A stretch of DNA of 64,000 bases. Source: Actinoallomurus bryophytorum (GTDB lineage Bacteria; Actinomycetota; Actinomycetes; Streptosporangiales; Streptosporangiaceae). Location of the stretch: positions 1,054,001 to 1,118,000 of the forward strand of contig NZ_VFOZ01000002.1 in NCBI RefSeq assembly GCF_006716425.1, written 5' to 3'. Made by a program: the position numbers and the translations under genes. The notes below the pieces were generated by a model. It saw only the letters and a program-made list of their open reading frames with translations, was not told the origin of the DNA and ran no database searches. Below are positions 1 to 64,000 of this stretch, piece by piece. Position 1 is the first letter of the stretch. Each line of letters begins with the position of its first letter.

Positions 1-703
1 GCCGGCCGCCGCGCGCGTTGAGGAACAGCGCGGCGCCGCCCTGGCCACCGGCGTTCAGGACCGGGCGTGCCCGCAGGAGATAGGCCTCCAGCGCCTCTCG
101 CGCGTACCGGCCCACCGGGACGACCCGGTCCTTGGCCCCCTTGCCGTGCAGGCGCACGACGGCGTCGGCGAGGTCGACGTCGCCGACCTCCAGGCCGACC
201 GCCTCGGAGATCCGCGCGCCGGTGCCGTAAAGAAGCTCCAGCAGCGCACGGTCGCGAAGGTCGCGCTCGGTGCCGCCCGGACCGGCGGCGGCGAGAAGGC
301 GCTCCACGTCCTCGATCGTGATCGCCTTCGGCGGGCGCCGCGGGGGCGCCGGCGGCCTGACGCCCTGTGCCGGGTCGACCGCCGACAGTCCCTCGCGTAC
401 GGCGAAACGGTGCAGGCCGCGCACGGCCACCACGGCGCGCGCGGCGGACCCCGCGGCGAGCGGCGGGTGCAGGTCGTCGCCCTCGCGCAGTCCGGTCAGG
501 AAGGACACCACGTCGTCCTCACCGACCTGGCCGATCTCCATACGGCCGCGCGCGACCAGGACATCGACGTAGCGGCGCAGGTCGCGCCGGTAGGAGCTGA
601 GGGTGTTCGCGGCCAGGCCACGATCGACCGCGAGGTGGTCGAGGTAGCTGCGGACCTCGGCCCGCAGCGCTCGGCCGAGCTCTTCACCGGCGGCGGATAT
701 CAG
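1..703 (-). CDS. xerD: Tyrosine site-specific recombinase, XerD type (3' end cut by window edge)
   Basis: This is the amino-terminal and early catalytic part of a tyrosine recombinase that acts with XerC at dif to resolve chromosome dimers. The SAM-like core-binding domain is seen as RSYLDHLAVDRGLAANTLSS, followed by the first catalytic Arg in GTGARISEAVGL and the beta-hairpin Lys in GKGAKDR. The HxxR and Tyr motifs lie beyond the window. It is the third gene of a minus-strand unit with pyrG and a NUDIX gene, an arrangement also known from mycobacteria. The start is a problem: after an in-frame stop at 713-715 there is no ATG, GTG or TTG before residue ~54. I give the upstream limit at a CTG (701-703), which keeps the whole DNA-binding domain. 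The family call is firm; whether it is XerD or XerC is less so. Confidence 0.8.
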   Translation of the reverse strand, partial: MISAAGEELGRALRAEVRSYLDHLAVDRGLAANTLSSYRRDLRRYVDVLVARGRMEIGQVGEDDVVSFLTGLREGDDLHPPLAAGSAARAVVAVRGLHRFAVREGLSAVDPAQGVRPPAPPRRPPKAITIEDVERLLAAAGPGGTERDLRDRALLELLYGTGARISEAVGLEVGDVDLADAVVRLHGKGAKDRVVPVGRYAREALEAYLLRARPVLNAGGQGGAALFLNARGGR

Positions 704-742
704 TGCGGCACCTCATCCCGGCAGGTCGTTGCGGTAGGCGGG

Positions 743-3129
<2,387 letters not shown>

Positions 3130-3149
3130 TCAGCCCCGCGTCGATCAGA

Positions 3150-4877
3150 TCAGCTGTAACCGCCGGCGTAACTTCCGCTCGCCGCGCCCGGCGACACCGA
3201 ACGCATCTGACCCGTCAGTTCGTCGATGATCTTTCTGGCCTGGTCCGCGGAGCTTCGCGCCTGGTCGCGCTCGGCCGACATCGCGGCCAGCGCGTCGCGC
3301 TGCTGGGTGACCGCCTCGGCGAGCTGGTCGACCCATTCTTCGCGTTCTTTGAGCTTCTGGGTGATGGAGTCGCGTTCGCTGCTCGCCTGGCGTGCCTGGG
3401 CGAGCGCCTGGTCGCGTTCGCGCGAGGTGTCCTCGGCGCGGCGCTGGGTCTGCGCGAGCTCCGAGGCGGCGCGTGCCTGCGCCAGCTCGGCGGAGTCGCG
3501 CTGGCTCTCGGCCTGCTTGAGCGAGTCGAGCGCCCGGCGGCGTTCGCCGTCCAGGTCCTGGATCCGGCGGCGGGCGTCCTCGGCGTCCTTCGAGGAGACC
3601 TCCAGCGACGAGACCTTGCTGCGCAGGGTGCCGAGCTCGGCCTGGGCCGTCTCCAGCGCCTGTGCCAGGTCCGCCGCGTGCTTGGAGATCCGGTCGCGTT
3701 CGCCCTCGGTCGCCTTGCGCCCGCTCTGCGCCTCGCCCGCGGACCGGTGCGCCTCGTCGCGGTCCTCGCGCATCTGGTCGCGCTCGGCCATGGACTGCCG
3801 TGCGGCGACCTCGGACTGCTCGGCCGAGGCACGCGCCTGGTCGCGCTCGACGAACGCCTGGCGCATCGCGGCCTCGGACTGCTCGAACTGGGCGCGCAGG
3901 CGCTCGGCCTCCTGCCAGGCGCCCGCCGACTCGCGCTGGGCGGACTCACGCTCGGACATCATCTGGCGTACGGCGGCCTCGGACTGCTCGATACGCTGCT
4001 CGGCCTGGCGCGCCTGGGCGAGTGCCTGGTCGGTCTCCTGACGGGCGCCGACCGCCTCGCGCTGGGCGTTGTCGCGCTCGCCGAGGGCCTGGCGCATCGC
4101 GGCCTCGGACTGCTCGGCCTGCGCGCGTGCCCGCAGCCCCTCCTGCCAGGCGGTGTTGGCCTCCTGCTTGGCCGACTCGCGCTCGGAGATGGCCTGGCGA
4201 ACGGCCGCCTCGGACTGCTCGACGCGCTGGGCCATCTCCTCGAACTGGGCGCGTACGCGGTCGAGCTCCTGCTGCATGGCGGCGACGTCCTGCTTGGCCG
4301 ACTCGCGCTCGGCCATCAGCTGGCGCGCGGTCACCTCGGCCTGTTCTTTCTGCTGGCGTACGGCCTGCGCCTCCTGGCGCATCGCCGCGGCGTCGCGCTG
4401 CGCGGACTCGCGCTCGGTCATCAGCTGGCGTACGGCGGCCTCGGCCTGCTCGGCACGGTGGTCCAGCTGGTCGTGCTGGGCGCGGATGCGCTCGATCTCC
4501 TGCATCGCGGCCGCGGCGTCCTGCTTGGCGCTCTCACGCTCGGCCAGCATCTGGCGCGCGGTGGCCTGTGCCTGCTGCGCCTGCGCGCGGTGGCGTTCGA
4601 CCTCCTGCCACGCCGAGGCGGCCTCCTGCTTGCTCTTCTCGTGCTCCGCCTGGACGGCCGCGATCTGGACCGCGGACTCCTGTTTGGCCTCCGCGACCTT
4701 CTGCTCGCCCTGCGCCAGAGCGCCGGCGAGCATGTCCGCCATCTGCCTCAGCCGGTCGACGACCTCGCCCGGTTGATCCACGCTGCCGCCGTGGGCCGGC
4801 CGGGCGCCGTTGTTCGGCAACCACGACGACCCCCCGCCCTCGGCGTAGGAACCGCCCGAACCATTGAGATCGCTCAC
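3150..4877 (-). CDS. Long coiled-coil protein with heptad-phased super-repeats
   Basis: This 575-residue protein has no enzyme motif. Residues 1-35 are Gly/Ser/Pro-rich, the rest is a nearly continuous Ala/Glu/Gln/Arg coiled coil, and the last ~15 residues are again Gly/Ser-rich. From residue 105 the motif A-x-x-RQ-x-x-x-ER recurs at spacings of 42, 35, 42, 35, 42, 35 and 21 residues, all multiples of seven. The design recalls actinobacterial cytoskeletal or polarity coiled-coil proteins such as Scy and FilP, but I see no signature assigning it to either; a chromosome-partition-like ATPase head is absent. The GTG start is chosen because it precedes the Gly-rich amino terminus; an upstream in-frame start gives nine more residues. 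It is convergent with nothing and lies behind pyrG on the same strand. Function is unknown. Confidence 0.85.
   Translation of the reverse strand: MSDLNGSGGSYAEGGGSSWLPNNGARPAHGGSVDQPGEVVDRLRQMADMLAGALAQGEQKVAEAKQESAVQIAAVQAEHEKSKQEAASAWQEVERHRAQAQQAQATARQMLAERESAKQDAAAAMQEIERIRAQHDQLDHRAEQAEAAVRQLMTERESAQRDAAAMRQEAQAVRQQKEQAEVTARQLMAERESAKQDVAAMQQELDRVRAQFEEMAQRVEQSEAAVRQAISERESAKQEANTAWQEGLRARAQAEQSEAAMRQALGERDNAQREAVGARQETDQALAQARQAEQRIEQSEAAVRQMMSERESAQRESAGAWQEAERLRAQFEQSEAAMRQAFVERDQARASAEQSEVAARQSMAERDQMREDRDEAHRSAGEAQSGRKATEGERDRISKHAADLAQALETAQAELGTLRSKVSSLEVSSKDAEDARRRIQDLDGERRRALDSLKQAESQRDSAELAQARAASELAQTQRRAEDTSRERDQALAQARQASSERDSITQKLKEREEWVDQLAEAVTQQRDALAAMSAERDQARSSADQARKIIDELTGQMRSVSPGAASGSYAGGYS
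3809..4565 (-). repeat. Coding super-repeat of 231 bp (42+35 residues) in the coiled-coil gene
   Basis: Three alternations of a 42-residue and a 35-residue unit, then a 21-residue unit, encode residues 105 to about 357 of the coiled-coil protein. Unit starts fall at residues 105, 147, 182, 224, 259, 301, 336 and 357. Every spacing is a multiple of seven, so heptad phase is kept throughout. Confidence 0.85.
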
Positions 4878-4963
4878 ATAGGGAACTCTAAGGGCGACTC
4901 GCAAGGCTGTCTGCCATGTCCAAGAACGTGTGCCGTATCACTCGCGAATTGACCCGACCATGA

Positions 4964-6022
<1,059 letters not shown>

Positions 6023-6072
6023 CCGCGGTCGCGGGCCGCCGGTTCGGGGCCGGCCCCGCGCGTACGGCGAGG

Positions 6073-6097
6073 GGGCGGGCCCGGCTCGGGCCCGCCC
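6073..6097 (+). terminator. GC-rich hairpin after pip
   Basis: GGGCGGGCCC and GGGCCCGCCC form a perfect 10-bp stem with a five-base loop, 50 bp after the stop codon. There is no T-run, as is common for actinomycete terminators. Confidence 0.6.
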
Positions 6098-6251
6098 GTC
6101 CGGTGTGTCCGGTATCACTTCGCGCCGGTCCGTCGCCTGTACGACGGCGTACGACGGGTGCCGCACCGCTCTGGCGGTACTGGCCGCCTGGTCCTATCCG
6201 AATCTGATTCGGTACCGTGGAGCGGGAAAAGACCGCAGGAGGGGTGCTTGC

Positions 6252-7430
6252 GTGGCCGATTCCACGACGGATACGGCGATCGCCGGGCTCGGCATGACGG
6301 AGCTCGGCAAGGTCTACGGCCACAGTCCGCGCCGGCTCGCCGCCGACGCCGTGCGCGCCGCGGCCGAGGACGCCGGCCTGGCCCTGGCCGACCTCGACGG
6401 GCTGATCGTGAGCAGCGGCATGTCCGGTTCTCCCGGCATCGAGCTGGCCCGCACTCTCGGCCTGCGCGATCTGCGCCTCCTCACCCACATGAACTCCTAC
6501 GGGGCGACCGCCGTCGCGATGGTCTCCCATGCCACCGCGATGATCCAGAGCGGCGCGGCGTCGACGGTCGCGTGCGTGTTCGCGGACGCGCCGCTGGAGC
6601 CCGAACGCAACTCGGGCTCGGCCTACCATCGCGACGAAAAGGAGTGGCACGGGGTCGGCGGGCTCCAGGCGGCACTGGGATTCCGCAGTGTCAACGCGTT
6701 CTACGCCCTGGCCACGCGGCGGCACATGGAGCGGTACGGCACCACGAGCGAGCAGCTCGGCGCGATCGCCGTCGCCACCCGCGCCTGGGCCCAGGGCAAC
6801 CCCCTGGCACAGATGCGCGAGCCGATCTCGCTGCGCGACCACCAGGAGTCCCGCTGGGTCGTCGAGCCGCTGCACCTGCTCGACTGCTGCCTCGTCTCCA
6901 ACGGCGGCATCGCGGTGATCGTCACGAGCGCCGAGCGCGCCCGTGACCTGGCCCGGCCACCCGTCCACGTCTGGGGATGGGCCCAGGGCCACCCCGGCCA
7001 CCGGCTGACACGCGGCAGCGACTTCGGGCTGACCACCGGCGCCGCGCTGTCCGGGCCCGCGGCGATGAAGATGGCCGGGGTCACCACGGCCGAGATCGAC
7101 GTGTGCCAGATCTATGACTGCTACACCTTCACCGTCCTGGTGACGCTGGAGGACTACGGCTTCTGCGCCAAGGGCGAGGGCGGCCCGTTCGCCGCGAGCG
7201 GCGCGCTGGGCCCCGGCGGGACACTGCCGGTCAACACCGGCGGCGGGCAGCTGTCGGCGTACTACATGTGGGGCATGACCCCGCTGTCGGAGGCCGTGAT
7301 CCAGGCGCGCGGTCACGGAGGCGACCGCCAGGCGCCGCGGAACGACGTGGTCCTCGTCAGCGGCAACGGCGGCATCCTCGACCACCACGCGACGTTGATC
7401 GTCAGCCCGCACGCGAAGGGACGGCCGTGA
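6252..7430 (+). CDS. Thiolase-fold protein of the lipid-transfer/aldolase (Ltp2-like) type
   Basis: This 392-residue protein has the thiolase fold but not thiolase chemistry. The position of the CoA-acylating Cys reads HMNSYGAT, and the usual Gly-His-Pro loop after NTGGGQLS reads AYYMWG. Tyr residues at 288, 291, 337 and 338 lie where, in steroid side-chain aldolases such as Ltp2, catalytic tyrosines occur. The next gene encodes a Zn-ribbon/OB-fold (DUF35) protein, the known partner class of such aldolases. I infer that it cleaves or forms a C-C bond in an acyl-CoA substrate, but the substrate is unknown. AGGAGGGG seven bases upstream fixes the GTG start. It overlaps the following gene by four bases. 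Confidence 0.85.
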   Translation: MADSTTDTAIAGLGMTELGKVYGHSPRRLAADAVRAAAEDAGLALADLDGLIVSSGMSGSPGIELARTLGLRDLRLLTHMNSYGATAVAMVSHATAMIQSGAASTVACVFADAPLEPERNSGSAYHRDEKEWHGVGGLQAALGFRSVNAFYALATRRHMERYGTTSEQLGAIAVATRAWAQGNPLAQMREPISLRDHQESRWVVEPLHLLDCCLVSNGGIAVIVTSAERARDLARPPVHVWGWAQGHPGHRLTRGSDFGLTTGAALSGPAAMKMAGVTTAEIDVCQIYDCYTFTVLVTLEDYGFCAKGEGGPFAASGALGPGGTLPVNTGGGQLSAYYMWGMTPLSEAVIQARGHGGDRQAPRNDVVLVSGNGGILDHHATLIVSPHAKGRP

Positions 7431-7828
7431 CCCGCGATCCCGGTGAGGACGCGATCGGCACGATCCGCCGCGACGGGCGTTCCGGCCCCTTCTTCGACGG
7501 CGCCGCCGAGGGCCGGCTGGTGCTGCGGCGCTGTGAAGCCTGCGGGCAGTGGTTCGCCCCGGACGCGGCCGGCTGTCCCGACTGCGGCACGGACGAGCTG
7601 ACCTGGGCCGAGGCGACCGGCGAGGCCGTACTGGTGTCCTGGGCGGTCGCCCACTCGCGTACCGGCCACACCGCTCCGCTGGCTCTGGTCGAGCTCGCCG
7701 AGGGGCCCTGGATGTACGCGCGGCTGGACGGCGTGGCGGGTCCACACGAAGGCCTGCCGCTGCGAGCGAGCTTCGTCCACCCCGATGATGGCGAGAGCTA
7801 TCCCGTGTTCAAGGAGCGCCGCCGATGA
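7427..7828 (+). CDS. Zn-ribbon/OB-fold DUF35 protein, acyl-CoA-associated
   Basis: This 133-residue protein starts with a rubredoxin-like zinc ribbon of two CxxC pairs ten residues apart (CEAC and CPDC). An OB-fold follows with the motif ARLDGV. Family members bind acyl-CoA and form obligate complexes with thiolase-like aldolases or hydratases. The GTGA overlap with the thiolase-like gene and the ATGA overlap with the next gene argue for stoichiometric co-translation. The substrate is unknown. Confidence 0.88.
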   Translation: MTRDPGEDAIGTIRRDGRSGPFFDGAAEGRLVLRRCEACGQWFAPDAAGCPDCGTDELTWAEATGEAVLVSWAVAHSRTGHTAPLALVELAEGPWMYARLDGVAGPHEGLPLRASFVHPDDGESYPVFKERRR

Positions 7829-8946
7829 GGACAGAGGTCTGCGAGAAGTTCGGGATCGGTTTCCCGCTGTTCGCCTTCAGCCACTGCCGGGACGTGGTGG
7901 CCGCGGTCACGAACGCGGGCGGGTTCGGCGTCCTCGGCGCGGTGGCCTACTCCCCCGAACGCCTCGAGGAGGAGCTGCGCTGGATCGACGACCACGTGGA
8001 CGGCCGCCCGTACGGGGTCGACGTCCTGGTGCCCGGCAAGATCGCGAAGGAGGCGGAGGCACCCGGCGACCTGTTGTCCGCCGTCCCGTCGCGGCACTGG
8101 GAGTTCCTCGCCGGGATCTTCGAACGCTACGGCGTGCCGGCGCCCGACCTCGACGCCGCCGACGGGCGCGGCGCCGGCCGCCAGGTGACCAAGGAGGGCG
8201 CCACCGAGCTGATCGACGTCGCGCTGAACCACCCGATCCGGCTCATCGCCAGCGCGCTCGGCCCGCCGCCGCCGGTGATGGTCGAGCGCGCGCGTGCCGC
8301 GGGCGTGCCCGTGGCGGCGCTCGTCGGCACCGTCGAGCACGCGCGACGGCAGGTCGCGGCCGGCGTGGACCTGATCATCGCGCAGGGCTCGGAGGCCGGC
8401 GGGCACACCGGCGAGATCTCCACGATGGTGCTCGTGCCTGAGGTCGTCGACGCGGTCGCGCCGCTGCCCGTCCTCGCCGCCGGCGGCATCGCCTCGGGCC
8501 GGCAGATGGCCGCGGCGATGGCCCTCGGCGCGCAGGGCGTGTGGTGCGGGTCGGTCTGGCTGACCACCGAGGAGGCCGAGACCCTCCCGGCGGTGAAGGC
8601 GAAGATGCTCGCCGCCACCTCCGCCGACACGGTCCGCTCCCGCTCCCGTACGGGCAAGCCCGCGCGGCAGCTGCGGTCCTCCTGGACCGAGGAGTGGGAC
8701 GAGTCCCCCGACAGCCCCGGCGCGCTGCCGATGCCGCTGCAGCTCATCGTCGCCGAGGGCGCGATGGGAGCGATCGGCAAGGCCGCCGAGAACGGCAACG
8801 AGGGCGGCCGCCGCCTGGCGAACTACTTCGTCGGCCAGGTCGTCGGTCGGCTCGACACCGTCAAGCCCGCGCGTCAGGTCGTCTACGACATGGTCGAGGA
8901 GTTCGCCGGCACCCTGGAAAGACTGGCCGAGATCGGCGGCGAGTAG
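7825..8946 (+). CDS. Nitronate monooxygenase family FMN enzyme
   Basis: This 373-residue TIM-barrel flavoprotein belongs to the 2-nitropropane dioxygenase/nitronate monooxygenase family. FMN-binding loops are visible as QGSEAGGHTGE and LAAGGIASGRQM, followed by GAQGVWCGSVWL. Actinobacterial genomes carry several such paralogs, often beside acyl-CoA metabolism genes, and many are probably not true nitronate oxidases. Here it is the last gene of a coupled trio with a thiolase-like protein and its DUF35 partner, so a role on a CoA-bound intermediate is plausible. The ATG overlaps the upstream stop by four bases. Confidence 0.9.
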   Translation: MRTEVCEKFGIGFPLFAFSHCRDVVAAVTNAGGFGVLGAVAYSPERLEEELRWIDDHVDGRPYGVDVLVPGKIAKEAEAPGDLLSAVPSRHWEFLAGIFERYGVPAPDLDAADGRGAGRQVTKEGATELIDVALNHPIRLIASALGPPPPVMVERARAAGVPVAALVGTVEHARRQVAAGVDLIIAQGSEAGGHTGEISTMVLVPEVVDAVAPLPVLAAGGIASGRQMAAAMALGAQGVWCGSVWLTTEEAETLPAVKAKMLAATSADTVRSRSRTGKPARQLRSSWTEEWDESPDSPGALPMPLQLIVAEGAMGAIGKAAENGNEGGRRLANYFVGQVVGRLDTVKPARQVVYDMVEEFAGTLERLAEIGGE

Positions 8947-9057
8947 CCGGCCGGGTACTCAGGTTCGTCGCGCGGTGGTGTCGAATCGCGCCGAGCCCGT
9001 TCGTAGCCAAGGTGAGAGGCCGGCAACGGGCCGGTCGCCACTCACGAGGAGAGCATC

Positions 9058-9636
9058 ATGGCCGCGACTTACACCTTCGACGTCTTTTCCAGCCTCGACG
9101 GTTTCGGTACCGCCGGCGGCGACTGGACCGGCTACTGGGGCAAGCAGGGCCCCGAGCTCCTCGACCACCGCCTCGCTCTGTACGGCGAGGAGCAGCGGAT
9201 GGTCTTCGGGGCCAACACGTATCGGGCGTTCGCGCGGATGCTGGCATCGAGCACCGAGGAGTCCGACGTGCGCGACCCATGGGTCACACGGATGAGGAGC
9301 CTGCCGGCAACGGTGGTCTCGACCACACTGGAAGGATCCCTCGACTGGCCGGACGCGACCGTCGCGAGCGGCGACGCCGTCGACGTCGTCGCCCGGCTCA
9401 AGGAGGAGTCCGAGGTGCCCCTGCGCTCGCACGGCAGCCTGTCGATGAATCGCGCGCTGATGGCCGCCGGTCTGGTCGACCGCGTCCAGGTGACGCTCTT
9501 CCCCGTGATCACCGGCCGGACCGGGCAGGAACCGATCTTCGGGGGCGCGGCCGACTTCGACCTCGAGCTGATCGAGCACCGGACGCTCGACGGCCACATC
9601 CAGGAGCTCGTCTACCGGCCCACCCTGCATGCCTGA
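9058..9636 (+). CDS. Dihydrofolate reductase-like protein (RibD C-terminal family)
   Basis: This 192-residue protein has the RibD C-terminal/DHFR-like fold: an early SLDGF motif, VFGANTYRAF in the nucleotide-binding half, and SLSMNRALMAAGLVDRVQV with FPVITG in the second half. Such stand-alone proteins are common in actinomycetes and are thought to be NADPH-dependent reductases of unknown substrate. GAGGAGA six bases before the ATG supports the start. It is alone between the nitronate monooxygenase gene and a two-component pair. Confidence 0.88.
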   Translation: MAATYTFDVFSSLDGFGTAGGDWTGYWGKQGPELLDHRLALYGEEQRMVFGANTYRAFARMLASSTEESDVRDPWVTRMRSLPATVVSTTLEGSLDWPDATVASGDAVDVVARLKEESEVPLRSHGSLSMNRALMAAGLVDRVQVTLFPVITGRTGQEPIFGGAADFDLELIEHRTLDGHIQELVYRPTLHA

Positions 9637-9685
9637 GCCGGTCCACGCACCCACCCGAGGCTGAGAAGCGGCCAGTATTGACCGT

Positions 9686-10363
9686 GTGTCCGAACAACTG
9701 ATCCTCGTCGTCGAGGACGAGCCCTCGCTCGCTGAGGCGGTGGCCGCGCGGCTGCGGGCGGAACACTTCGCGGTCCAGGTGGCGGCCGACGGCCCGGCCG
9801 CGGTCGAGTCCTTCCGCCGCCACCGGCCGGACCTGCTGGTCCTGGACCTCATGCTGCCCGGTTTCGACGGGCTCGAGGTCTGCCGCCGCGTCCAGGCGAT
9901 GAGCCCGGTGCCGGTGCTGATGCTGACCGCGCGCGACGGGGAGACCGACCAGCTCGTCGGGCTGGGGGTCGGGGCGGACGACTACCTCACCAAGCCGTTC
10001 AGCATGCGGGTGCTGGTGGCACGCGTCCGCGCCCTGCTGCGCCGGGCCGGGCGCGCCGCGACGCCGGCCGCCGAGGTCGTACGGGCCGGGCCGGTCGAGG
10101 TGGACCCGCTCGCCCGCCGGGTGCGCTGCCGGGGCGCGGAGGTGCACCTCACGCCGACCGAGTTCGACCTGCTGCACTGCCTCGCCGTCGCGCCCGGCGC
10201 GGTGTTCACCCGCGCGCAGCTGCTCGAACGGATCTGGGACTGGGCCGACGCGTCGCCCACGCGCGCGGTGGACAGTCACGTCAAGGCGCTGCGCCGCAAG
10301 CTCGGCCCCGGCCTGATCAGGACCGTGCACGGCGTGGGGTACTCCCTGGAGGTCCCGGCGTGA
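9686..10363 (+). CDS. OmpR/PhoB-family response regulator
   Basis: This 225-residue protein has a receiver domain with acidic pair VVEDEPS, the phospho-acceptor Asp54 in LVLDLMLPG, and Lys103 in YLTKPF. The carboxy-terminal winged helix (LTPTEFDLLHCL, VDSHVKALRRKLG, VHGVGYSL) binds DNA. The start is the second of two overlapping GTG codons. The stop overlaps the GTG of the sensor kinase gene, so the two form one coupled pair. Its target genes are not evident. Confidence 0.95.
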   Translation: MSEQLILVVEDEPSLAEAVAARLRAEHFAVQVAADGPAAVESFRRHRPDLLVLDLMLPGFDGLEVCRRVQAMSPVPVLMLTARDGETDQLVGLGVGADDYLTKPFSMRVLVARVRALLRRAGRAATPAAEVVRAGPVEVDPLARRVRCRGAEVHLTPTEFDLLHCLAVAPGAVFTRAQLLERIWDWADASPTRAVDSHVKALRRKLGPGLIRTVHGVGYSLEVPA

Positions 10364-11346
10364 TCCCCCGCCCGCTCGACCCGCTACGGTCCATCAAGAT
10401 CAAACTCGGCGTGCTGGTCGCGGTCAGCTCGTGTGCCACCGCCCTCGCCCTCAAGGAGGCGCTGGAGCACGGCATCCGGGGCCGCTACGCGCTGCCCGTC
10501 GCCGTGCTCGCCGCGCTCGCGGTCACCCAGGTCCTCGCGCACGGCATGACGTCACCGCTGCGGGGAATGACGGCCGCCGCCCGTGCGATGGCCGGCGGCC
10601 GCTACGACGCCCGCGTACGCGCCAGCTCACGTGACGAGGTGGGCGAGCTGGCCCAGGCGTTCAACCAGATGGCCGCCGACCTCGCCGAGGTGGACCGCCA
10701 GCGCCGTGAGTTCGTCGCGAACGTCTCCCACGAGCTGCGAACGCCGATCAGCGCCCTGCACGCCCAGCTGGAGAACATCGCCGACGGTGTGACGCCCGCC
10801 GGCCCCGAGACGCTGGGGGTCGCGCTCCGGCAGACCGAACGCCTCGGCCGGCTCGTCGGCCAGCTCCTCGACCTGTCACGCGCCGACGCGGCCGGCGACG
10901 CGCTCGACCGTACGGAGTTCGCCGTCGGGCCGTTCCTGGCCGGTGTGGCCGCCGAGGGCCGCGCGGCGCGTCCCGGTGTCCGCATCGTGCTCGACGTGCC
11001 ACCGGACCTGGTCGTACTGGCCGACCGGGACCGCCTCCACCAGGTCGTGGAGAACCTCATGGACAACGCGGCGGCGCACGGCCCGGCCGACGGCACCGTC
11101 ACCGTCACGGCACGGCCGCGCGGAAGGACCGGCGGGCTGGCACTGGACGTCGCCGACGAAGGGCCGGGTATCGCGCCGGGCGAACGGGCACGCGTCTTCG
11201 AGCGCTTCTACCGGGGCGCGGGCGGCGACGGCGGCACGGGGCTCGGACTCGCGATCGCCCGCTGGGCCGTCGAGCTGCACGGCGGCAGCATCGAGGTGGC
11301 GGGCGAGGGGCCGGGATCCCGGATCCGGGTGACCATCCCGGGCTGA
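10360..11346 (+). CDS. Sensor histidine kinase with almost no extracellular loop
   Basis: This 328-residue kinase has two membrane segments (about residues 14-31 and 43-60), a HAMP linker (62-115), the HisKA box with phospho-acceptor His124 in NVSHELRTP, and the ATPase domain with NLMDNAAAH, DEGPGI and GTGLGLAI. The loop between the membrane segments is only about ten residues, so it should sense within the membrane or through a partner rather than bind an external ligand. It is coupled to the response regulator just upstream. Confidence 0.94.
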   Translation: MIPRPLDPLRSIKIKLGVLVAVSSCATALALKEALEHGIRGRYALPVAVLAALAVTQVLAHGMTSPLRGMTAAARAMAGGRYDARVRASSRDEVGELAQAFNQMAADLAEVDRQRREFVANVSHELRTPISALHAQLENIADGVTPAGPETLGVALRQTERLGRLVGQLLDLSRADAAGDALDRTEFAVGPFLAGVAAEGRAARPGVRIVLDVPPDLVVLADRDRLHQVVENLMDNAAAHGPADGTVTVTARPRGRTGGLALDVADEGPGIAPGERARVFERFYRGAGGDGGTGLGLAIARWAVELHGGSIEVAGEGPGSRIRVTIPG

Positions 11347-11447
11347 CCCGCACAGAATCTCCACGACACCCTCACATCTTCCGCGCCACCGGTCGCCCGT
11401 GCGGGGCCGTCCCACCATAGGACAGCCGCCTATCCCCCGGAGCAGCC

Positions 11448-12872
11448 ATGCGCGTGAAGATGATCCTGCCCGCCCTGACCGAGGCGACCTCGCCGTTCTT
11501 CCGCCCGATCAAGTACTCGTTGTTCCCGCCGCTCGGGCTCGCCACCCTGGCCGGCCACCTCGACCCCGGCGACGACGTGACGATCACCGACGAGCACGTC
11601 CAGGAGGTCGACACCTCCAACGAGCCGGACCTCGTGGTCATCCAGGTCTACATCACCTCGGCGCGGCGCGCGTACGAGCTCGCCGACCTCTACCGCGCCA
11701 AGGGGGTGTACGTGTGCCTGGGCGGGCTGCACGTGACGTCACTGCCGGAGGAGGCCGCGAGACACGCGGACACGATCTTCTGCGGGCCCGGGGAGGACAT
11801 CTGGCCGGCGTTCCTCAGCGAGCTGCGGAGGGGATGCCCGCGGTCCCGCTACGACTCGAAGCAGCGGAGCCTGGCCGGGCTCCCGCCGATCCGCCGCGAC
11901 CTGATCGCGCGTCACCTGTACCTGGTCCCGAACTCCATCGTGGTCTCCCGCGGCTGCCCGCACGTGTGCGACTTCTGTTACAAGGAGGCGTTCTTCGAGG
12001 GCGGCAGGTCGTTCTACACCCAGACCGTGGACGCGGCCCTGGCCGAGATCGACCGGCTACCGGGCCGCCACCTGTACTTCCTGGACGACCACCTGCTCGG
12101 CAACGCGCGCTTCGCCACCGCCCTGTTCGACGGGATGCGCGGGATGGGGCGCCTGTGGCAGGCGGCGGGCACGGTGCAGACCGTGCTGCGCCCCGGCCTG
12201 CTGGAAAAGGCGGTCGACGCGGGCCTGCGCAGCCTCTTCGTCGGCTTTGAGACCGTGAACGCCGGAAACCTCACCGAGCAGCGCAAATGGCAGAACGTCG
12301 ACCGTGACTACGGGGCGGTGATCCGCCGGCTGCACGATCTCGGCGTCATGGTCAACGGCAGCTTCGTGTTCGGCATGGACGAGGACGACGCGAGCGTCTT
12401 CGACCGTACGGTCGAGTGGGCGGTCGGTCAGGGCATGGAGACCGCGACCTTCCACATCCTCACCCCCTATCCCGGCACCCGTCTCTACCAGCGGATGAGC
12501 GCGGCGGGACGCATGCTCCACCACGACTGGGACCGCTACGACACACGCCAGGTCGTCTTCGAGCCCGCCCGGCTGACCGCGCGCCAGTTGGAGGAGGGAT
12601 ACCGGCGCGCGTACCGCGACTTCTACCGGTGGGGCTCCATCCTGCGCGGCGCCCGTACCCAGCCGACGCTGCGCGGCAAGACGCGCCACGTCGCGTACGC
12701 GGGCGGCTGGAAGAAGTTCGAGCCGCTGTGGGATCTGGCCATCCGGGCGAAGAGGGTCGGACACGGCCTGCCCGCCCTGGAGACGATCCTGTCGGGATTC
12801 GGCTCTCAGCCCGCTGAGAGGACCAGGGACCATGGCGATCCGGTCGATCGGGGACGTACCGTGCGGACATGA
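11448..12872 (+). CDS. B12-binding-type radical SAM protein
   Basis: This 474-residue protein combines an amino-terminal cobalamin-binding-like Rossmann domain (PPLGLATLAGHL, LGGLHVTSLPEEA) with a radical SAM core. The [4Fe-4S] ligands are Cys170, Cys174 and Cys177 in SRGCPHVCDFC. A carboxy-terminal region, KWQNVDRDY to FYRWGSILRG, resembles the DUF4070 part of the HpnP/HpnJ group. Family members do methylations or ring changes on lipids and tetrapyrroles, but the substrate here is unknown. The stop overlaps the ATG of the crotonase-fold gene by four bases, so the two may act on one pathway. The cobalamin-binding DxHxxG motif is not clear, so B12 dependence is uncertain. Confidence 0.85.
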   Translation: MRVKMILPALTEATSPFFRPIKYSLFPPLGLATLAGHLDPGDDVTITDEHVQEVDTSNEPDLVVIQVYITSARRAYELADLYRAKGVYVCLGGLHVTSLPEEAARHADTIFCGPGEDIWPAFLSELRRGCPRSRYDSKQRSLAGLPPIRRDLIARHLYLVPNSIVVSRGCPHVCDFCYKEAFFEGGRSFYTQTVDAALAEIDRLPGRHLYFLDDHLLGNARFATALFDGMRGMGRLWQAAGTVQTVLRPGLLEKAVDAGLRSLFVGFETVNAGNLTEQRKWQNVDRDYGAVIRRLHDLGVMVNGSFVFGMDEDDASVFDRTVEWAVGQGMETATFHILTPYPGTRLYQRMSAAGRMLHHDWDRYDTRQVVFEPARLTARQLEEGYRRAYRDFYRWGSILRGARTQPTLRGKTRHVAYAGGWKKFEPLWDLAIRAKRVGHGLPALETILSGFGSQPAERTRDHGDPVDRGRTVRT

Positions 12873-13639
12873 GCTCTGACGAGGTGCTGGTCGACAAGGA
12901 CGGCCCGTTCGCCGTCATCACCATGAACCGACCCAAACGCCGCAACGCGCTGTCGCTGTCGCACATGCACGCGCTGACCTCGGCGTTCCGCGAGGCCGGC
13001 GGGACCGATGCCACCGGCATCGTGCTCGCCGGCAACGGCCCGGTCTTCTCCGCCGGGCACGACTTCGCCGATCTGGCCGGGGCGGACCTCGCGGCGGCGC
13101 GCGAGCTGCTGCTCGCCTGCCGCGAGCTGATGGAGACGATCCAGTCGGTGCCCCAGGTGGTCATCGCCCGGGTCCACGGGCTGGCGACCGCGGCCGGCTG
13201 CCAGCTCGTCGCCACCTGTGACCTGGCCGTGGCCGCGTGGAGCGCCGGTTTCGCCGCGCCCGGCGGCAAGGGCGGCTGGTTCTGCCACACGCCGATGGTC
13301 CCGATCGCGCGCAACGTCGGGCGCAAACGGGCGATGGAGATGGCGCTGACCGGGGACGTCATCGACGCCGGTACCGCCCTCGACTGGGGCCTGATCAACC
13401 AGGCCGTGCCGCCCGAGGAGCTGGAGAAGGCAACGCGTGAGCTGCTGGAACGCGCGACTCGGGGCAGCAGGCGCAGCAAGGCCCTCGGCAAACAGGCCAT
13501 GTACGCCCAGCTCGGGCACCCCGAGGCGGACGCCTACACGTACGCGATCGAGGTGATGGCCGCCGCCAGCCAGACGCCCGAGGCACAGGAGGGCATGGCG
13601 GCCTTCCTCGAGAAACGCGCCCCGGAGTGGCCCGCCTGA
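12869..13639 (+). CDS. Enoyl-CoA hydratase/isomerase family protein lacking both usual glutamates
   Basis: This 256-residue crotonase-fold protein keeps the CoA and oxyanion-hole motifs FSAGHDF and HGLATAAGC. The two catalytic Glu of enoyl-CoA hydratase are replaced: the first position reads Gln (AGCQLVATCD) and the second lies in FAAPGGKGG with no Glu. It is therefore not a standard hydratase; ECHDC3-like proteins and dehalogenase- or decarboxylase-type crotonases are alternatives. The ATGA overlap ties it to the radical SAM gene. Confidence 0.9.
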   Translation: MSSDEVLVDKDGPFAVITMNRPKRRNALSLSHMHALTSAFREAGGTDATGIVLAGNGPVFSAGHDFADLAGADLAAARELLLACRELMETIQSVPQVVIARVHGLATAAGCQLVATCDLAVAAWSAGFAAPGGKGGWFCHTPMVPIARNVGRKRAMEMALTGDVIDAGTALDWGLINQAVPPEELEKATRELLERATRGSRRSKALGKQAMYAQLGHPEADAYTYAIEVMAAASQTPEAQEGMAAFLEKRAPEWPA

Positions 13640-13746
13640 GCCGGATTCGGGGTTCCGGTCCCGGCAGATCCCTCCAGGGCATGGATTCAGACGATTCGTC
13701 CAATACTCTGCGCTCAGGAGGGGGTTCCATCACCGGGGAGTGAGGC

Positions 13747-16575
13747 ATGCCCGTACAGGCTCATGCGGGTTCGCAGGACCGGCGCGTGCTGAGCACGCCC
13801 GCGGGCCGCCAGTTGCTCGGGCTCTTCGACGCCCGTACCCAGGCCCGCCCGTGGCGGCTCGGCAGCCAGCCGTTCCCCCTCCTCGTCTTAGAGGCGGCCG
13901 AACCCGGCGTACCCGTCGACGACTACGTGGGAGAGCTCGAGCGGGCGGCGGCCGAGGCGGGCATCCCGCACACCGTGCCGGTACCCGCGCCCGGAGCGGA
14001 CACCGCCCCGGAGGTCGCGCTGCTGGACGCGATGACCGACGAGGGCGCCTGGAACGGCCTTCGCCACGGGTTCGGCCGGTTCCGCTTCCCCCGCTCCGAC
14101 CTCGTACGCTCCTTCGAGAAGGCGAGCGAGCGCGCACGCGAGAAGAACGCCGCCCATCCCGGGTCCACCACGCCGATGGATGAGTGGAAGGACACCGCCG
14201 CACTCCTGTCCTGGTCACGCCGCCCGTTCCGCGCGCCGGTGTGGTGGTCGACGGTGATCCTCCTCGTGGCCGCGATCCTCGGCGGCGTCGCCCAGGCCCT
14301 GGCGGACAAGATCCGGATCGGCACGCTGCTGCTGACGAGCCTGGCGCTCCTCGTCGCGGTGATCCTCGCGGCCGGGCTGACGACACGCACGATCTGGCTG
14401 CCGATCCTGTCGCGTGCCGGTGTCGGCACGCGGTACCGATGGTTCGCCACCTCCTCGTTCTTCGCCGTTCTCGGCGGACACGGCTTCGACGACCGGCTCC
14501 GCCGGGTGCTCGACCGGCCCCAGTGGGCCGACACCGCGGAGTTCGGGCTGCAGATGAAGACGCTGGCCTTCCTGGAGGACCTGCGTGCCGCCCACCGCAA
14601 GCTGTCGCCCACGCTGCGCGGGCTCAAACGGCCGGTGCCGCCCGTGGTGTTCCTCAGGGGCGTCACGGCCGACAACGGCGGCGTCGAGCTGCTGTCGGCG
14701 ATGAGCGACATCCGCAGCCGCCGCAGCGAGTTGCATCCCCTGCTCGTCGTCGCCTCGGCCGGCCACGAGCACCGCGCCGCGCTGGACGGCCTTGCCGTGG
14801 CGCCCCCGCCGGGCCCGCTCCAGGACCTCTACGACGCGTGGGAGGCGTCGCTGGGCACCGCGCAGGCACCGAGCCAGCAGGTGGCGGGCCCGTGGCTGCT
14901 GCGGCTGCCCATCCCGGCGGAGGCCCCGGACTCGCTGGCACCCTCCCGGCTGAGCCCGAGGCGCAGACCGGGCTGGACGTGGCTCTGGTCGTGGTGGTCG
15001 CTGCTGCTCGTCCTGGCCGTGACCGCGGTCGGCGGCTCGTACCTGCACGGGCGGCTGAGCTCGGCGCACTGCAGCGTACGGTTCCCGTTCTCGGCCAACG
15101 TCGACACCCGGCTGGAGGACGACGGCGCGGGCAGCCGTGAGTGCGTCGGGGTCTCCACCGAGGGGGTCCGCTTCGAACGCGAGAGGCAGAGCACGGGCCT
15201 GGACGGCGACCGCCGCGCGCCCGACCGCCGGCACACGGCCGGCGACCTCACCCTCGCCGACCTGCAGCGCATGGTCGACGAGGAGGACGCGAGCGTCGTA
15301 CGCGGCCACGCGCCGTACGTCACGGTCCTCTATGTCGGCATGCTGACCACGGCCGACGGGCAGGAGCAGAGCGCCGTCAGCAGCATCCGCGAGCTGGCCG
15401 GCGCCTACCTCGCGCAGCTGGCCAACAACCACACCGACCAGCCCGGCGAGGTCGGGATGCCGCTGAAGGTCCGGCTGCTCGCGGTCAACGCCGGCCAGAA
15501 CATGGCCTTCTCCGGCCTCGTCGCGGACCGCATCCTGGCCATCGCCCGGCGCGACCCCACCGTCGTCGGCGTGGTCGGCATGGGCCGCAACACCAGCGCC
15601 TCCCAGGCCGCGATCCGCCGGCTAAATGACGCCGGCCTGGCGATCGTCGACCCGGTCAACTCCTCCGACCAGCTGCCCATGCTGGCGCACTACTACGGCC
15701 TCGCCGCCACCGACCACGACGAGGCGGTGGCCGCACTCCGTGCCCTGGGCGGCCATCCGGTCGGACGGGCGCTCATCGTCTCCCGCTCCCCCGGTCCCGC
15801 CCAGGAGTACAGCTCCGAGCTGGCCGCCGATGCCCAGGAGGCACTGCGGCCCCGGCAGCCGGACCCGCTCACCTACGACGGCACCGACGACATCGCGGGC
15901 AAGGTGAAGACGGCGTGCGAGAACTCCCTTGGCCATCCGTACGAGCTGGTGTACTTCGCCGGCCGGGCCGAGGACCTGCCCGGCCTGATCAACGGGCTCA
16001 GCAGCGGCGGCTGCGCCGACCGGCCGCTCACCCTGATCGGCGGCGACGAGGTCGCACGAGCGAGCTTCGGGTCCGGACGGCACCAGATCCTGCTGCCGCG
16101 GACGCTCACGGTGTACTACACGACCTTCAACCACCTGCCGAACCTCGTCGCCGGCGGCCGCGACCGGACCAACGCGTTCTTCCTGCTCTCACGCAACGTG
16201 CTCGGCATCGCCCCGGGGCCGCTCCTGGCGGACGGCCAGATGGCACTGACCTACGACTCGACCTCCGCGCTGGCGCAGGCGGCGCAGAAGGCGTTCAACA
16301 CGCTGGGCCTGACCGTACGCGACCGCGAACGTACGGCGGGCAGCAGCGTGGTCACGTCGGGATCAGTACTCCTGGAACTACCCCTGCTCCGGGCGAACGA
16401 GGGTGCGAGCGGCACGATCGACTTCACCGGAGACCAGCACACGCTGAACGGCTCAGGCCACCGCGGGCTGACGCTGGTCAAGGTGACGATCAAGCGGGGA
16501 CAGCCCGTCTACCAGCCGGTCTGCGGACGCCTGAACGGCGATCTGCCGGTACGCGGGCTGCCCGCCTGCCCGTAG
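13747..16575 (+). CDS. Membrane protein with extracellular type I periplasmic-binding (ANF-receptor-like) domain
   Basis: This 942-residue protein has a hydrophilic amino-terminal part (1-163), a membrane hairpin (about 164-184 and 192-210), a second cytosolic part (211-405), a third membrane segment (412-431) after the positive run SPRRRPGW, and a ~500-residue extracytoplasmic part. The last ~430 residues have type I periplasmic-binding features: an amino-acid-ABC-receptor-like opening (YVGMLTTADGQ), the lobe strand VVGVVGMG followed by SASQAAI, and DPVNSSDQLP, PLTLIGGDEVARA. The cytosolic segment PPVVFLRGVTADNGG followed by HPLLVVASA looks like the Walker-B side of a P-loop NTPase, but no Walker A is visible. 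I infer a ligand receptor rather than a transporter subunit, since no permease genes adjoin. GGGGAG precedes the ATG. Confidence 0.8.
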   Translation: MPVQAHAGSQDRRVLSTPAGRQLLGLFDARTQARPWRLGSQPFPLLVLEAAEPGVPVDDYVGELERAAAEAGIPHTVPVPAPGADTAPEVALLDAMTDEGAWNGLRHGFGRFRFPRSDLVRSFEKASERAREKNAAHPGSTTPMDEWKDTAALLSWSRRPFRAPVWWSTVILLVAAILGGVAQALADKIRIGTLLLTSLALLVAVILAAGLTTRTIWLPILSRAGVGTRYRWFATSSFFAVLGGHGFDDRLRRVLDRPQWADTAEFGLQMKTLAFLEDLRAAHRKLSPTLRGLKRPVPPVVFLRGVTADNGGVELLSAMSDIRSRRSELHPLLVVASAGHEHRAALDGLAVAPPPGPLQDLYDAWEASLGTAQAPSQQVAGPWLLRLPIPAEAPDSLAPSRLSPRRRPGWTWLWSWWSLLLVLAVTAVGGSYLHGRLSSAHCSVRFPFSANVDTRLEDDGAGSRECVGVSTEGVRFERERQSTGLDGDRRAPDRRHTAGDLTLADLQRMVDEEDASVVRGHAPYVTVLYVGMLTTADGQEQSAVSSIRELAGAYLAQLANNHTDQPGEVGMPLKVRLLAVNAGQNMAFSGLVADRILAIARRDPTVVGVVGMGRNTSASQAAIRRLNDAGLAIVDPVNSSDQLPMLAHYYGLAATDHDEAVAALRALGGHPVGRALIVSRSPGPAQEYSSELAADAQEALRPRQPDPLTYDGTDDIAGKVKTACENSLGHPYELVYFAGRAEDLPGLINGLSSGGCADRPLTLIGGDEVARASFGSGRHQILLPRTLTVYYTTFNHLPNLVAGGRDRTNAFFLLSRNVLGIAPGPLLADGQMALTYDSTSALAQAAQKAFNTLGLTVRDRERTAGSSVVTSGSVLLELPLLRANEGASGTIDFTGDQHTLNGSGHRGLTLVKVTIKRGQPVYQPVCGRLNGDLPVRGLPACP

Positions 16576-16876
16576 GGGTGTCCTTTCGCGGGGACGGGGG
16601 GCTCCTGCTTGCCCGATCCGCCTCGGATCGGGAACCTTCGCAGATCAGAGACACCTTCGATGGGGTCGGTTGCCGCTAATACGGAGAGCCGATAACATGG
16701 AAAGCGTTGCAGTCGTAGTTTCCTCGTACGTATTGAGTTCGCTCTTGAACGCCCGCGGAAGTGACGGCGGGCGTTTTCGCTTCTCCGGGATAATCTTCGC
16801 GGACGCAAGCCAAAGTCCGTATGCAGCCCCGGTCCGCCGACCGGTGTCCCGGTGAGGCATCCAAGAAGGAGAGAAA
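16576..16876 (+). promoter_or_regulatory. Long 5' leader region of the cold-shock gene
   Basis: No open reading frame is supported in these 301 bases. They include a 9-bp hairpin followed by TTTT and then about 100 bases before the cold-shock start codon. A structured leader is expected for csp mRNAs, whose translation depends on RNA melting at low temperature. The promoter was not located. Confidence 0.4.
16748..16775 (+). terminator. Hairpin plus T-run in the csp leader
   Basis: AACGCCCGC pairs with GCGGGCGTT (9 bp) around a ten-base loop, and the transcript continues TTCGCTTC. It could end read-through from the upstream membrane-protein gene or act as an attenuator in the csp leader. Confidence 0.55.
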
Positions 16877-17080
16877 GTGGCAGAAGGCACCGTCAAGTGG
16901 TTCAACGCCGACAAGGGCTTCGGTTTCATCGCGCCTGACGGCGGGGGCCCGGACGTGTTCGTGCACTACTCGGCGATCACCTCCAGTGGTTTCCGTACGC
17001 TGGAGGAGAACCAGCGCGTGAGCTTCGAGACGACCCAGGGTCCCAAGGGCCCCCAGGCGGAGCAGGTCACGCCGATCTAG
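16877..17080 (+). CDS. cspA: Cold-shock protein, CspA family
   Basis: This 67-residue single-stranded nucleic-acid-binding beta-barrel has both RNA-binding motifs, KGFGFI and VFVHYSAI, and is full length. It acts as an RNA chaperone. The GTG start follows AAGGAGAG at normal spacing. It sits behind a long structured leader and is closed by a strong terminator. The gene letter is generic; actinomycetes have several paralogs. Confidence 0.96.
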
Positions 17081-17102
17081 GCTTAGCACTACACCAAGCT
17101 GG

Positions 17103-17128
17103 GCCCGCACCGAGCAATCGGTGCGGGC
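17103..17128 (+). terminator. Terminator after the cold-shock gene
   Basis: GCCCGCACCGA and TCGGTGCGGGC form a perfect 11-bp stem with loop GCAA, starting 23 bp after the stop codon. Confidence 0.75.
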
Positions 17129-17410
17129 TCTGCTGCCTTGTGGAGCCGCGTCTCGCTCCGGTCGGCGGCATCATGGGCGTGCCGTGCCTGGGGTGCTCCG
17201 GGTGGCGCAAAACATCACATTTCGGGCTTGTTGGGCTTGGGTGGACTGCCGGCTCCGGGGTGCCTCGGATGTTGGCCCGATCCGGCCACTTCGCGACCCG
17301 CCAGCCGCCAAGCGCCCGTGGGGATGAGGACGTGCGCGGCAGGCGACGCAGCGCAGGCCGGCCAGATCGATGCACCAGCGGACAGCGACCGAGACCTGAT
17401 CGCTCGTCCC

Positions 17411-17500
17411 CGTCGAGGAGGCAGGTGCGCCGGCTCACGGAGCTGCGCGGCATGACCGAAGAGGCCGCACGCGCCCGCATCGCTATCAAGGCCACACGGA
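17411..17500 (+). pseudogene. Fragment of a dephospho-CoA kinase gene
   Basis: About 90 bases encode [20 protein letters not shown], matching the local coaE product (gene at 22.4-23.1 kb, opposite strand) over about 26 residues with two differences. At DNA level there are about seven substitutions and one extra G at the left border. Four of the substitutions are silent third-position changes, so the copy diverged under coding constraint. Similarity stops abruptly on both sides. It is too short to be a gene and I read it as a remnant of a second coaE. Confidence 0.7.
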
Positions 17501-17692
17501 GACCGGGGACCCCGCCCTGTCCGCCCTTGCACGTGGGCGCCGTCGTCGAGGTGTACATGCCGACGGGGGGCCGCTCAGCGTCGCTGAGCGATTCAGGCCG
17601 ACCGACCGTACCGGCGCGTGCCCGTCGGCTTGGTCGCCCCTAACAGACCCTGAGAAGACGCCACCTGGCACACCGCAGTCACCGCGCGTCAG

Positions 17693-17900
17693 AACTTCCC
17701 GGCCGCCAGACCCACTCCGTCCAGACCGCCCGGGCCCCCTCCAACGTCGCCGCGCGTCAGAACCTCCCGGCGACCAGGCCCGCTCCGTCCCGACCGCCCA
17801 GGCCCCCGGACCGCCTCCAGCCTCGCCGCGCGTCAGAACCTCCCAGCCACCAGGCCCACTCCGTCCAGACCGTCGGAGCCCCCTCCGGACTACTTCCAGA
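17693..17900. repeat. Three imperfect direct repeats
   Basis: Units beginning CGCGCGTCAGAAC start at 17693, 17751 and 17827. Each continues with a related CCACTCCGTCC-type segment. Spacing varies (58 and 76 bp). Confidence 0.65.
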
Positions 17901-18382
17901 TCGGAGCCGACCTCCCTCTCCCTCACTCGGCACGGCAATACGACTCGGAGTCGATCCCTCAGCCCGGCACTGGTTACGCCGGAACCGTCCTCCGATGCCT
18001 CGGAGGACATGCGCCCCCGGCAGCCGGACCCGCTGAGGTGCGAGGACCCTCACTCTGGGCCTGCAAGACGCGCTCGTCGCCGCACGAGGTCGCCTCAGGT
18101 CACCGCCGTGCTCTCCACACGACACGAGGTCAGACCGCGTGTGGTGAGGTGGAGGGGAGGCGATCGACGTTCTCAGGCGTCAGCTACATGGCTGGGCTTG
18201 CCCTGCCGCCGCCCCGACTGTCCGTCCGCCTGGTCGGACTCCTCGCTGTGCGACCGGCAAGCCTGACGTCGCGCCCCGGCAGCTCGCTCCTCAGCCGGGT
18301 CCCACGGCGGCGTGCCCGCCCCTGTGGTGGTCAGTCCCGCGCCATGGGCGCTCGCGGGGTCCGCGTCGGGCGCGGAAAAGCC

Positions 18383-18526
18383 GGCGCTATAGGTCGGCGT
18401 GCCCGCACTTGGCCAAGGTCCGGTGAATCCGGCGCTATAGGTCGGCGTGCCCGCACTTGGCCAAGGTCCGGTGAATCCGGCGCTATAGGTCGGCGTGCCC
18501 GCACTTGGCCAAGGTCCGGTGAATGC
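18383..18526. repeat. Three tandem 48-bp repeats
   Basis: A 48-bp unit beginning GGCGCTATAGGTCGGCGTGC occurs three times head to tail at 18383, 18431 and 18479 with almost no differences until the end of the third. The length is a multiple of three and one minus-strand frame reads a 16-residue GFTGPWPSAGTP-type repeat, but no start, ribosome site or domain supports a gene. Confidence 0.85.
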
Positions 18527-18859
18527 TGCGCCTTGGGCCCACCGCGGGTACCTCGGCCAAGTCTCTGCTCGGACCAAGGCCTCGTCTCCCGGTTCCTCCC
18601 GGGTGTGACCTGATACCCCGCCCCGAAACCGGCCGCCGATCCCCCGCACGGGGCGCCTGAGAGCCCGTCTCCAAGCTCCGGTCATTGCCCCGGTCGCTGA
18701 CCTGACCTCTCGCTCCCGCGGCGCCCGTGTTCCCCGATGCCGACGTGGCCCTCGCCCCCGGCCTCTCCCCCTCGCTCACTCGCGCCCCTGGCCGCGCGCC
18801 TCCAGTCGTCCCAGCCGCTCGCCTGGCTCGCCCGCCCCAGCCTTCCGCCTCCGGTCCTG

Positions 18860-19230
18860 CGGCCTGGTCGGCTACCTCCCGGGCCTCTCCCCCGGGCGCT
18901 TACCCCCGGGCACCCACCCCAGCCGGCCGCGCGCTCGCCCACCGACCCCAGCCAGCCGCCTCCGGTCTCGCGGCTTATCGGCTACCTTCCGGGCGCCGGG
19001 CGCCCAGCCCCGGGCACCCGCACCCGGCCCCCGGGGGCCCTGTGGCCTGGTCGGCCACCTACCGGGCCCCTCCTCCGGGCGCTTGCCCCCGGGCACCCAC
19101 CCCCGGCCGGCCGCGCGCTCGCCCACCGACCCCAGCCGGCCGCCTCCGGTCTCGCGGCTTAGTCGGCTACCTTCCGGGCGCCGGGCATCCGGCCCCGGAC
19201 ACCAGCCCCCGGACACCCACGTCGAGGGTG
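18860..19230. repeat. Tandem duplication of about 184 bp
   Basis: Two copies share segments such as GGCCGCGCGCTCGCCCACCG (at 18925 and 19109) and the following CGCCTCCGGTCTCGCGG, at a spacing of 184 bp. The copies differ at scattered bases. Confidence 0.65.
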
Positions 19231-19247
19231 TCGGGCCCTGTCGCTGG

Positions 19248-19278
19248 CCCTGGCCCCGGCCCCGGCCCCGGCCCCGGC
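19248..19278. repeat. CCCCGG hexamer run
   Basis: Five consecutive GGCCCC-type hexamers lie just after the uvrB stop. The uvrB-transcript strand is therefore G-rich with four or more G4 runs and could form a quadruplex. Confidence 0.6.
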
Positions 19279-19284
19279 GGGTGG

Positions 19285-21396
<2,112 letters not shown>

Positions 21397-21627
21397 GCTG
21401 TTTCCTCCGTCGACTGGTGGTCGCCGGTCCAGAACGGCCGGCGGATCGCGGGCCGTGCCGGGAGGCCCGTGTATGTCAACCGTACGACCCGGCAGTGACA
21501 TTCCGGTGGCCCTCGCGACGTTCCGTCCCGGCGGTGATTGCCAACCAACCGTGAACGATGCGTTACTCTCCGTTGAAGCGGCTACGTCACACCGGTCGTG
21601 GCCGAGGCCCTTGCCCGGAGGATCGCC

Positions 21628-22464
21628 ATGGCTTACCGCCTCGCCGCCATCGTCTCGGCTCTGCCGCTCACCTGCGCCGGTATGGCGTTCACCTCGACCG
21701 TACGACATCCCACCCGGGTAAGCCCGGCCGGCATCGCCGACATCGGTCACCGTGGCGCGTCGGCGTCCGCCCCGGAGAACACCCTCGCCGCCTTCCGCGC
21801 GGCCAGGTCCCAGCACGCCGACTACTTCGAGCTCGACGTCCAGCAGACCAAGGACCGCACGCCGGTCATCATGCACGACACGACGCTGAGGCGTACGACC
21901 AACGCCGAGTCGGTCTACCCCGGCCGGTCGCCGTGGCGGGTCGGCGACTTCACACTCCGGCAGCTCGAACGGCTCGACGCCGGCTCCTGGTTCTCCTCCC
22001 GGTTCCGGCACGAGCGTGTGCCGACGCTCGCCAGGACCCTGAGCGAGATGGAGGGCAGCGACCTGAAGCTGCTCCTGGAGATCAAGGACCCGTCCCTGTA
22101 CCCGGGCCTGACGAGCCGGGTCGCCGGACAACTGCGCGCCCAGCCGAGATGGCTGCTCCCCGGCCGGCTGATCGTCCAGAGTTTCGACTGGGGGTCGGTA
22201 CGGGAGTTCCACCGGCTGATGCCCGCCGTCCCGACCGGCGTACTCGGCACGCCGACGGCCGCGCAGCTTCCCGCGATCGCCGGGTACGCGCACTATGTCA
22301 ACCCTCGCTACGACGCCATCAACGCCGCCTACGTCCGGCGGGTGCATGCCCGGCACATGGAGGTCTTCGCCTGGGGCGCCGGCAGTGCCGCCGACGTCCG
22401 CCGGCTGGTCGGCTACCGGGTCGACGGCATCATCAGTGACCGCCCTGAGGCGGTCCCCCGTTGA
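21628..22464 (+). CDS. Glycerophosphodiester phosphodiesterase, exported
   Basis: This 278-residue enzyme is predicted to hydrolyse glycerophosphodiesters to glycerol-3-phosphate and an alcohol. A signal peptide (residues 1-25, hydrophobic [16 protein letters not shown]) precedes the GDPD barrel. Catalytic motifs [22 protein letters not shown] and [11 protein letters not shown] are present and the barrel ends with [16 protein letters not shown] seven bases upstream supports the ATG. It diverges from uvrB, and its last 32 bases overlap the 3' end of coaE on the other strand. Confidence 0.92.
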
Positions 22465-23053
22465 TCCGGCGGGTCAGCTCGGCCCACAGGTCATCGACCT
22501 GTGCGGCGAGCGACTCGATCGTGCCGGAGTTGTCGATGACGTGGTCGGCGACGGCTCGGCGCCGTTCCCGTGTGGCCTGGACGGCGATGCGGGCGCGCGC
22601 GGCCTCCTCGGTCATGCCACGCAGCTCCGTGAGCCGGCGCACCTGCTCCTCGACCGGGGCGTCCACGACGACCACGACGTCGTACAGGCCGGCCAGGTCG
22701 TTCTCGGTCAGCAGCGGCACGTCGTAGACCACGATGGCACCCGCCGGCGCGTCCTCGACGAGCTCCTGCATCCGCTCGCCGATGAGCGGATGCACGATCG
22801 CGTTGAGCCGCTCGCGCCGCCCGTCGTCCGCGAACACGATCGCGCCCAGCCGGTCGCGGTCCAGCGTGCCGTCGGGGCGCAGGACCTCCTCGCCGAACTC
22901 CTGCGCCACCGCGGCCAGGCCGGGCGTGCCCGGCTCCACGACCTCGCGCGCGACCGCGTCCGCGTCGACGAGCGCCGCGCCGAGCGACACGAGCCGCCGC
23001 GACACCTCGCTCTTGCCCGAACCGATGCCACCGGTCAATCCCACTCTCAGCAC
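22433..23053 (-). CDS. coaE: Dephospho-CoA kinase
   Basis: It phosphorylates dephospho-CoA in the last step of CoA synthesis. The P-loop GGIGSGKS lies at residues 8-15, with DADAVAREV following and the lid segment [17 protein letters not shown] later. The 206-residue length fits the family; the GTG start puts VLRVGLTGG at the amino terminus. The 3' end overlaps the convergent GDPD gene. A MITE-like element lies 40 bp upstream, and a diverged fragment of a coaE gene is found 5 kb away. Confidence 0.96.
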
Positions 23054-23093
23054 GAACGCGAGAGTACTCAGTCGGCCGGCCCCGCGGCCACGG

Positions 23094-23253
23094 GGGCGTG
23101 TCTGACGGATGGCGTTCGTAGCGAGCGGTGTCCAGGCGGCGCCTCGCAAGGCGGAGGAGGGAGTCGGCTCGGTGTTGGCCGGCGACCGACGACAACGCGG
23201 CGAGGCGTCGCCTGGGCGCCGCGCAGTAGGACAGGCATCCGTCAGACACGCCC
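23094..23253. mobile_element. MITE-like element, 160 bp, with 18-bp perfect terminal inverted repeats
   Basis: GGGCGTGTCTGACGGATG at the left end is repeated exactly in inverse at 23236-23253. The interior (GTAGCGAGCGG, GTCCAGGCGGCG, then an inverted CGCCTGGGCGCC) matches a second element of 161 bp at 29.4 kb and a diverged tandem set at 63.2 kb. No transposase is present and no target duplication is visible. The right terminal repeat overlaps the 3' end of the GNAT gene. Confidence 0.75.
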
Positions 23254-23724
23254 AAGGGTCTTGCGCATGTGCACCAGCATCAGATGGTCGGCGACCCGCT
23301 CCCGATGCGTCTCGCCGTACCCGAGCCGCCGGTACAACCGCAGGTTGGCCTCGCTGAGATGGCCGGTGAACAGCACGCACGCGTCCGCCCGGCCGATGGC
23401 CTCGGCCTCCATCGCCTCCATCAGCGCGCGGCCGATGCCCCTGCCCTGCAGGTCCGGTGCCACCGCGAGCCGGCCTACCAGGCACGTACGGTCGTTGATC
23501 CGGGCGCGTACGGACCCGGCGAGGCGCGTGCCGATCATGGCCTTCAGCACGAGCGACCCTGCGATCATCTTGCACACCTGGTCGAGCGACTCGACCAGCG
23601 GCGGCAAGAACGGATCACCGTGCAGCTGCGCCTCGGTGACGTACGCGGCGCGCTGCAGGGTGAGGATCTGTCCGGCGTCGGCCACGCCGGCGGGCTCGAT
23701 GCGTACGTCGTCGTCCATGGCCAC
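23242..23724 (-). CDS. GNAT-family acetyltransferase
   Basis: This 160-residue N-acetyltransferase has the acetyl-CoA-binding motif [19 protein letters not shown] and a typical closing [13 protein letters not shown]. Its substrate cannot be predicted. The GTG start lies directly after the stop of the upstream membrane EEP gene, so the two are cotranscribed. The last three codons and the stop (GGG CGT GTC TGA) are the terminal repeat of the MITE-like element, so the original 3' end appears replaced. Confidence 0.9.
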
Positions 23725-25701
23725 TCAGCCGATGACCCGTACGGTGGCGGCCAGAGCGCTACGGCCCGTGGCGGGTGCCACCACGGTGTCGTCGAACCCC
23801 AGGTCGTCACTGCCGAAGATGGACACGACGGGCTTGCCCGGCTCGCCTCCGCCGGCCTCGCGCAGGCCGCCCTGAGCGGTGAGGCGGCCGACCTCCGGCC
23901 CGCTCTCCGCGGCGTTCAGGTTCCCGGCGATGACCGTACGCGGGGCGCCGCTCCATACCTGCAGCAGTTTGCCGATCTCGGTCAGCCTCGTCTGCGTACG
24001 GTCGGCGCCGTGCTGGACGTCGACCGACCACACGTCCGCGGTACGGCCGCCACCGGTGTCCACCCGCGCCCAGACATAGCCGCGCGCCTGCGGTCCGGCG
24101 CCCACGGGCAGCCGCCCGGTGCCGGTCGTCCTCACCGGCAGCCGCGACAGCACGGCGTTGCCGAACTGGTGGTCGGCGGCCGGACCCCACACGAGGCGCA
24201 TGCCGAGCCGCCGGGCCAGCCACGAGCCGACGTCGGTCGTACCCGACAGGGGCCAGCCGCGTCCGACGGCCTGCAGGGCGACCACGTCGGCGTGCTGCGC
24301 CTGGATGACGCGGGCGACCGCCTCCGGGTCGAGCCGGCCGTCGCCGTCGACCGCCTGGCCGATGTCGTACGTCACGAGCCGGAACGTACCCGGCTGCGCG
24401 CTCGTACGCGACTCCCGCGGGGCCGTGACCGCGTACGCGGCGGGCACGGCGAGCAGGAGCAGTGCCGCGCCTCCGGCGCCGAGGGCGCGGGCCCAGGACC
24501 GGCCGGGCAGCGGCCCGCCGCGTGCCGCGGCGATCGCCGAGAGGAGCCCCAGGGCGATGCCGGCGGCGCCGGGCAGCACCTTGTTGGGCAGTGGGAGCGG
24601 CGCGGCGTAGTGCGACTGGTACGGCAGCAGGACGAGTGCGGTGAGCAGCCCGCCGAGCGCGGCACCAAGGTCGATGCGCCAGGCGCGCCCGCCGCTGTCG
24701 GCACGCTCCGGCTCGACGAGCGCGTCGCCACGCCGGCCGCGGTAGCCGCCGCGGCGCAGCGGCACCCGGCAGGCGACCGCCAGCAGCCACGCCGACAGCA
24801 CCTGCCCGGCGACGATCACGGCGACCGCGACGACCCCGGTGAGTCCGTACCGGCCGGTGACCGCCCCCGCGCCGACGCCCAGCAGGGCGCCGCCGAAGAC
24901 GCACACACCGCCGGGCACGGCCGCCACGGCGAGTCCGGAGGACAGGAAGGCCAAGGTGAGCGCCTGGGCGCCGAGGACGACGGCGCCCGCGGCCGGCAGC
25001 GACAGCCATCCGCTGGAGGCGGCGAACGCCGGACTGGCCAGGACGAGGATCTGCAGAGCGAGGAACGGCCCGAGCGCGGCGGCGCCCAGCGCGTCACGCC
25101 AGCCGATCGCGGGCGCCTCCACGGACGGGATCCGCAGCTGTCTCACCAGAACGATGGCCCCGGCGCCGACGACGAGGAGGCAGGCCAGCCAGGGCAGCAC
25201 GCCGCCCCGGTCGGCCGGGTCCCAGGTGCCGAACGCCAGGCGGAGCGCCGTGTCGCCGGTCAGCCCGGCGACCACGGCCACCGCGAAGCCGGTGCCGGAA
25301 AGGCCACGCGCCGTCTCGTACAGCGCGGTGATCGCGAGCATGGCGAACGCGGTGCCGGCGAAGGCCGTCCAGAGCGCGGGCGAGAGGGCCTGGGTGCCCA
25401 GCCGCAGGACGAGAAGACCACCGACCCCGGCCAGCAGCAGCCCACGGGGCCCGGCGACCGCGCGTACGGCGGGCGCGGCGAAGCCGGCCAGGCAGACGAC
25501 GAGGATCGCCGCGGAGGCCGTGACGGCGCCAGAGGTCGCGGCGAAATGACCGAATGGAGGGAACGCGGCCCGCAGCACCTCGGAGAGGACGGCGATGGTG
25601 ACCGCGATGAGCAGCACGCGGGAGAGCTCTTGGGGAACGACCGGGGGCCCCGCCGTAACGACGGGACCCCCAGGACGTGCACTTGAGTCGAAATCGACCA
25701 T
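23725..25701 (-). CDS. Polytopic membrane protein with C-terminal endonuclease/exonuclease/phosphatase domain
   Basis: This 658-residue protein starts with roughly a dozen hydrophobic segments (residues ~25-420) and ends with an endonuclease/exonuclease/phosphatase-like domain. The recognisable strands are FRLVTYDIG, VVALQAVGRG, FGNAVLSRLP and VIAGNLNA. In active enzymes these read YNI, QEV and GDFNA, so the metal-binding Asn, Glu and Asp look replaced (Asp, Ala, Asn). The domain may be inactive or use another geometry. The gene starts 12 bp after the rpsA stop and is followed directly by GNAT. Its role is unknown. Confidence 0.82.
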   Translation of the reverse strand: MVDFDSSARPGGPVVTAGPPVVPQELSRVLLIAVTIAVLSEVLRAAFPPFGHFAATSGAVTASAAILVVCLAGFAAPAVRAVAGPRGLLLAGVGGLLVLRLGTQALSPALWTAFAGTAFAMLAITALYETARGLSGTGFAVAVVAGLTGDTALRLAFGTWDPADRGGVLPWLACLLVVGAGAIVLVRQLRIPSVEAPAIGWRDALGAAALGPFLALQILVLASPAFAASSGWLSLPAAGAVVLGAQALTLAFLSSGLAVAAVPGGVCVFGGALLGVGAGAVTGRYGLTGVVAVAVIVAGQVLSAWLLAVACRVPLRRGGYRGRRGDALVEPERADSGGRAWRIDLGAALGGLLTALVLLPYQSHYAAPLPLPNKVLPGAAGIALGLLSAIAAARGGPLPGRSWARALGAGGAALLLLAVPAAYAVTAPRESRTSAQPGTFRLVTYDIGQAVDGDGRLDPEAVARVIQAQHADVVALQAVGRGWPLSGTTDVGSWLARRLGMRLVWGPAADHQFGNAVLSRLPVRTTGTGRLPVGAGPQARGYVWARVDTGGGRTADVWSVDVQHGADRTQTRLTEIGKLLQVWSGAPRTVIAGNLNAAESGPEVGRLTAQGGLREAGGGEPGKPVVSIFGSDDLGFDDTVVAPATGRSALAATVRVIG

Positions 25702-25713
25702 TATGCGGTTGTA

Positions 25714-27201
25714 TTACTCCTGGTTACCGGACAGTTTCTCCCGCAGCGCCGCGAGTGCTTCGTCAGAAGCGAGCGCGCCGCCGCCACCGGCGTCACCGCT
25801 GCTGCCGCCGCCGGCCGGCGGCTCACCCTCGGAGTTGTAGGACTGCGGTCCGGCCGCCTCGGCTTCGGCCTTGCGGGCTTCCTCGACCTGCTTCTTGTGA
25901 GAGTCGAAACGGGTACGCGCCTCCGCGTACTGCCGCTCCCACGTCTCACGCTGCTGGTCGAAGCCCTCGAGCCAGTCGCCGGTCTCCGAATCGAAGCCCT
26001 CGGGGTACTTGTAGTTGCCCTCGGAGTCGTACTCGGCCGGCATGCCGTAGAGCGTCGGGTCGAACTCCTCGTCGGTGAACGTCCCGCCACCCTCGTTGGC
26101 CTGCTTCAGCGAGAGGCTGATGCGGCGCCGGTCGAGGTCGATGTCGATGATCTTCACGAAGATCTCGTCACCGACCTGGACGACCTGCTCCGGGATCTCC
26201 ACGTGGCGCTCGGCCAGCTCGGAGATGTGCACCAGGCCCTCGATGCCCTCCTCGACCCGGACGAACGCGCCGAACGGCACCAGCTTGGTGACGCGACCCG
26301 GCACGACCTGGCCGATCTGGTGGGTGCGGGCGAACTGCTGCCAGGGGTCCTCCTGCGTCGCCTTGAGCGACAGGGAGACCCGCTCGCGCTCCATGTCCAC
26401 GTCGAGAACCTCGACGGTGACCTCCTGGCCGACCTCGACCACCTCGGACGGGTGGTCGATGTGCTTCCAGGAGAGCTCGGACACGTGCACCAGGCCGTCG
26501 ACTCCGCCGAGGTCGACGAAGGCACCGAAGTTGACGATGCTCGACACGACGCCCTTGCGGACCTGGCCCTTCTGAAGCGTGTTGAGGAAGGTCTGGCGGA
26601 CCTCACTCTGCGTCTGCTCCAGCCATGCGCGGCGGGACAGAACCACGTTGTTGCGGTTTTTGTCCAGCTCGATGATCTTCGCCTCGAGCTCGCGCCCGAC
26701 GTACGGCTGAAGGTCACGCACCCGGCGCATCTCCACAAGAGACGCGGGAAGGAAGCCGCGAAGACCGATGTCGAGGATCAGGCCGCCCTTGACGACCTCG
26801 ATGACGGTACCGGTGACGATGCCGTCCTCGTCCTTGATCTTCTCGATCGTGCCCCAGGCCCGCTCGTACTGAGCGCGCTTCTTGGACAGGATCAGGCGGC
26901 CTTCCTTGTCCTCCTTCTGGAGGACCAAGGCCTCAACGTGATCACCGACCTTGACGACCTCGTTGGGGTCGACATCGTGCTTGATGGACAGCTCACGCGA
27001 GGGAATGACGCCCTCGGTCTTGTAGCCGATGTCGAGCAAGACCTCGTCTCGATCGACCTTGACGACAGTGCCTTCGACAATGTCGCCGTCGTTGAAGTAC
27101 TTGATGGTCTCGTCGATCGCTGCGAGGAAGGCTTCCTCGGACCCGATGTCGTTGACCGCTACCTGCGGGGTACTCGAGGTGGCCTCGGTGCTGCTCGTCA
27201 T
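25714..27201 (-). CDS. rpsA: 30S ribosomal protein S1
   Basis: This 495-residue protein has four S1 domains, as in other actinobacteria (E. coli has six), seen as repeats of GxVxxVxxxGxxVDxG type such as GVVSSIVNFGAFVDLGG and GRVTKLVPFGAFVRVEEG. A long acidic, Gly-rich tail of ~130 residues follows. It helps load mRNA on the ribosome and, in mycobacteria, has been discussed in trans-translation. I chose the ATG before TSSTEATSS. The membrane EEP gene follows within 12 bp. Confidence 0.97.
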   Translation of the reverse strand: MTSSTEATSSTPQVAVNDIGSEEAFLAAIDETIKYFNDGDIVEGTVVKVDRDEVLLDIGYKTEGVIPSRELSIKHDVDPNEVVKVGDHVEALVLQKEDKEGRLILSKKRAQYERAWGTIEKIKDEDGIVTGTVIEVVKGGLILDIGLRGFLPASLVEMRRVRDLQPYVGRELEAKIIELDKNRNNVVLSRRAWLEQTQSEVRQTFLNTLQKGQVRKGVVSSIVNFGAFVDLGGVDGLVHVSELSWKHIDHPSEVVEVGQEVTVEVLDVDMERERVSLSLKATQEDPWQQFARTHQIGQVVPGRVTKLVPFGAFVRVEEGIEGLVHISELAERHVEIPEQVVQVGDEIFVKIIDIDLDRRRISLSLKQANEGGGTFTDEEFDPTLYGMPAEYDSEGNYKYPEGFDSETGDWLEGFDQQRETWERQYAEARTRFDSHKKQVEEARKAEAEAAGPQSYNSEGEPPAGGGSSGDAGGGGALASDEALAALREKLSGNQE

Positions 27202-27407
27202 GTGTGGGATGGCTCCGGATACGGACATGCGTAGTTGCCTGTGCAACGCGGAGGGCCAGTTATCGTCCCTGCCGATGGACCGGCCGTCTGACCAGACCGA
27301 TGTCGACTTGGCCGAGCGCGTACCTGCTCTGTCCGAGGCGCGCGCAGGCCCACAGCGCAGCGATCAGGATATGGGAGGCCAGGGGCAACGGTCAATCTCA
27401 AGAGGGG

Positions 27408-28523
27408 TCAGTAAGGACAGGCCCACTCCCTGTAACGCGTGTAGAGGTAGATCATCTTATCCTGCGGGAAGGCGATCGTGGCCGGGTTCCCGTCGGAGGT
27501 GTACCGCTTGTCGGGATTCTTCGCCAGCCACTCCAGCCATGCTGTGGAGCAGTACTGCTTGCAGTCATCTTCCTTGATTTTTTCCTTGTCCCGGATCCGC
27601 GGGATCTGCCGGGCGTCGAAGCTGCTCGCGTACGGCGAGTCGGACGGCTTCCAGCCGGCCAGGAACATCCCGGTGAAGTCCCATTTCACCGGCTTGGTGC
27701 CGTGCTGGGCCCAGTCGAGGTGCGCCGTCGAGAGCGACCCGAACGGGAAGGCGAACGTCGTCGCGGGCTTGCCGGTGGCGTCCTCGATCATCTTCTCGTC
27801 GGTGCCGATCTCCTTGGCCACCTCGGCCTTGCTCATCGACCGCATGTCCTTGTGGTTGGTCGTGTGGTTGGCGATCTCGAACCCGTTGCGGACGAGCCAG
27901 CGCATCGTCTCGATGCCCGGCTTGGATCCGCCGTAGAACGGGTCGCGGTTCACGAAGAAGGTCGCGACCGGACGGAACCCGGGATTCTCCTTCGCCACCC
28001 GCTGGATGACCGCGATCGCCGTGTCCGGCTTGGGATTCCCCGCCCCGTCGAAGTCGGCGTGCGTGATCGATCCGTCGTCGAAGGTCAGGACGACCGCGTG
28101 CTTGCCCGCCGGGATGTTGATCTGCCCCTTGACGAACTCGGCGGCGGTCACCGGGACGTAGCCCTGCTTGGCCATGCCGGTGAACTCGTCGTACAGCTCC
28201 TTGGTCGAGCGGTCCAGCGAGGCCTGCGGCTTGGCCATGACCCGGTGGATCATCAGGATCGGGACCTGGCCGAGCTCGTTCGCGCTGACGGCTCGCGCCG
28301 CGGCGGCGGCCTTGGCCAGGTTGAACGGCGGCTTCTTCGGTGGTTTCTTGCGTGGCGGGGCGGCGACCTTGGAGGGCGCGGCCTGCGCGGTCCGCGCGAC
28401 GCCACCGGCCGCAGCCGGGTTCGCGCGGGGAGGGCCTACGTCATGCCGATCACGCGGGGCCAGGAAGCCGACCACCACGGCTACGACGATCAATGCAGCG
28501 GCGAATTTGTCAAGGTGCGGCAC
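27408..28523 (-). CDS. Membrane-anchored polysaccharide deacetylase (NodB domain)
   Basis: This 371-residue protein has one amino-terminal membrane segment (about residues 7-21), a Pro/Lys/Ala-rich linker to residue ~70, and a NodB-type carbohydrate esterase 4 domain. Motif 1 is TFDDG (147-151) and motif 2 is HTTNH with metal ligands His220 and His224; the FPFGS segment is the motif 3 position. It probably deacetylates peptidoglycan or another N-acetylated wall polymer outside the membrane. AGGGGAC eight bases upstream selects the GTG; the frame stays open far upstream through repeats that are not family sequence. It lies 206 bp upstream of rpsA. Confidence 0.92.
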   Translation of the reverse strand: MPHLDKFAAALIVVAVVVGFLAPRDRHDVGPPRANPAAAGGVARTAQAAPSKVAAPPRKKPPKKPPFNLAKAAAAARAVSANELGQVPILMIHRVMAKPQASLDRSTKELYDEFTGMAKQGYVPVTAAEFVKGQINIPAGKHAVVLTFDDGSITHADFDGAGNPKPDTAIAVIQRVAKENPGFRPVATFFVNRDPFYGGSKPGIETMRWLVRNGFEIANHTTNHKDMRSMSKAEVAKEIGTDEKMIEDATGKPATTFAFPFGSLSTAHLDWAQHGTKPVKWDFTGMFLAGWKPSDSPYASSFDARQIPRIRDKEKIKEDDCKQYCSTAWLEWLAKNPDKRYTSDGNPATIAFPQDKMIYLYTRYREWACPY

Positions 28524-28747
28524 GGTTTGTCCCCTAGCGTTTCTGCACGCGGTGCGCACTAAGCCCAGCGAAAAGTTACTTCCCGCTCCCGCGATCATGT
28601 AATCGCGCGAACACGGTCGGCGAGGTGGCTTGTCATTTCGGGGTAAAGGTTCTGTCAGGGCCCGGGTCCGGTGACGTCGACGGCTGCGACACGGCGTCGC
28701 CTTTGCCTTGACCCACCACCAGAAGACGACACCCCCGCACCCGACGC

Positions 28748-28846
28748 CGCCCGAGAAATCCGGCGCCCCACACCCGGCACCACTCGAGAAACCCCACACC
28801 CCACACCCGACACCACTCGAGAAACCCGACGCCCCGCACCCGGTGC
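28748..28846. repeat. Three tandem 33-bp repeats
   Basis: Units containing CACTCGAGAAAC start at 28748 (variant CGCCCGAGAAAT), 28781 and 28814. The period of 33 keeps frame, but no coding evidence supports a gene. Confidence 0.75.
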
Positions 28847-29356
28847 TGCTGGGGAATGACCGGGCGCGGCCGGCGCCTGGTGGTCGTTGGGCAGAGGATC
28901 CTGTCGCCCGGGATGCCGACGAGTGCCGACCGTTCATTTAGCGTGGTCAGCGCGCATTCCGGACCCTTTTCGGAGCGGCGGGACCGCGCGGCATGTCCGA
29001 CCACGGCGGCGTGGACCCTCAGACCGGAACGAGACGTCCCGGCCCGAGGAGCATCTCAGCGGGGGCATCCGCCGTCGGGTCGCGGGCGCCGCACGCCCTG
29101 CCTACACGTGGACGTCCTCTTGCTCACCAAGTCGACCTCACCGAGCGGCCATGTCGCCGCGATGTCCGTTCATCGCCCGGACTCCGGGCATGCGACTGCT
29201 CCATCGTGGGTGTGACCTCGGCTAGGCCGGTGCTTATCGCGGAATGGGATGGGTGGCCGGATCGGCCTCGCGCGCCGTCTTCACCGGCAGATCGTTCTGG
29301 CCTGGGGATCTGAATACGCCTTGCCGGGGACGCGGCAAGCCCCTAACCCGGGACTA

Positions 29357-29517
29357 GGGCCTCATCCGAGATCCCCGTCCGTAGCGAGCGGCGTCCAGGC
29401 GGCGCGGCGCAAGGCGCAAGAGGGAGTCGGCTTGGTGTCGGCCGGCGGCCGACGACAACGCGGCGAGGCGCCGCCTGGACGCCGCGCCGTAGGACAGCGG
29501 GACTTCGAGACAGGCCC
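29357..29517. mobile_element. Second copy of the MITE-like element, 161 bp
   Basis: The interior from GTAGCGAGCGG to GTAGGACAG matches the element at 23.1 kb with few differences, and includes a 12-bp inverted pair GTCCAGGCGGCG/CGCCGCCTGGAC. The right end, read inward, starts GGGCCTGTCTCGAAGTCCC and the left end GGGCCTCATCCGAGATCCC, so the terminal repeats have diverged but keep GGGCCT. Confidence 0.7.
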
Positions 29518-29822
29518 CAGGCGACCCCCCTGGCCTGCGGATCTACACATGCCAGGGGCTCGACGAGCACGAAATCCGCTCACATCTGTCGAGCCGGCGT
29601 CATCCGCGCCGAGCTATCTACTGCGATCCCAGCGGACGGCATACGTCGGCGCGCACGCCGTACGGACGCAGGATGCCGGCTGACGCCGTTCGGCCTGGAG
29701 CGGATCTCGGTGGCGGCGTTGCGGGCCCGCGCGCCGCCGGCGTGATCGTGCACAAGGAGGACGACCTGCCTATCGTCATCGCCCTCTCTCGCGTGATCGG
29801 TCACTCCACAGCCCTCCCGACC

Positions 29823-29905
29823 GGATCGGGCGCACAGCCGGTACCCCGGGCGGATCGGGCAGACGCCGGTACCCCGGCCGGATCGCGCACACCCCGGTAC
29901 CGGAG
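29823..29905. repeat. Three direct repeats of about 29 bp
   Basis: GGATCGGGC-type starts at 29823, 29852 and 29880 are each followed by a CCGGTACC box. Units differ at a few bases. Confidence 0.7.
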
Positions 29906-29940
29906 CCACGCCAGAGTCATCCGCGGGATCCCGCACACAC

Positions 29941-30010
29941 GCACCGGCAAGCACCGGCAAGCACCGGCAAGCACCGGCAAGCACCGGCAAGCACCGGCAA
30001 GCACCGGCAA
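29941..30010. repeat. Seven perfect 10-bp tandem repeats
   Basis: The unit GCACCGGCAA is repeated seven times without change. The period is close to one helical turn. Such arrays change copy number easily. Confidence 0.95.
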
Positions 30011-30084
30011 GCAAAAGCACAACACACGCGCGGTTGTCGTGTCAGGTGCTGGACGTGCCGGTGCGGGGGCTCATGGTGCTCGGC

Positions 30085-32778
30085 TCAGTGGCCGGCCTCG
30101 TGCCAGGTGCGGCCGGTGCCCATGGACACCTCCAGTGGCACTCGGAGGTCGTACGCGGCGCCCATCTCTGATCTCACCAGGTCCTGCAGGGGTGCCAGCT
30201 CGCCCGGGGCCACCTCGAAGATGAGTTCGTCGTGGACCTGCAGCAGCATCCGGGAGCGCAGGCCCGAGTCGCGCATGGTGCGGTCGACGCGCAGCATGGC
30301 GACCTTGATGATGTCGGCGGCCGAGCCCTGGATCGGCGCGTTCAGCGCCATCCGCTCAGCCATCTCGCGGCGCTGGCGATTGTCCGAGGTCAGGTCCGGC
30401 AGGTAGCGGCGCCGGCCCATGATGGTCTCGGTGTAGCCGTCCTGGCGGGCCTTGGCGACGATGTCGCGCAGATAGTCGCGGACGCCGCCGAACTGCTCGA
30501 AGTATTCCTCCATGAGCGCGCGTGCCTCGTCCGGGATGATGCGCAGCTGCTGGGACAGGCCGAACGCGGACAGGCCGTAGGCCAGGCCGTAGTTCATCGC
30601 CTTGATCCGTGAGCGCAGCTCACCGTCGATCTGCTCGGCCGGCAGGTCGAACACCCGTGACGCGGTGACGGTGTGGAAGTCGATGCCGGAGCCGAACGCG
30701 TCGATGAGCGCCACGTCCTCGGACAGGTGCGCCATGATCCGCAGCTCGATCTGGCTGTAGTCCGCGGTGAGCAGGCATTCGAAGTCGTCGCCGACCACGA
30801 AGCCCTCGCGGATCTGGCGGCCCTCAGCCGTGCGGATCGGGATGTTCTGGAGGTTGGGGTCCGATGAGGACAGGCGGCCGGTCGCCGCGACCATCTGCCC
30901 GAACGTCGTGTGGATGCGCCGGGCCTCGTCGGCCATCGGGATCAGCGAGTCGACCATGCTCTTGAGCTTGGCGACCTCGCGGTGGCGCAGCAGATGCTCC
31001 AGGACCGGATGCGCGGTCTGGGCGAACAGGTTGGTCAGCGCCTCGGAGTCGGTGGTGTATCCGGTCTTGGTGCGGCGCGTCTTCGGCAGGCCCAGCTCAT
31101 CGAAGAGGATCTGCTGGATCTGCTTGGGCGAGCCCAGGTTGAACTCCCGCCCGATCGCCTCCCACGCGCCCTCCTCCATCGCCTTGACCTCGCCGCCGAA
31201 CGTCGCCGACAGCCGCGCCAGATAGTCGATGTCCAGGGCGATGCCGAGCCGCTCCATCGCGGCCAGGACCTCCACGAGCGGCATCTCCACGTCCCGCAGC
31301 AGCGTGGCCGCGCCGCGCCGCTCCAAGTCCTTGTCGAGCGCCTCGGCGAGGTCGACGACCGCGCGGGCGCGTACGACCAGGTCGAACGCGGCCTCCTGCT
31401 CACCGGAGCCGTCCAGCGTCAGCTGCCCGCTCTCGTCGGCCTCCTTGCGCAGCTCGCGGTGGAGATAGCGCAGCGCCAGGTCGCCCAGGTCGAACGAGCG
31501 CTGGCCCGGCAGCGCGAGGTAGGCGGCCAGCGCCGTGTCGCTGGTCAGGCCGTCCAGCTCCATGCCGCGCGCGGCGAAGGCCAGCATCGGGCCCTTCGCG
31601 TCGTGCATCGCCTTCGGCTGCTTCGGGTCGGCGAGCCACGTGGCGAAGGCCCGCTCGTCCTCCTCCGGCAGCTCGACCGGGTCGAGGTAGGCGCCCACGC
31701 CCGCCTGGGTGGCCAGCGCGATGCCCGTGATGTCACCGACGCCCCGCCCCCACGTGCCGGTCACCGCGACGCCGACGCGCCCGGTGCCACTCGCGTGCTC
31801 GGCCAGCCACGCGGAAACCTCGCCGGGGCCCGGCCGGGCCATCTCGACCTCGAAGCCCTCCTCGGCCTCCGGCTCCACCGCCGACAGCGTCGCGTAGAGA
31901 CGCTCGCGCAGGACGCGGAACTGCAGCGTGTCGAACAGCGTGTGGATCTCGTCGCGGTCCCACTGCCCCAGCACGAGGTCGGCCGGGCCGCGGTCGAGCG
32001 GCACGTCGCAGTCCAGCTTGTTGAGCTGCTGGTTGCGCAGCACGTCGCCGAGGTGCTCGCGCAGGCTCTCGCCGGCCTTGCCGGTGATCTCGTCGACGTG
32101 CGCGACGAGCTCGTCCAGGCCGTCGTACTTGTTGAGCCACTTGGCCGCGGTCTTGGGCCCGACCCCGGGCACGCCCGGCAGGTTGTCGCTGGTCTCCCCC
32201 ACCAGCGCGGCCAGCTCGCGGTGCCGCTCCGGCGGCACGCCGTACTTTTCCTCCACCGCCGCCGGCGTCATCCGGGCGAGGTCGGACACGCCCTTGCGCG
32301 GGTAGAGCACCGTGCAGTGCTCGCCGACGAGCTGGAACGCGTCGCGGTCGCCGCTGACGATCGAGACGTCCATGTCCTGCGCGACGGCCTGGGTGGCGAG
32401 CGTCGCGATGAGGTCGTCGGCCTCGTAGCCGGCCACGGACAGCCGCGGGATGCGCAGCGCGTCGAGCACCTCGAAGATCAGGCTGATCTGGCTGCGGAAG
32501 TCATCGGGCGTCTCACGACGGTTCGCCTTGTACTCGACGTAGGTCTCGTGGCGGAACGTCGGCTCGCTCCGGTCGAAGCACACCGCCACGTGCGTCGGCG
32601 ACTCGTCGCGCAGGACGTTGATCAGCATCGACGTGAAGCCGTAGACGGCGTTGGTCGGCTGACCCGTCGTCGTCGAGAAGTTCTCGATCGGCAGCGCGAA
32701 GAACGCCCGATACGCGAGCGAGTGCCCGTCCATCAGGAGCAGGCGAGGAGTTTCCGGGGTCGCTTCCGTCGTTGCCAC
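30085..32778 (-). CDS. polA: DNA polymerase I
   Basis: This 897-residue enzyme fills gaps and removes RNA primers. The 5' nuclease domain (DGHSLAYRAFF, VAGYEADDLIA, SGDRDAFQLV, GVPGVGPKTA) is intact. The polymerase domain has motif A TADYSQIELR, motif B with RIKAMNYGLAYGLSAFGLS and motif C HDELIFEV. The 3'-5' exonuclease region lacks the acidic DxE motif, reading VAVTGTWGRG at that place, so proofreading is probably absent, as known in related actinobacteria. The start is GTG. It diverges from the thioesterase gene across 65 bp and a repeat array begins 75 bp beyond its stop. Confidence 0.97.
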   Translation of the reverse strand: MATTEATPETPRLLLMDGHSLAYRAFFALPIENFSTTTGQPTNAVYGFTSMLINVLRDESPTHVAVCFDRSEPTFRHETYVEYKANRRETPDDFRSQISLIFEVLDALRIPRLSVAGYEADDLIATLATQAVAQDMDVSIVSGDRDAFQLVGEHCTVLYPRKGVSDLARMTPAAVEEKYGVPPERHRELAALVGETSDNLPGVPGVGPKTAAKWLNKYDGLDELVAHVDEITGKAGESLREHLGDVLRNQQLNKLDCDVPLDRGPADLVLGQWDRDEIHTLFDTLQFRVLRERLYATLSAVEPEAEEGFEVEMARPGPGEVSAWLAEHASGTGRVGVAVTGTWGRGVGDITGIALATQAGVGAYLDPVELPEEDERAFATWLADPKQPKAMHDAKGPMLAFAARGMELDGLTSDTALAAYLALPGQRSFDLGDLALRYLHRELRKEADESGQLTLDGSGEQEAAFDLVVRARAVVDLAEALDKDLERRGAATLLRDVEMPLVEVLAAMERLGIALDIDYLARLSATFGGEVKAMEEGAWEAIGREFNLGSPKQIQQILFDELGLPKTRRTKTGYTTDSEALTNLFAQTAHPVLEHLLRHREVAKLKSMVDSLIPMADEARRIHTTFGQMVAATGRLSSSDPNLQNIPIRTAEGRQIREGFVVGDDFECLLTADYSQIELRIMAHLSEDVALIDAFGSGIDFHTVTASRVFDLPAEQIDGELRSRIKAMNYGLAYGLSAFGLSQQLRIIPDEARALMEEYFEQFGGVRDYLRDIVAKARQDGYTETIMGRRRYLPDLTSDNRQRREMAERMALNAPIQGSAADIIKVAMLRVDRTMRDSGLRSRMLLQVHDELIFEVAPGELAPLQDLVRSEMGAAYDLRVPLEVSMGTGRTWHEAGH

Positions 32779-32843
32779 GCAGGCAGCCTAGCCTTCGCCT
32801 AGGACAAATCTGAGCAGCCTCAGGGTATGCAACAGGAGGTTTC

Positions 32844-33260
32844 GTGGAAGACGCGGGCAGCATGGTTCCGGAGGGGTTCACCACGGAGGCGTTCGGTGGG
32901 CTCCCCGCCGCGATGGGCATCGAGATCATCGAGGCCTCGGCGAAACGTGTGGTGGCCCGCATGCCGGTGGAGGGCAACACCCAGCCGTACGGCGTCCTGC
33001 ACGGCGGGGCGTCCTGCGTCCTCGCCGAGACGATCGGCTCCATCGGCTCCGCCCTGCACGCCGGCCCGGACCGCATCACCATGGGCGTCGAGATCAACGC
33101 GAGCCACCACCGCTCGGCCTCCGAGGGACACGTCACCGGAGTCGCCACCCAGCTGCACGGCGGCCGTACGCTCACCAGCTACGAGATCACCATCACCGAC
33201 GACCGGGATCGCCGGGTTTGCACGGCACGTCTCACTTGTGCGCTCCGAGATCGACCCTAG
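32844..33260 (+). CDS. Hotdog-fold thioesterase (PaaI/YbgC-like)
   Basis: This 138-residue hotdog-fold protein is predicted to hydrolyse acyl-CoA thioesters in the cytosol. The signature QPYGVLHGGASCVLAETIGS on the central helix and the following INASHHRSA segment are typical of the PaaI/4-hydroxybenzoyl-CoA thioesterase group. AGGAGGT just upstream points to the GTG, though a downstream ATG (residue 7) is possible. It diverges from polA. The substrate is unknown. Confidence 0.92.
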   Translation: MEDAGSMVPEGFTTEAFGGLPAAMGIEIIEASAKRVVARMPVEGNTQPYGVLHGGASCVLAETIGSIGSALHAGPDRITMGVEINASHHRSASEGHVTGVATQLHGGRTLTSYEITITDDRDRRVCTARLTCALRDRP

Positions 33261-33567
33261 ATTTCTTCATCCCGGCCACCCCTCTGTGACCTGCGATTAC
33301 GCCGGTTGTGGCCGAATCGTTTCCGATCGAGGCGCAACGGGTATGCCACAGGCTTTGCACGCATCACACCAGTCTCGCTACCGTTGCACCGTACGAGCCC
33401 GGAACGCCGAGTAGAAAACGTACCGATGCCTCCTGTGCAGGGCCGGGGAAGGCCTGCATGGGATCCACGACGGGACGGCACCAAAGGCGTTCCGGGCTCA
33501 TCGCATCTTGATCCCGATTCTGCGAAGACCGCTTCTCAGGTCTCCTGCGCTGATCTACGGTCGCGCT

Positions 33568-34128
33568 GTGCGCCGACCCATCCTGCGTTCCGCTCTCGCG
33601 CTCTCGATCGCCGCCCTCACGATCGGCGGATGCGGTTCACCCGACCGCGACTACACGATCCCGCCGCAGCCGTTGCCCAGCGGCGAAAAAGCGCTCTCGG
33701 GAAAGACCGCCACGATCGGCGAGCTCGACTACACCGCGATCGGGCTCCGTACCCGGCTGGGCGAGGTCATCGGCTCACACGGGAGCTGGATCCCGCACGG
33801 CCAGTACGTCAGGGTCCGGCTCCTCATGGTGAACCACGGACGGGAACGCCACGACTTCGACCCCGGACGGCAGCTTCTCGTCACCGCGGACGGGAGGACG
33901 TACGGTCCCAACACCGACGCGACGCAGATCTCCCGCGCGGCGTCCGGCACGCAGACCATCGCGTCCCAGGAGCTGTGCGCCCTCGACCTGTGGTTCGACA
34001 TCCCGAAGAACGCGACCGTACGGGCCCTGCGGGTGTTCGGCGACGCGTCGTCGTCCAAACTGGGCGACCAGCTCAAGGGCGCCAACGTCGCCGGCGCCAG
34101 GAACCCCGTCGACATCCCCCTGAAATGA
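33568..34128 (+). CDS. DUF4352-like lipoprotein
   Basis: This 186-residue protein begins with a lipoprotein signal peptide (VRRPILRSALALSIAALTI) and a lipobox ending in GGC. The rest reads as an immunoglobulin-like DUF4352/telokin-like domain: VRLLMVNHGRE, FDPGRQLLVTADGRTYGP and LCALDLWFDIP. Such proteins are extracytoplasmic and of unknown function. The GTG start places the signal peptide correctly; a TTG 20 codons upstream is the alternative. The 307 bp before it hold nothing I can name. A strong bidirectional hairpin separates it from the convergent liv operon. Confidence 0.8.
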   Translation: MRRPILRSALALSIAALTIGGCGSPDRDYTIPPQPLPSGEKALSGKTATIGELDYTAIGLRTRLGEVIGSHGSWIPHGQYVRVRLLMVNHGRERHDFDPGRQLLVTADGRTYGPNTDATQISRAASGTQTIASQELCALDLWFDIPKNATVRALRVFGDASSSKLGDQLKGANVAGARNPVDIPLK

Positions 34129-34129
34129 C

Positions 34130-34163
34130 CCGGGTGGTGACCGCGTACGCGGCCACCACCCGG
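34130..34163. terminator. Bidirectional terminator between lipoprotein gene and livF
   Basis: CCGGGTGGTG pairs with CACCACCCGG and, inside it, CCGCG with CGCGG, giving a 15-bp stem with one mismatch and a two-base centre. It lies between two converging genes. Confidence 0.8.
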
Positions 34164-34170
34164 CAGGACG

Positions 34171-34890
34171 TCAGATCGCCGACTCCGCGCCGCCACCGAG
34201 GTAGGCGGCCCGCACCTGGGGATCGTCCAGCAGCGAACGGGCGTCGGAGGACTTCACCACCGACCCCGTCTCGAGCACGTACGCGCGGTGCGCGATCTGC
34301 AGCGCCTGCTGCGCGTTCTGCTCGACCAGCAGCACCGTGGTGCCACGCCGGTTGATCTCCTCAATGATCGAGAAGATCTGCTGGATGAGCTTGGGTGCCA
34401 GCCCCATCGACGGCTCGTCCAGCAACAACACCTTCGGCTGGGTCATCAGCGCGCGCCCGATCGCGAGCATCTGCTGCTCGCCACCGGACATCGTGCCGCC
34501 GGCCTGGCTCTTACGCTCCGCGAGCCGGGGGAACAGGTCGAAGACCTCCGCGAGGTCCTTGTCGACGTTCCCCTTGCGCGCGTACGCGCCCATGAACAGG
34601 TTCTCGGTGACCGTCATGCCCGGGAAGATCCCGCGGCCCTCCGGCGCCTGGCCGATACCCATCAGGACCCGCTTGTGCCCGGCCACCTTGCTGATGTCCC
34701 GGCCGCCGAACAGGATCTTGCCGGCCGACAGCGGACGGAGCCCGGAGATCGTCTTCAGGGTGGTCGACTTACCGGCGCCGTTGGCACCGATCAGCGTGAC
34801 GATCTCACCCTCGTCGACGTCCACGGACAGGCCCTTGATAGCAGCGATCTTGCCGTAGTGGACATGGATGTCCTTGATCTCAAGAAGCAT
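34171..34890 (-). CDS. livF: Branched-chain amino-acid ABC transporter ATPase LivF
   Basis: This 239-residue ATPase energises import of branched-chain amino acids or similar ligands. Walker A GANGAGKST, signature MSGGEQQMLAIGRAL, and Walker B LLLDEPSMGLAP are intact, and QIFSIIEEINRRGTTVLLVE is typical of LivF. It is the last gene of the liv operon and overlaps livG by 11 bases. Confidence 0.95.
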   Translation of the reverse strand: MLLEIKDIHVHYGKIAAIKGLSVDVDEGEIVTLIGANGAGKSTTLKTISGLRPLSAGKILFGGRDISKVAGHKRVLMGIGQAPEGRGIFPGMTVTENLFMGAYARKGNVDKDLAEVFDLFPRLAERKSQAGGTMSGGEQQMLAIGRALMTQPKVLLLDEPSMGLAPKLIQQIFSIIEEINRRGTTVLLVEQNAQQALQIAHRAYVLETGSVVKSSDARSLLDDPQVRAAYLGGGAESAI

Positions 34891-35689
34891 CGGCAGGAGC
34901 CCCCAGATACGCCTCGATGACCCGCGGATTGTTCTGGATCTCGAGAGGCAGGCCCTCCGCGATCTTCTGGCCGAAGTCGAGCACGGCGATCCGGTCGCTG
35001 ATGCCCATGACCAGGCTCATGTCGTGCTCGATGAGCAGGACGGTGCGACCCGAGTCACGGATCTTCCGGATGAGCTGCTGGAGAGCCTCTTTCTCGGTGG
35101 GGTTCATCCCCGCCGCAGGCTCGTCGAGCAGCAGCAGCTTCGGATCCGTTGCCAGCGCGCGGGCGATCTCCAGCCGCCGCTGGTCACCGTACGGCAGGTT
35201 CTTCGCCGTCTCGTGGATCCGATTGCCGATGCCGACGAACTCCATCAGCTCCTCGGCCGTGGCCCGGCCCTGACGCTCCTCCTTGCGGTGCCAGGGCAGC
35301 CCCAGCGCCGCGCCGGCGAGCCCGGTGCGGTGATGCGCGTCCGCGCCGACGAGGACGTTCTCCAGCGCCGACATGTTGTGGAACAGCCGGACGTTCTGGA
35401 ACGTCCGTGCGACACCGAGCTTCGTCACCTTGAAGCGCTTGTTGCCATCGATACGTGAACCGTCGAAGACCACCTGGCCCTCGGTCGGCCGGTACACCCC
35501 GGTGACGACGTTGAAGACGGTCGTCTTCCCCGCGCCGTTCGGGCCGATCAGAGCGAAGATCTCGCCCTTGTCGACCCTCAGGTCGAGGCCGTTGATCGCG
35601 ACCACGCCGCCGAAACGCATCGTGAGGCCGCGCAGCTCGAGCACGGGCTCCCGCTCGTTGGCCGCCGCGGCGGCCGCCGTCTCACTCAT
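34880..35689 (-). CDS. livG: Branched-chain amino-acid ABC transporter ATPase LivG
   Basis: This 269-residue ATPase pairs with LivF on the cytosolic face. Walker A GPNGAGKTT, the LivG-specific ARTFQNVRLF, signature YGDQRRLEIARAL and Walker B LLLDEPAAGMNP are seen. The ATG overlaps the livM stop (ATGA), and a run of alanines follows the first residues. Confidence 0.95.
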   Translation of the reverse strand: MSETAAAAAANEREPVLELRGLTMRFGGVVAINGLDLRVDKGEIFALIGPNGAGKTTVFNVVTGVYRPTEGQVVFDGSRIDGNKRFKVTKLGVARTFQNVRLFHNMSALENVLVGADAHHRTGLAGAALGLPWHRKEERQGRATAEELMEFVGIGNRIHETAKNLPYGDQRRLEIARALATDPKLLLLDEPAAGMNPTEKEALQQLIRKIRDSGRTVLLIEHDMSLVMGISDRIAVLDFGQKIAEGLPLEIQNNPRVIEAYLGAPADAS

Positions 35690-36873
35690 TCGCTCACCTC
35701 GCCGGCGACGACGGTCGTCGGAGCGGCGACCTCGGCACCCATCGTGCCCATTCCGCCCGTGCCTTCGGCGAGTTCCGCCTTTCGGCGCCGGGACGGCAGC
35801 AGGCCCTCCGGCCTGAACACCATCAAGAGCACGAGAACGCCACCGAAGACCAGGATCCGGTACTCCTGCAGGCCACGAATCCGCTCCGGGATCCACGCCA
35901 CCAGGAACGCACCCAGGATGACTCCTGGCAGGTTGCCCGAACCACCGAGCACCACGGCCGCGAGGATCGTCGCCGACAGGATGAACGGGAAGTTCGTCGG
36001 GATGATCGACACCGCCTGGGAGCCGTACATCACGCCGGTCGCGCCGCCGATCGCCGCGCCGATCGCGAACGCCGCCAGCTTGAACTTGAACGTCGGGACG
36101 CCCATCAGCTCGGCCGCGTCCTCGTCCTCACGTATCGACGCCCAAGCCCGCCCGACCCGGCTGTTCTCCAGCCGTTTCACGAAGATGATCCCGACGACGA
36201 TCAGGACCAGCATCAGGTAGTAGTACGGCTTGCCGTCCAGCGCGCCGTACTTGAACGGCTGGACACCGCCGAATCCCAGTGCGTCGAAGAACCCGTTGTC
36301 CGGGATCGTCCACTCGGTGAGCGTCGGCGGGTGCGGGATGCCGCCCATGCCGTTCGGGCCACCGATGTAGTCGGTGTTGTTCGCCGTGATCCGGACGATC
36401 TCACCGAAGCCGAGGGTCACGATCGCGAGGTAGTCACCGCGCAGCCGCAGCGTCGGAGCACCCAGGATGATCCCCGACAGTGCCGACAGGATGACACCGA
36501 CGAACAGGATCTCCCAGAAGCTCCAGCCGAACTTCACCCCGAACACGGCCATCGTGTAACCACCGATGGCGAAGAACGCCACGTACCCCAGGTCGAGCAG
36601 GCCGGCCTGGCCCACCACGACGTTGAGGCCGATCGCGAGCAGGATGTAGCCGCCGATCGGGAAGAACAGCAGCGTCGGCCAGTCGGTGTAGGGGGACATG
36701 AAACTGCCGATGCCGTCCGCCGGCAGCACCAGCGCGACGACGATCAAAATCAGATAGACGAGCCAGCGGGCCCAGCCAGGAGCGTCCGACCAGCGGTCGC
36801 GGACCGAGTCCGATGCCGAGGAGTACGCGTCGCGTACTCGGTTGAGCGGGTTTCCGCCTGAGGAATCGTTCAT
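35686..36873 (-). CDS. livM: Branched-chain amino-acid ABC transporter permease LivM
   Basis: This 395-residue permease has a ~40-residue hydrophilic amino terminus, about nine to ten membrane segments, and a cytosolic tail. NVVVGQAGLLDLGYVAFF and the coupling loop RAWASIREDEDAAELMGV are characteristic. It overlaps livH by four bases upstream and livG by four downstream. Confidence 0.95.
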   Translation of the reverse strand: MNDSSGGNPLNRVRDAYSSASDSVRDRWSDAPGWARWLVYLILIVVALVLPADGIGSFMSPYTDWPTLLFFPIGGYILLAIGLNVVVGQAGLLDLGYVAFFAIGGYTMAVFGVKFGWSFWEILFVGVILSALSGIILGAPTLRLRGDYLAIVTLGFGEIVRITANNTDYIGGPNGMGGIPHPPTLTEWTIPDNGFFDALGFGGVQPFKYGALDGKPYYYLMLVLIVVGIIFVKRLENSRVGRAWASIREDEDAAELMGVPTFKFKLAAFAIGAAIGGATGVMYGSQAVSIIPTNFPFILSATILAAVVLGGSGNLPGVILGAFLVAWIPERIRGLQEYRILVFGGVLVLLMVFRPEGLLPSRRRKAELAEGTGGMGTMGAEVAAPTTVVAGEVSE

Positions 36874-37835
36874 GCGCGCGCCTGCTGAAGAGACTCACCG
36901 AGAATGCCGGTGGGACGGAACATGAGGACAAGCACCAGAACGCTGAACGCCACGACGTTCTGCCATTCCGAGCCGAAGATGGCCGCGCCGTACATCTCGA
37001 AGAGCCCGAGCAGCACACCGCCGACCAGCGCGCCGCGCAGGTTGCCGATGCCACCGAGCACCGCGGCCGTGAAGGCCTTGATACCCAGCAGGAACCCGAC
37101 GTCGTACCGGGTCTCCTCGAAGCGGAGCATGTAGAGCGCCGCCGCGACACCGGCCATCGCACCGCCGATCGCGAACGTCGCCGTCACGATGCGGTCGATG
37201 TTGACGCCCATCAGCACCGCCGTCTCCGGGTCCTGCGCGGTCGCGCGGATGCCGCGGCCGAGCTTGGTCCGTTCCACGAAGATGTCGAGCAGGACCATCA
37301 TCACGATCGCCGCGACGATCACGATGAGCCGGTCGTTGGAGAGCTCGAAGCTCCCGATGTGGATCACGTTCGAATGCTGGACGAAGTGACCCTGGACCGG
37401 CAGTGCCCCCTTCTCCTTCGGCAGGCCGAAGGCCCAGGGGATGACCAGCCGCGCGAAGAGCTGCTGCAGGAACAGCGACGCGCCGATGGCCGAGATGAGT
37501 GCCGCCAGGCGAGACGCCCCTTTGCGTCGCAACGGCCGGTAGGCCACGTACTCCAGGATCACGGCGCTGCCACCCGACGCCACGGCGCCGGTCACGGCGA
37601 GCACCACCAGCAGGCCGATCAGGGCGATCCCGCTGACGTTGGAGGGCATGCCGAACAAGTGGAGCATTCCGAGGACGGCGAACGTGCCGATCATGAATAT
37701 CTCGGAGTGCGCGAAGTTGATGAGACGCAGAACGCCATAGACCATGGTGTAGCCGAGAGCCATCAGCGCGTAGATCGCGCCCAGCGCCAGCCCATCGATG
37801 GTGTACGGCCAGAACTGATCGAAAAGGTTGTTCAA
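36870..37835 (-). CDS. livH: Branched-chain amino-acid ABC transporter permease LivH
   Basis: This 321-residue permease has the LivH opening GLALGAIYALMALGYTMVYG, the INFAHSEIFMIG helix and the coupling loop RGIRATAQDPETAVLMGV. It is separated from the binding-protein gene by 83 bp that hold a very strong hairpin, and overlaps livM by four bases. Confidence 0.95.
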   Translation of the reverse strand: MNNLFDQFWPYTIDGLALGAIYALMALGYTMVYGVLRLINFAHSEIFMIGTFAVLGMLHLFGMPSNVSGIALIGLLVVLAVTGAVASGGSAVILEYVAYRPLRRKGASRLAALISAIGASLFLQQLFARLVIPWAFGLPKEKGALPVQGHFVQHSNVIHIGSFELSNDRLIVIVAAIVMMVLLDIFVERTKLGRGIRATAQDPETAVLMGVNIDRIVTATFAIGGAMAGVAAALYMLRFEETRYDVGFLLGIKAFTAAVLGGIGNLRGALVGGVLLGLFEMYGAAIFGSEWQNVVAFSVLVLVLMFRPTGILGESLQQARA

Positions 37836-37850
37836 GTTGGTCGCCTTCGC

Positions 37851-37887
37851 CGCAGGAGCGGGAGCGTCGTACGCTCCCGCTCCTGCG
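37851..37887 (-). terminator. 17-bp hairpin between livK and livH
   Basis: CGCAGGAGCGGGAGCGT and its exact inverse flank the three-base loop CGT. There is no T-run and the operon continues, so it is best read as an attenuator or mRNA-stabilising processing hairpin that gives more binding protein than permease. Confidence 0.75.
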
Positions 37888-37918
37888 CGTTACATGAGGC
37901 CGCCTGACGGCGGACGGA

Positions 37919-39094
37919 TTACTTGACCGTCGCGTTCTTGGAGTTGCCCAGCAGCGGCAGCTGGTCCCCCTTGACCTGGTACACGTAGACGTCAGTCGCA
38001 GTCGGCTCGCCGGCCGGGCTGAACTTGATCTGCTTGGAGACGCCCGGGATGTCGATCGTCGACAGGTAGGTGTTGATCTTCTCGGCCGTGGTGTTGCCGG
38101 CCTTGACCGCAGCGATGAACGCGGTGGCCGCGTCATAGCCCTCGGCGGAGTAGATCGCCGTGTCGGCGCCGAACTTCGCCTTGTAGTCGGTGGCGAACTT
38201 CTTGCTCGCCGGGCCCGCGGTGCCGTTCGGGTCGATCAGGCAGGGGCAGCCGATGATCGAACCGTCGGCGGTCGTGCCACCCGCACCCGCGGCGAGGCCC
38301 TTGTCCAGCGAACCGTCACCCGACAGGAACCGGGCCTTCACGCCGCCCTCACGGAGCTGCTTGATCAGCTTGCCGCCCTGGGCGTAGTAACCACCGAAGA
38401 AGATCGCGTCCGGCGCGAACGCCTTGACCTTGTTGACGGTCGAGGAGTAGTCCGACGCCTGCACGTCGATCGCGTCCTCGGACGTCTTGGCTCCGGCCTT
38501 CTCCACCGTCGACTTCACCGTCTCGGCGAACGGCTTACCGTACTCGGAGGAGTCGTGGATGATGAAGACCTTCTTGGCCTTCAGCTGGGTCGCGATGAAG
38601 CCGCCGATGCCGGCGCCCTGCACGTTGTCGTTGGCGATGAGCCGGTGCCAGTACTTCCAGCCGTGCGTGGCCAGCGCGGCGTTGGTCGCCGACGCCGAGA
38701 TGCTCGGCACCTTGCCCTCTTCGAGGACCGGGTCAACCTGGGCGGACTCACCGGAGAACGCCGGCCCGATCAGGCCCGCGATCTTGTCCTTGGTGATCGC
38801 CTGCTTGGCCAGCGGCACGGCCTGCTCGCCCTTGCCCTGGCTGTCGTAGGTCTTGAGGGTGATCTTGACCTTCGGGTTGGTCGCGTTGTACTCGTCGATC
38901 GCAAGCTGGGCCGCCTGCTTCGGCGGGATGACGATGCCGGAGTTCTCACCGGTCAGGTCACCCATGAAGCCGATCGTGACGGTGTCGCCACCGCCGCCAC
39001 CGCTGTCGGACTTTCCACCGCAGGCGGACGCGCCCAGTGCCAACGTCGCACTCACCGCCACCACGCCGGCGAGTTTCATGATCTTGCTACGCAA
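37919..39094 (-). CDS. livK: Branched-chain amino-acid-type substrate-binding lipoprotein
   Basis: This 391-residue lipoprotein captures the ligand outside the membrane and feeds the LivHMGF importer. A signal peptide (RSKIMKLAGVVAVSATLA) ends at a cysteine in ASACGG, then a Gly-rich linker and a type I periplasmic-binding fold (TVTIGFMGDLTGENSG, KVFIIHDSSEYGK, DAIFFGGYYAQGG, AEGYDAATAFI). A TTG start is chosen because GGAAGGAAG precedes it; an ATG five codons further in also gives a usable signal peptide. The ligand could be Leu/Ile/Val or another amino acid or amide. Confidence 0.93.
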   Translation of the reverse strand: MRSKIMKLAGVVAVSATLALGASACGGKSDSGGGGGDTVTIGFMGDLTGENSGIVIPPKQAAQLAIDEYNATNPKVKITLKTYDSQGKGEQAVPLAKQAITKDKIAGLIGPAFSGESAQVDPVLEEGKVPSISASATNAALATHGWKYWHRLIANDNVQGAGIGGFIATQLKAKKVFIIHDSSEYGKPFAETVKSTVEKAGAKTSEDAIDVQASDYSSTVNKVKAFAPDAIFFGGYYAQGGKLIKQLREGGVKARFLSGDGSLDKGLAAGAGGTTADGSIIGCPCLIDPNGTAGPASKKFATDYKAKFGADTAIYSAEGYDAATAFIAAVKAGNTTAEKINTYLSTIDIPGVSKQIKFSPAGEPTATDVYVYQVKGDQLPLLGNSKNATVK

Positions 39095-39245
39095 GGTCTT
39101 CCTTCCATCAAACATCCTTGGAGAGCACGAGTCCGGCCACCCGGTCCGCGCATTCGGCTTTAAGGGCGCTTTTTCACGGTTCATGGTGGCCAGGGCAGTA
39201 GTACACCGATCCGCTGGTAACGATTAGTAGCTTTCAGGGGATGCC

Positions 39246-39261
39246 GTTACTGCTTCGTTAC
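39246..39261. promoter_or_regulatory. GTTAC direct repeat upstream of livK
   Basis: GTTAC-6 bases-GTTAC lies about 150 bp upstream of livK. Read on the livK strand it is GTAAC-n6-GTAAC, close to the GTnAC-n6-GAAAC half of a GlnR box. Only one box is present, so nitrogen control is a guess. Confidence 0.25.
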
Positions 39262-39356
39262 TGACCCGTGCCAGATGTCCGCATTATTGCCACAAACGTG
39301 TTACAGCGGTATTAAGAGCCGAGCCATGAGATTCTGCTACATAAAGCGACGACCGC

Positions 39357-39959
39357 TTACTCTGCGTCGTCCGGCGCCCGTCCGAGACCACCGCCGATGA
39401 CCGCTTCGGCCACGGCACGCATGGTCATCCGGCGGTCCATCGAGGTCTTCTGGATGAAGCGGAAGGCCTCTGGCTCGCTCCAGCCGCGCGCGGTCTGCAG
39501 CAGCCCCTTCGCCCGGTCGACGGCCTTGCGGGTCTCCAGCCGGTCCTCGAGGGTGCTGACCTCGGCCTCCAGGCTCTTGATCTCCTGGAAGCGACTCACC
39601 GCCATCTCGATCGCGGGCACGAGGTCGGCCTTGGTGAACGGCTTGACGAGGTACGCCATGGCGCCCGCCTCCCGCGCCCGTTCGACCAGCTCGCGCTGGG
39701 AGAACGCGGTGAGGATGACGACAGGTGCGATGCGCTCCGCGGCGATGCGCTCGGCGGCGGAGATACCGTCCAAGATGGGCATCTTGACGTCGAGGATCAC
39801 AAGATCGGGGGCGTGCTCGATGGTCAGCCGGACGGCGGACTCGCCGTCGCCTGCCTCACCGACGACCTGGTAGTCGTCTTCTTCCAGCATCTCCTTGAGG
39901 TCAAGCCTGATCAGGGCCTCATCCTCGGCGATCACAACGCGGCGCGGGGTCTCGGTCAC
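39357..39959 (-). CDS. pdtaR: ANTAR-domain response regulator PdtaR
   Basis: This 200-residue protein has a receiver domain (AEDEA, phospho-acceptor Asp57 in LVILDVKMP, Lys in YLVKPFTKADL) and a carboxy-terminal ANTAR RNA-binding domain (RKAVDRAKGLLQTARG, SEPEAFRFIQKTSMDRRMTM). ANTAR regulators bind dual-hexaloop RNA hairpins and act as antiterminators when phosphorylated by a histidine kinase, usually encoded elsewhere. The GTG start matches the family; a longer open frame adds residues without similarity. It lies near pyk, as in other actinomycetes. Confidence 0.93.
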   Translation of the reverse strand: MTETPRRVVIAEDEALIRLDLKEMLEEDDYQVVGEAGDGESAVRLTIEHAPDLVILDVKMPILDGISAAERIAAERIAPVVILTAFSQRELVERAREAGAMAYLVKPFTKADLVPAIEMAVSRFQEIKSLEAEVSTLEDRLETRKAVDRAKGLLQTARGWSEPEAFRFIQKTSMDRRMTMRAVAEAVIGGGLGRAPDDAE

Positions 39960-40053
39960 GCGCACGAGCGTACCCGGACCCGCTACTCTTGTATCCGTCC
40001 GGGGAGGCACTAGGCGGTCTAACTGGACATTGGCTGGAAAATACGCGGAATAT

Positions 40054-40126
40054 GCCCCGATACCCCAACGGCAGAGGGAATGGTCTCAAACACCATCTAG
40101 TGTGGGTTCGAATCCCACTCGGGGCA
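40054..40126 (+). tRNA. tRNA with anticodon CAA (Leu), short variable loop
   Basis: The 73-base sequence folds as a cloverleaf with acceptor stem GCCCCGA/TCGGGGC, a perfect five-pair anticodon stem, loop CTCAAAC with anticodon CAA at 40087-40089, and T arm GTGGG-TTCGAAT-CCCAC. The discriminator base is A, as for tRNA-Leu, and the D arm has three good pairs with GGCAGA in the loop. The variable loop is only about five bases, whereas bacterial tRNA-Leu normally has a long arm. CCA is not encoded. A terminator follows 10 bases later. Confidence 0.88.
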
Positions 40127-40135
40127 CTCTTGGAG

Positions 40136-40168
40136 AAAACCGCCACCCTGTAAATGGACGGCGGTTTT
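40136..40168 (+). terminator. Terminator of the tRNA gene
   Basis: AAAACCGCC and GGCGGTTTT form a 9-bp stem with a 15-base loop, ending in TTTTTG. This is a classical intrinsic terminator. Confidence 0.85.
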
Positions 40169-40657
40169 TGTCATACCCCGGTGTCATCCTGTTTCCGTGT
40201 ACGGCGACAGAACGCGTGGTAACGCATTACAGCTCCTCAACCCGGGTCTGACCGACGGCCAGGTGAGCGGGCGCACCCGCATTGCACGCTGGGTCCTCGG
40301 TGACCGGCGGTGGCGGACCTGCCGTGGGCGGCCTCTCCTCTCTTTCGGGACCACGTCGTGCCCCCGCCGTGGGATGCCTCGGGCCGGCCTGGTCCGCCTG
40401 GGCAGGCACGTCTACCTGCCCGGACTCCCCTTCGGTGACGGACGCGCCTCCTCCGCTGAGCCGGTGCGGGGCCTGTCTTTCCTCTTCGGCGTCGCGTGTC
40501 CGGGGCTGAAGGACTCATATGCCGGGGCCGGCAACGCCATCCGTCCGGACAACGAAGCCTGTCTCTTTCAACTCTGTGGGTGCACTGAAGTCAACAGCCA
40601 CTCCGAACATTGGCCGTGCCTGTTACCCCGGCGGGGAAACACATATGGAGGATCGCA

Positions 40658-40957
40658 TTGGGGCCGTGGCGACAGGAGATCGTTCGTGAGATTCATGAGG
40701 GGGCTCATCCGCGTGCTGATCCACTCGGGCGGGAGCCTTTTTGCCGATCGGGTCCGGCATGGGTTCAGAGTGGCGGCCGATGGTACGAATGCCGGGGCTA
40801 TTTCTTCATCGCCGAGTAGGTGGACATCGGGGGTCTCTTCACGGCCGCGCTTGAACGTCTCGGCACCGAGCGGAGGCGATCCGACGGCGATGACATCTCG
40901 ATCACCGAGAGGAAGTCCGTCGCGCGGATGGACGAGTTCGTAGCACCGAAGTACTGA
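40658..40957 (+). pseudogene. Degraded LAGLIDADG-like actinomycete gene
   Basis: Pieces of a common actinomycete protein family can be read: GPWRQEIVREIHEGAH, then (in the next frame) LIRVLIHSGGSLFADRVRH, then back in the first frame GRWYECRGYFFIAE, a TAG at 40817-40819, and VDIGGLFTAALERLG through SVARMDEFVAPKY and a stop. In intact members, from memory, these read ALIRGLIHSDGCR, YEYPRYFF and SVARxDxFVGPK. Two compensating frameshifts, one in-frame stop and the loss of Asp in the LAGLIDADG-like box make it a pseudogene. The amino-terminal part is not recognisable. It lies 530 bp beyond the tRNA. Confidence 0.6.
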
Positions 40958-40990
40958 CCGACCATCCCTCCGCGCGATGAATGGAGGACT

Positions 40991-41465
40991 CGCGCCGGGA
41001 GACGGCCACACCTGGCGCCGTCACACCACGGTCAGACGGACCGTCACGGGCGACGCTACGTGGCCGGACCGTCACGGGCGACGCTGCATAATCGGACGGG
41101 CGCGGGCGACGCTACATGGTCCCCATCCGGGGGTACGAGCGCCGTGCAGACGTCCCCACGGCCTCGACCATGCAACTCACGGCCCTGCGCTCATAGCGCC
41201 TGCAGTCACGGCCTCTGCACTCACCTCGCGCCGGGAGACGACCACACCGGGCGCCGTCACACCGCGGTCCGACGGGCCGTCGCGGGCGACGCTGCGTGGC
41301 CCCCATCCGGGGGGCACGAGCGGCCGTGCAGACGTCCCACAAGCTCGACCATGCAACTCATGGCCCTGTGCTCACAGCGCCTGGAGTTACGACCTCTGCA
41401 CTCACGACGCCTGCGCTCACGGCCTCTGCACTCACGGCGCGTGCGCTCACGCCATGTCGCGCTTG
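40991..41465. repeat. Imperfect tandem duplication of about 237 bp
   Basis: Segments starting CGCGCCGGGAGACG and including CATCCGGGGG, GTGCAGACGTCCC and CTCGACCATGCAACTCA recur at about 237 bp spacing. The second copy ends in further short repeats of the CTCACGGC(C/G) type. Confidence 0.65.
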
Positions 41466-41879
41466 AAGGAAGCGGCGGGGGCCACGACGGGAGGGGACCA
41501 TGTCTCGACACCCCGACACATAATCCGACGAGGACCACGGCGCTCGGGCCCTCAACCCCGGCAAGGACCAAGTCACAGCACCCGAGGACACAATCCAGGC
41601 GGGAACCACTCACCACGCCCAAAGACACGAACCTGGCGGCCATCAGCCCGCCGGGTGGCACGCTGTGATCCCCATTCGGGGGTGCGCACGGCGCACGGAT
41701 GTCCTCGCCAGCTCACGGCCCATCGCACTCACGGCCCCCTGCGCTCACGGCGTCGCCGCGCTCGAAGGAAGCGGCAGGCCAGGGCCGGCGGGACCACATC
41801 ACGGCACCCGGACGCAGGACCCTGGCGAGAACCATGTCAAAGCACCCGAAGACACGATCCCGGCCACTATCAGCCCCCA

Positions 41880-42330
41880 TCACGCGCCATGCCGTGGACC
41901 CATCGCGGAGCACCTACAAGGACCGCGTCACAGCATCCCAAGACACACCCCCCGGCGGCCGTCAGCCCACCGCGCGCCACGCTGTGGACCCCATCCCGGA
42001 GTACCTACAAGGGCCGCGTCACAGCAACCCAACACACAACCCCCGGGCGGCCTTCAGCCCCGCCACGCGCCACGCTGTGGACCCCGTCCCGGAGCACGTA
42101 CACGGACCGCGTCACAGCACCCCAACACACAACCCCCCGGGCGGCATCAATCCGCCACGCGCCACCCGGTGGACCCCATCCCGGAGCACGTACACGGACC
42201 CGTGTCACGGCACCCCAAGACCCAACCCCCGGGCGGCCATCAAATCCACTACGCGCCACCCGGTGGACCCCATCCCGGAGTACCTACAAGGACCACGTCA
42301 CAGCAACCCAACACACAACCCCGGCCGCCG
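41880..42330. repeat. Five tandem repeats of about 92 bp
   Basis: Units marked by TGGACCC start at 41895, 41985, 42078, 42170 and 42264 (spacings 90, 93, 92, 94). Each carries ACC-rich GTCACAGCA and CCAACACACAACCCC boxes. Weaker relatives of the boxes extend back to about 41.5 kb. There are no unique spacers. Confidence 0.8.
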
Positions 42331-42384
42331 TCGGTCCCGCCGTGTGTTTCTCGTGGCGGGGCGGGGGCGGCCGGTACGGCGTGC

Positions 42385-43821
42385 TCAGATGGGGCGGGAC
42401 TGGGCGATGGCGTCACCGATGCGGTGGACGCGCAGCGCGTTGGTGGAGCCCGCGGTGCCCGGAGGGGAGCCTGCCACGATGACGACGCGGTCGCCCTTCT
42501 GGCAGCGGCCGATCTCCAGCAGCGCCGACTCGACCTGGTGGACCATCTCGTCGGTGTGGAAGACCTCCGGCACCGTGAACGTCTCCGTGCCCCAGACCAG
42601 CGCCAGCTGGCTACGGGTCTCCGGCAGTGCCGTGAAGGCCAGCAGCGGGATCGGGGAGCGATATCGCGACAGCCGCCGGGCCGTCTCGCCCGTCATCGTG
42701 AAGGCGACCAGGGCCTTGGCTCCGACCGTGGCGCCGACCTCGGCCGCGGCTCGGGCGATCGCGCCGCCGATGGTCTCCGGGACGCGGTCGAGCGAGTGCG
42801 TGGCCCGCAGGGCCGACTCCTCGGCGGCGCAGACGATGCGGCTCATCGTCTGGACCGACTCGATGGGATAGTCGCCGACACTGGTCTCACCGGACAGCAT
42901 GACGGCGTCGGCGCCCTCGAAGACGGCGCCCGCGACGTCGGACACCTCGGCGCGGGTCGGCCGCGGTGCGCTGATCATCGACTCGAGCATCTGGGTCGCG
43001 ACGATGACCGGGCGGGCCTTCTCGCGGGTGAGCTCGATGGCCCGCTTCTGCACGATGGGCACCTGCTCGAGCGGGAGCTCCACGCCCAGGTCGCCTCGGG
43101 CGACCATGATGCCGTCGAAGGCCTCGACGATCTCCTCGAGGTGTTCGACGGCCTGCGGCTTCTCGATCTTGGCGAGGAGGGGGACGATGCGTCCTTCCTC
43201 CTCCATGATGCGGCGTACGGGCTCGGCGTCGTCCGCGGTGCGCACGAACGACAGGGCGACCATGTCCACGCCGAGGCGCAGGGAGAAGCGGAGGTCCGCC
43301 TCGTCCTTGTCGGTGAGGGCGGGGACGCTGACGGCGACGCCCGGCAGGTTGAGGCCCTTGTGGTTGGAGACCATGCCACCGACGAGCACGCGGGTGCGGA
43401 CACGCGGGCCGTCGACGGCGGTGACGTTGAGGACCACGCGGCCGTCGTCGATGAGGATGCTGTCGCCGGGGCCTACGTCTCCGGGGAGGCCACCGTAGGT
43501 CGTGGAGACCTCGTTACGGTCGCCCGGCACGTCCTCGGTGGTGACGGTGAACTCATCCCCGAGGGTGAGGCGTACCGGGCCCTCCGCGAACCGGCCGAGC
43601 CGGATCTTGGGGCCTTGGAGGTCGGCCAGGATGCCGAGGGCGCGGCCCGAGGTGGCGGCCGCCTCCCGCAGGAGACGGTAGACGTCCTCGTGCTGCTGCT
43701 GGGTGCCGTGGCTCATGTTGAGCCGGGCGATATCGATGCCGGCTTCCACCAACGCGGTGACGCGCTCAGGGCTGGAGCAGGCGGGACCAATGGTGCTGAC
43801 GATCTTTGCTCGGCGACTCAC
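42385..43821 (-). CDS. pyk: Pyruvate kinase
   Basis: This 478-residue enzyme makes pyruvate and ATP from phosphoenolpyruvate and ADP. It shows STIGPACSSPE, ARLNMSHGT, DLQGPKIRLG, the catalytic LLAKIEKPQAVEHLEEI, VARGDLGVELP and MLSGETSVGDYP, plus the allosteric domain. The GTG start gives the standard amino terminus. Its 3' end is followed directly by the repeat island. Confidence 0.98.
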   Translation of the reverse strand: MSRRAKIVSTIGPACSSPERVTALVEAGIDIARLNMSHGTQQQHEDVYRLLREAAATSGRALGILADLQGPKIRLGRFAEGPVRLTLGDEFTVTTEDVPGDRNEVSTTYGGLPGDVGPGDSILIDDGRVVLNVTAVDGPRVRTRVLVGGMVSNHKGLNLPGVAVSVPALTDKDEADLRFSLRLGVDMVALSFVRTADDAEPVRRIMEEEGRIVPLLAKIEKPQAVEHLEEIVEAFDGIMVARGDLGVELPLEQVPIVQKRAIELTREKARPVIVATQMLESMISAPRPTRAEVSDVAGAVFEGADAVMLSGETSVGDYPIESVQTMSRIVCAAEESALRATHSLDRVPETIGGAIARAAAEVGATVGAKALVAFTMTGETARRLSRYRSPIPLLAFTALPETRSQLALVWGTETFTVPEVFHTDEMVHQVESALLEIGRCQKGDRVVIVAGSPPGTAGSTNALRVHRIGDAIAQSRPI

Positions 43822-44034
43822 GTCTACAACTGTAGGTAGTTACTGGCGAGTACGCGTATTCGTGCAGGTCACCGTTGCTCGCTGTTCACCCATTGGTCTA
43901 GACCGAACGAGGGTTCAGGCTCGTCTGGTGGCAAGCTGGACAGGTCTGCGGACCCGGCCGCGGCCGGTCGGACCGTGTCACGGTTCGGCAAGATCCCTGG
44001 CGCTTCGCCGGTATGGCCGGGAGCCTGCTGTCTC

Positions 44035-44532
44035 ATGGCCACCCCCGCGGATTCTTCCAGCAGGCACTCCCGCCCCTGGCACCACCACCCCCATGTACGC
44101 AGCGGCAGTGAGCTGACCCTCGGCGAGAGGGCGGCGGACCGGCTTCGCAACGGCATGGGGTCGTGGCCGTTCGTCTTCGGCGCGCTGGTCTTCCTCGGCA
44201 TCTGGATGGCCGGGAACTCCAACCGCGGGTTCGACAAGTACCCCTTCATCCTGTTGAACCTGCTGCTGAGCTGCCTGGCCGCGATGCAGGGCGCGATCCT
44301 GCTCATCGCGGCCAAGCGCAGCGACCAGGTGGCGAGTGAGCTGGCCCAGCACGACTACGACCAGGACCGCCGTTCGGAGCACATGCTGGAAAGGCTCAGC
44401 ACCGAGTTCGCGCTGCTCCGCGAGCAGAACGCGGACCTGCAACGGCAGATGACCGCCGTCATGGCGGCCCTGAACCCCGCCTCCACCGCCGAGGTCGCCG
44501 GCGGCCAGAGCGCGGGGCCCGGGGAGGCCTGA
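44035..44532 (+). CDS. DUF1003 membrane protein
   Basis: This 165-residue protein has two adjacent membrane segments in the pattern typical of DUF1003: GMGSWPFVFGALVFLGIWM and FILLNLLLSCLAAMQGAILL, followed by AAKRSDQVASELAQHDYD and a short coiled coil. The function of the family is unknown. The ATG at 44035 is chosen over an upstream GTG, but the true start may be nearer TLGERAADR. It converges with the PfpI gene. Confidence 0.85.
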   Translation: MATPADSSSRHSRPWHHHPHVRSGSELTLGERAADRLRNGMGSWPFVFGALVFLGIWMAGNSNRGFDKYPFILLNLLLSCLAAMQGAILLIAAKRSDQVASELAQHDYDQDRRSEHMLERLSTEFALLREQNADLQRQMTAVMAALNPASTAEVAGGQSAGPGEA

Positions 44533-44543
44533 CTCCCCGGGCC
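44516..44543. terminator. Terminator between DUF1003 and PfpI genes
   Basis: GGCCCGGGGAG and CTCCCCGGGCC form a perfect 11-bp stem with a six-base loop that includes the DUF1003 stop codon. It serves both converging genes. Confidence 0.75.
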
Positions 44544-44551
44544 GGTCCTCG

Positions 44552-45109
44552 TCAGACGGCGGCGAACGCCTCGAGGGCCTCCTGGCAGTACGCCTTGAGG
44601 TCGTCGGGCTTACGGCTGGTCACGAGGGTGTTCGGCCCGTCCGTGCAGACCTGGACCTCCTCGTCGACCCAGGTGGCGCCGGCGTTGCGGATGTCGGTCC
44701 TGAGGCTCGGCCACGACGTGAGCGTGCGGCCTCGTACGACGTCGGCCTCGACCAGCGTCCACGGCGCATGGCAGATCGCCGTGACGGGCTTGCCCGCCTC
44801 GAAGAACCCCCGGACGAAGGCGACGGCGTCCGCGTTCGTCCTGAGGAAGTCGGGGTTGGCGACTCCCCCGGGCAACGACAGACCATCGAAGTCATCCACC
44901 GACACGTCGTCGAGTGTGGCGTCGACCGGGAAGGTGTCGCCCTTCTCCAGATGGTCACGGCCCTGGATGTCGCCGGATTTGGTGGAGACAAGACGGGGTG
45001 TTCCGCCCGCCTGCTCGACCGCCTTCCACGGCTCGGTCAGCTCGACCTGCTCGACACCGTCCGGAGCGACGAGGAACGCGATGGTCTTCCCCTGAAGCTG
45101 TGTGCTCAT
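44552..45109 (-). CDS. DJ-1/PfpI family protein
   Basis: This 185-residue protein has the class I glutamine-amidotransferase-like fold with the nucleophile Cys in AICHAPW and the preceding FDGLSLPGGVANPDFLR. Closest well-known relatives are the PfpI/YhbO group, described as proteases, chaperones or deglycases of glyoxal-damaged molecules. The start ATG is well defined. It converges with DUF1003. Confidence 0.93.
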   Translation of the reverse strand: MSTQLQGKTIAFLVAPDGVEQVELTEPWKAVEQAGGTPRLVSTKSGDIQGRDHLEKGDTFPVDATLDDVSVDDFDGLSLPGGVANPDFLRTNADAVAFVRGFFEAGKPVTAICHAPWTLVEADVVRGRTLTSWPSLRTDIRNAGATWVDEEVQVCTDGPNTLVTSRKPDDLKAYCQEALEAFAAV

Positions 45110-45506
45110 GAGGGTGGAGCCTCCCCTGATCGGTTGCTTGAGCGTCGTTCACTGCTACGAGCCCTGCCCTGGATATGGCGGGGTATTCACGCCCACCGGC
45201 GCTGTGCCGCACAAGTGACACGCGTCACCGGACTCGACGACGGCCCGGCCGACACTGTTCAAGCGTCATGACCATATTGGTCGGAAGAATCCATATCCGC
45301 GCTCAGACGATCCGTTACAGGGCCGACCTGGCCGGATGTGCGTATAGGGACGGGTTGGAGCCGCCCCCACGGCAGCGGTTGACGCCACTTCTCCGTAGTG
45401 TCCGTCCAAATGGTAATTGACCACTGTCCATCCGGCCCAATTTGCGCCCACCCCGTTCGGTACGCCATTTTGCTGGAGGTGTTTTCGAGGGAGGGGAGCA
45501 TGCCAG
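45110..45506 (+). promoter_or_regulatory. Upstream region of the phosphoesterase gene
   Basis: No gene is supported. The stretch is less GC-rich than its surroundings and must hold the promoters of the divergent PfpI and phosphoesterase genes. It contains the near-palindrome GACCATATTGGTC at 45268-45280 and two TGTCC(G/A)TCC boxes at about 45404 and 45427. Confidence 0.35.
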
Positions 45507-46937
45507 ATGCCGGACCTGACCCGTCGCCGCCTGTTCAGTGCGGCGGGCGCGATGGCGGCGGCGACATTCGCCGCGGAGTTCCTGCCGCCCAACGTACGGC
45601 GGGCGATGGCCGACATATCCGGGGGCGTGAGAGGAAAACTCGGCGACATCAAGCATGTCGTTATTCTCATGCAGGAAAATCGCTCCTTCGACCATTACTT
45701 CGGCACTCTTCCGGGCGTACGCGGTTTCTCCGACCCGGACGCGATGACCCTGAGCACCGGCAGATCGGTCTTCTACCAGCCCGACGCGGTCAACCCGGCC
45801 GGCTATCTCCTGCCGTTCCGTCTGGACACCCGCATGACGAGCGCGCAGGCGATCCCTTCGACCAGTCACGCGTGGTCGGTGCAGCACAACGCCTGGAACA
45901 GCGGGAAGATGGACAACTGGCTGCCCGCGCACCGGGCGGCCGACGGCGTGAACGGCCCGTACGTCATGGGATACCACACGCGGGAGGACATCCCGTTCCA
46001 GTTCGCGCTCGCGGAGTCGTTCACCCTCTGCGACCGCTACTTCTGCTCGGTGATGGGGCCGACCTGGCCGAACCGCCTCTACCTGATGAGCGGCACGATC
46101 GACCCGGGCGGCACCCGGGGCGGACCGGTGATCGGCAACACGGACCCGGCTCCGTACCGCTGGAAGACCTATCCGGAGGCGCTGACCGAGGCGGGCGTCG
46201 GCTGGAAGGTCTACCAGGAGGTCGACAACTACGGCTGCAACGTCCTGGAGTACTTCGAGCCGTTCCAGAGCGCGCCGGCCTCGTCCCCGCTGTTCCGTGA
46301 CGCTCTGCGTACCTACCCGGCGGGCCGGTTCGAGTACGACGCGGCGCACGACCGGCTGCCCACCGTCTCCTGGATCATCCCGACGAGCTACCAGTCCGAG
46401 CATCCGGACTACACGCCGGCGGCCGGTGCCGACTACGTCGCGAGCAAGATCGATGCCATCGCGTCCAACCCGGACGTGTGGAAGAAGACGCTCTTCATCC
46501 TCAACTACGACGAGAACGACGGCCTGTTCGACCACGTGCCTCCCCCGGTGCCTCCGGCGGGCGCGGCCGACGAGTTCGTGCAGGGGCTGCCGATCGGAGG
46601 CGGGTTCCGTGTGCCCTGCATCCTCGTCTCGCCGTGGACCATGGGCGGCTGGGTGGCGCGTGAGTCCTTCGACCACACGTCGACGCTGCGCTTCCTCGAG
46701 CGGCTCACCGGAGTGCGCGTCCCCAACCTGAGCGGCTGGCGGCGTTCGGCGTTCGGCGACCTGACCTCGGCCCTGGGCCTGCCGGACGCATCCCGTCCGC
46801 CGCGCCTGCCGGGGACCAAGCGGCGGCTGGAGGACGTGGTGCGCCAGGTGGCGACGCTGCCCTCGCCGATCTTCCCCGACGCGGACCAGACACCTCCGCG
46901 GCAGGAAAAGGGCCCGCGGCCCCGGCCGCGTGGCTGA
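45507..46937 (+). CDS. Tat-exported phosphoesterase (phospholipase C/acid phosphatase family)
   Basis: This 476-residue protein starts with a twin-arginine signal (TRRRLFSAAGAMAAATF) and continues with the bacterial phospholipase C/phosphoesterase domain. The metal-site motif MQENRSFDHYFGTL, the SHAWSVQHNAWN segment and YDENDGLFDHV are typical. It is predicted to cleave phosphoester bonds outside the cell; whether the substrate is phosphatidylcholine, sphingomyelin or another ester is unknown. The ATG after GAGGGGAG gives the signal peptide directly. It overlaps or abuts the beta-propeller gene. Confidence 0.93.
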   Translation: MPDLTRRRLFSAAGAMAAATFAAEFLPPNVRRAMADISGGVRGKLGDIKHVVILMQENRSFDHYFGTLPGVRGFSDPDAMTLSTGRSVFYQPDAVNPAGYLLPFRLDTRMTSAQAIPSTSHAWSVQHNAWNSGKMDNWLPAHRAADGVNGPYVMGYHTREDIPFQFALAESFTLCDRYFCSVMGPTWPNRLYLMSGTIDPGGTRGGPVIGNTDPAPYRWKTYPEALTEAGVGWKVYQEVDNYGCNVLEYFEPFQSAPASSPLFRDALRTYPAGRFEYDAAHDRLPTVSWIIPTSYQSEHPDYTPAAGADYVASKIDAIASNPDVWKKTLFILNYDENDGLFDHVPPPVPPAGAADEFVQGLPIGGGFRVPCILVSPWTMGGWVARESFDHTSTLRFLERLTGVRVPNLSGWRRSAFGDLTSALGLPDASRPPRLPGTKRRLEDVVRQVATLPSPIFPDADQTPPRQEKGPRPRPRG

Positions 46938-46962
46938 ACCGGCGGACAGAAGGGACTTCGAG

Positions 46963-48081
46963 GTGCGAAAGCGGATTTCACGGCGGCCCCTCCTGGCGGC
47001 GGGCGGCGCGGCGGGCCTCCTCATCCTGGCCGTACCGGCGCTGAGCCTAGCCGGGTCACCGGGCCGGCCGGCGCCGTACAACAGCCCGATCGGCGGGCCG
47101 AAGTGGACCTACGGCTCCCGGTCCCAGCCCCTGCGGTCGCAGGCCAGGCGCGCGGATGAGGGCTACCGGGCGTACGTCGCGCTGGCCGGCGGCTACAGCG
47201 TCTCAACGATCGACGTGGCGACCCGTACGATCATCGGGAAGGGCATCTCGACCGACGCGGGGCAGGGTGTGGCGGCCACGCCCGACGGCAAGAAGCTCTA
47301 CATCGCCAACACCGGCCAGTACGACGTCCTCGCGGCGGACGCGGTCACGCACACCTCGCTGTCGGTGCGCGTCGGCCCGTACCCCCAGGACGTCGCGGTC
47401 TCCCCCGACGGCCGCAAGGTGTACGCGACGGTGACCGGCGGCGACACCGGCGCCGGCGGCTCGGCCGTCGTCGCGGTGATCGACACCGCGACCGACCAGG
47501 TCGTGCGCGACATCCACGTCGGCACGGCGCCTCGGCAGGTCGTCTTCAGCAGGGACGGCGCGCGGGCCTACGTCACCTACGCCGGCGGCGTCTCGGTGAT
47601 CGACGCCGCCGAGGACAGGGTGGTGCGCTCGATCCGCGACCCGGCCGGCCCGCAGGGGATCGCGGTCGACCCTGCCGGCCGGCGCCTGTACGTGGCGGAG
47701 CCGCAGGCCGGACGGGTGTCGGTGATCGACGCGGCGACCGGCAAGGTACGCGGCAGGATCGCGGCCGGTGACCAGCCGTGGGCCGTGGACGTCACCCCCG
47801 ACGGCTCGAAGGTCTACGTCGCGCGGATGAACGACAACGTGGTCTCGGTGGTCGACACGGCGAGCCGCAAGGTGATGGCCTCGATCGGCGTCGGGAAGCT
47901 GCCCCAGTCGGTCGCGGTCACCCCGGACGGCTCGGAGGTCTGGGTGGGCAACGGGTTCTCCGGAGACGTGTCGGTGATCGACGTGGCCTCCGGCACGGTC
48001 GTCGCGACCGTCGCCGGCGGCACCGGCACCAAGCCGCTGAACGCCGCGCCGCTCGGCCTGGCGTTCGGGAGGACGCCCTGA
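46963..48081 (+). CDS. YVTN-type beta-propeller protein, exported
   Basis: This 372-residue protein has a signal or membrane-anchor segment (SRRPLLAAGGAAGLLILAVP) and then about seven beta-propeller blades, each with the pattern V(A/S)PDG-K-VY and VSVIDxAT. Such propellers act as binding scaffolds in the envelope. The GTG start with AAGGGA seven bases upstream is preferred; another GTG 11 codons earlier overlaps the phosphoesterase stop by eight bases. The pair is probably one operon. Confidence 0.88.
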   Translation: MRKRISRRPLLAAGGAAGLLILAVPALSLAGSPGRPAPYNSPIGGPKWTYGSRSQPLRSQARRADEGYRAYVALAGGYSVSTIDVATRTIIGKGISTDAGQGVAATPDGKKLYIANTGQYDVLAADAVTHTSLSVRVGPYPQDVAVSPDGRKVYATVTGGDTGAGGSAVVAVIDTATDQVVRDIHVGTAPRQVVFSRDGARAYVTYAGGVSVIDAAEDRVVRSIRDPAGPQGIAVDPAGRRLYVAEPQAGRVSVIDAATGKVRGRIAAGDQPWAVDVTPDGSKVYVARMNDNVVSVVDTASRKVMASIGVGKLPQSVAVTPDGSEVWVGNGFSGDVSVIDVASGTVVATVAGGTGTKPLNAAPLGLAFGRTP

Positions 48082-48096
48082 CGGACCGGGGCGAAG

Positions 48097-48115
48097 TGAC
48101 CTCGTCGCGAGGTCA
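48097..48115. terminator. Short hairpin between beta-propeller and YceI genes
   Basis: TGACCTCG and CGAGGTCA form an 8-bp stem with loop TCG, overlapping the YceI stop codon between converging genes. Confidence 0.5.
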
Positions 48116-48688
48116 GGAGTCGGCGCGGACCGCCTGGATCTGCAGGCCGATCTCGATCTCGTCGCCGAGCATGAGCCGGTCACCCTGCAGCGGAATGTTG
48201 AACTCGATGCCGTAGTCCGAGCGCAGGATCCGGGTGGAGGCGGTGAAGCCGGCGCGGACCCCGCCCCACTGGTCGACACCGGCGCCGTGGAACTCCGTCA
48301 GCAGGCTGACCGGCCGGGTCATGCCGCGGATCGTCAGGTCACCGTCGACGGTGTAGCGAGGGTGGCGGGCACGCCTGCCGGTACGCGCGTGGGAGACGGA
48401 CGTCGCGGTGAACGTGATGTGCGGGTGGGCGGCGGCGTCGAGGATCTGGGGCGAGCGGATGAGCTCGTCGCGCTCGGCGTTCCTGGTGTCGATCGAGGCG
48501 ATGGTGATCTCGGCGTGGGCGGAGGAGGCGAAGGGGTCCTCGGCGATGTCGATGCGCCCGCCGAACGCGGTGAAGACACCTCGTACGGTCGTCATCATGT
48601 GACGCACGCTGAAGGTGATCTCCGAGTGCCCTGGGTCGATGCGCCACGTGCCGGCGGCGAGACCCGGTGCGGTGATGGTCTCCGTCAT
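48113..48688 (-). CDS. YceI family protein
   Basis: This 191-residue lipocalin-like protein shows the YceI signature: TWRIDPGHSEITFSVRHMM at the start, IDTRNAERDELIRSPQILD in the middle and GDRLMLGDEIEIGLQIQA at the end. Family members bind isoprenoid-like lipids such as polyprenyl chains. No signal peptide is seen, so it is probably cytosolic, as for many actinomycete members. The ATG sits close behind AAAAGGA, which overlaps a triplicated motif. Confidence 0.93.
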   Translation of the reverse strand: MTETITAPGLAAGTWRIDPGHSEITFSVRHMMTTVRGVFTAFGGRIDIAEDPFASSAHAEITIASIDTRNAERDELIRSPQILDAAAHPHITFTATSVSHARTGRRARHPRYTVDGDLTIRGMTRPVSLLTEFHGAGVDQWGGVRAGFTASTRILRSDYGIEFNIPLQGDRLMLGDEIEIGLQIQAVRADS

Positions 48689-48693
48689 GTCCT

Positions 48694-48729
48694 TTTCCCC
48701 GAACTTCCCCGAACTTCGACTTCCCCGAA
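48694..48729 (-). promoter_or_regulatory. Triplicated TTCGGGGAAG motif before the YceI gene
   Basis: On the YceI strand TTCGGGGAAG occurs twice and TTCGGGGAAA once, at spacings of 16 and 10 bp, the last merging with the ribosome-binding site. The arrangement could be an operator or a translational control site. Confidence 0.4.
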
Positions 48730-48878
48730 GCCGTGCTGTCGAGCGCACCAATGTAGTTGAAACGGCACCCAGAACGCACATCAACCGTCGATTCGCGTCA
48801 CATAGGACACTGGTGGTACACGGTCGGTCTGTACGGGCTTCGACCCTAACGACCCTTTTGACGGCCCCCGGACACGCC

Positions 48879-48915
48879 GAACGCCCTGCCGCATCGAGGA
48901 TGCGGCAGGGCGTTC
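48879..48915 (-). terminator. Terminator of the glt operon
   Basis: GAACGCCCTGCCGCAT and its exact inverse form a 16-bp stem with loop CGAGG, 20 bp beyond the gltD stop. Confidence 0.85.
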
Positions 48916-48936
48916 GTGACCCTCAGTGGCCGGCCG

Positions 48937-50400
48937 TCAGACGAGCGGCCTCGCGGTGGGCGGGATGGCGGTCGGCAGGGCCGTACGGCCCATCAGCCAT
49001 TCGTCCACGCCGGCCGCCGCGGACCGCCCCTCCGCGATCGCCCACACGATGAGCGACTGCCCGCGGCCCATGTCGCCGGCGGCGAAGACGCCCTCGACCG
49101 AGGTGGCGTACGCGCCGTCGCGTACGACGTTGCCGCGCTGGTCCAGCTCGACGCCGAGCTGGTCGAGCAGGCCCTCACGCTCCGGGCCGAGGAAGCCCAT
49201 GGCGAGGGTGACGAGCTCCGCCGGTACCTCACGCTCGGTGCCGGGGATCGGCTTGAAACCGTTCCCCGGTCCCTCGACGTCGACGAGCCGCAGGGCCTTC
49301 AGCCGCCCGTTCTCGTCGCCGACGAACTCCTGCGTGGAGACGGCATAGGCGCGCTCCCCGCCCATGTCGCGCAGTTCCTCGTGGGCGGTCTCCATCTTGA
49401 ACAGCATCGGGTAGGTCGGCCACGGCTGAGCGTCGGGCCGGGCCTCCGGCGGCCGCGGCATGATCTCCAGCTGGGTGACCGAGCGCGCGCCCTGGCGTAC
49501 GGCCGTGCCGACGCAGTCGGCGCCGGTGTCACCGCCGCCGATCACGATGACGTGCTTGCCCTCGGCCGAGATCGGCGAGGCGGTCAGGTCGCCCTCCTGC
49601 ACCCGGTTGGACAGCGGCAGGTACTCCATCGCCTGGTGGACGCCGTCCAGTTCACGGCCGGGTACGGGCAGGTCGCGCCAGACGGTGGCGCCACCGGCCA
49701 GCACGACCGCGTCGTAGGCCTGGCGGAGTTCCTCGCCGGTCACGTCGGCCCCGACGTTGACCGAGGCGCGAAAATCGGTGCCCTCGGCCCGCATCTGGCC
49801 GATCCGGCGGTCCAGATGCTCCTTCTGCATCTTGAACTCCGGGATGCCGTAGCGCAGCAGCCCGCCGATCCGGTCGGCGCGCTCGAACACGACGACGTCG
49901 TGGCCGGCGCGGGTGAGCTGCTGGGCGGCGGCGAGCCCGGCCGGGCCGGAGCCGACCACCGCGACCCGCTTCCCGGTCTTGACCGAGGGCGGACGCGGGG
50001 TGACCCAGCCTTCGGCGAAGGCCCGGTCGATGATCTCCACCTCGACGCGCTTGATCGCGACGGGTTCGGCGTTGATGCCCAGGACGCAGGCGGACTCGCA
50101 CGGCGCGGGGCACAGCCTCCCGGTGAACTCCGGGAAGTTGTTGGTCGCGTGCAGGCGCTCGATCGCCTCGCGCCAGGCGTCACGGTGGACCAGGTCGTTC
50201 CACTCGGGGATGAGGTTCCCCAGCGGGCAGCCGTTGTGGCAGAACGGGATGCCGCAGTCCATGCATCGTGCCGCCTGCTTGTTCAGCGAGTCCGCGGGGA
50301 AGTCCTCGTACACCTCGCGCCAGTCACGGATCCGAACGTCGACCGGGCGGCGCTTCGGGAGCTCGCGCGGATGGGTCATGAAGCCCTTAGGGTCGGCCAT
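48937..50400 (-). CDS. gltD: Glutamate synthase small subunit
   Basis: This 487-residue NADPH-dependent subunit feeds electrons to GltB. Two cysteine clusters for [4Fe-4S] centres are visible (CMDCGIPFCHNGCPLGN and CPAPCESACVLG), then the FAD fold VAVVGSGPAGLAAAQQL and the NADPH fold VIVIGGGDTGADC, and the closing FAAGDMGRGQSLIVWAI. GGGGGAG precedes the ATG. It follows gltB by 10 bp and ends at a strong terminator. Confidence 0.98.
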   Translation of the reverse strand: MADPKGFMTHPRELPKRRPVDVRIRDWREVYEDFPADSLNKQAARCMDCGIPFCHNGCPLGNLIPEWNDLVHRDAWREAIERLHATNNFPEFTGRLCPAPCESACVLGINAEPVAIKRVEVEIIDRAFAEGWVTPRPPSVKTGKRVAVVGSGPAGLAAAQQLTRAGHDVVVFERADRIGGLLRYGIPEFKMQKEHLDRRIGQMRAEGTDFRASVNVGADVTGEELRQAYDAVVLAGGATVWRDLPVPGRELDGVHQAMEYLPLSNRVQEGDLTASPISAEGKHVIVIGGGDTGADCVGTAVRQGARSVTQLEIMPRPPEARPDAQPWPTYPMLFKMETAHEELRDMGGERAYAVSTQEFVGDENGRLKALRLVDVEGPGNGFKPIPGTEREVPAELVTLAMGFLGPEREGLLDQLGVELDQRGNVVRDGAYATSVEGVFAAGDMGRGQSLIVWAIAEGRSAAAGVDEWLMGRTALPTAIPPTARPLV

Positions 50401-50410
50401 GTCTCCCCCT

Positions 50411-54982
<4,572 letters not shown>

Positions 54983-55151
54983 CAACCCTCCCGTCGTCTC
55001 GTTCTGCTCCTTCATCAGTGCAGTCCGGGACGACGTTGGCCCTGCTGCGGTGACTAGAGGTTACAGCACTGTCTGTTTCATCCCCGACGCGACATGATCG
55101 CGAAACTTACCGAGCTGTACCCATCTAGTCTCAATAAGTAGTCTGGCCCGT

Positions 55152-56141
55152 TTAATTCCGATGAAACAGGAACTGCTTGGCTGCCTGCTGGACGGACGAA
55201 CTCGGGCTGATCGTGTCGATCCCGTAGTTGCTGCCCGGGGCGCCGTCGACGCGCCCGGCCCAGCCGACCACGACGAAGTGCCCGTACGCGCCGCTCTGGG
55301 CACCGGTCTGGGCGGTCTTGCCGAACTTGTCCACGGGAGAGGCCCCGGTCAGCGGCACGAAGAAGCCCTTGCCCGACTTGGGGTCGAGGTCGTCGAGGAA
55401 GGCGTTGGCCGAGGTGACGTCCTTGAGGTTGAAGATCGCGATATGCCCGACCCACTTCTGGTCGGCGGAGACGTACGCGGCGCGGACCACCTGGGTGCAC
55501 CCGTAGCCCTGCAGCGCCGTCTGGAGCGCGGGGCCGGACACGGTGCTGCCGCAGACGGTGTCGAGCCGGCCGGTGCCCTGCAGGTTGAACACCGTGTTGT
55601 CCGAGGTGTCCTTGTAGGCCTTGGCCTCCGAGTCGGCGAACACCTCCTCCAGGGTCAGCGGTTTGCTGTCCTGGGCGGCGGTGTTCAGGCTGTCCCACAG
55701 CGACCAGGACTTCATCGAGTTGTAGCTCGCCGGCTTGTTCGGCATGGCGGCGGCGGCCGGCGGGTTCGCGGCCGGTGACGAGCCGGCCGCCGAGGGCGAC
55801 GCGGTGGGGCTGGCGTCGTCATCGCTACCGCTGGCGGCCAGGAAGTACGCACCGCCCAGGGCGCCGGCGACGACGACGAAGGCGATGGCGACCACGATCG
55901 CGATGAGGCCGCCGCTGCTCTTCTTGGGCGGCGGCATCGGGGGCGGGCCCATCGGCGGGCCCATGGGCGGCCCCGGGGGCAGCATCTCCGGGCCCTGCCA
56001 GCCTTGTACGGGGGGCGGAGGGTACCCGCCGGGCTGCTGGGGCATGCCGTACCCGCCCTGCGGTGGCGGCGCTCCCCAACCGCCGGGCTGGCCTCCGGGC
56101 GGTGGCTGGCCGGGCCCCATGGGTGGGTAGGGGTAGCTCAT
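55152..56141 (-). CDS. Single-pass membrane protein, paralog A (Pro/Gly-rich cytosolic tail)
   Basis: This 329-residue protein has a cytosolic tail rich in Pro, Gly, Tyr and Met (1-74), one membrane segment (78-103), a Ser/Pro/Ala linker and an extracytoplasmic domain. The domain matches the two genes upstream: KPLTLEEVFAD, Cys197, GCTQVVRAAY (Cys215), IFNL, DPKSGKGF, and GHFVVVGWAGRVDG. The two Cys are 18 residues apart in all three proteins, suggesting a conserved disulfide. AAGGAGAT fixes the ATG. It lies 136 bp upstream of gltB. No named family is recognised and function is unknown. Confidence 0.85.
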   Translation of the reverse strand: MSYPYPPMGPGQPPPGGQPGGWGAPPPQGGYGMPQQPGGYPPPPVQGWQGPEMLPPGPPMGPPMGPPPMPPPKKSSGGLIAIVVAIAFVVVAGALGGAYFLAASGSDDDASPTASPSAAGSSPAANPPAAAAMPNKPASYNSMKSWSLWDSLNTAAQDSKPLTLEEVFADSEAKAYKDTSDNTVFNLQGTGRLDTVCGSTVSGPALQTALQGYGCTQVVRAAYVSADQKWVGHIAIFNLKDVTSANAFLDDLDPKSGKGFFVPLTGASPVDKFGKTAQTGAQSGAYGHFVVVGWAGRVDGAPGSNYGIDTISPSSSVQQAAKQFLFHRN

Positions 56142-56310
56142 CTCGATCTCCTTGGGGGGCACCGCACAATCGGTGAATGAGTAGAGCTTAGAACGTGATT
56201 CGCGACCTTTGCCTGGTTCCTGGCGTTAGATCCTTGAGGTGCTGCGCTATTGATATTGACCACTGACGCTTGCGCGGGCTGACAGGCGCCGCTGACTGCC
56301 TGCGCTGCGA

Positions 56311-58257
56311 CTACCCGGTCGCGCGCAGGAGGACCGCGTTCGGGCGCCCGGCAGTCACCAGCAGGGACAGCAGGGCGGCGTCGCTCTCGTCCCCGGAGCC
56401 GTCGGCGCGCTGCACCCATGTGATCACCGCGTAGTGGCCCATCGCGACGCCGCGTGCGGTGCTGAACGCCTGCCCGAACGGCGGCGAACGGGGCGGGGCG
56501 AGCGGGAAGCCGTTCCCCGACCTCGGGTCGGCGCTCGCGACGACACGGTCCGCGGCCTGCGCATTCGCCAGATTGAAGATCGTCACAAGGGCGCCGAAGT
56601 GCTTGTCTGAGTAGGTGGCGCGCGCGGTCTGGGTACAGCCGCCCTGCTGGAGCAGGCCGGCGAGCCGGGTCCCCCAGATGGCCACCGTGCAGTGGGAGTC
56701 CAGCCGGGAGGCGGTCAGCTTCAATGTCGCCTTGGCGTCGGTGTCGCTGATCTTCTTGGTGGCGAACGCCTCGGCCGCGGTGAGCGGCTTGGGATCCTTG
56801 GACCGCTCGGCGATCGCGGCGAACGCCGCCGTCGAGGCCGCCTGGGAGTACGCGGAGGCGCCCGGCCCTTCCGCCTGGACGTCATTCACGTCCGGGGCGG
56901 CCGCGCCATGACCACCACCGCCGCCCCTGCCCAGGACCAGCACGGCGGCGGCCACGACCACGGCGAGGACGACGATCACACCGGCGGCGGCGAAGAAGGC
57001 GACCGGGGGTACCGGGCCCTTGCGCGGTGGACGCCGCGGGGTAGTCCGCTCGCCGGACTCGGCGGGTCCCCGCCGCCCCCGTCGCGGCCGCCGTGCGGAG
57101 CGCCGCCCACCAGGCTCACCACCGGCATCCTCCGGCGGGTACTGCCCCTCAGACTCGCCGTAGCCACCCGGGCCAAGGTCCTGGGGATACTGCCCCTCAG
57201 GCTCACCGAATTCGCCCTGGCCTCGGCCTCGGCCTCTCCCGCCGCGACCGGCGGGCGCACTCTGGCCTCGGCGCGGAAGCCGCGAGGAGCGCCGCCCACC
57301 AGAACCCTCCGGTGGGTACTGCCCCTCGGGGGCGCCGTAGGCGCCCTGGCCGACGTCCGCGGGATACTCCGCACCGGGCTCGCCGTAGGCACCCTGACCA
57401 GAGGCCGGTGAATACCGTCCCCCGGGCTCACCATGGGCACCCTGGTCCAGGTTCCCCGGATACTCCGCATCGGGCTCCGCGGCGCCCCGCCGCCCTCGAC
57501 GCGGACGTCGCGAAGAACGCCGCCCACCACCAACACCGTCCGGCGGGTACTGCCCCTCAGGCTCGCCGTAGCCACCCGGGCCAAGGTCCTGGGGATACTG
57601 CCCCTCAGGCGCGCCGAACTCGCCCTGGCCTCGGCCTTGGCCTCTCCCGTCGCGACCGGCCGGCCCACTCTGGCCTCGGCGCGGAAGCCGCGAGGAGCGC
57701 CGCCCACCAGAACCCTCCGGTGGGTACTGCCCCTCGGGCGTGCCGTAGGCGCCCTGGCCGATGTCCGGCGGGTACTGCGCGCCAGGCTCGCCGTAGCCAC
57801 TCTCACCGAAGCCCGGAGAGTACTGACCCCCGGGCTCACCGTAGGCACCCTGGCCAGGGTCCGGCGGATACTCCGCACCGGGCTCCGCGGCTCCCTGCCG
57901 CCCTCGGCTCGGACGCCGCGAAGGGCGCCGACCACCAGGCTCACCGCTTACGCCCTGGGGCGGATACCGGCCCTCGGGGGTGCCGTAGGCGCCCTGGCCA
58001 AGGTCCGGCGGGTACTGCGCGCCAGGCTCGCCGTAGGCGCCCTGACCGACGCCTGGAGGGTATTGACCTCCAGGCTCGCCGTAGGTGCCCTGGCCAAGGT
58101 CGGGGGGATACTGCCCCTCCGGCTCACCGAAACCGTTCTGGCCTCGGGGCCGCCCGCCGGGGCCGTTCTGGCCTCGGCGGGGACGTCGCGCGGAGCGTTG
58201 CCCCTCGGGCTCGCCGCGTCCGCCTTGGCCCTGGCGGCGTCCGGGCCGACCGGCCAT
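56311..58257 (-). CDS. Single-pass membrane protein, paralog B (417-residue repetitive cytosolic tail)
   Basis: This 648-residue protein has a very long amino-terminal cytosolic tail (1-417), one membrane segment (418-443) and the same extracytoplasmic domain as its neighbours (KPLTAAEAFA, Cys523, GCTQTARATY with Cys541, IFNLANA, DPRSGNGF, GHYAVITWVQRADG). The tail is made of 16-residue units of the type GQYPPDLGQGAYGEPG separated by Arg/Gly blocks such as RRPRRGRRG, organised as a 136-residue super-repeat present twice plus a partial copy. It starts 4 bp after paralog C. The tail should be disordered. Function is unknown. Confidence 0.85.
   Translation of the reverse strand: MAGRPGRRQGQGGRGEPEGQRSARRPRRGQNGPGGRPRGQNGFGEPEGQYPPDLGQGTYGEPGGQYPPGVGQGAYGEPGAQYPPDLGQGAYGTPEGRYPPQGVSGEPGGRRPSRRPSRGRQGAAEPGAEYPPDPGQGAYGEPGGQYSPGFGESGYGEPGAQYPPDIGQGAYGTPEGQYPPEGSGGRRSSRLPRRGQSGPAGRDGRGQGRGQGEFGAPEGQYPQDLGPGGYGEPEGQYPPDGVGGGRRSSRRPRRGRRGAAEPDAEYPGNLDQGAHGEPGGRYSPASGQGAYGEPGAEYPADVGQGAYGAPEGQYPPEGSGGRRSSRLPRRGQSAPAGRGGRGRGRGQGEFGEPEGQYPQDLGPGGYGESEGQYPPEDAGGEPGGRRSARRPRRGRRGPAESGERTTPRRPPRKGPVPPVAFFAAAGVIVVLAVVVAAAVLVLGRGGGGGHGAAAPDVNDVQAEGPGASAYSQAASTAAFAAIAERSKDPKPLTAAEAFATKKISDTDAKATLKLTASRLDSHCTVAIWGTRLAGLLQQGGCTQTARATYSDKHFGALVTIFNLANAQAADRVVASADPRSGNGFPLAPPRSPPFGQAFSTARGVAMGHYAVITWVQRADGSGDESDAALLSLLVTAGRPNAVLLRATG
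57061..57876 (-). repeat. Two 408-bp coding super-repeats in paralog B
   Basis: Residues 128-263 and 264-399 are two copies of one 136-residue block with the same order of YPP units and Arg/Gly linkers. A third, partial and more diverged relative covers residues 48-127. Antisense frames are open across the array only because of its composition. Confidence 0.85.
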
Positions 58258-58261
58258 CGCG

Positions 58262-59044
58262 CTATCCGCCGACTAGGACGAGGCGCTCCCAGACGAAGTC
58301 GTCGGCACGCTCGATGGCGATGCTCGCGTCCAGCAGCTCGTTCATGGTCTGCGGCTGCGCGCCTCCGGCGCGCTCGACCCAGCTGATGACCACGTAGTGG
58401 CCGAACGACTGGGAGTAGGCGGCGCTGAACCCGCTGCCGAAGTTCTCCGTGCCGGCGGCCGTCAGCGGTGAGACGAATCCGGCGCTGCTGGCCGGGTCCA
58501 GGTCACGGACGACCTGCTCGGCCCCCTGCAGTCGCTCGAGGTTCATCGCGATGAACTGGCCGAGGTACTTTTTGTCCTGGGTCACGTACGCGCCGCGCGC
58601 CACCTGGGTGCAGCCGTACTTGCGCAGGTCGTTCTGGAGCTCCTGGCCCCAGGTGACCGAGGCGCAGTCCGTCAGGTCCGAGCCCACGAGCGTGAAGTTG
58701 TACGCGCCGTGCTTGACGGACTTGGCGTCGTCGCCGAAGACCTCGCTCTTGTTGAGCGGGCGCTTGTCCTTGCTGCGCTCGTTGAGCTTGTTCACCAGCG
58801 AATTGGCGGGCGTGTTGACGTACACCTTCGGCGACACCCGCGCGGCGGCCGCCGCTTCGCTCTTCTTGCCGTCGCCACCGCCCAGGGCCACCAGGGCCAC
58901 CGCGACGACCACGACGATGACGGCCAGCGCCGCACCACCGATGATCAGAAGATTTCGGTTGGAGCGGCGCGGCCGGCGGCGCCTGCGGGAACTCTGTCGT
59001 CCCTCGCCGCCGTCGTAACCACTGTCATAACCCGTCTCGCTCAC
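58262..59044 (-). CDS. Single-pass membrane protein, paralog C (short Arg-rich cytosolic tail)
   Basis: This 260-residue protein has a 30-residue tail that is Gly/Tyr-rich then Arg-rich (RRRRRPRR), one membrane segment (31-54) and the shared extracytoplasmic domain: RPLNKSEVFGD, Cys127, GCTQVARGAY with Cys145, MNLERLQGAE, DPASSAGF and GHYVVISWVERAGG. The GTG start matches the short tail; a longer open frame upstream adds residues without a ribosome site. It is the first of the three tandem paralogs in the direction of transcription and follows the VIT gene by 93 bp. Confidence 0.85.
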   Translation of the reverse strand: MSETGYDSGYDGGEGRQSSRRRRRPRRSNRNLLIIGGAALAVIVVVVAVALVALGGGDGKKSEAAAAARVSPKVYVNTPANSLVNKLNERSKDKRPLNKSEVFGDDAKSVKHGAYNFTLVGSDLTDCASVTWGQELQNDLRKYGCTQVARGAYVTQDKKYLGQFIAMNLERLQGAEQVVRDLDPASSAGFVSPLTAAGTENFGSGFSAAYSQSFGHYVVISWVERAGGAQPQTMNELLDASIAIERADDFVWERLVLVGG

Positions 59045-59137
59045 GAGCGGTGAGCTTAGCGAACGTCGGGCCGTGGCAGGTCCATATCGCCATCCCGCCA
59101 TGAGCCGCCCCGACCCGTACGGCGAGGTTCGCGCACG

Positions 59138-59866
59138 TCAGACGCTGTTGGTGCCGATCAGGGATCCGACCACGAAAGTGATGGCGGCGGCGGCACCACC
59201 GAGGGTCAGCTGCCGGAGACCGCCGTACCACCACGACCGTGCGGTGACACGGGACACCAGTGCCCCGGCGCCGAACAATCCGACCGCGGCGAGCATGGCG
59301 GCGGGCCAGAGGCTGGTCGCGCCCAGGAGGTAAGGGAGCACGGGCAGGCATGCGCCGACCGCGAACGACAGGAACGAGGATCCGGCGGCGAGCACCGGCG
59401 AGGGCAGGTCGCCGGGGTCGATGCCGAGCTCCTCGCGGGCGTGCACCCCGAGTGCCTCCTCGGGGTCTCGGGACAGTTGCCGTGCGACCTCGCGGGCCAG
59501 CTCGGGATCGAGGCCACGGGCCTCGTAGAGCTGCGCCAGCTCGAGCTCCTCGGCCTCGGGCCGGTGTTGCAGCTCCCGCCGCTCGACCTCGATCTCGGCC
59601 TGGGCCAGCTCGGCCTGCGAGGCGACGGAGATGTACTCCCCCGCCGCCATTGAGAACGCGCCGGCCGCCAGCCCCGCCAGCCCGGTGAGCACGATCACCT
59701 GATGGTGCGCGCGGCCGCCGGCCACCCCGGCGATCAGGGCGAAGTTGGAGACCAGCCCGTCCATGGCGCCGAACACGGCGGGGCGCAGCCACCCGCCGGT
59801 CACGTCGCGATGCTCGTGATGGATCTCGGCTCGCGCGCCGCTGGTGGCTGCGTCCTCGACGCTCAT
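59138..59866 (-). CDS. VIT1/CCC1 family transporter
   Basis: This 242-residue membrane protein belongs to the vacuolar iron transporter/CCC1 family, which moves Fe2+ or Mn2+. FGAMDGLVSNFALIAGVAGG and GAFSMAAGEYISV are family signatures. The cytosolic metal-binding region is Glu-rich (EIEVERRELQHRPEAEELEL) as in eukaryotic VIT1. GGGGAGG five bases upstream fixes the ATG. It follows lgt by 16 bp and probably shares its transcript. Confidence 0.93.
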   Translation of the reverse strand: MSVEDAATSGARAEIHHEHRDVTGGWLRPAVFGAMDGLVSNFALIAGVAGGRAHHQVIVLTGLAGLAAGAFSMAAGEYISVASQAELAQAEIEVERRELQHRPEAEELELAQLYEARGLDPELAREVARQLSRDPEEALGVHAREELGIDPGDLPSPVLAAGSSFLSFAVGACLPVLPYLLGATSLWPAAMLAAVGLFGAGALVSRVTARSWWYGGLRQLTLGGAAAAITFVVGSLIGTNSV

Positions 59867-59882
59867 GGAGCCTCCCCGCGGG

Positions 59883-61322
59883 TCAAGAGGTCCTCTCGCC
59901 CGGCTCGCCGCCGGTCGAGGCCTTCTCTCTGCCGCCGTCCTTGCCGTGATCGGTCCCACCGGGCTCGCCGGGCGCCTCGGGCTCGGCCGTGTCGCCGGGC
60001 TCTCCCGCGTCCGCGGTGCCCGCGCCGTTCGGCTCCACCTCGACGGCCTCGTCGTGGACCTCCCGTACGGGGACGTCGCCCGGCCCGCCGGCGTCCGCGC
60101 CGTTCGACTCCACCTCGACAGGCTCGTCGTGGACCTCCCGTACGGGGACCTCGCCGGAGTCCGCGCCGCTCGGCCCCGCCTCGGCAGGCTCGACCTCGGG
60201 TGCGGGGACCTCGCCCGGCCCGCCGGCATCGGCGCCGTTCGACTCCAGCTCGTCCCGTACGGGGATCTCACCGGCGTCCGCGTCGTTCGACCCCGCCTTG
60301 ACGGGCTCGGACGGCACTTCCGTCTCACCGGCGGTCTCGTCCTCGTCCGAGGGCTTGTCCTGCGGCGTCTCCGGCTCGTCACCGGGTGAGCCCGGGGTGC
60401 CGGCCCCCTCGGGCGCCTCTGCGGCCGCAGCGGAGCTCTCCTCCGCCGTGGCGGCGGAGGCTTCGGTCTCGGTCTCCTCGGCGGGCGTGCCGACCGCGCC
60501 CTCCGGGATCGTGGTGCGGTCCCGGTAGACGTAGAGGTAGGCGACCGCGCCGAGGAAGACGATCAGCGAGGTCCAGTCGTTGAGGCGCAGGCCGAGGATG
60601 TGGTGGGCCGAGTCGACGCGCAGCCACTCGATCCAGGCCCGTCCCACGGTGTAGGCGGCGACGTACAGCGCGAAGGTGCGGCCGTACGCCAGCCGGAAGC
60701 GCTTTTCCGCCCAGATGACCAGCAGGGCCACGCCGACGCACCACAGCGACTCGTACAGGAACGTCGGGTGGTAGGTGCCGATGTCGGGGGTGTTCGCCGG
60801 ACGGTGCGCCGGGTCGATCTTGACCGCCCACGGCAGCGTGCTGGGGCGGCCGTACAGCTCCTGGTTGAACCAGTTGCCCCAGCGGCCGAGCGCCTGCGCC
60901 AGGGCGATGCCCGGCGCGGCGGCGTCGGCGAAGACCCGCAGGGATATGCCACGGCGCCGGCAGGCGATGTAGGCACCGAGAGCGCCGGCCGCGATGGCGC
61001 CCCAGATGCCGAGGCCGCCGTTCCAGACCTCGAGGGCGCCGACCGGGTGCCAGTTTTTACCGAAGTAGAGCTGGTAGTCGGTGATGACGTGGTAGAGGCG
61101 CCCGCCGACCAGCCCGAACGGGACCGCCCACACCGCGACGTCCACGACCGTGCCCGCGGCGCCGCCTCTGGCGGTCCATCGCCGCTCGCCGAGCCAGACG
61201 GCGGCGATGACCCCGAGAATGATCATCAGGGCGTACCCGCGGAGGGGCAGGGGCCCGAGGTGGACGACCCCTTGCGAAGGGCTGGGTATGTAGGCGAGCG
61301 GCTGCTGCATGGGAAGTGACAT
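59883..61322 (-). CDS. lgt: Prolipoprotein diacylglyceryl transferase with long acidic tail
   Basis: Lgt transfers diacylglycerol from phosphatidylglycerol to the lipobox Cys of prelipoproteins in the membrane. Residues 1-~280 are the seven-segment enzyme with LPLRGYALMIILG, GGRLYHV and the signature GRWGNWFNQELYG holding the essential Arg. The E. coli His103 position reads Trp (GLGIWGAI), as is common in actinobacteria. A ~190-residue tail follows, rich in Glu, Asp, Gly, Ala and Pro, with repeats of VPVREVHDE and SNGADAGGPG type. The tail is far beyond the usual length. The start ATG has no strong ribosome site; an ATG four codons in is possible. Confidence 0.95.
   Translation of the reverse strand: MSLPMQQPLAYIPSPSQGVVHLGPLPLRGYALMIILGVIAAVWLGERRWTARGGAAGTVVDVAVWAVPFGLVGGRLYHVITDYQLYFGKNWHPVGALEVWNGGLGIWGAIAAGALGAYIACRRRGISLRVFADAAAPGIALAQALGRWGNWFNQELYGRPSTLPWAVKIDPAHRPANTPDIGTYHPTFLYESLWCVGVALLVIWAEKRFRLAYGRTFALYVAAYTVGRAWIEWLRVDSAHHILGLRLNDWTSLIVFLGAVAYLYVYRDRTTIPEGAVGTPAEETETEASAATAEESSAAAAEAPEGAGTPGSPGDEPETPQDKPSDEDETAGETEVPSEPVKAGSNDADAGEIPVRDELESNGADAGGPGEVPAPEVEPAEAGPSGADSGEVPVREVHDEPVEVESNGADAGGPGDVPVREVHDEAVEVEPNGAGTADAGEPGDTAEPEAPGEPGGTDHGKDGGREKASTGGEPGERTS
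60020..60290 (-). repeat. Repeats in the lgt acidic tail
   Basis: Two copies of a ~25-residue unit (VPVREVHDEPVEVE then SNGADAGGPG) and two partial relatives are encoded here. At DNA level the antisense reading CTCGTCGTGGACCTCCCGTA recurs exactly. Confidence 0.7.
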
Positions 61323-61366
61323 TACCGGCTATGAGAGACGGGTCGATGACGATCAGGTGGCGAAGT

Positions 61367-61406
61367 GACCGCCGTCCTCCGGTGTGAACACCGGCGGACG
61401 GCGGTC
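61367..61406 (-). terminator. Terminator between the DsbA-like gene and lgt
   Basis: GACCGCCGTCCTCCGGTG pairs with CACCGGCGGACGGCGGTC with one mismatch, an 18-bp stem with loop TGAA. It ends the MauE-DsbA unit. Confidence 0.8.
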
Positions 61407-61421
61407 GTACCTACCTTCTCG

Positions 61422-62240
61422 TCACTTCTTGGCCGTCGCCGACGGGCTGGCCGCCGGTGCGCTCGGCGGCGAGCTCGCCGCTGCGGGCTTGGCGGCGAGG
61501 ATGGCCTTCTCGAGGTTCTTCGCGTTGAGCAGGGTGCTGTTGAGGTCCATCGACTGCCCGTTGAGGAAGACGGTCGGAGTCCCGGTCACCTTGCGGGTGG
61601 TCTCGGCGTAGTTGGTCATCGAGTCGATCTGCGACTGCTTCTGGTTGCCGTTCACACACTGCTGGAACTGCGGAGTGGCGAACCCGAGGTCCTTCGCCCA
61701 GCCGATGAGGTCCTTGTTGGAGAAGCCGTTCGAGCCCTCCGCGGGCTGGTGCTTGTAGATCGTGTCGTGGTACTGGATCCACTTGTCCGCGGGGGCGCAC
61801 AGGGCGGCGTTGGCGGCGCGCTGGGAGTTGCCCCGGATCGGATCGGGCTGCTGCTTGAACAGCCAGAACGGGTAGTACAGGACGTTGACCTTGCCCTCGG
61901 CGGCCAACCTCTTGATCGTGCTACCGCTGGAGTTTTCGAACTCATGGCAGATCGGGCACTGGAAGTCCTCGAAGAGCTCCAGTTTGGGGGCCTGGGCACC
62001 CGGCTTGGACGCGAGGATCGCCCCGTCGCTCTGGCGGGTCGCGGGAGCGAGCGCTCCGGAGTAGGTGCTCGTGTCCTTCTTGTTGACGAAGTACACCGTG
62101 ATGACCACGGCCAGCGCCACAATGACAAGCCCGCTCAGGGTGATCATCAGCCGCCGCGTCCGCTGCTGCTTCTGCACCTGACGCTTGCGTTCCTCCGCCA
62201 GCCGCTCGCGGGCCGACCGCTGTCGAGCGGCCTTACTCAT
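61422..62240 (-). CDS. Membrane-anchored DsbA-like thiol oxidoreductase
   Basis: This 272-residue protein has a basic cytosolic start, one membrane segment (32-51) and an extracytoplasmic thioredoxin-fold domain with active site CPIC (Cys95, Cys98) in FEDFQCPICHEFE and cis-Pro loop GTPTVFLNG. Two further Cys (in NAALCAP and FQQCVNG) may form a structural disulfide. It is predicted to oxidise or isomerise disulfides in exported proteins. It follows the MauE-like gene by 38 bp. Confidence 0.94.
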   Translation of the reverse strand: MSKAARQRSARERLAEERKRQVQKQQRTRRLMITLSGLVIVALAVVITVYFVNKKDTSTYSGALAPATRQSDGAILASKPGAQAPKLELFEDFQCPICHEFENSSGSTIKRLAAEGKVNVLYYPFWLFKQQPDPIRGNSQRAANAALCAPADKWIQYHDTIYKHQPAEGSNGFSNKDLIGWAKDLGFATPQFQQCVNGNQKQSQIDSMTNYAETTRKVTGTPTVFLNGQSMDLNSTLLNAKNLEKAILAAKPAAASSPPSAPAASPSATAKK

Positions 62241-62278
62241 CTGGTCTCCTCTGAAATTTCGTTTAACGGCTCAGGTGC

Positions 62279-62791
62279 TTAGAGCCCGAGCCAGCGATCG
62301 AGCGCGGCCTTGCCGCGCGGGAACACCATGAGCCAGGCCGCCAGAACGAGGAAGCCGAGGTCTCGGAAGATCTCCCTAAGGTAGTGGGTCTGGCCCTTGG
62401 AGACCTGCCCCCCACCGCCGAAACAGCCGCAGTCGATGGCCAGCCCTCGCGCCCACACCGAGATGATCCCGGCGATGAAGACGACGAACAGCAGGCCGAC
62501 GCAGATCGCCATGGTCCGTGTGGCGAACCCGAGCAGGATCATCGCGGCGAGCGCCATCTCCAGCACCGGCAGGCCGAGCGCCACGGGCGCGACCATGCTC
62601 TGCGGCAGGATCCGGTAAGAGGACACTGCGACCTTCTGCAGCCCCTCCGCCTCACTGAACTTGGCAAATCCGGCGATGCCGAGAATGGCCGCGAGCGCGA
62701 CGCGGACCACCAAGGTGATCCACTCCTGCTGCCGCAGCAGGGCACGCGGAACTCTCTGTCCGCCTCCGGCGGCCGCCATCTCTCCAGCCAC
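62279..62791 (-). CDS. MauE/DoxX-like membrane protein
   Basis: This 170-residue protein has four membrane segments and a CxC pair (Cys121, Cys123) in AIDCGCFGGGGQVSKGQ, the MauE hallmark. MauE-type proteins work in extracytoplasmic thiol redox chemistry, and the adjacent DsbA-like gene suggests the two form an oxidising couple like DsbB-DsbA or VKOR-DsbA. AGGA seven bases upstream supports the GTG start. Confidence 0.92.
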   Translation of the reverse strand: MAGEMAAAGGGQRVPRALLRQQEWITLVVRVALAAILGIAGFAKFSEAEGLQKVAVSSYRILPQSMVAPVALGLPVLEMALAAMILLGFATRTMAICVGLLFVVFIAGIISVWARGLAIDCGCFGGGGQVSKGQTHYLREIFRDLGFLVLAAWLMVFPRGKAALDRWLGL

Positions 62792-63677
62792 AGTCGTTTC
62801 CTAACGGTTTCGCGATCCGGCGCGCGCCAGCTTAGGCGGTGAACCATAAGACCGCTGTCAAGCGCGCGGGCAACATCCTGTCACTTTCGTGCTTGCGGTG
62901 AGTGGCTGAGGGGGGGTCCTGTGGATAACCGCCATCGCGAGCCGAGTCCAGGTAGACGCGTCGCGAGGCGCGGGCGGGAGTCCGTCCGGGTCCGGCGCCG
63001 CACGTCACGCCGATCCGGTTCCGCTCGACGGAGACGACCTCGTCTTCGCCACGTACGAGTCCGAGCGTCAAGGGCGAGGCCCTACGCCGCGACCCGCGTC
63101 CGCGTGGACGACACCCTGCCGATCCGACGACGCGGCCGGACGCCACCCTGGCGCCCTGCGGCGAGCCGGCAGGGCTCCCCTCCTGCTGGGCGGCGCCCAG
63201 CAGGCCACCTCGCGACATCGGTCGTCGGCCGACGCCAGGCTCCCCCGCCCTGCGGCGCGCCGCCTGGACCTCGCCCGCTACGGACGGATTCGTCCGACAC
63301 GCCTGGGCGCGTCCGACAGACCCGTGATCGAGGTCCGCCCGCCGCTTGCCGCCGGTCACCCGACCTACGCCAGGCTCCCCGCCTTACGACGTGCCACCTG
63401 ACACGCCCCTTACGAACGGGATCCGTCCGAAACACCTCGGTGTGTCCGACAGACCCGTGATCGACGTCCGCCCGCCACGTCGCCGCCGGTCACCCAACCG
63501 ACGCCAGGCTCCCCCGCCCTGCGACGCGCCACCAGAACACCGCCCCTCACGGACGGGATCCATCCAAAACACCTCGGCGCGTCCGACAAACCCGTGATCG
63601 ACATCCGCCCGCCACGTCGCCGCCGGTCACCCGGCCGACGTCAAGCCCCCCGCGACGCGTCGCCTGAAAACCGCTCC
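62792..63677. other. Gene-free stretch between the MauE-like gene and trpA
   Basis: No gene is supported. The first ~300 bases show nothing recognisable; the rest is a tandem array related to the MITE-like element. Confidence 0.6.
63234..63677. repeat. Tandem array of ~135-bp units related to the MITE-like element
   Basis: Units beginning GCCAGGCTCCCC start at 63234, 63369 and 63503, with a shortened GTCAAGCCCCCC unit at 63640 (spacings 135, 134, 137). Read on the minus strand each contains TGTCGGACG, CGTAGCGGGCG and GTCCAGGCGGCG-type boxes that match the elements at 23.1 and 29.4 kb. The array ends at the trpA stop codon. Confidence 0.75.
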
Positions 63678-64000
63678 CTAAGAGCGGGTGCCGTCCAACA
63701 CGCCCTGGCGCCGGACGCCGGCGGCGAGTTCGGCGGTGAGTTCGCGTATGGACTTCAGGCCCTCCTCCGGTGAGGGCGCGTCGAGCAGCCGGCGGATGAA
63801 CGCCGAGCCGACGATCACGCCGTCGGAGAAGGCCGCGACCTCGGCCGCCTGCACGCCGTTGCTCACGCCCAGGCCGAGGCCGATGGGCAGCCGGGAGCCG
63901 GGTGCCATGGCCTTGCGGGTGCGTTCGACCAGGCGGGCGGCGCCCGTGTCCACGGCCGAGCGCGCCCCGGTGACGCCCATGACGGACGCGGCGTAGACGA
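63678..64000 (-). CDS. trpA: Tryptophan synthase alpha chain (C-terminal part; 5' end outside window)
   Basis: The last ~107 residues of TrpA are present. The enzyme splits indole-3-glycerol phosphate to indole for the beta subunit. [14 protein letters not shown], the phosphate-binding [21 protein letters not shown] and [13 protein letters not shown] are conserved. The gene runs off the right edge; trpB should lie beyond. Confidence 0.93.

What the first reader, a model, noticed from the sequence alone, without database searches (positions are those of the whole stretch)
55152..59044. Three tandem paralogous membrane proteins with a shared C-x17-C outer domain and unrelated cytosolic tails
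All three proteins share KPLT-x-x-E-x-F, Cys, GCTQ-x-x-R-A-x-Y, a (F/M)NL strand, DP-x-S-x-x-GF, and GH(Y/F)-VV/VI-x-W. The two Cys are 18 residues apart in each (197/215, 523/541, 127/145). In contrast their cytosolic tails differ in length (30, 74 and 417 residues) and composition (Arg-rich, Pro/Gly/Tyr-rich, repetitive YPP plus Arg/Gly). This looks like an outside sensor or binding domain joined to interchangeable disordered inside tails. I recognise no named family. I recall hypothetical genes between gltB and lgt in other actinomycetes but could not check.
Basis: partly seen in the sequence, partly recalled or inferred. Interest (0 to 1): 0.75.

Follow-up and report, generated by a model that had tools for sequence, protein, structure and literature searches.

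The report
Tandem membrane proteins, PknH-like outer domain
Three neighbouring genes in a soil actinomycete make membrane proteins whose outside part is predicted to have a known mycobacterial sensor fold; distant relatives sit beside membrane-bound proteases, which gives a first lead to what this unnamed family does.

The parts
58262..59044 (-). Gene A: tail (~30 aa, Arg-rich), membrane helix (~58889-58954), outer domain 58265-58834; Cys127 codon 58664-58666, Cys145 codon 58610-58612
   Evidence: alignable from residue 1 in L007; start codon unsure
56311..58257 (-). Gene B: tail of ~420 aa rich in Arg/Gly/YPP repeats, membrane helix (~56926-57000), outer domain 56314-56859; Cys523 codon 56689-56691, Cys541 codon 56635-56637
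   Evidence: starts 4 nt after the end of A
57117..57937 (-). Tandem duplication inside the tail of B (period 408 bp = 136 codons, 2.0 copies, 89% match)
55152..56141 (-). Gene C: Pro/Gly/Tyr-rich tail (~78 aa), membrane helix (~55836-55910), outer domain 55155-55727; Cys197 codon 55551-55553, Cys215 codon 55497-55499
   Evidence: (AAGGAG before ATG 56141)
59138..59792 (-). VIT1-family membrane protein gene upstream of A (start not determined)
   Evidence: VIT1, 1.5e-69
59883..61322 (-). lgt, prolipoprotein diacylglyceryl transferase, with a 209-aa acidic C-terminal tail
   Evidence: LGT, 3.1e-65; tail
61422..62240 (-). DsbA-like thioredoxin-fold protein
   Evidence: Thioredoxin_4 3.4e-19, DSBA 2.7e-10
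62279..62791 (-). MauE/DoxX-like membrane protein
   Evidence: MauE 8.1e-25
50411..55015 (-). gltB, glutamate synthase large subunit, downstream neighbour
   Evidence: four glutamate synthase domains

Best explanation
A, B and C are single-pass (N-inside) envelope receptor/adaptor proteins. Their outer domain has a PknH-sensor/TiME-like alpha+beta fold, held by one disulfide between the two conserved cysteines. It binds a partner outside the membrane, probably a protein. In one clade the partner is most likely the membrane-anchored mycosin-like subtilase encoded by the next gene; in the window's clade it is unknown, and the place beside MauE/DoxX-like, DsbA-like and Lgt genes suggests an exported or lipidated protein, or that machinery itself. 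The low-complexity tail makes paralogue-specific contacts in the cytosol, and the two or three paralogues of one operon probably act together. Shown: homology, tandem arrangement, Cys conservation, three locus-bound clades, adjacency to mycosin-like genes. Predicted: the fold, the membrane helix, the orientation (positive-inside). Inferred: disulfide, partner binding, adaptor role, joint action.
Confidence: 0.42

Rival explanations
1. Extracellular redox or folding sensors: the Cys pair is reversible, and loss of the disulfide under secretion stress changes what the tail does inside, as proposed for the CutS kinase of Streptomyces.
For: Cys pair in 92 of 92; neighbours DsbA-like, MauE/DoxX-like and Lgt; CutS has two conserved sensor-domain Cys (C85, C103, also 18 apart) whose change to Ser activates the system (PMC12802291, passages).
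Against: A conserved pair is just as expected of a structural disulfide; the truA and mycosin clades have it, and no DsbA marker was seen in those loci; no kinase or effector domain found.
Confidence: 0.2
2. Mycosin partners everywhere: the outer domain is a chaperone, cap or regulator of membrane mycosins, and the lgt and truA copies act on mycosins in trans.
For: One whole clade is adjacent to mycosin-like genes (35 of 35); the three clades are homologous (hhalign 94.1-99.8); of 17 loci around other mycosin matches 16 lack the domain, and 8 of the 17 have WXG100 or FtsK/SpoIIIE neighbours, so domain-linked mycosins look like a class apart.
Against: Nine genomes keep lgt and truA members without the mycosin-linked type; no subtilase marker beside the window's genes; L152 and L164, with neighbours like those of L165 by eye, have a mycosin-like gene but no domain.
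Confidence: 0.2
3. Lipid- or glycolipid-handling accessory proteins, as TtfA (by recall the TiME protein) for MmpL3, or envelope-growth scaffolds organised by the tails.
For: TiME ranks second and third in both fold comparisons; [quoted passage not shown]
Against: That TiME is TtfA is recalled; these bacteria are not known to me to make mycolates (recalled); no transporter recognised beside the genes; fold does not give function.
Confidence: 0.15

Closest known systems
PknH extracellular sensor domain (Pfam PF14032 PknH_C; PDB 4esq)
   Different: No kinase domain found; one Cys pair where PknH has two disulfides; sequence profiles hardly align (hhalign 3); no PknH_C match in the own genome.
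TiME (PDB 7cu8/7cu9; TtfA, Rv0383c by recall) and the Rv0999 orthologue (4tmd)
   Same: Second to fourth fold matches for both models.
   Different: No PDB sequence match by profile (best E 0.62, an antibody); TtfA serves mycolate transport, not expected here.
DUF7373 (Pfam PF24088)
   Same: 4 of 85 members match, best E 6.5e-5; hhalign 73.6 over the C-terminal half, reversed control 0.1.
   Different: The five members fetched look like lipoproteins with a second domain (by eye); only part of the domain aligns; single clades give 2.4-35.2; no match in the own genome.
EccB-mycosin (MycP) pair of type VII secretion
   Same: A membrane protein with an outer domain that may bind a membrane-anchored mycosin; MycP5 caps EccB5 (PMC8131196, passages).
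   Different: No EccB model among the matches; no ESX gene recognised in the 9 domain-mycosin loci listed (by eye); the window has no mycosin.

Membership tests
PknH_C (PF14032) | match over the curated cut-off | tested here: not met
   Not among matches of A, B, C at E<=1; 2 of 85 members, best E 0.046; none in the own genome
PknH_C (PF14032) | PknH-sensor fold | tested here: inconclusive
PknH_C (PF14032) | two disulfide bonds | tested here: not met
   Only two Cys in each of A, B, C
DUF7373 (PF24088) | match over the curated cut-off | tested here: not met
   Not among matches of A, B, C at E<=1; none in the own genome
T7SS mycosin partner (EccB-like) | encoded next to a mycosin | tested here: not met
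   No subtilase marker in window 48001-64000; met in the third clade, 35 of 35
T7SS mycosin partner (EccB-like) | EccB sequence family | tested here: not met
   No EccB model among Pfam or NCBIfam matches at E<=1; only TIGR03931 (Rv3446c) at 0.23 over the helix of C
CutS-like redox sensor | reversible disulfide that controls output | not testable with these tools
   Cys pair conserved; the redox state needs bench work
TiME/TtfA | binding to an MmpL transporter | not testable with these tools
   No such gene recognised beside A-C (by eye)

The most novel reading that the evidence does not exclude
An unnamed actinobacterial family of receptor-like proteins forms ESX-independent modules with membrane-anchored mycosins: the outer domain takes the place that EccB has in type VII secretion, holds or controls a mycosin (sometimes a pseudoprotease) outside the cell and relays its state through the membrane. 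The lgt-gltB and truA-rplM copies, the window's among them, are protease-free offshoots that grew long tails and now report on envelope protein maturation.
Probability: 0.25. Interest if true: 0.72.

Novelty: new variant of a known kind. Interest (0 to 1): 0.55.

Why it matters
The domain was found in every sampled genome of one order (150 of 150, one to ten matches each), yet no family model passes its cut-off. The fold, the Cys pair and above all the pairing with mycosin-like genes away from ESX genes give testable leads: the 12 genomes have 1 to 17 matches each to the mycosin model at E <= 1e-20 (other subtilases included), and the role of mycosins outside ESX clusters is, to my knowledge, unexplained. 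It also tells annotators that genes in three places belong to one family.

Tried and rejected
Curated families: nothing over cut-off in Pfam or NCBIfam for A, B, C and ten relatives. Weak matches lie mostly on tail and helix, e.g. A to NF038083 (CU044_5270 family) 4.9e-6, 26.6 bits against a cut-off of 100, residues 20-89. Among the 85 outer domains one member matched DUF3866 at 5.3e-4, not followed. PADLOC PD-T4-6 (1.9e-4, 2.1e-3) spans tail, helix and the start of the outer part, taken as compositional. Solved structures by profile: best E 0.62, an antibody chain.

Charge pairing of the acidic Lgt tail with basic tails: the 15 Lgt tails are all acidic and nearly all neighbouring domain tails basic, but the main Lgt of 8 control genomes, with no family member found near it, is acidic too (net -10 to -44; a second weak hit +3). 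Not special; dropped.

Trans-acting propeptide for the subtilases: thought of because no propeptide was seen by eye; the fold pointed elsewhere; not tested.

Literature: DUF7373 and SCO4732/SCO4733 gave 0 papers; SCO1590-1595 gave one, not opened; these SCO numbers were recalled guesses. Searches showed no title or abstract on the family. I claim no absence from print beyond these.

Limits: searches scored at most 11 and 8 candidates per genome, so their counts are lower bounds.

Full report
What is there. On the minus strand the window carries MauE/DoxX-like, DsbA-like, lgt and VIT1-family genes, then A, B and C, then gltB. A ends 4 nt before B starts; B and C are 169 nt apart if C starts at ATG 56141, which has AAGGAG upstream. 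Each protein has an N-terminal tail, one hydrophobic helix and an outer domain with the only two cysteines of the protein, 18 apart. The three outer domains are homologous far beyond chance. The nearest named relatives are three Actinoallomurus species and a strain filed as Actinomadura sp. DC4; all 4 loci fetched carry A, B and C in this order.

The family. A profile of five outer domains of the own genome matched 150 of 150 genomes sampled from the order, 146 of them of one family, and 11 of 296 from the phylum, the own genome included. A profile of 85 domains matched 14 of 396: the own genome, 11 of one genus (f5 g42, which looks like Streptomyces by gene content, not named), one of f9 and one of f6. 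Searches scored only a few candidates per genome, so these are lower bounds. In the 85 domains, at 16-91% identity to A, only C57, C75 and R80 were invariant. In the 92 domains of the synteny set both Cys are in 92 and Arg in 91. Of 19 further matches 18 have two Cys; L189, a partial match of 80 residues and 25 bits, has none. Profile search favours such residues, so a Cys-less branch could be missed.

Three places, three clades. Loci were chosen by domain matches, not by neighbours: five, twenty mostly from the lower part of the list, ten second matches of the f5 genus, and high-scoring pairs for the lgt and truA types. Of 92 domains 29 lie in 15 loci with lgt (gltB seen in 14), 27 in 21 loci with truA, rplM or both, 35 in 25 loci directly upstream of a subtilase on the same strand, and one (L131) fits none. 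Later I read 12 more loci: 7 lgt type (14 domains), 2 truA type, 1 subtilase type (L188) and 2 (L187, L189) that fit none; both score low. L165 is a further subtilase-type locus. On a maximum-likelihood tree of the 92, the lgt group (99) and the subtilase group (95) are each one side of a branch and all labels need 3 changes, the least possible (quick search, no bootstrap, 31 of 89 inner branches weak). Profiles of the clades confirm homology: lgt-truA 99.8, truA-subtilase 99.4, lgt-subtilase 94.1. In the other genera the lgt loci have one or two members, so C looks like an addition in Actinoallomurus and the DC4 strain; its branch is long. Not all matches were fetched.

The subtilase. Four of the subtilases tested match the T7SS mycosin model TIGR03921 at E 5e-45 to 1e-75, below its cut-off; the domain-linked ones of G277 and G320 pass it (338.6 and 324.1 bits against 278.75). 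By eye they start with a signal peptide where the start is clear and lack a propeptide; 34 of 35 frames have a hydrophobic stretch near the C-terminus, L121 does not. In the eight tandem pairs L113-L120 the second subtilase lacks the Asp motif in 8 of 8 by a simple pattern that can miss variants; L073 lacks all three motifs. Neighbours in the nine loci listed include ThiF/rhodanese, methyltransferase DNA-binding, SseB, DUF1844 and alanine-racemase genes (Pfam for a sample); I recognised no ESX gene there by eye, within 3-6 kb. As a control I fetched 17 loci around other mycosin matches. One of 17 has the domain (L165, already a match); L168 has a chance-level match (E 0.21). Eight of the 17 have a WXG100 or FtsK/SpoIIIE protein beside the mycosin; two more suspected ones (L154, L155) had no Pfam match. 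So 'domain or ESX' is a tendency: several control mycosins have neither, among them L152 and L164, whose other neighbours look like those of L165.

Tails. Median tail before the helix is 159 residues in the truA clade, 55 in the lgt clade and 43 in the subtilase clade, with unsure starts and wide ranges. B's tail grew by a 136-codon duplication. Among the close relatives tails of A and B change faster than their outer domains, C's does not.

How it may work. The common denominator is an outer domain on one helix, next to a membrane protease in one clade, beside export and lipidation genes in another, with longer tails on average where the protease is absent. I take this as an adaptor or receptor. 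MycP5 capping EccB5 (PMC8131196, passages) and mycosins stabilising ESX membrane complexes (PMC5082899, abstract) are precedents for a structural mycosin partner; CutS (PMC12802291, passages) for an outside Cys pair that signals; PknH (PMC3601408, passages) for the fold with a cleft; TtfA (PMC10171966, passages) for an accessory role. Sequence cannot decide. Nine of the 27 genomes (G005, G011, G012, G018, G021, G024, G026, G031, G080), whose matches I read in full, have an lgt pair and one truA member and none beside a mycosin; G036 has only the lgt pair. So the lgt type has a role of its own.

Noticed in passing
window 59883-60510: Lgt carries a 209-residue acidic C-terminal tail (net -47); acidic Lgt tails occur in control genomes too.
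   Followed up: yes
L073:4741-5958 and the second subtilases of L113-L120: Mycosin-like subtilases without catalytic motifs in a simple pattern search: possible pseudoproteases, each still preceded by the family's domain.
   Followed up: partly
L010:11152-11970, L077:8357-9718, L083:14325-15164: A CAP-superfamily secreted protein lies next to truA-rplM members in several genera.
   Followed up: partly
L131:3830-4378, L187:1566-2177, L189:1170-1409: Divergent or partial matches to the family that have none of the three usual neighbour sets.
   Followed up: no
window 57117-57937: 408-bp tandem duplication in the low-complexity tail of B; open frames for B are shorter in the four relatives (398-470 aa against 648).
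   Followed up: partly
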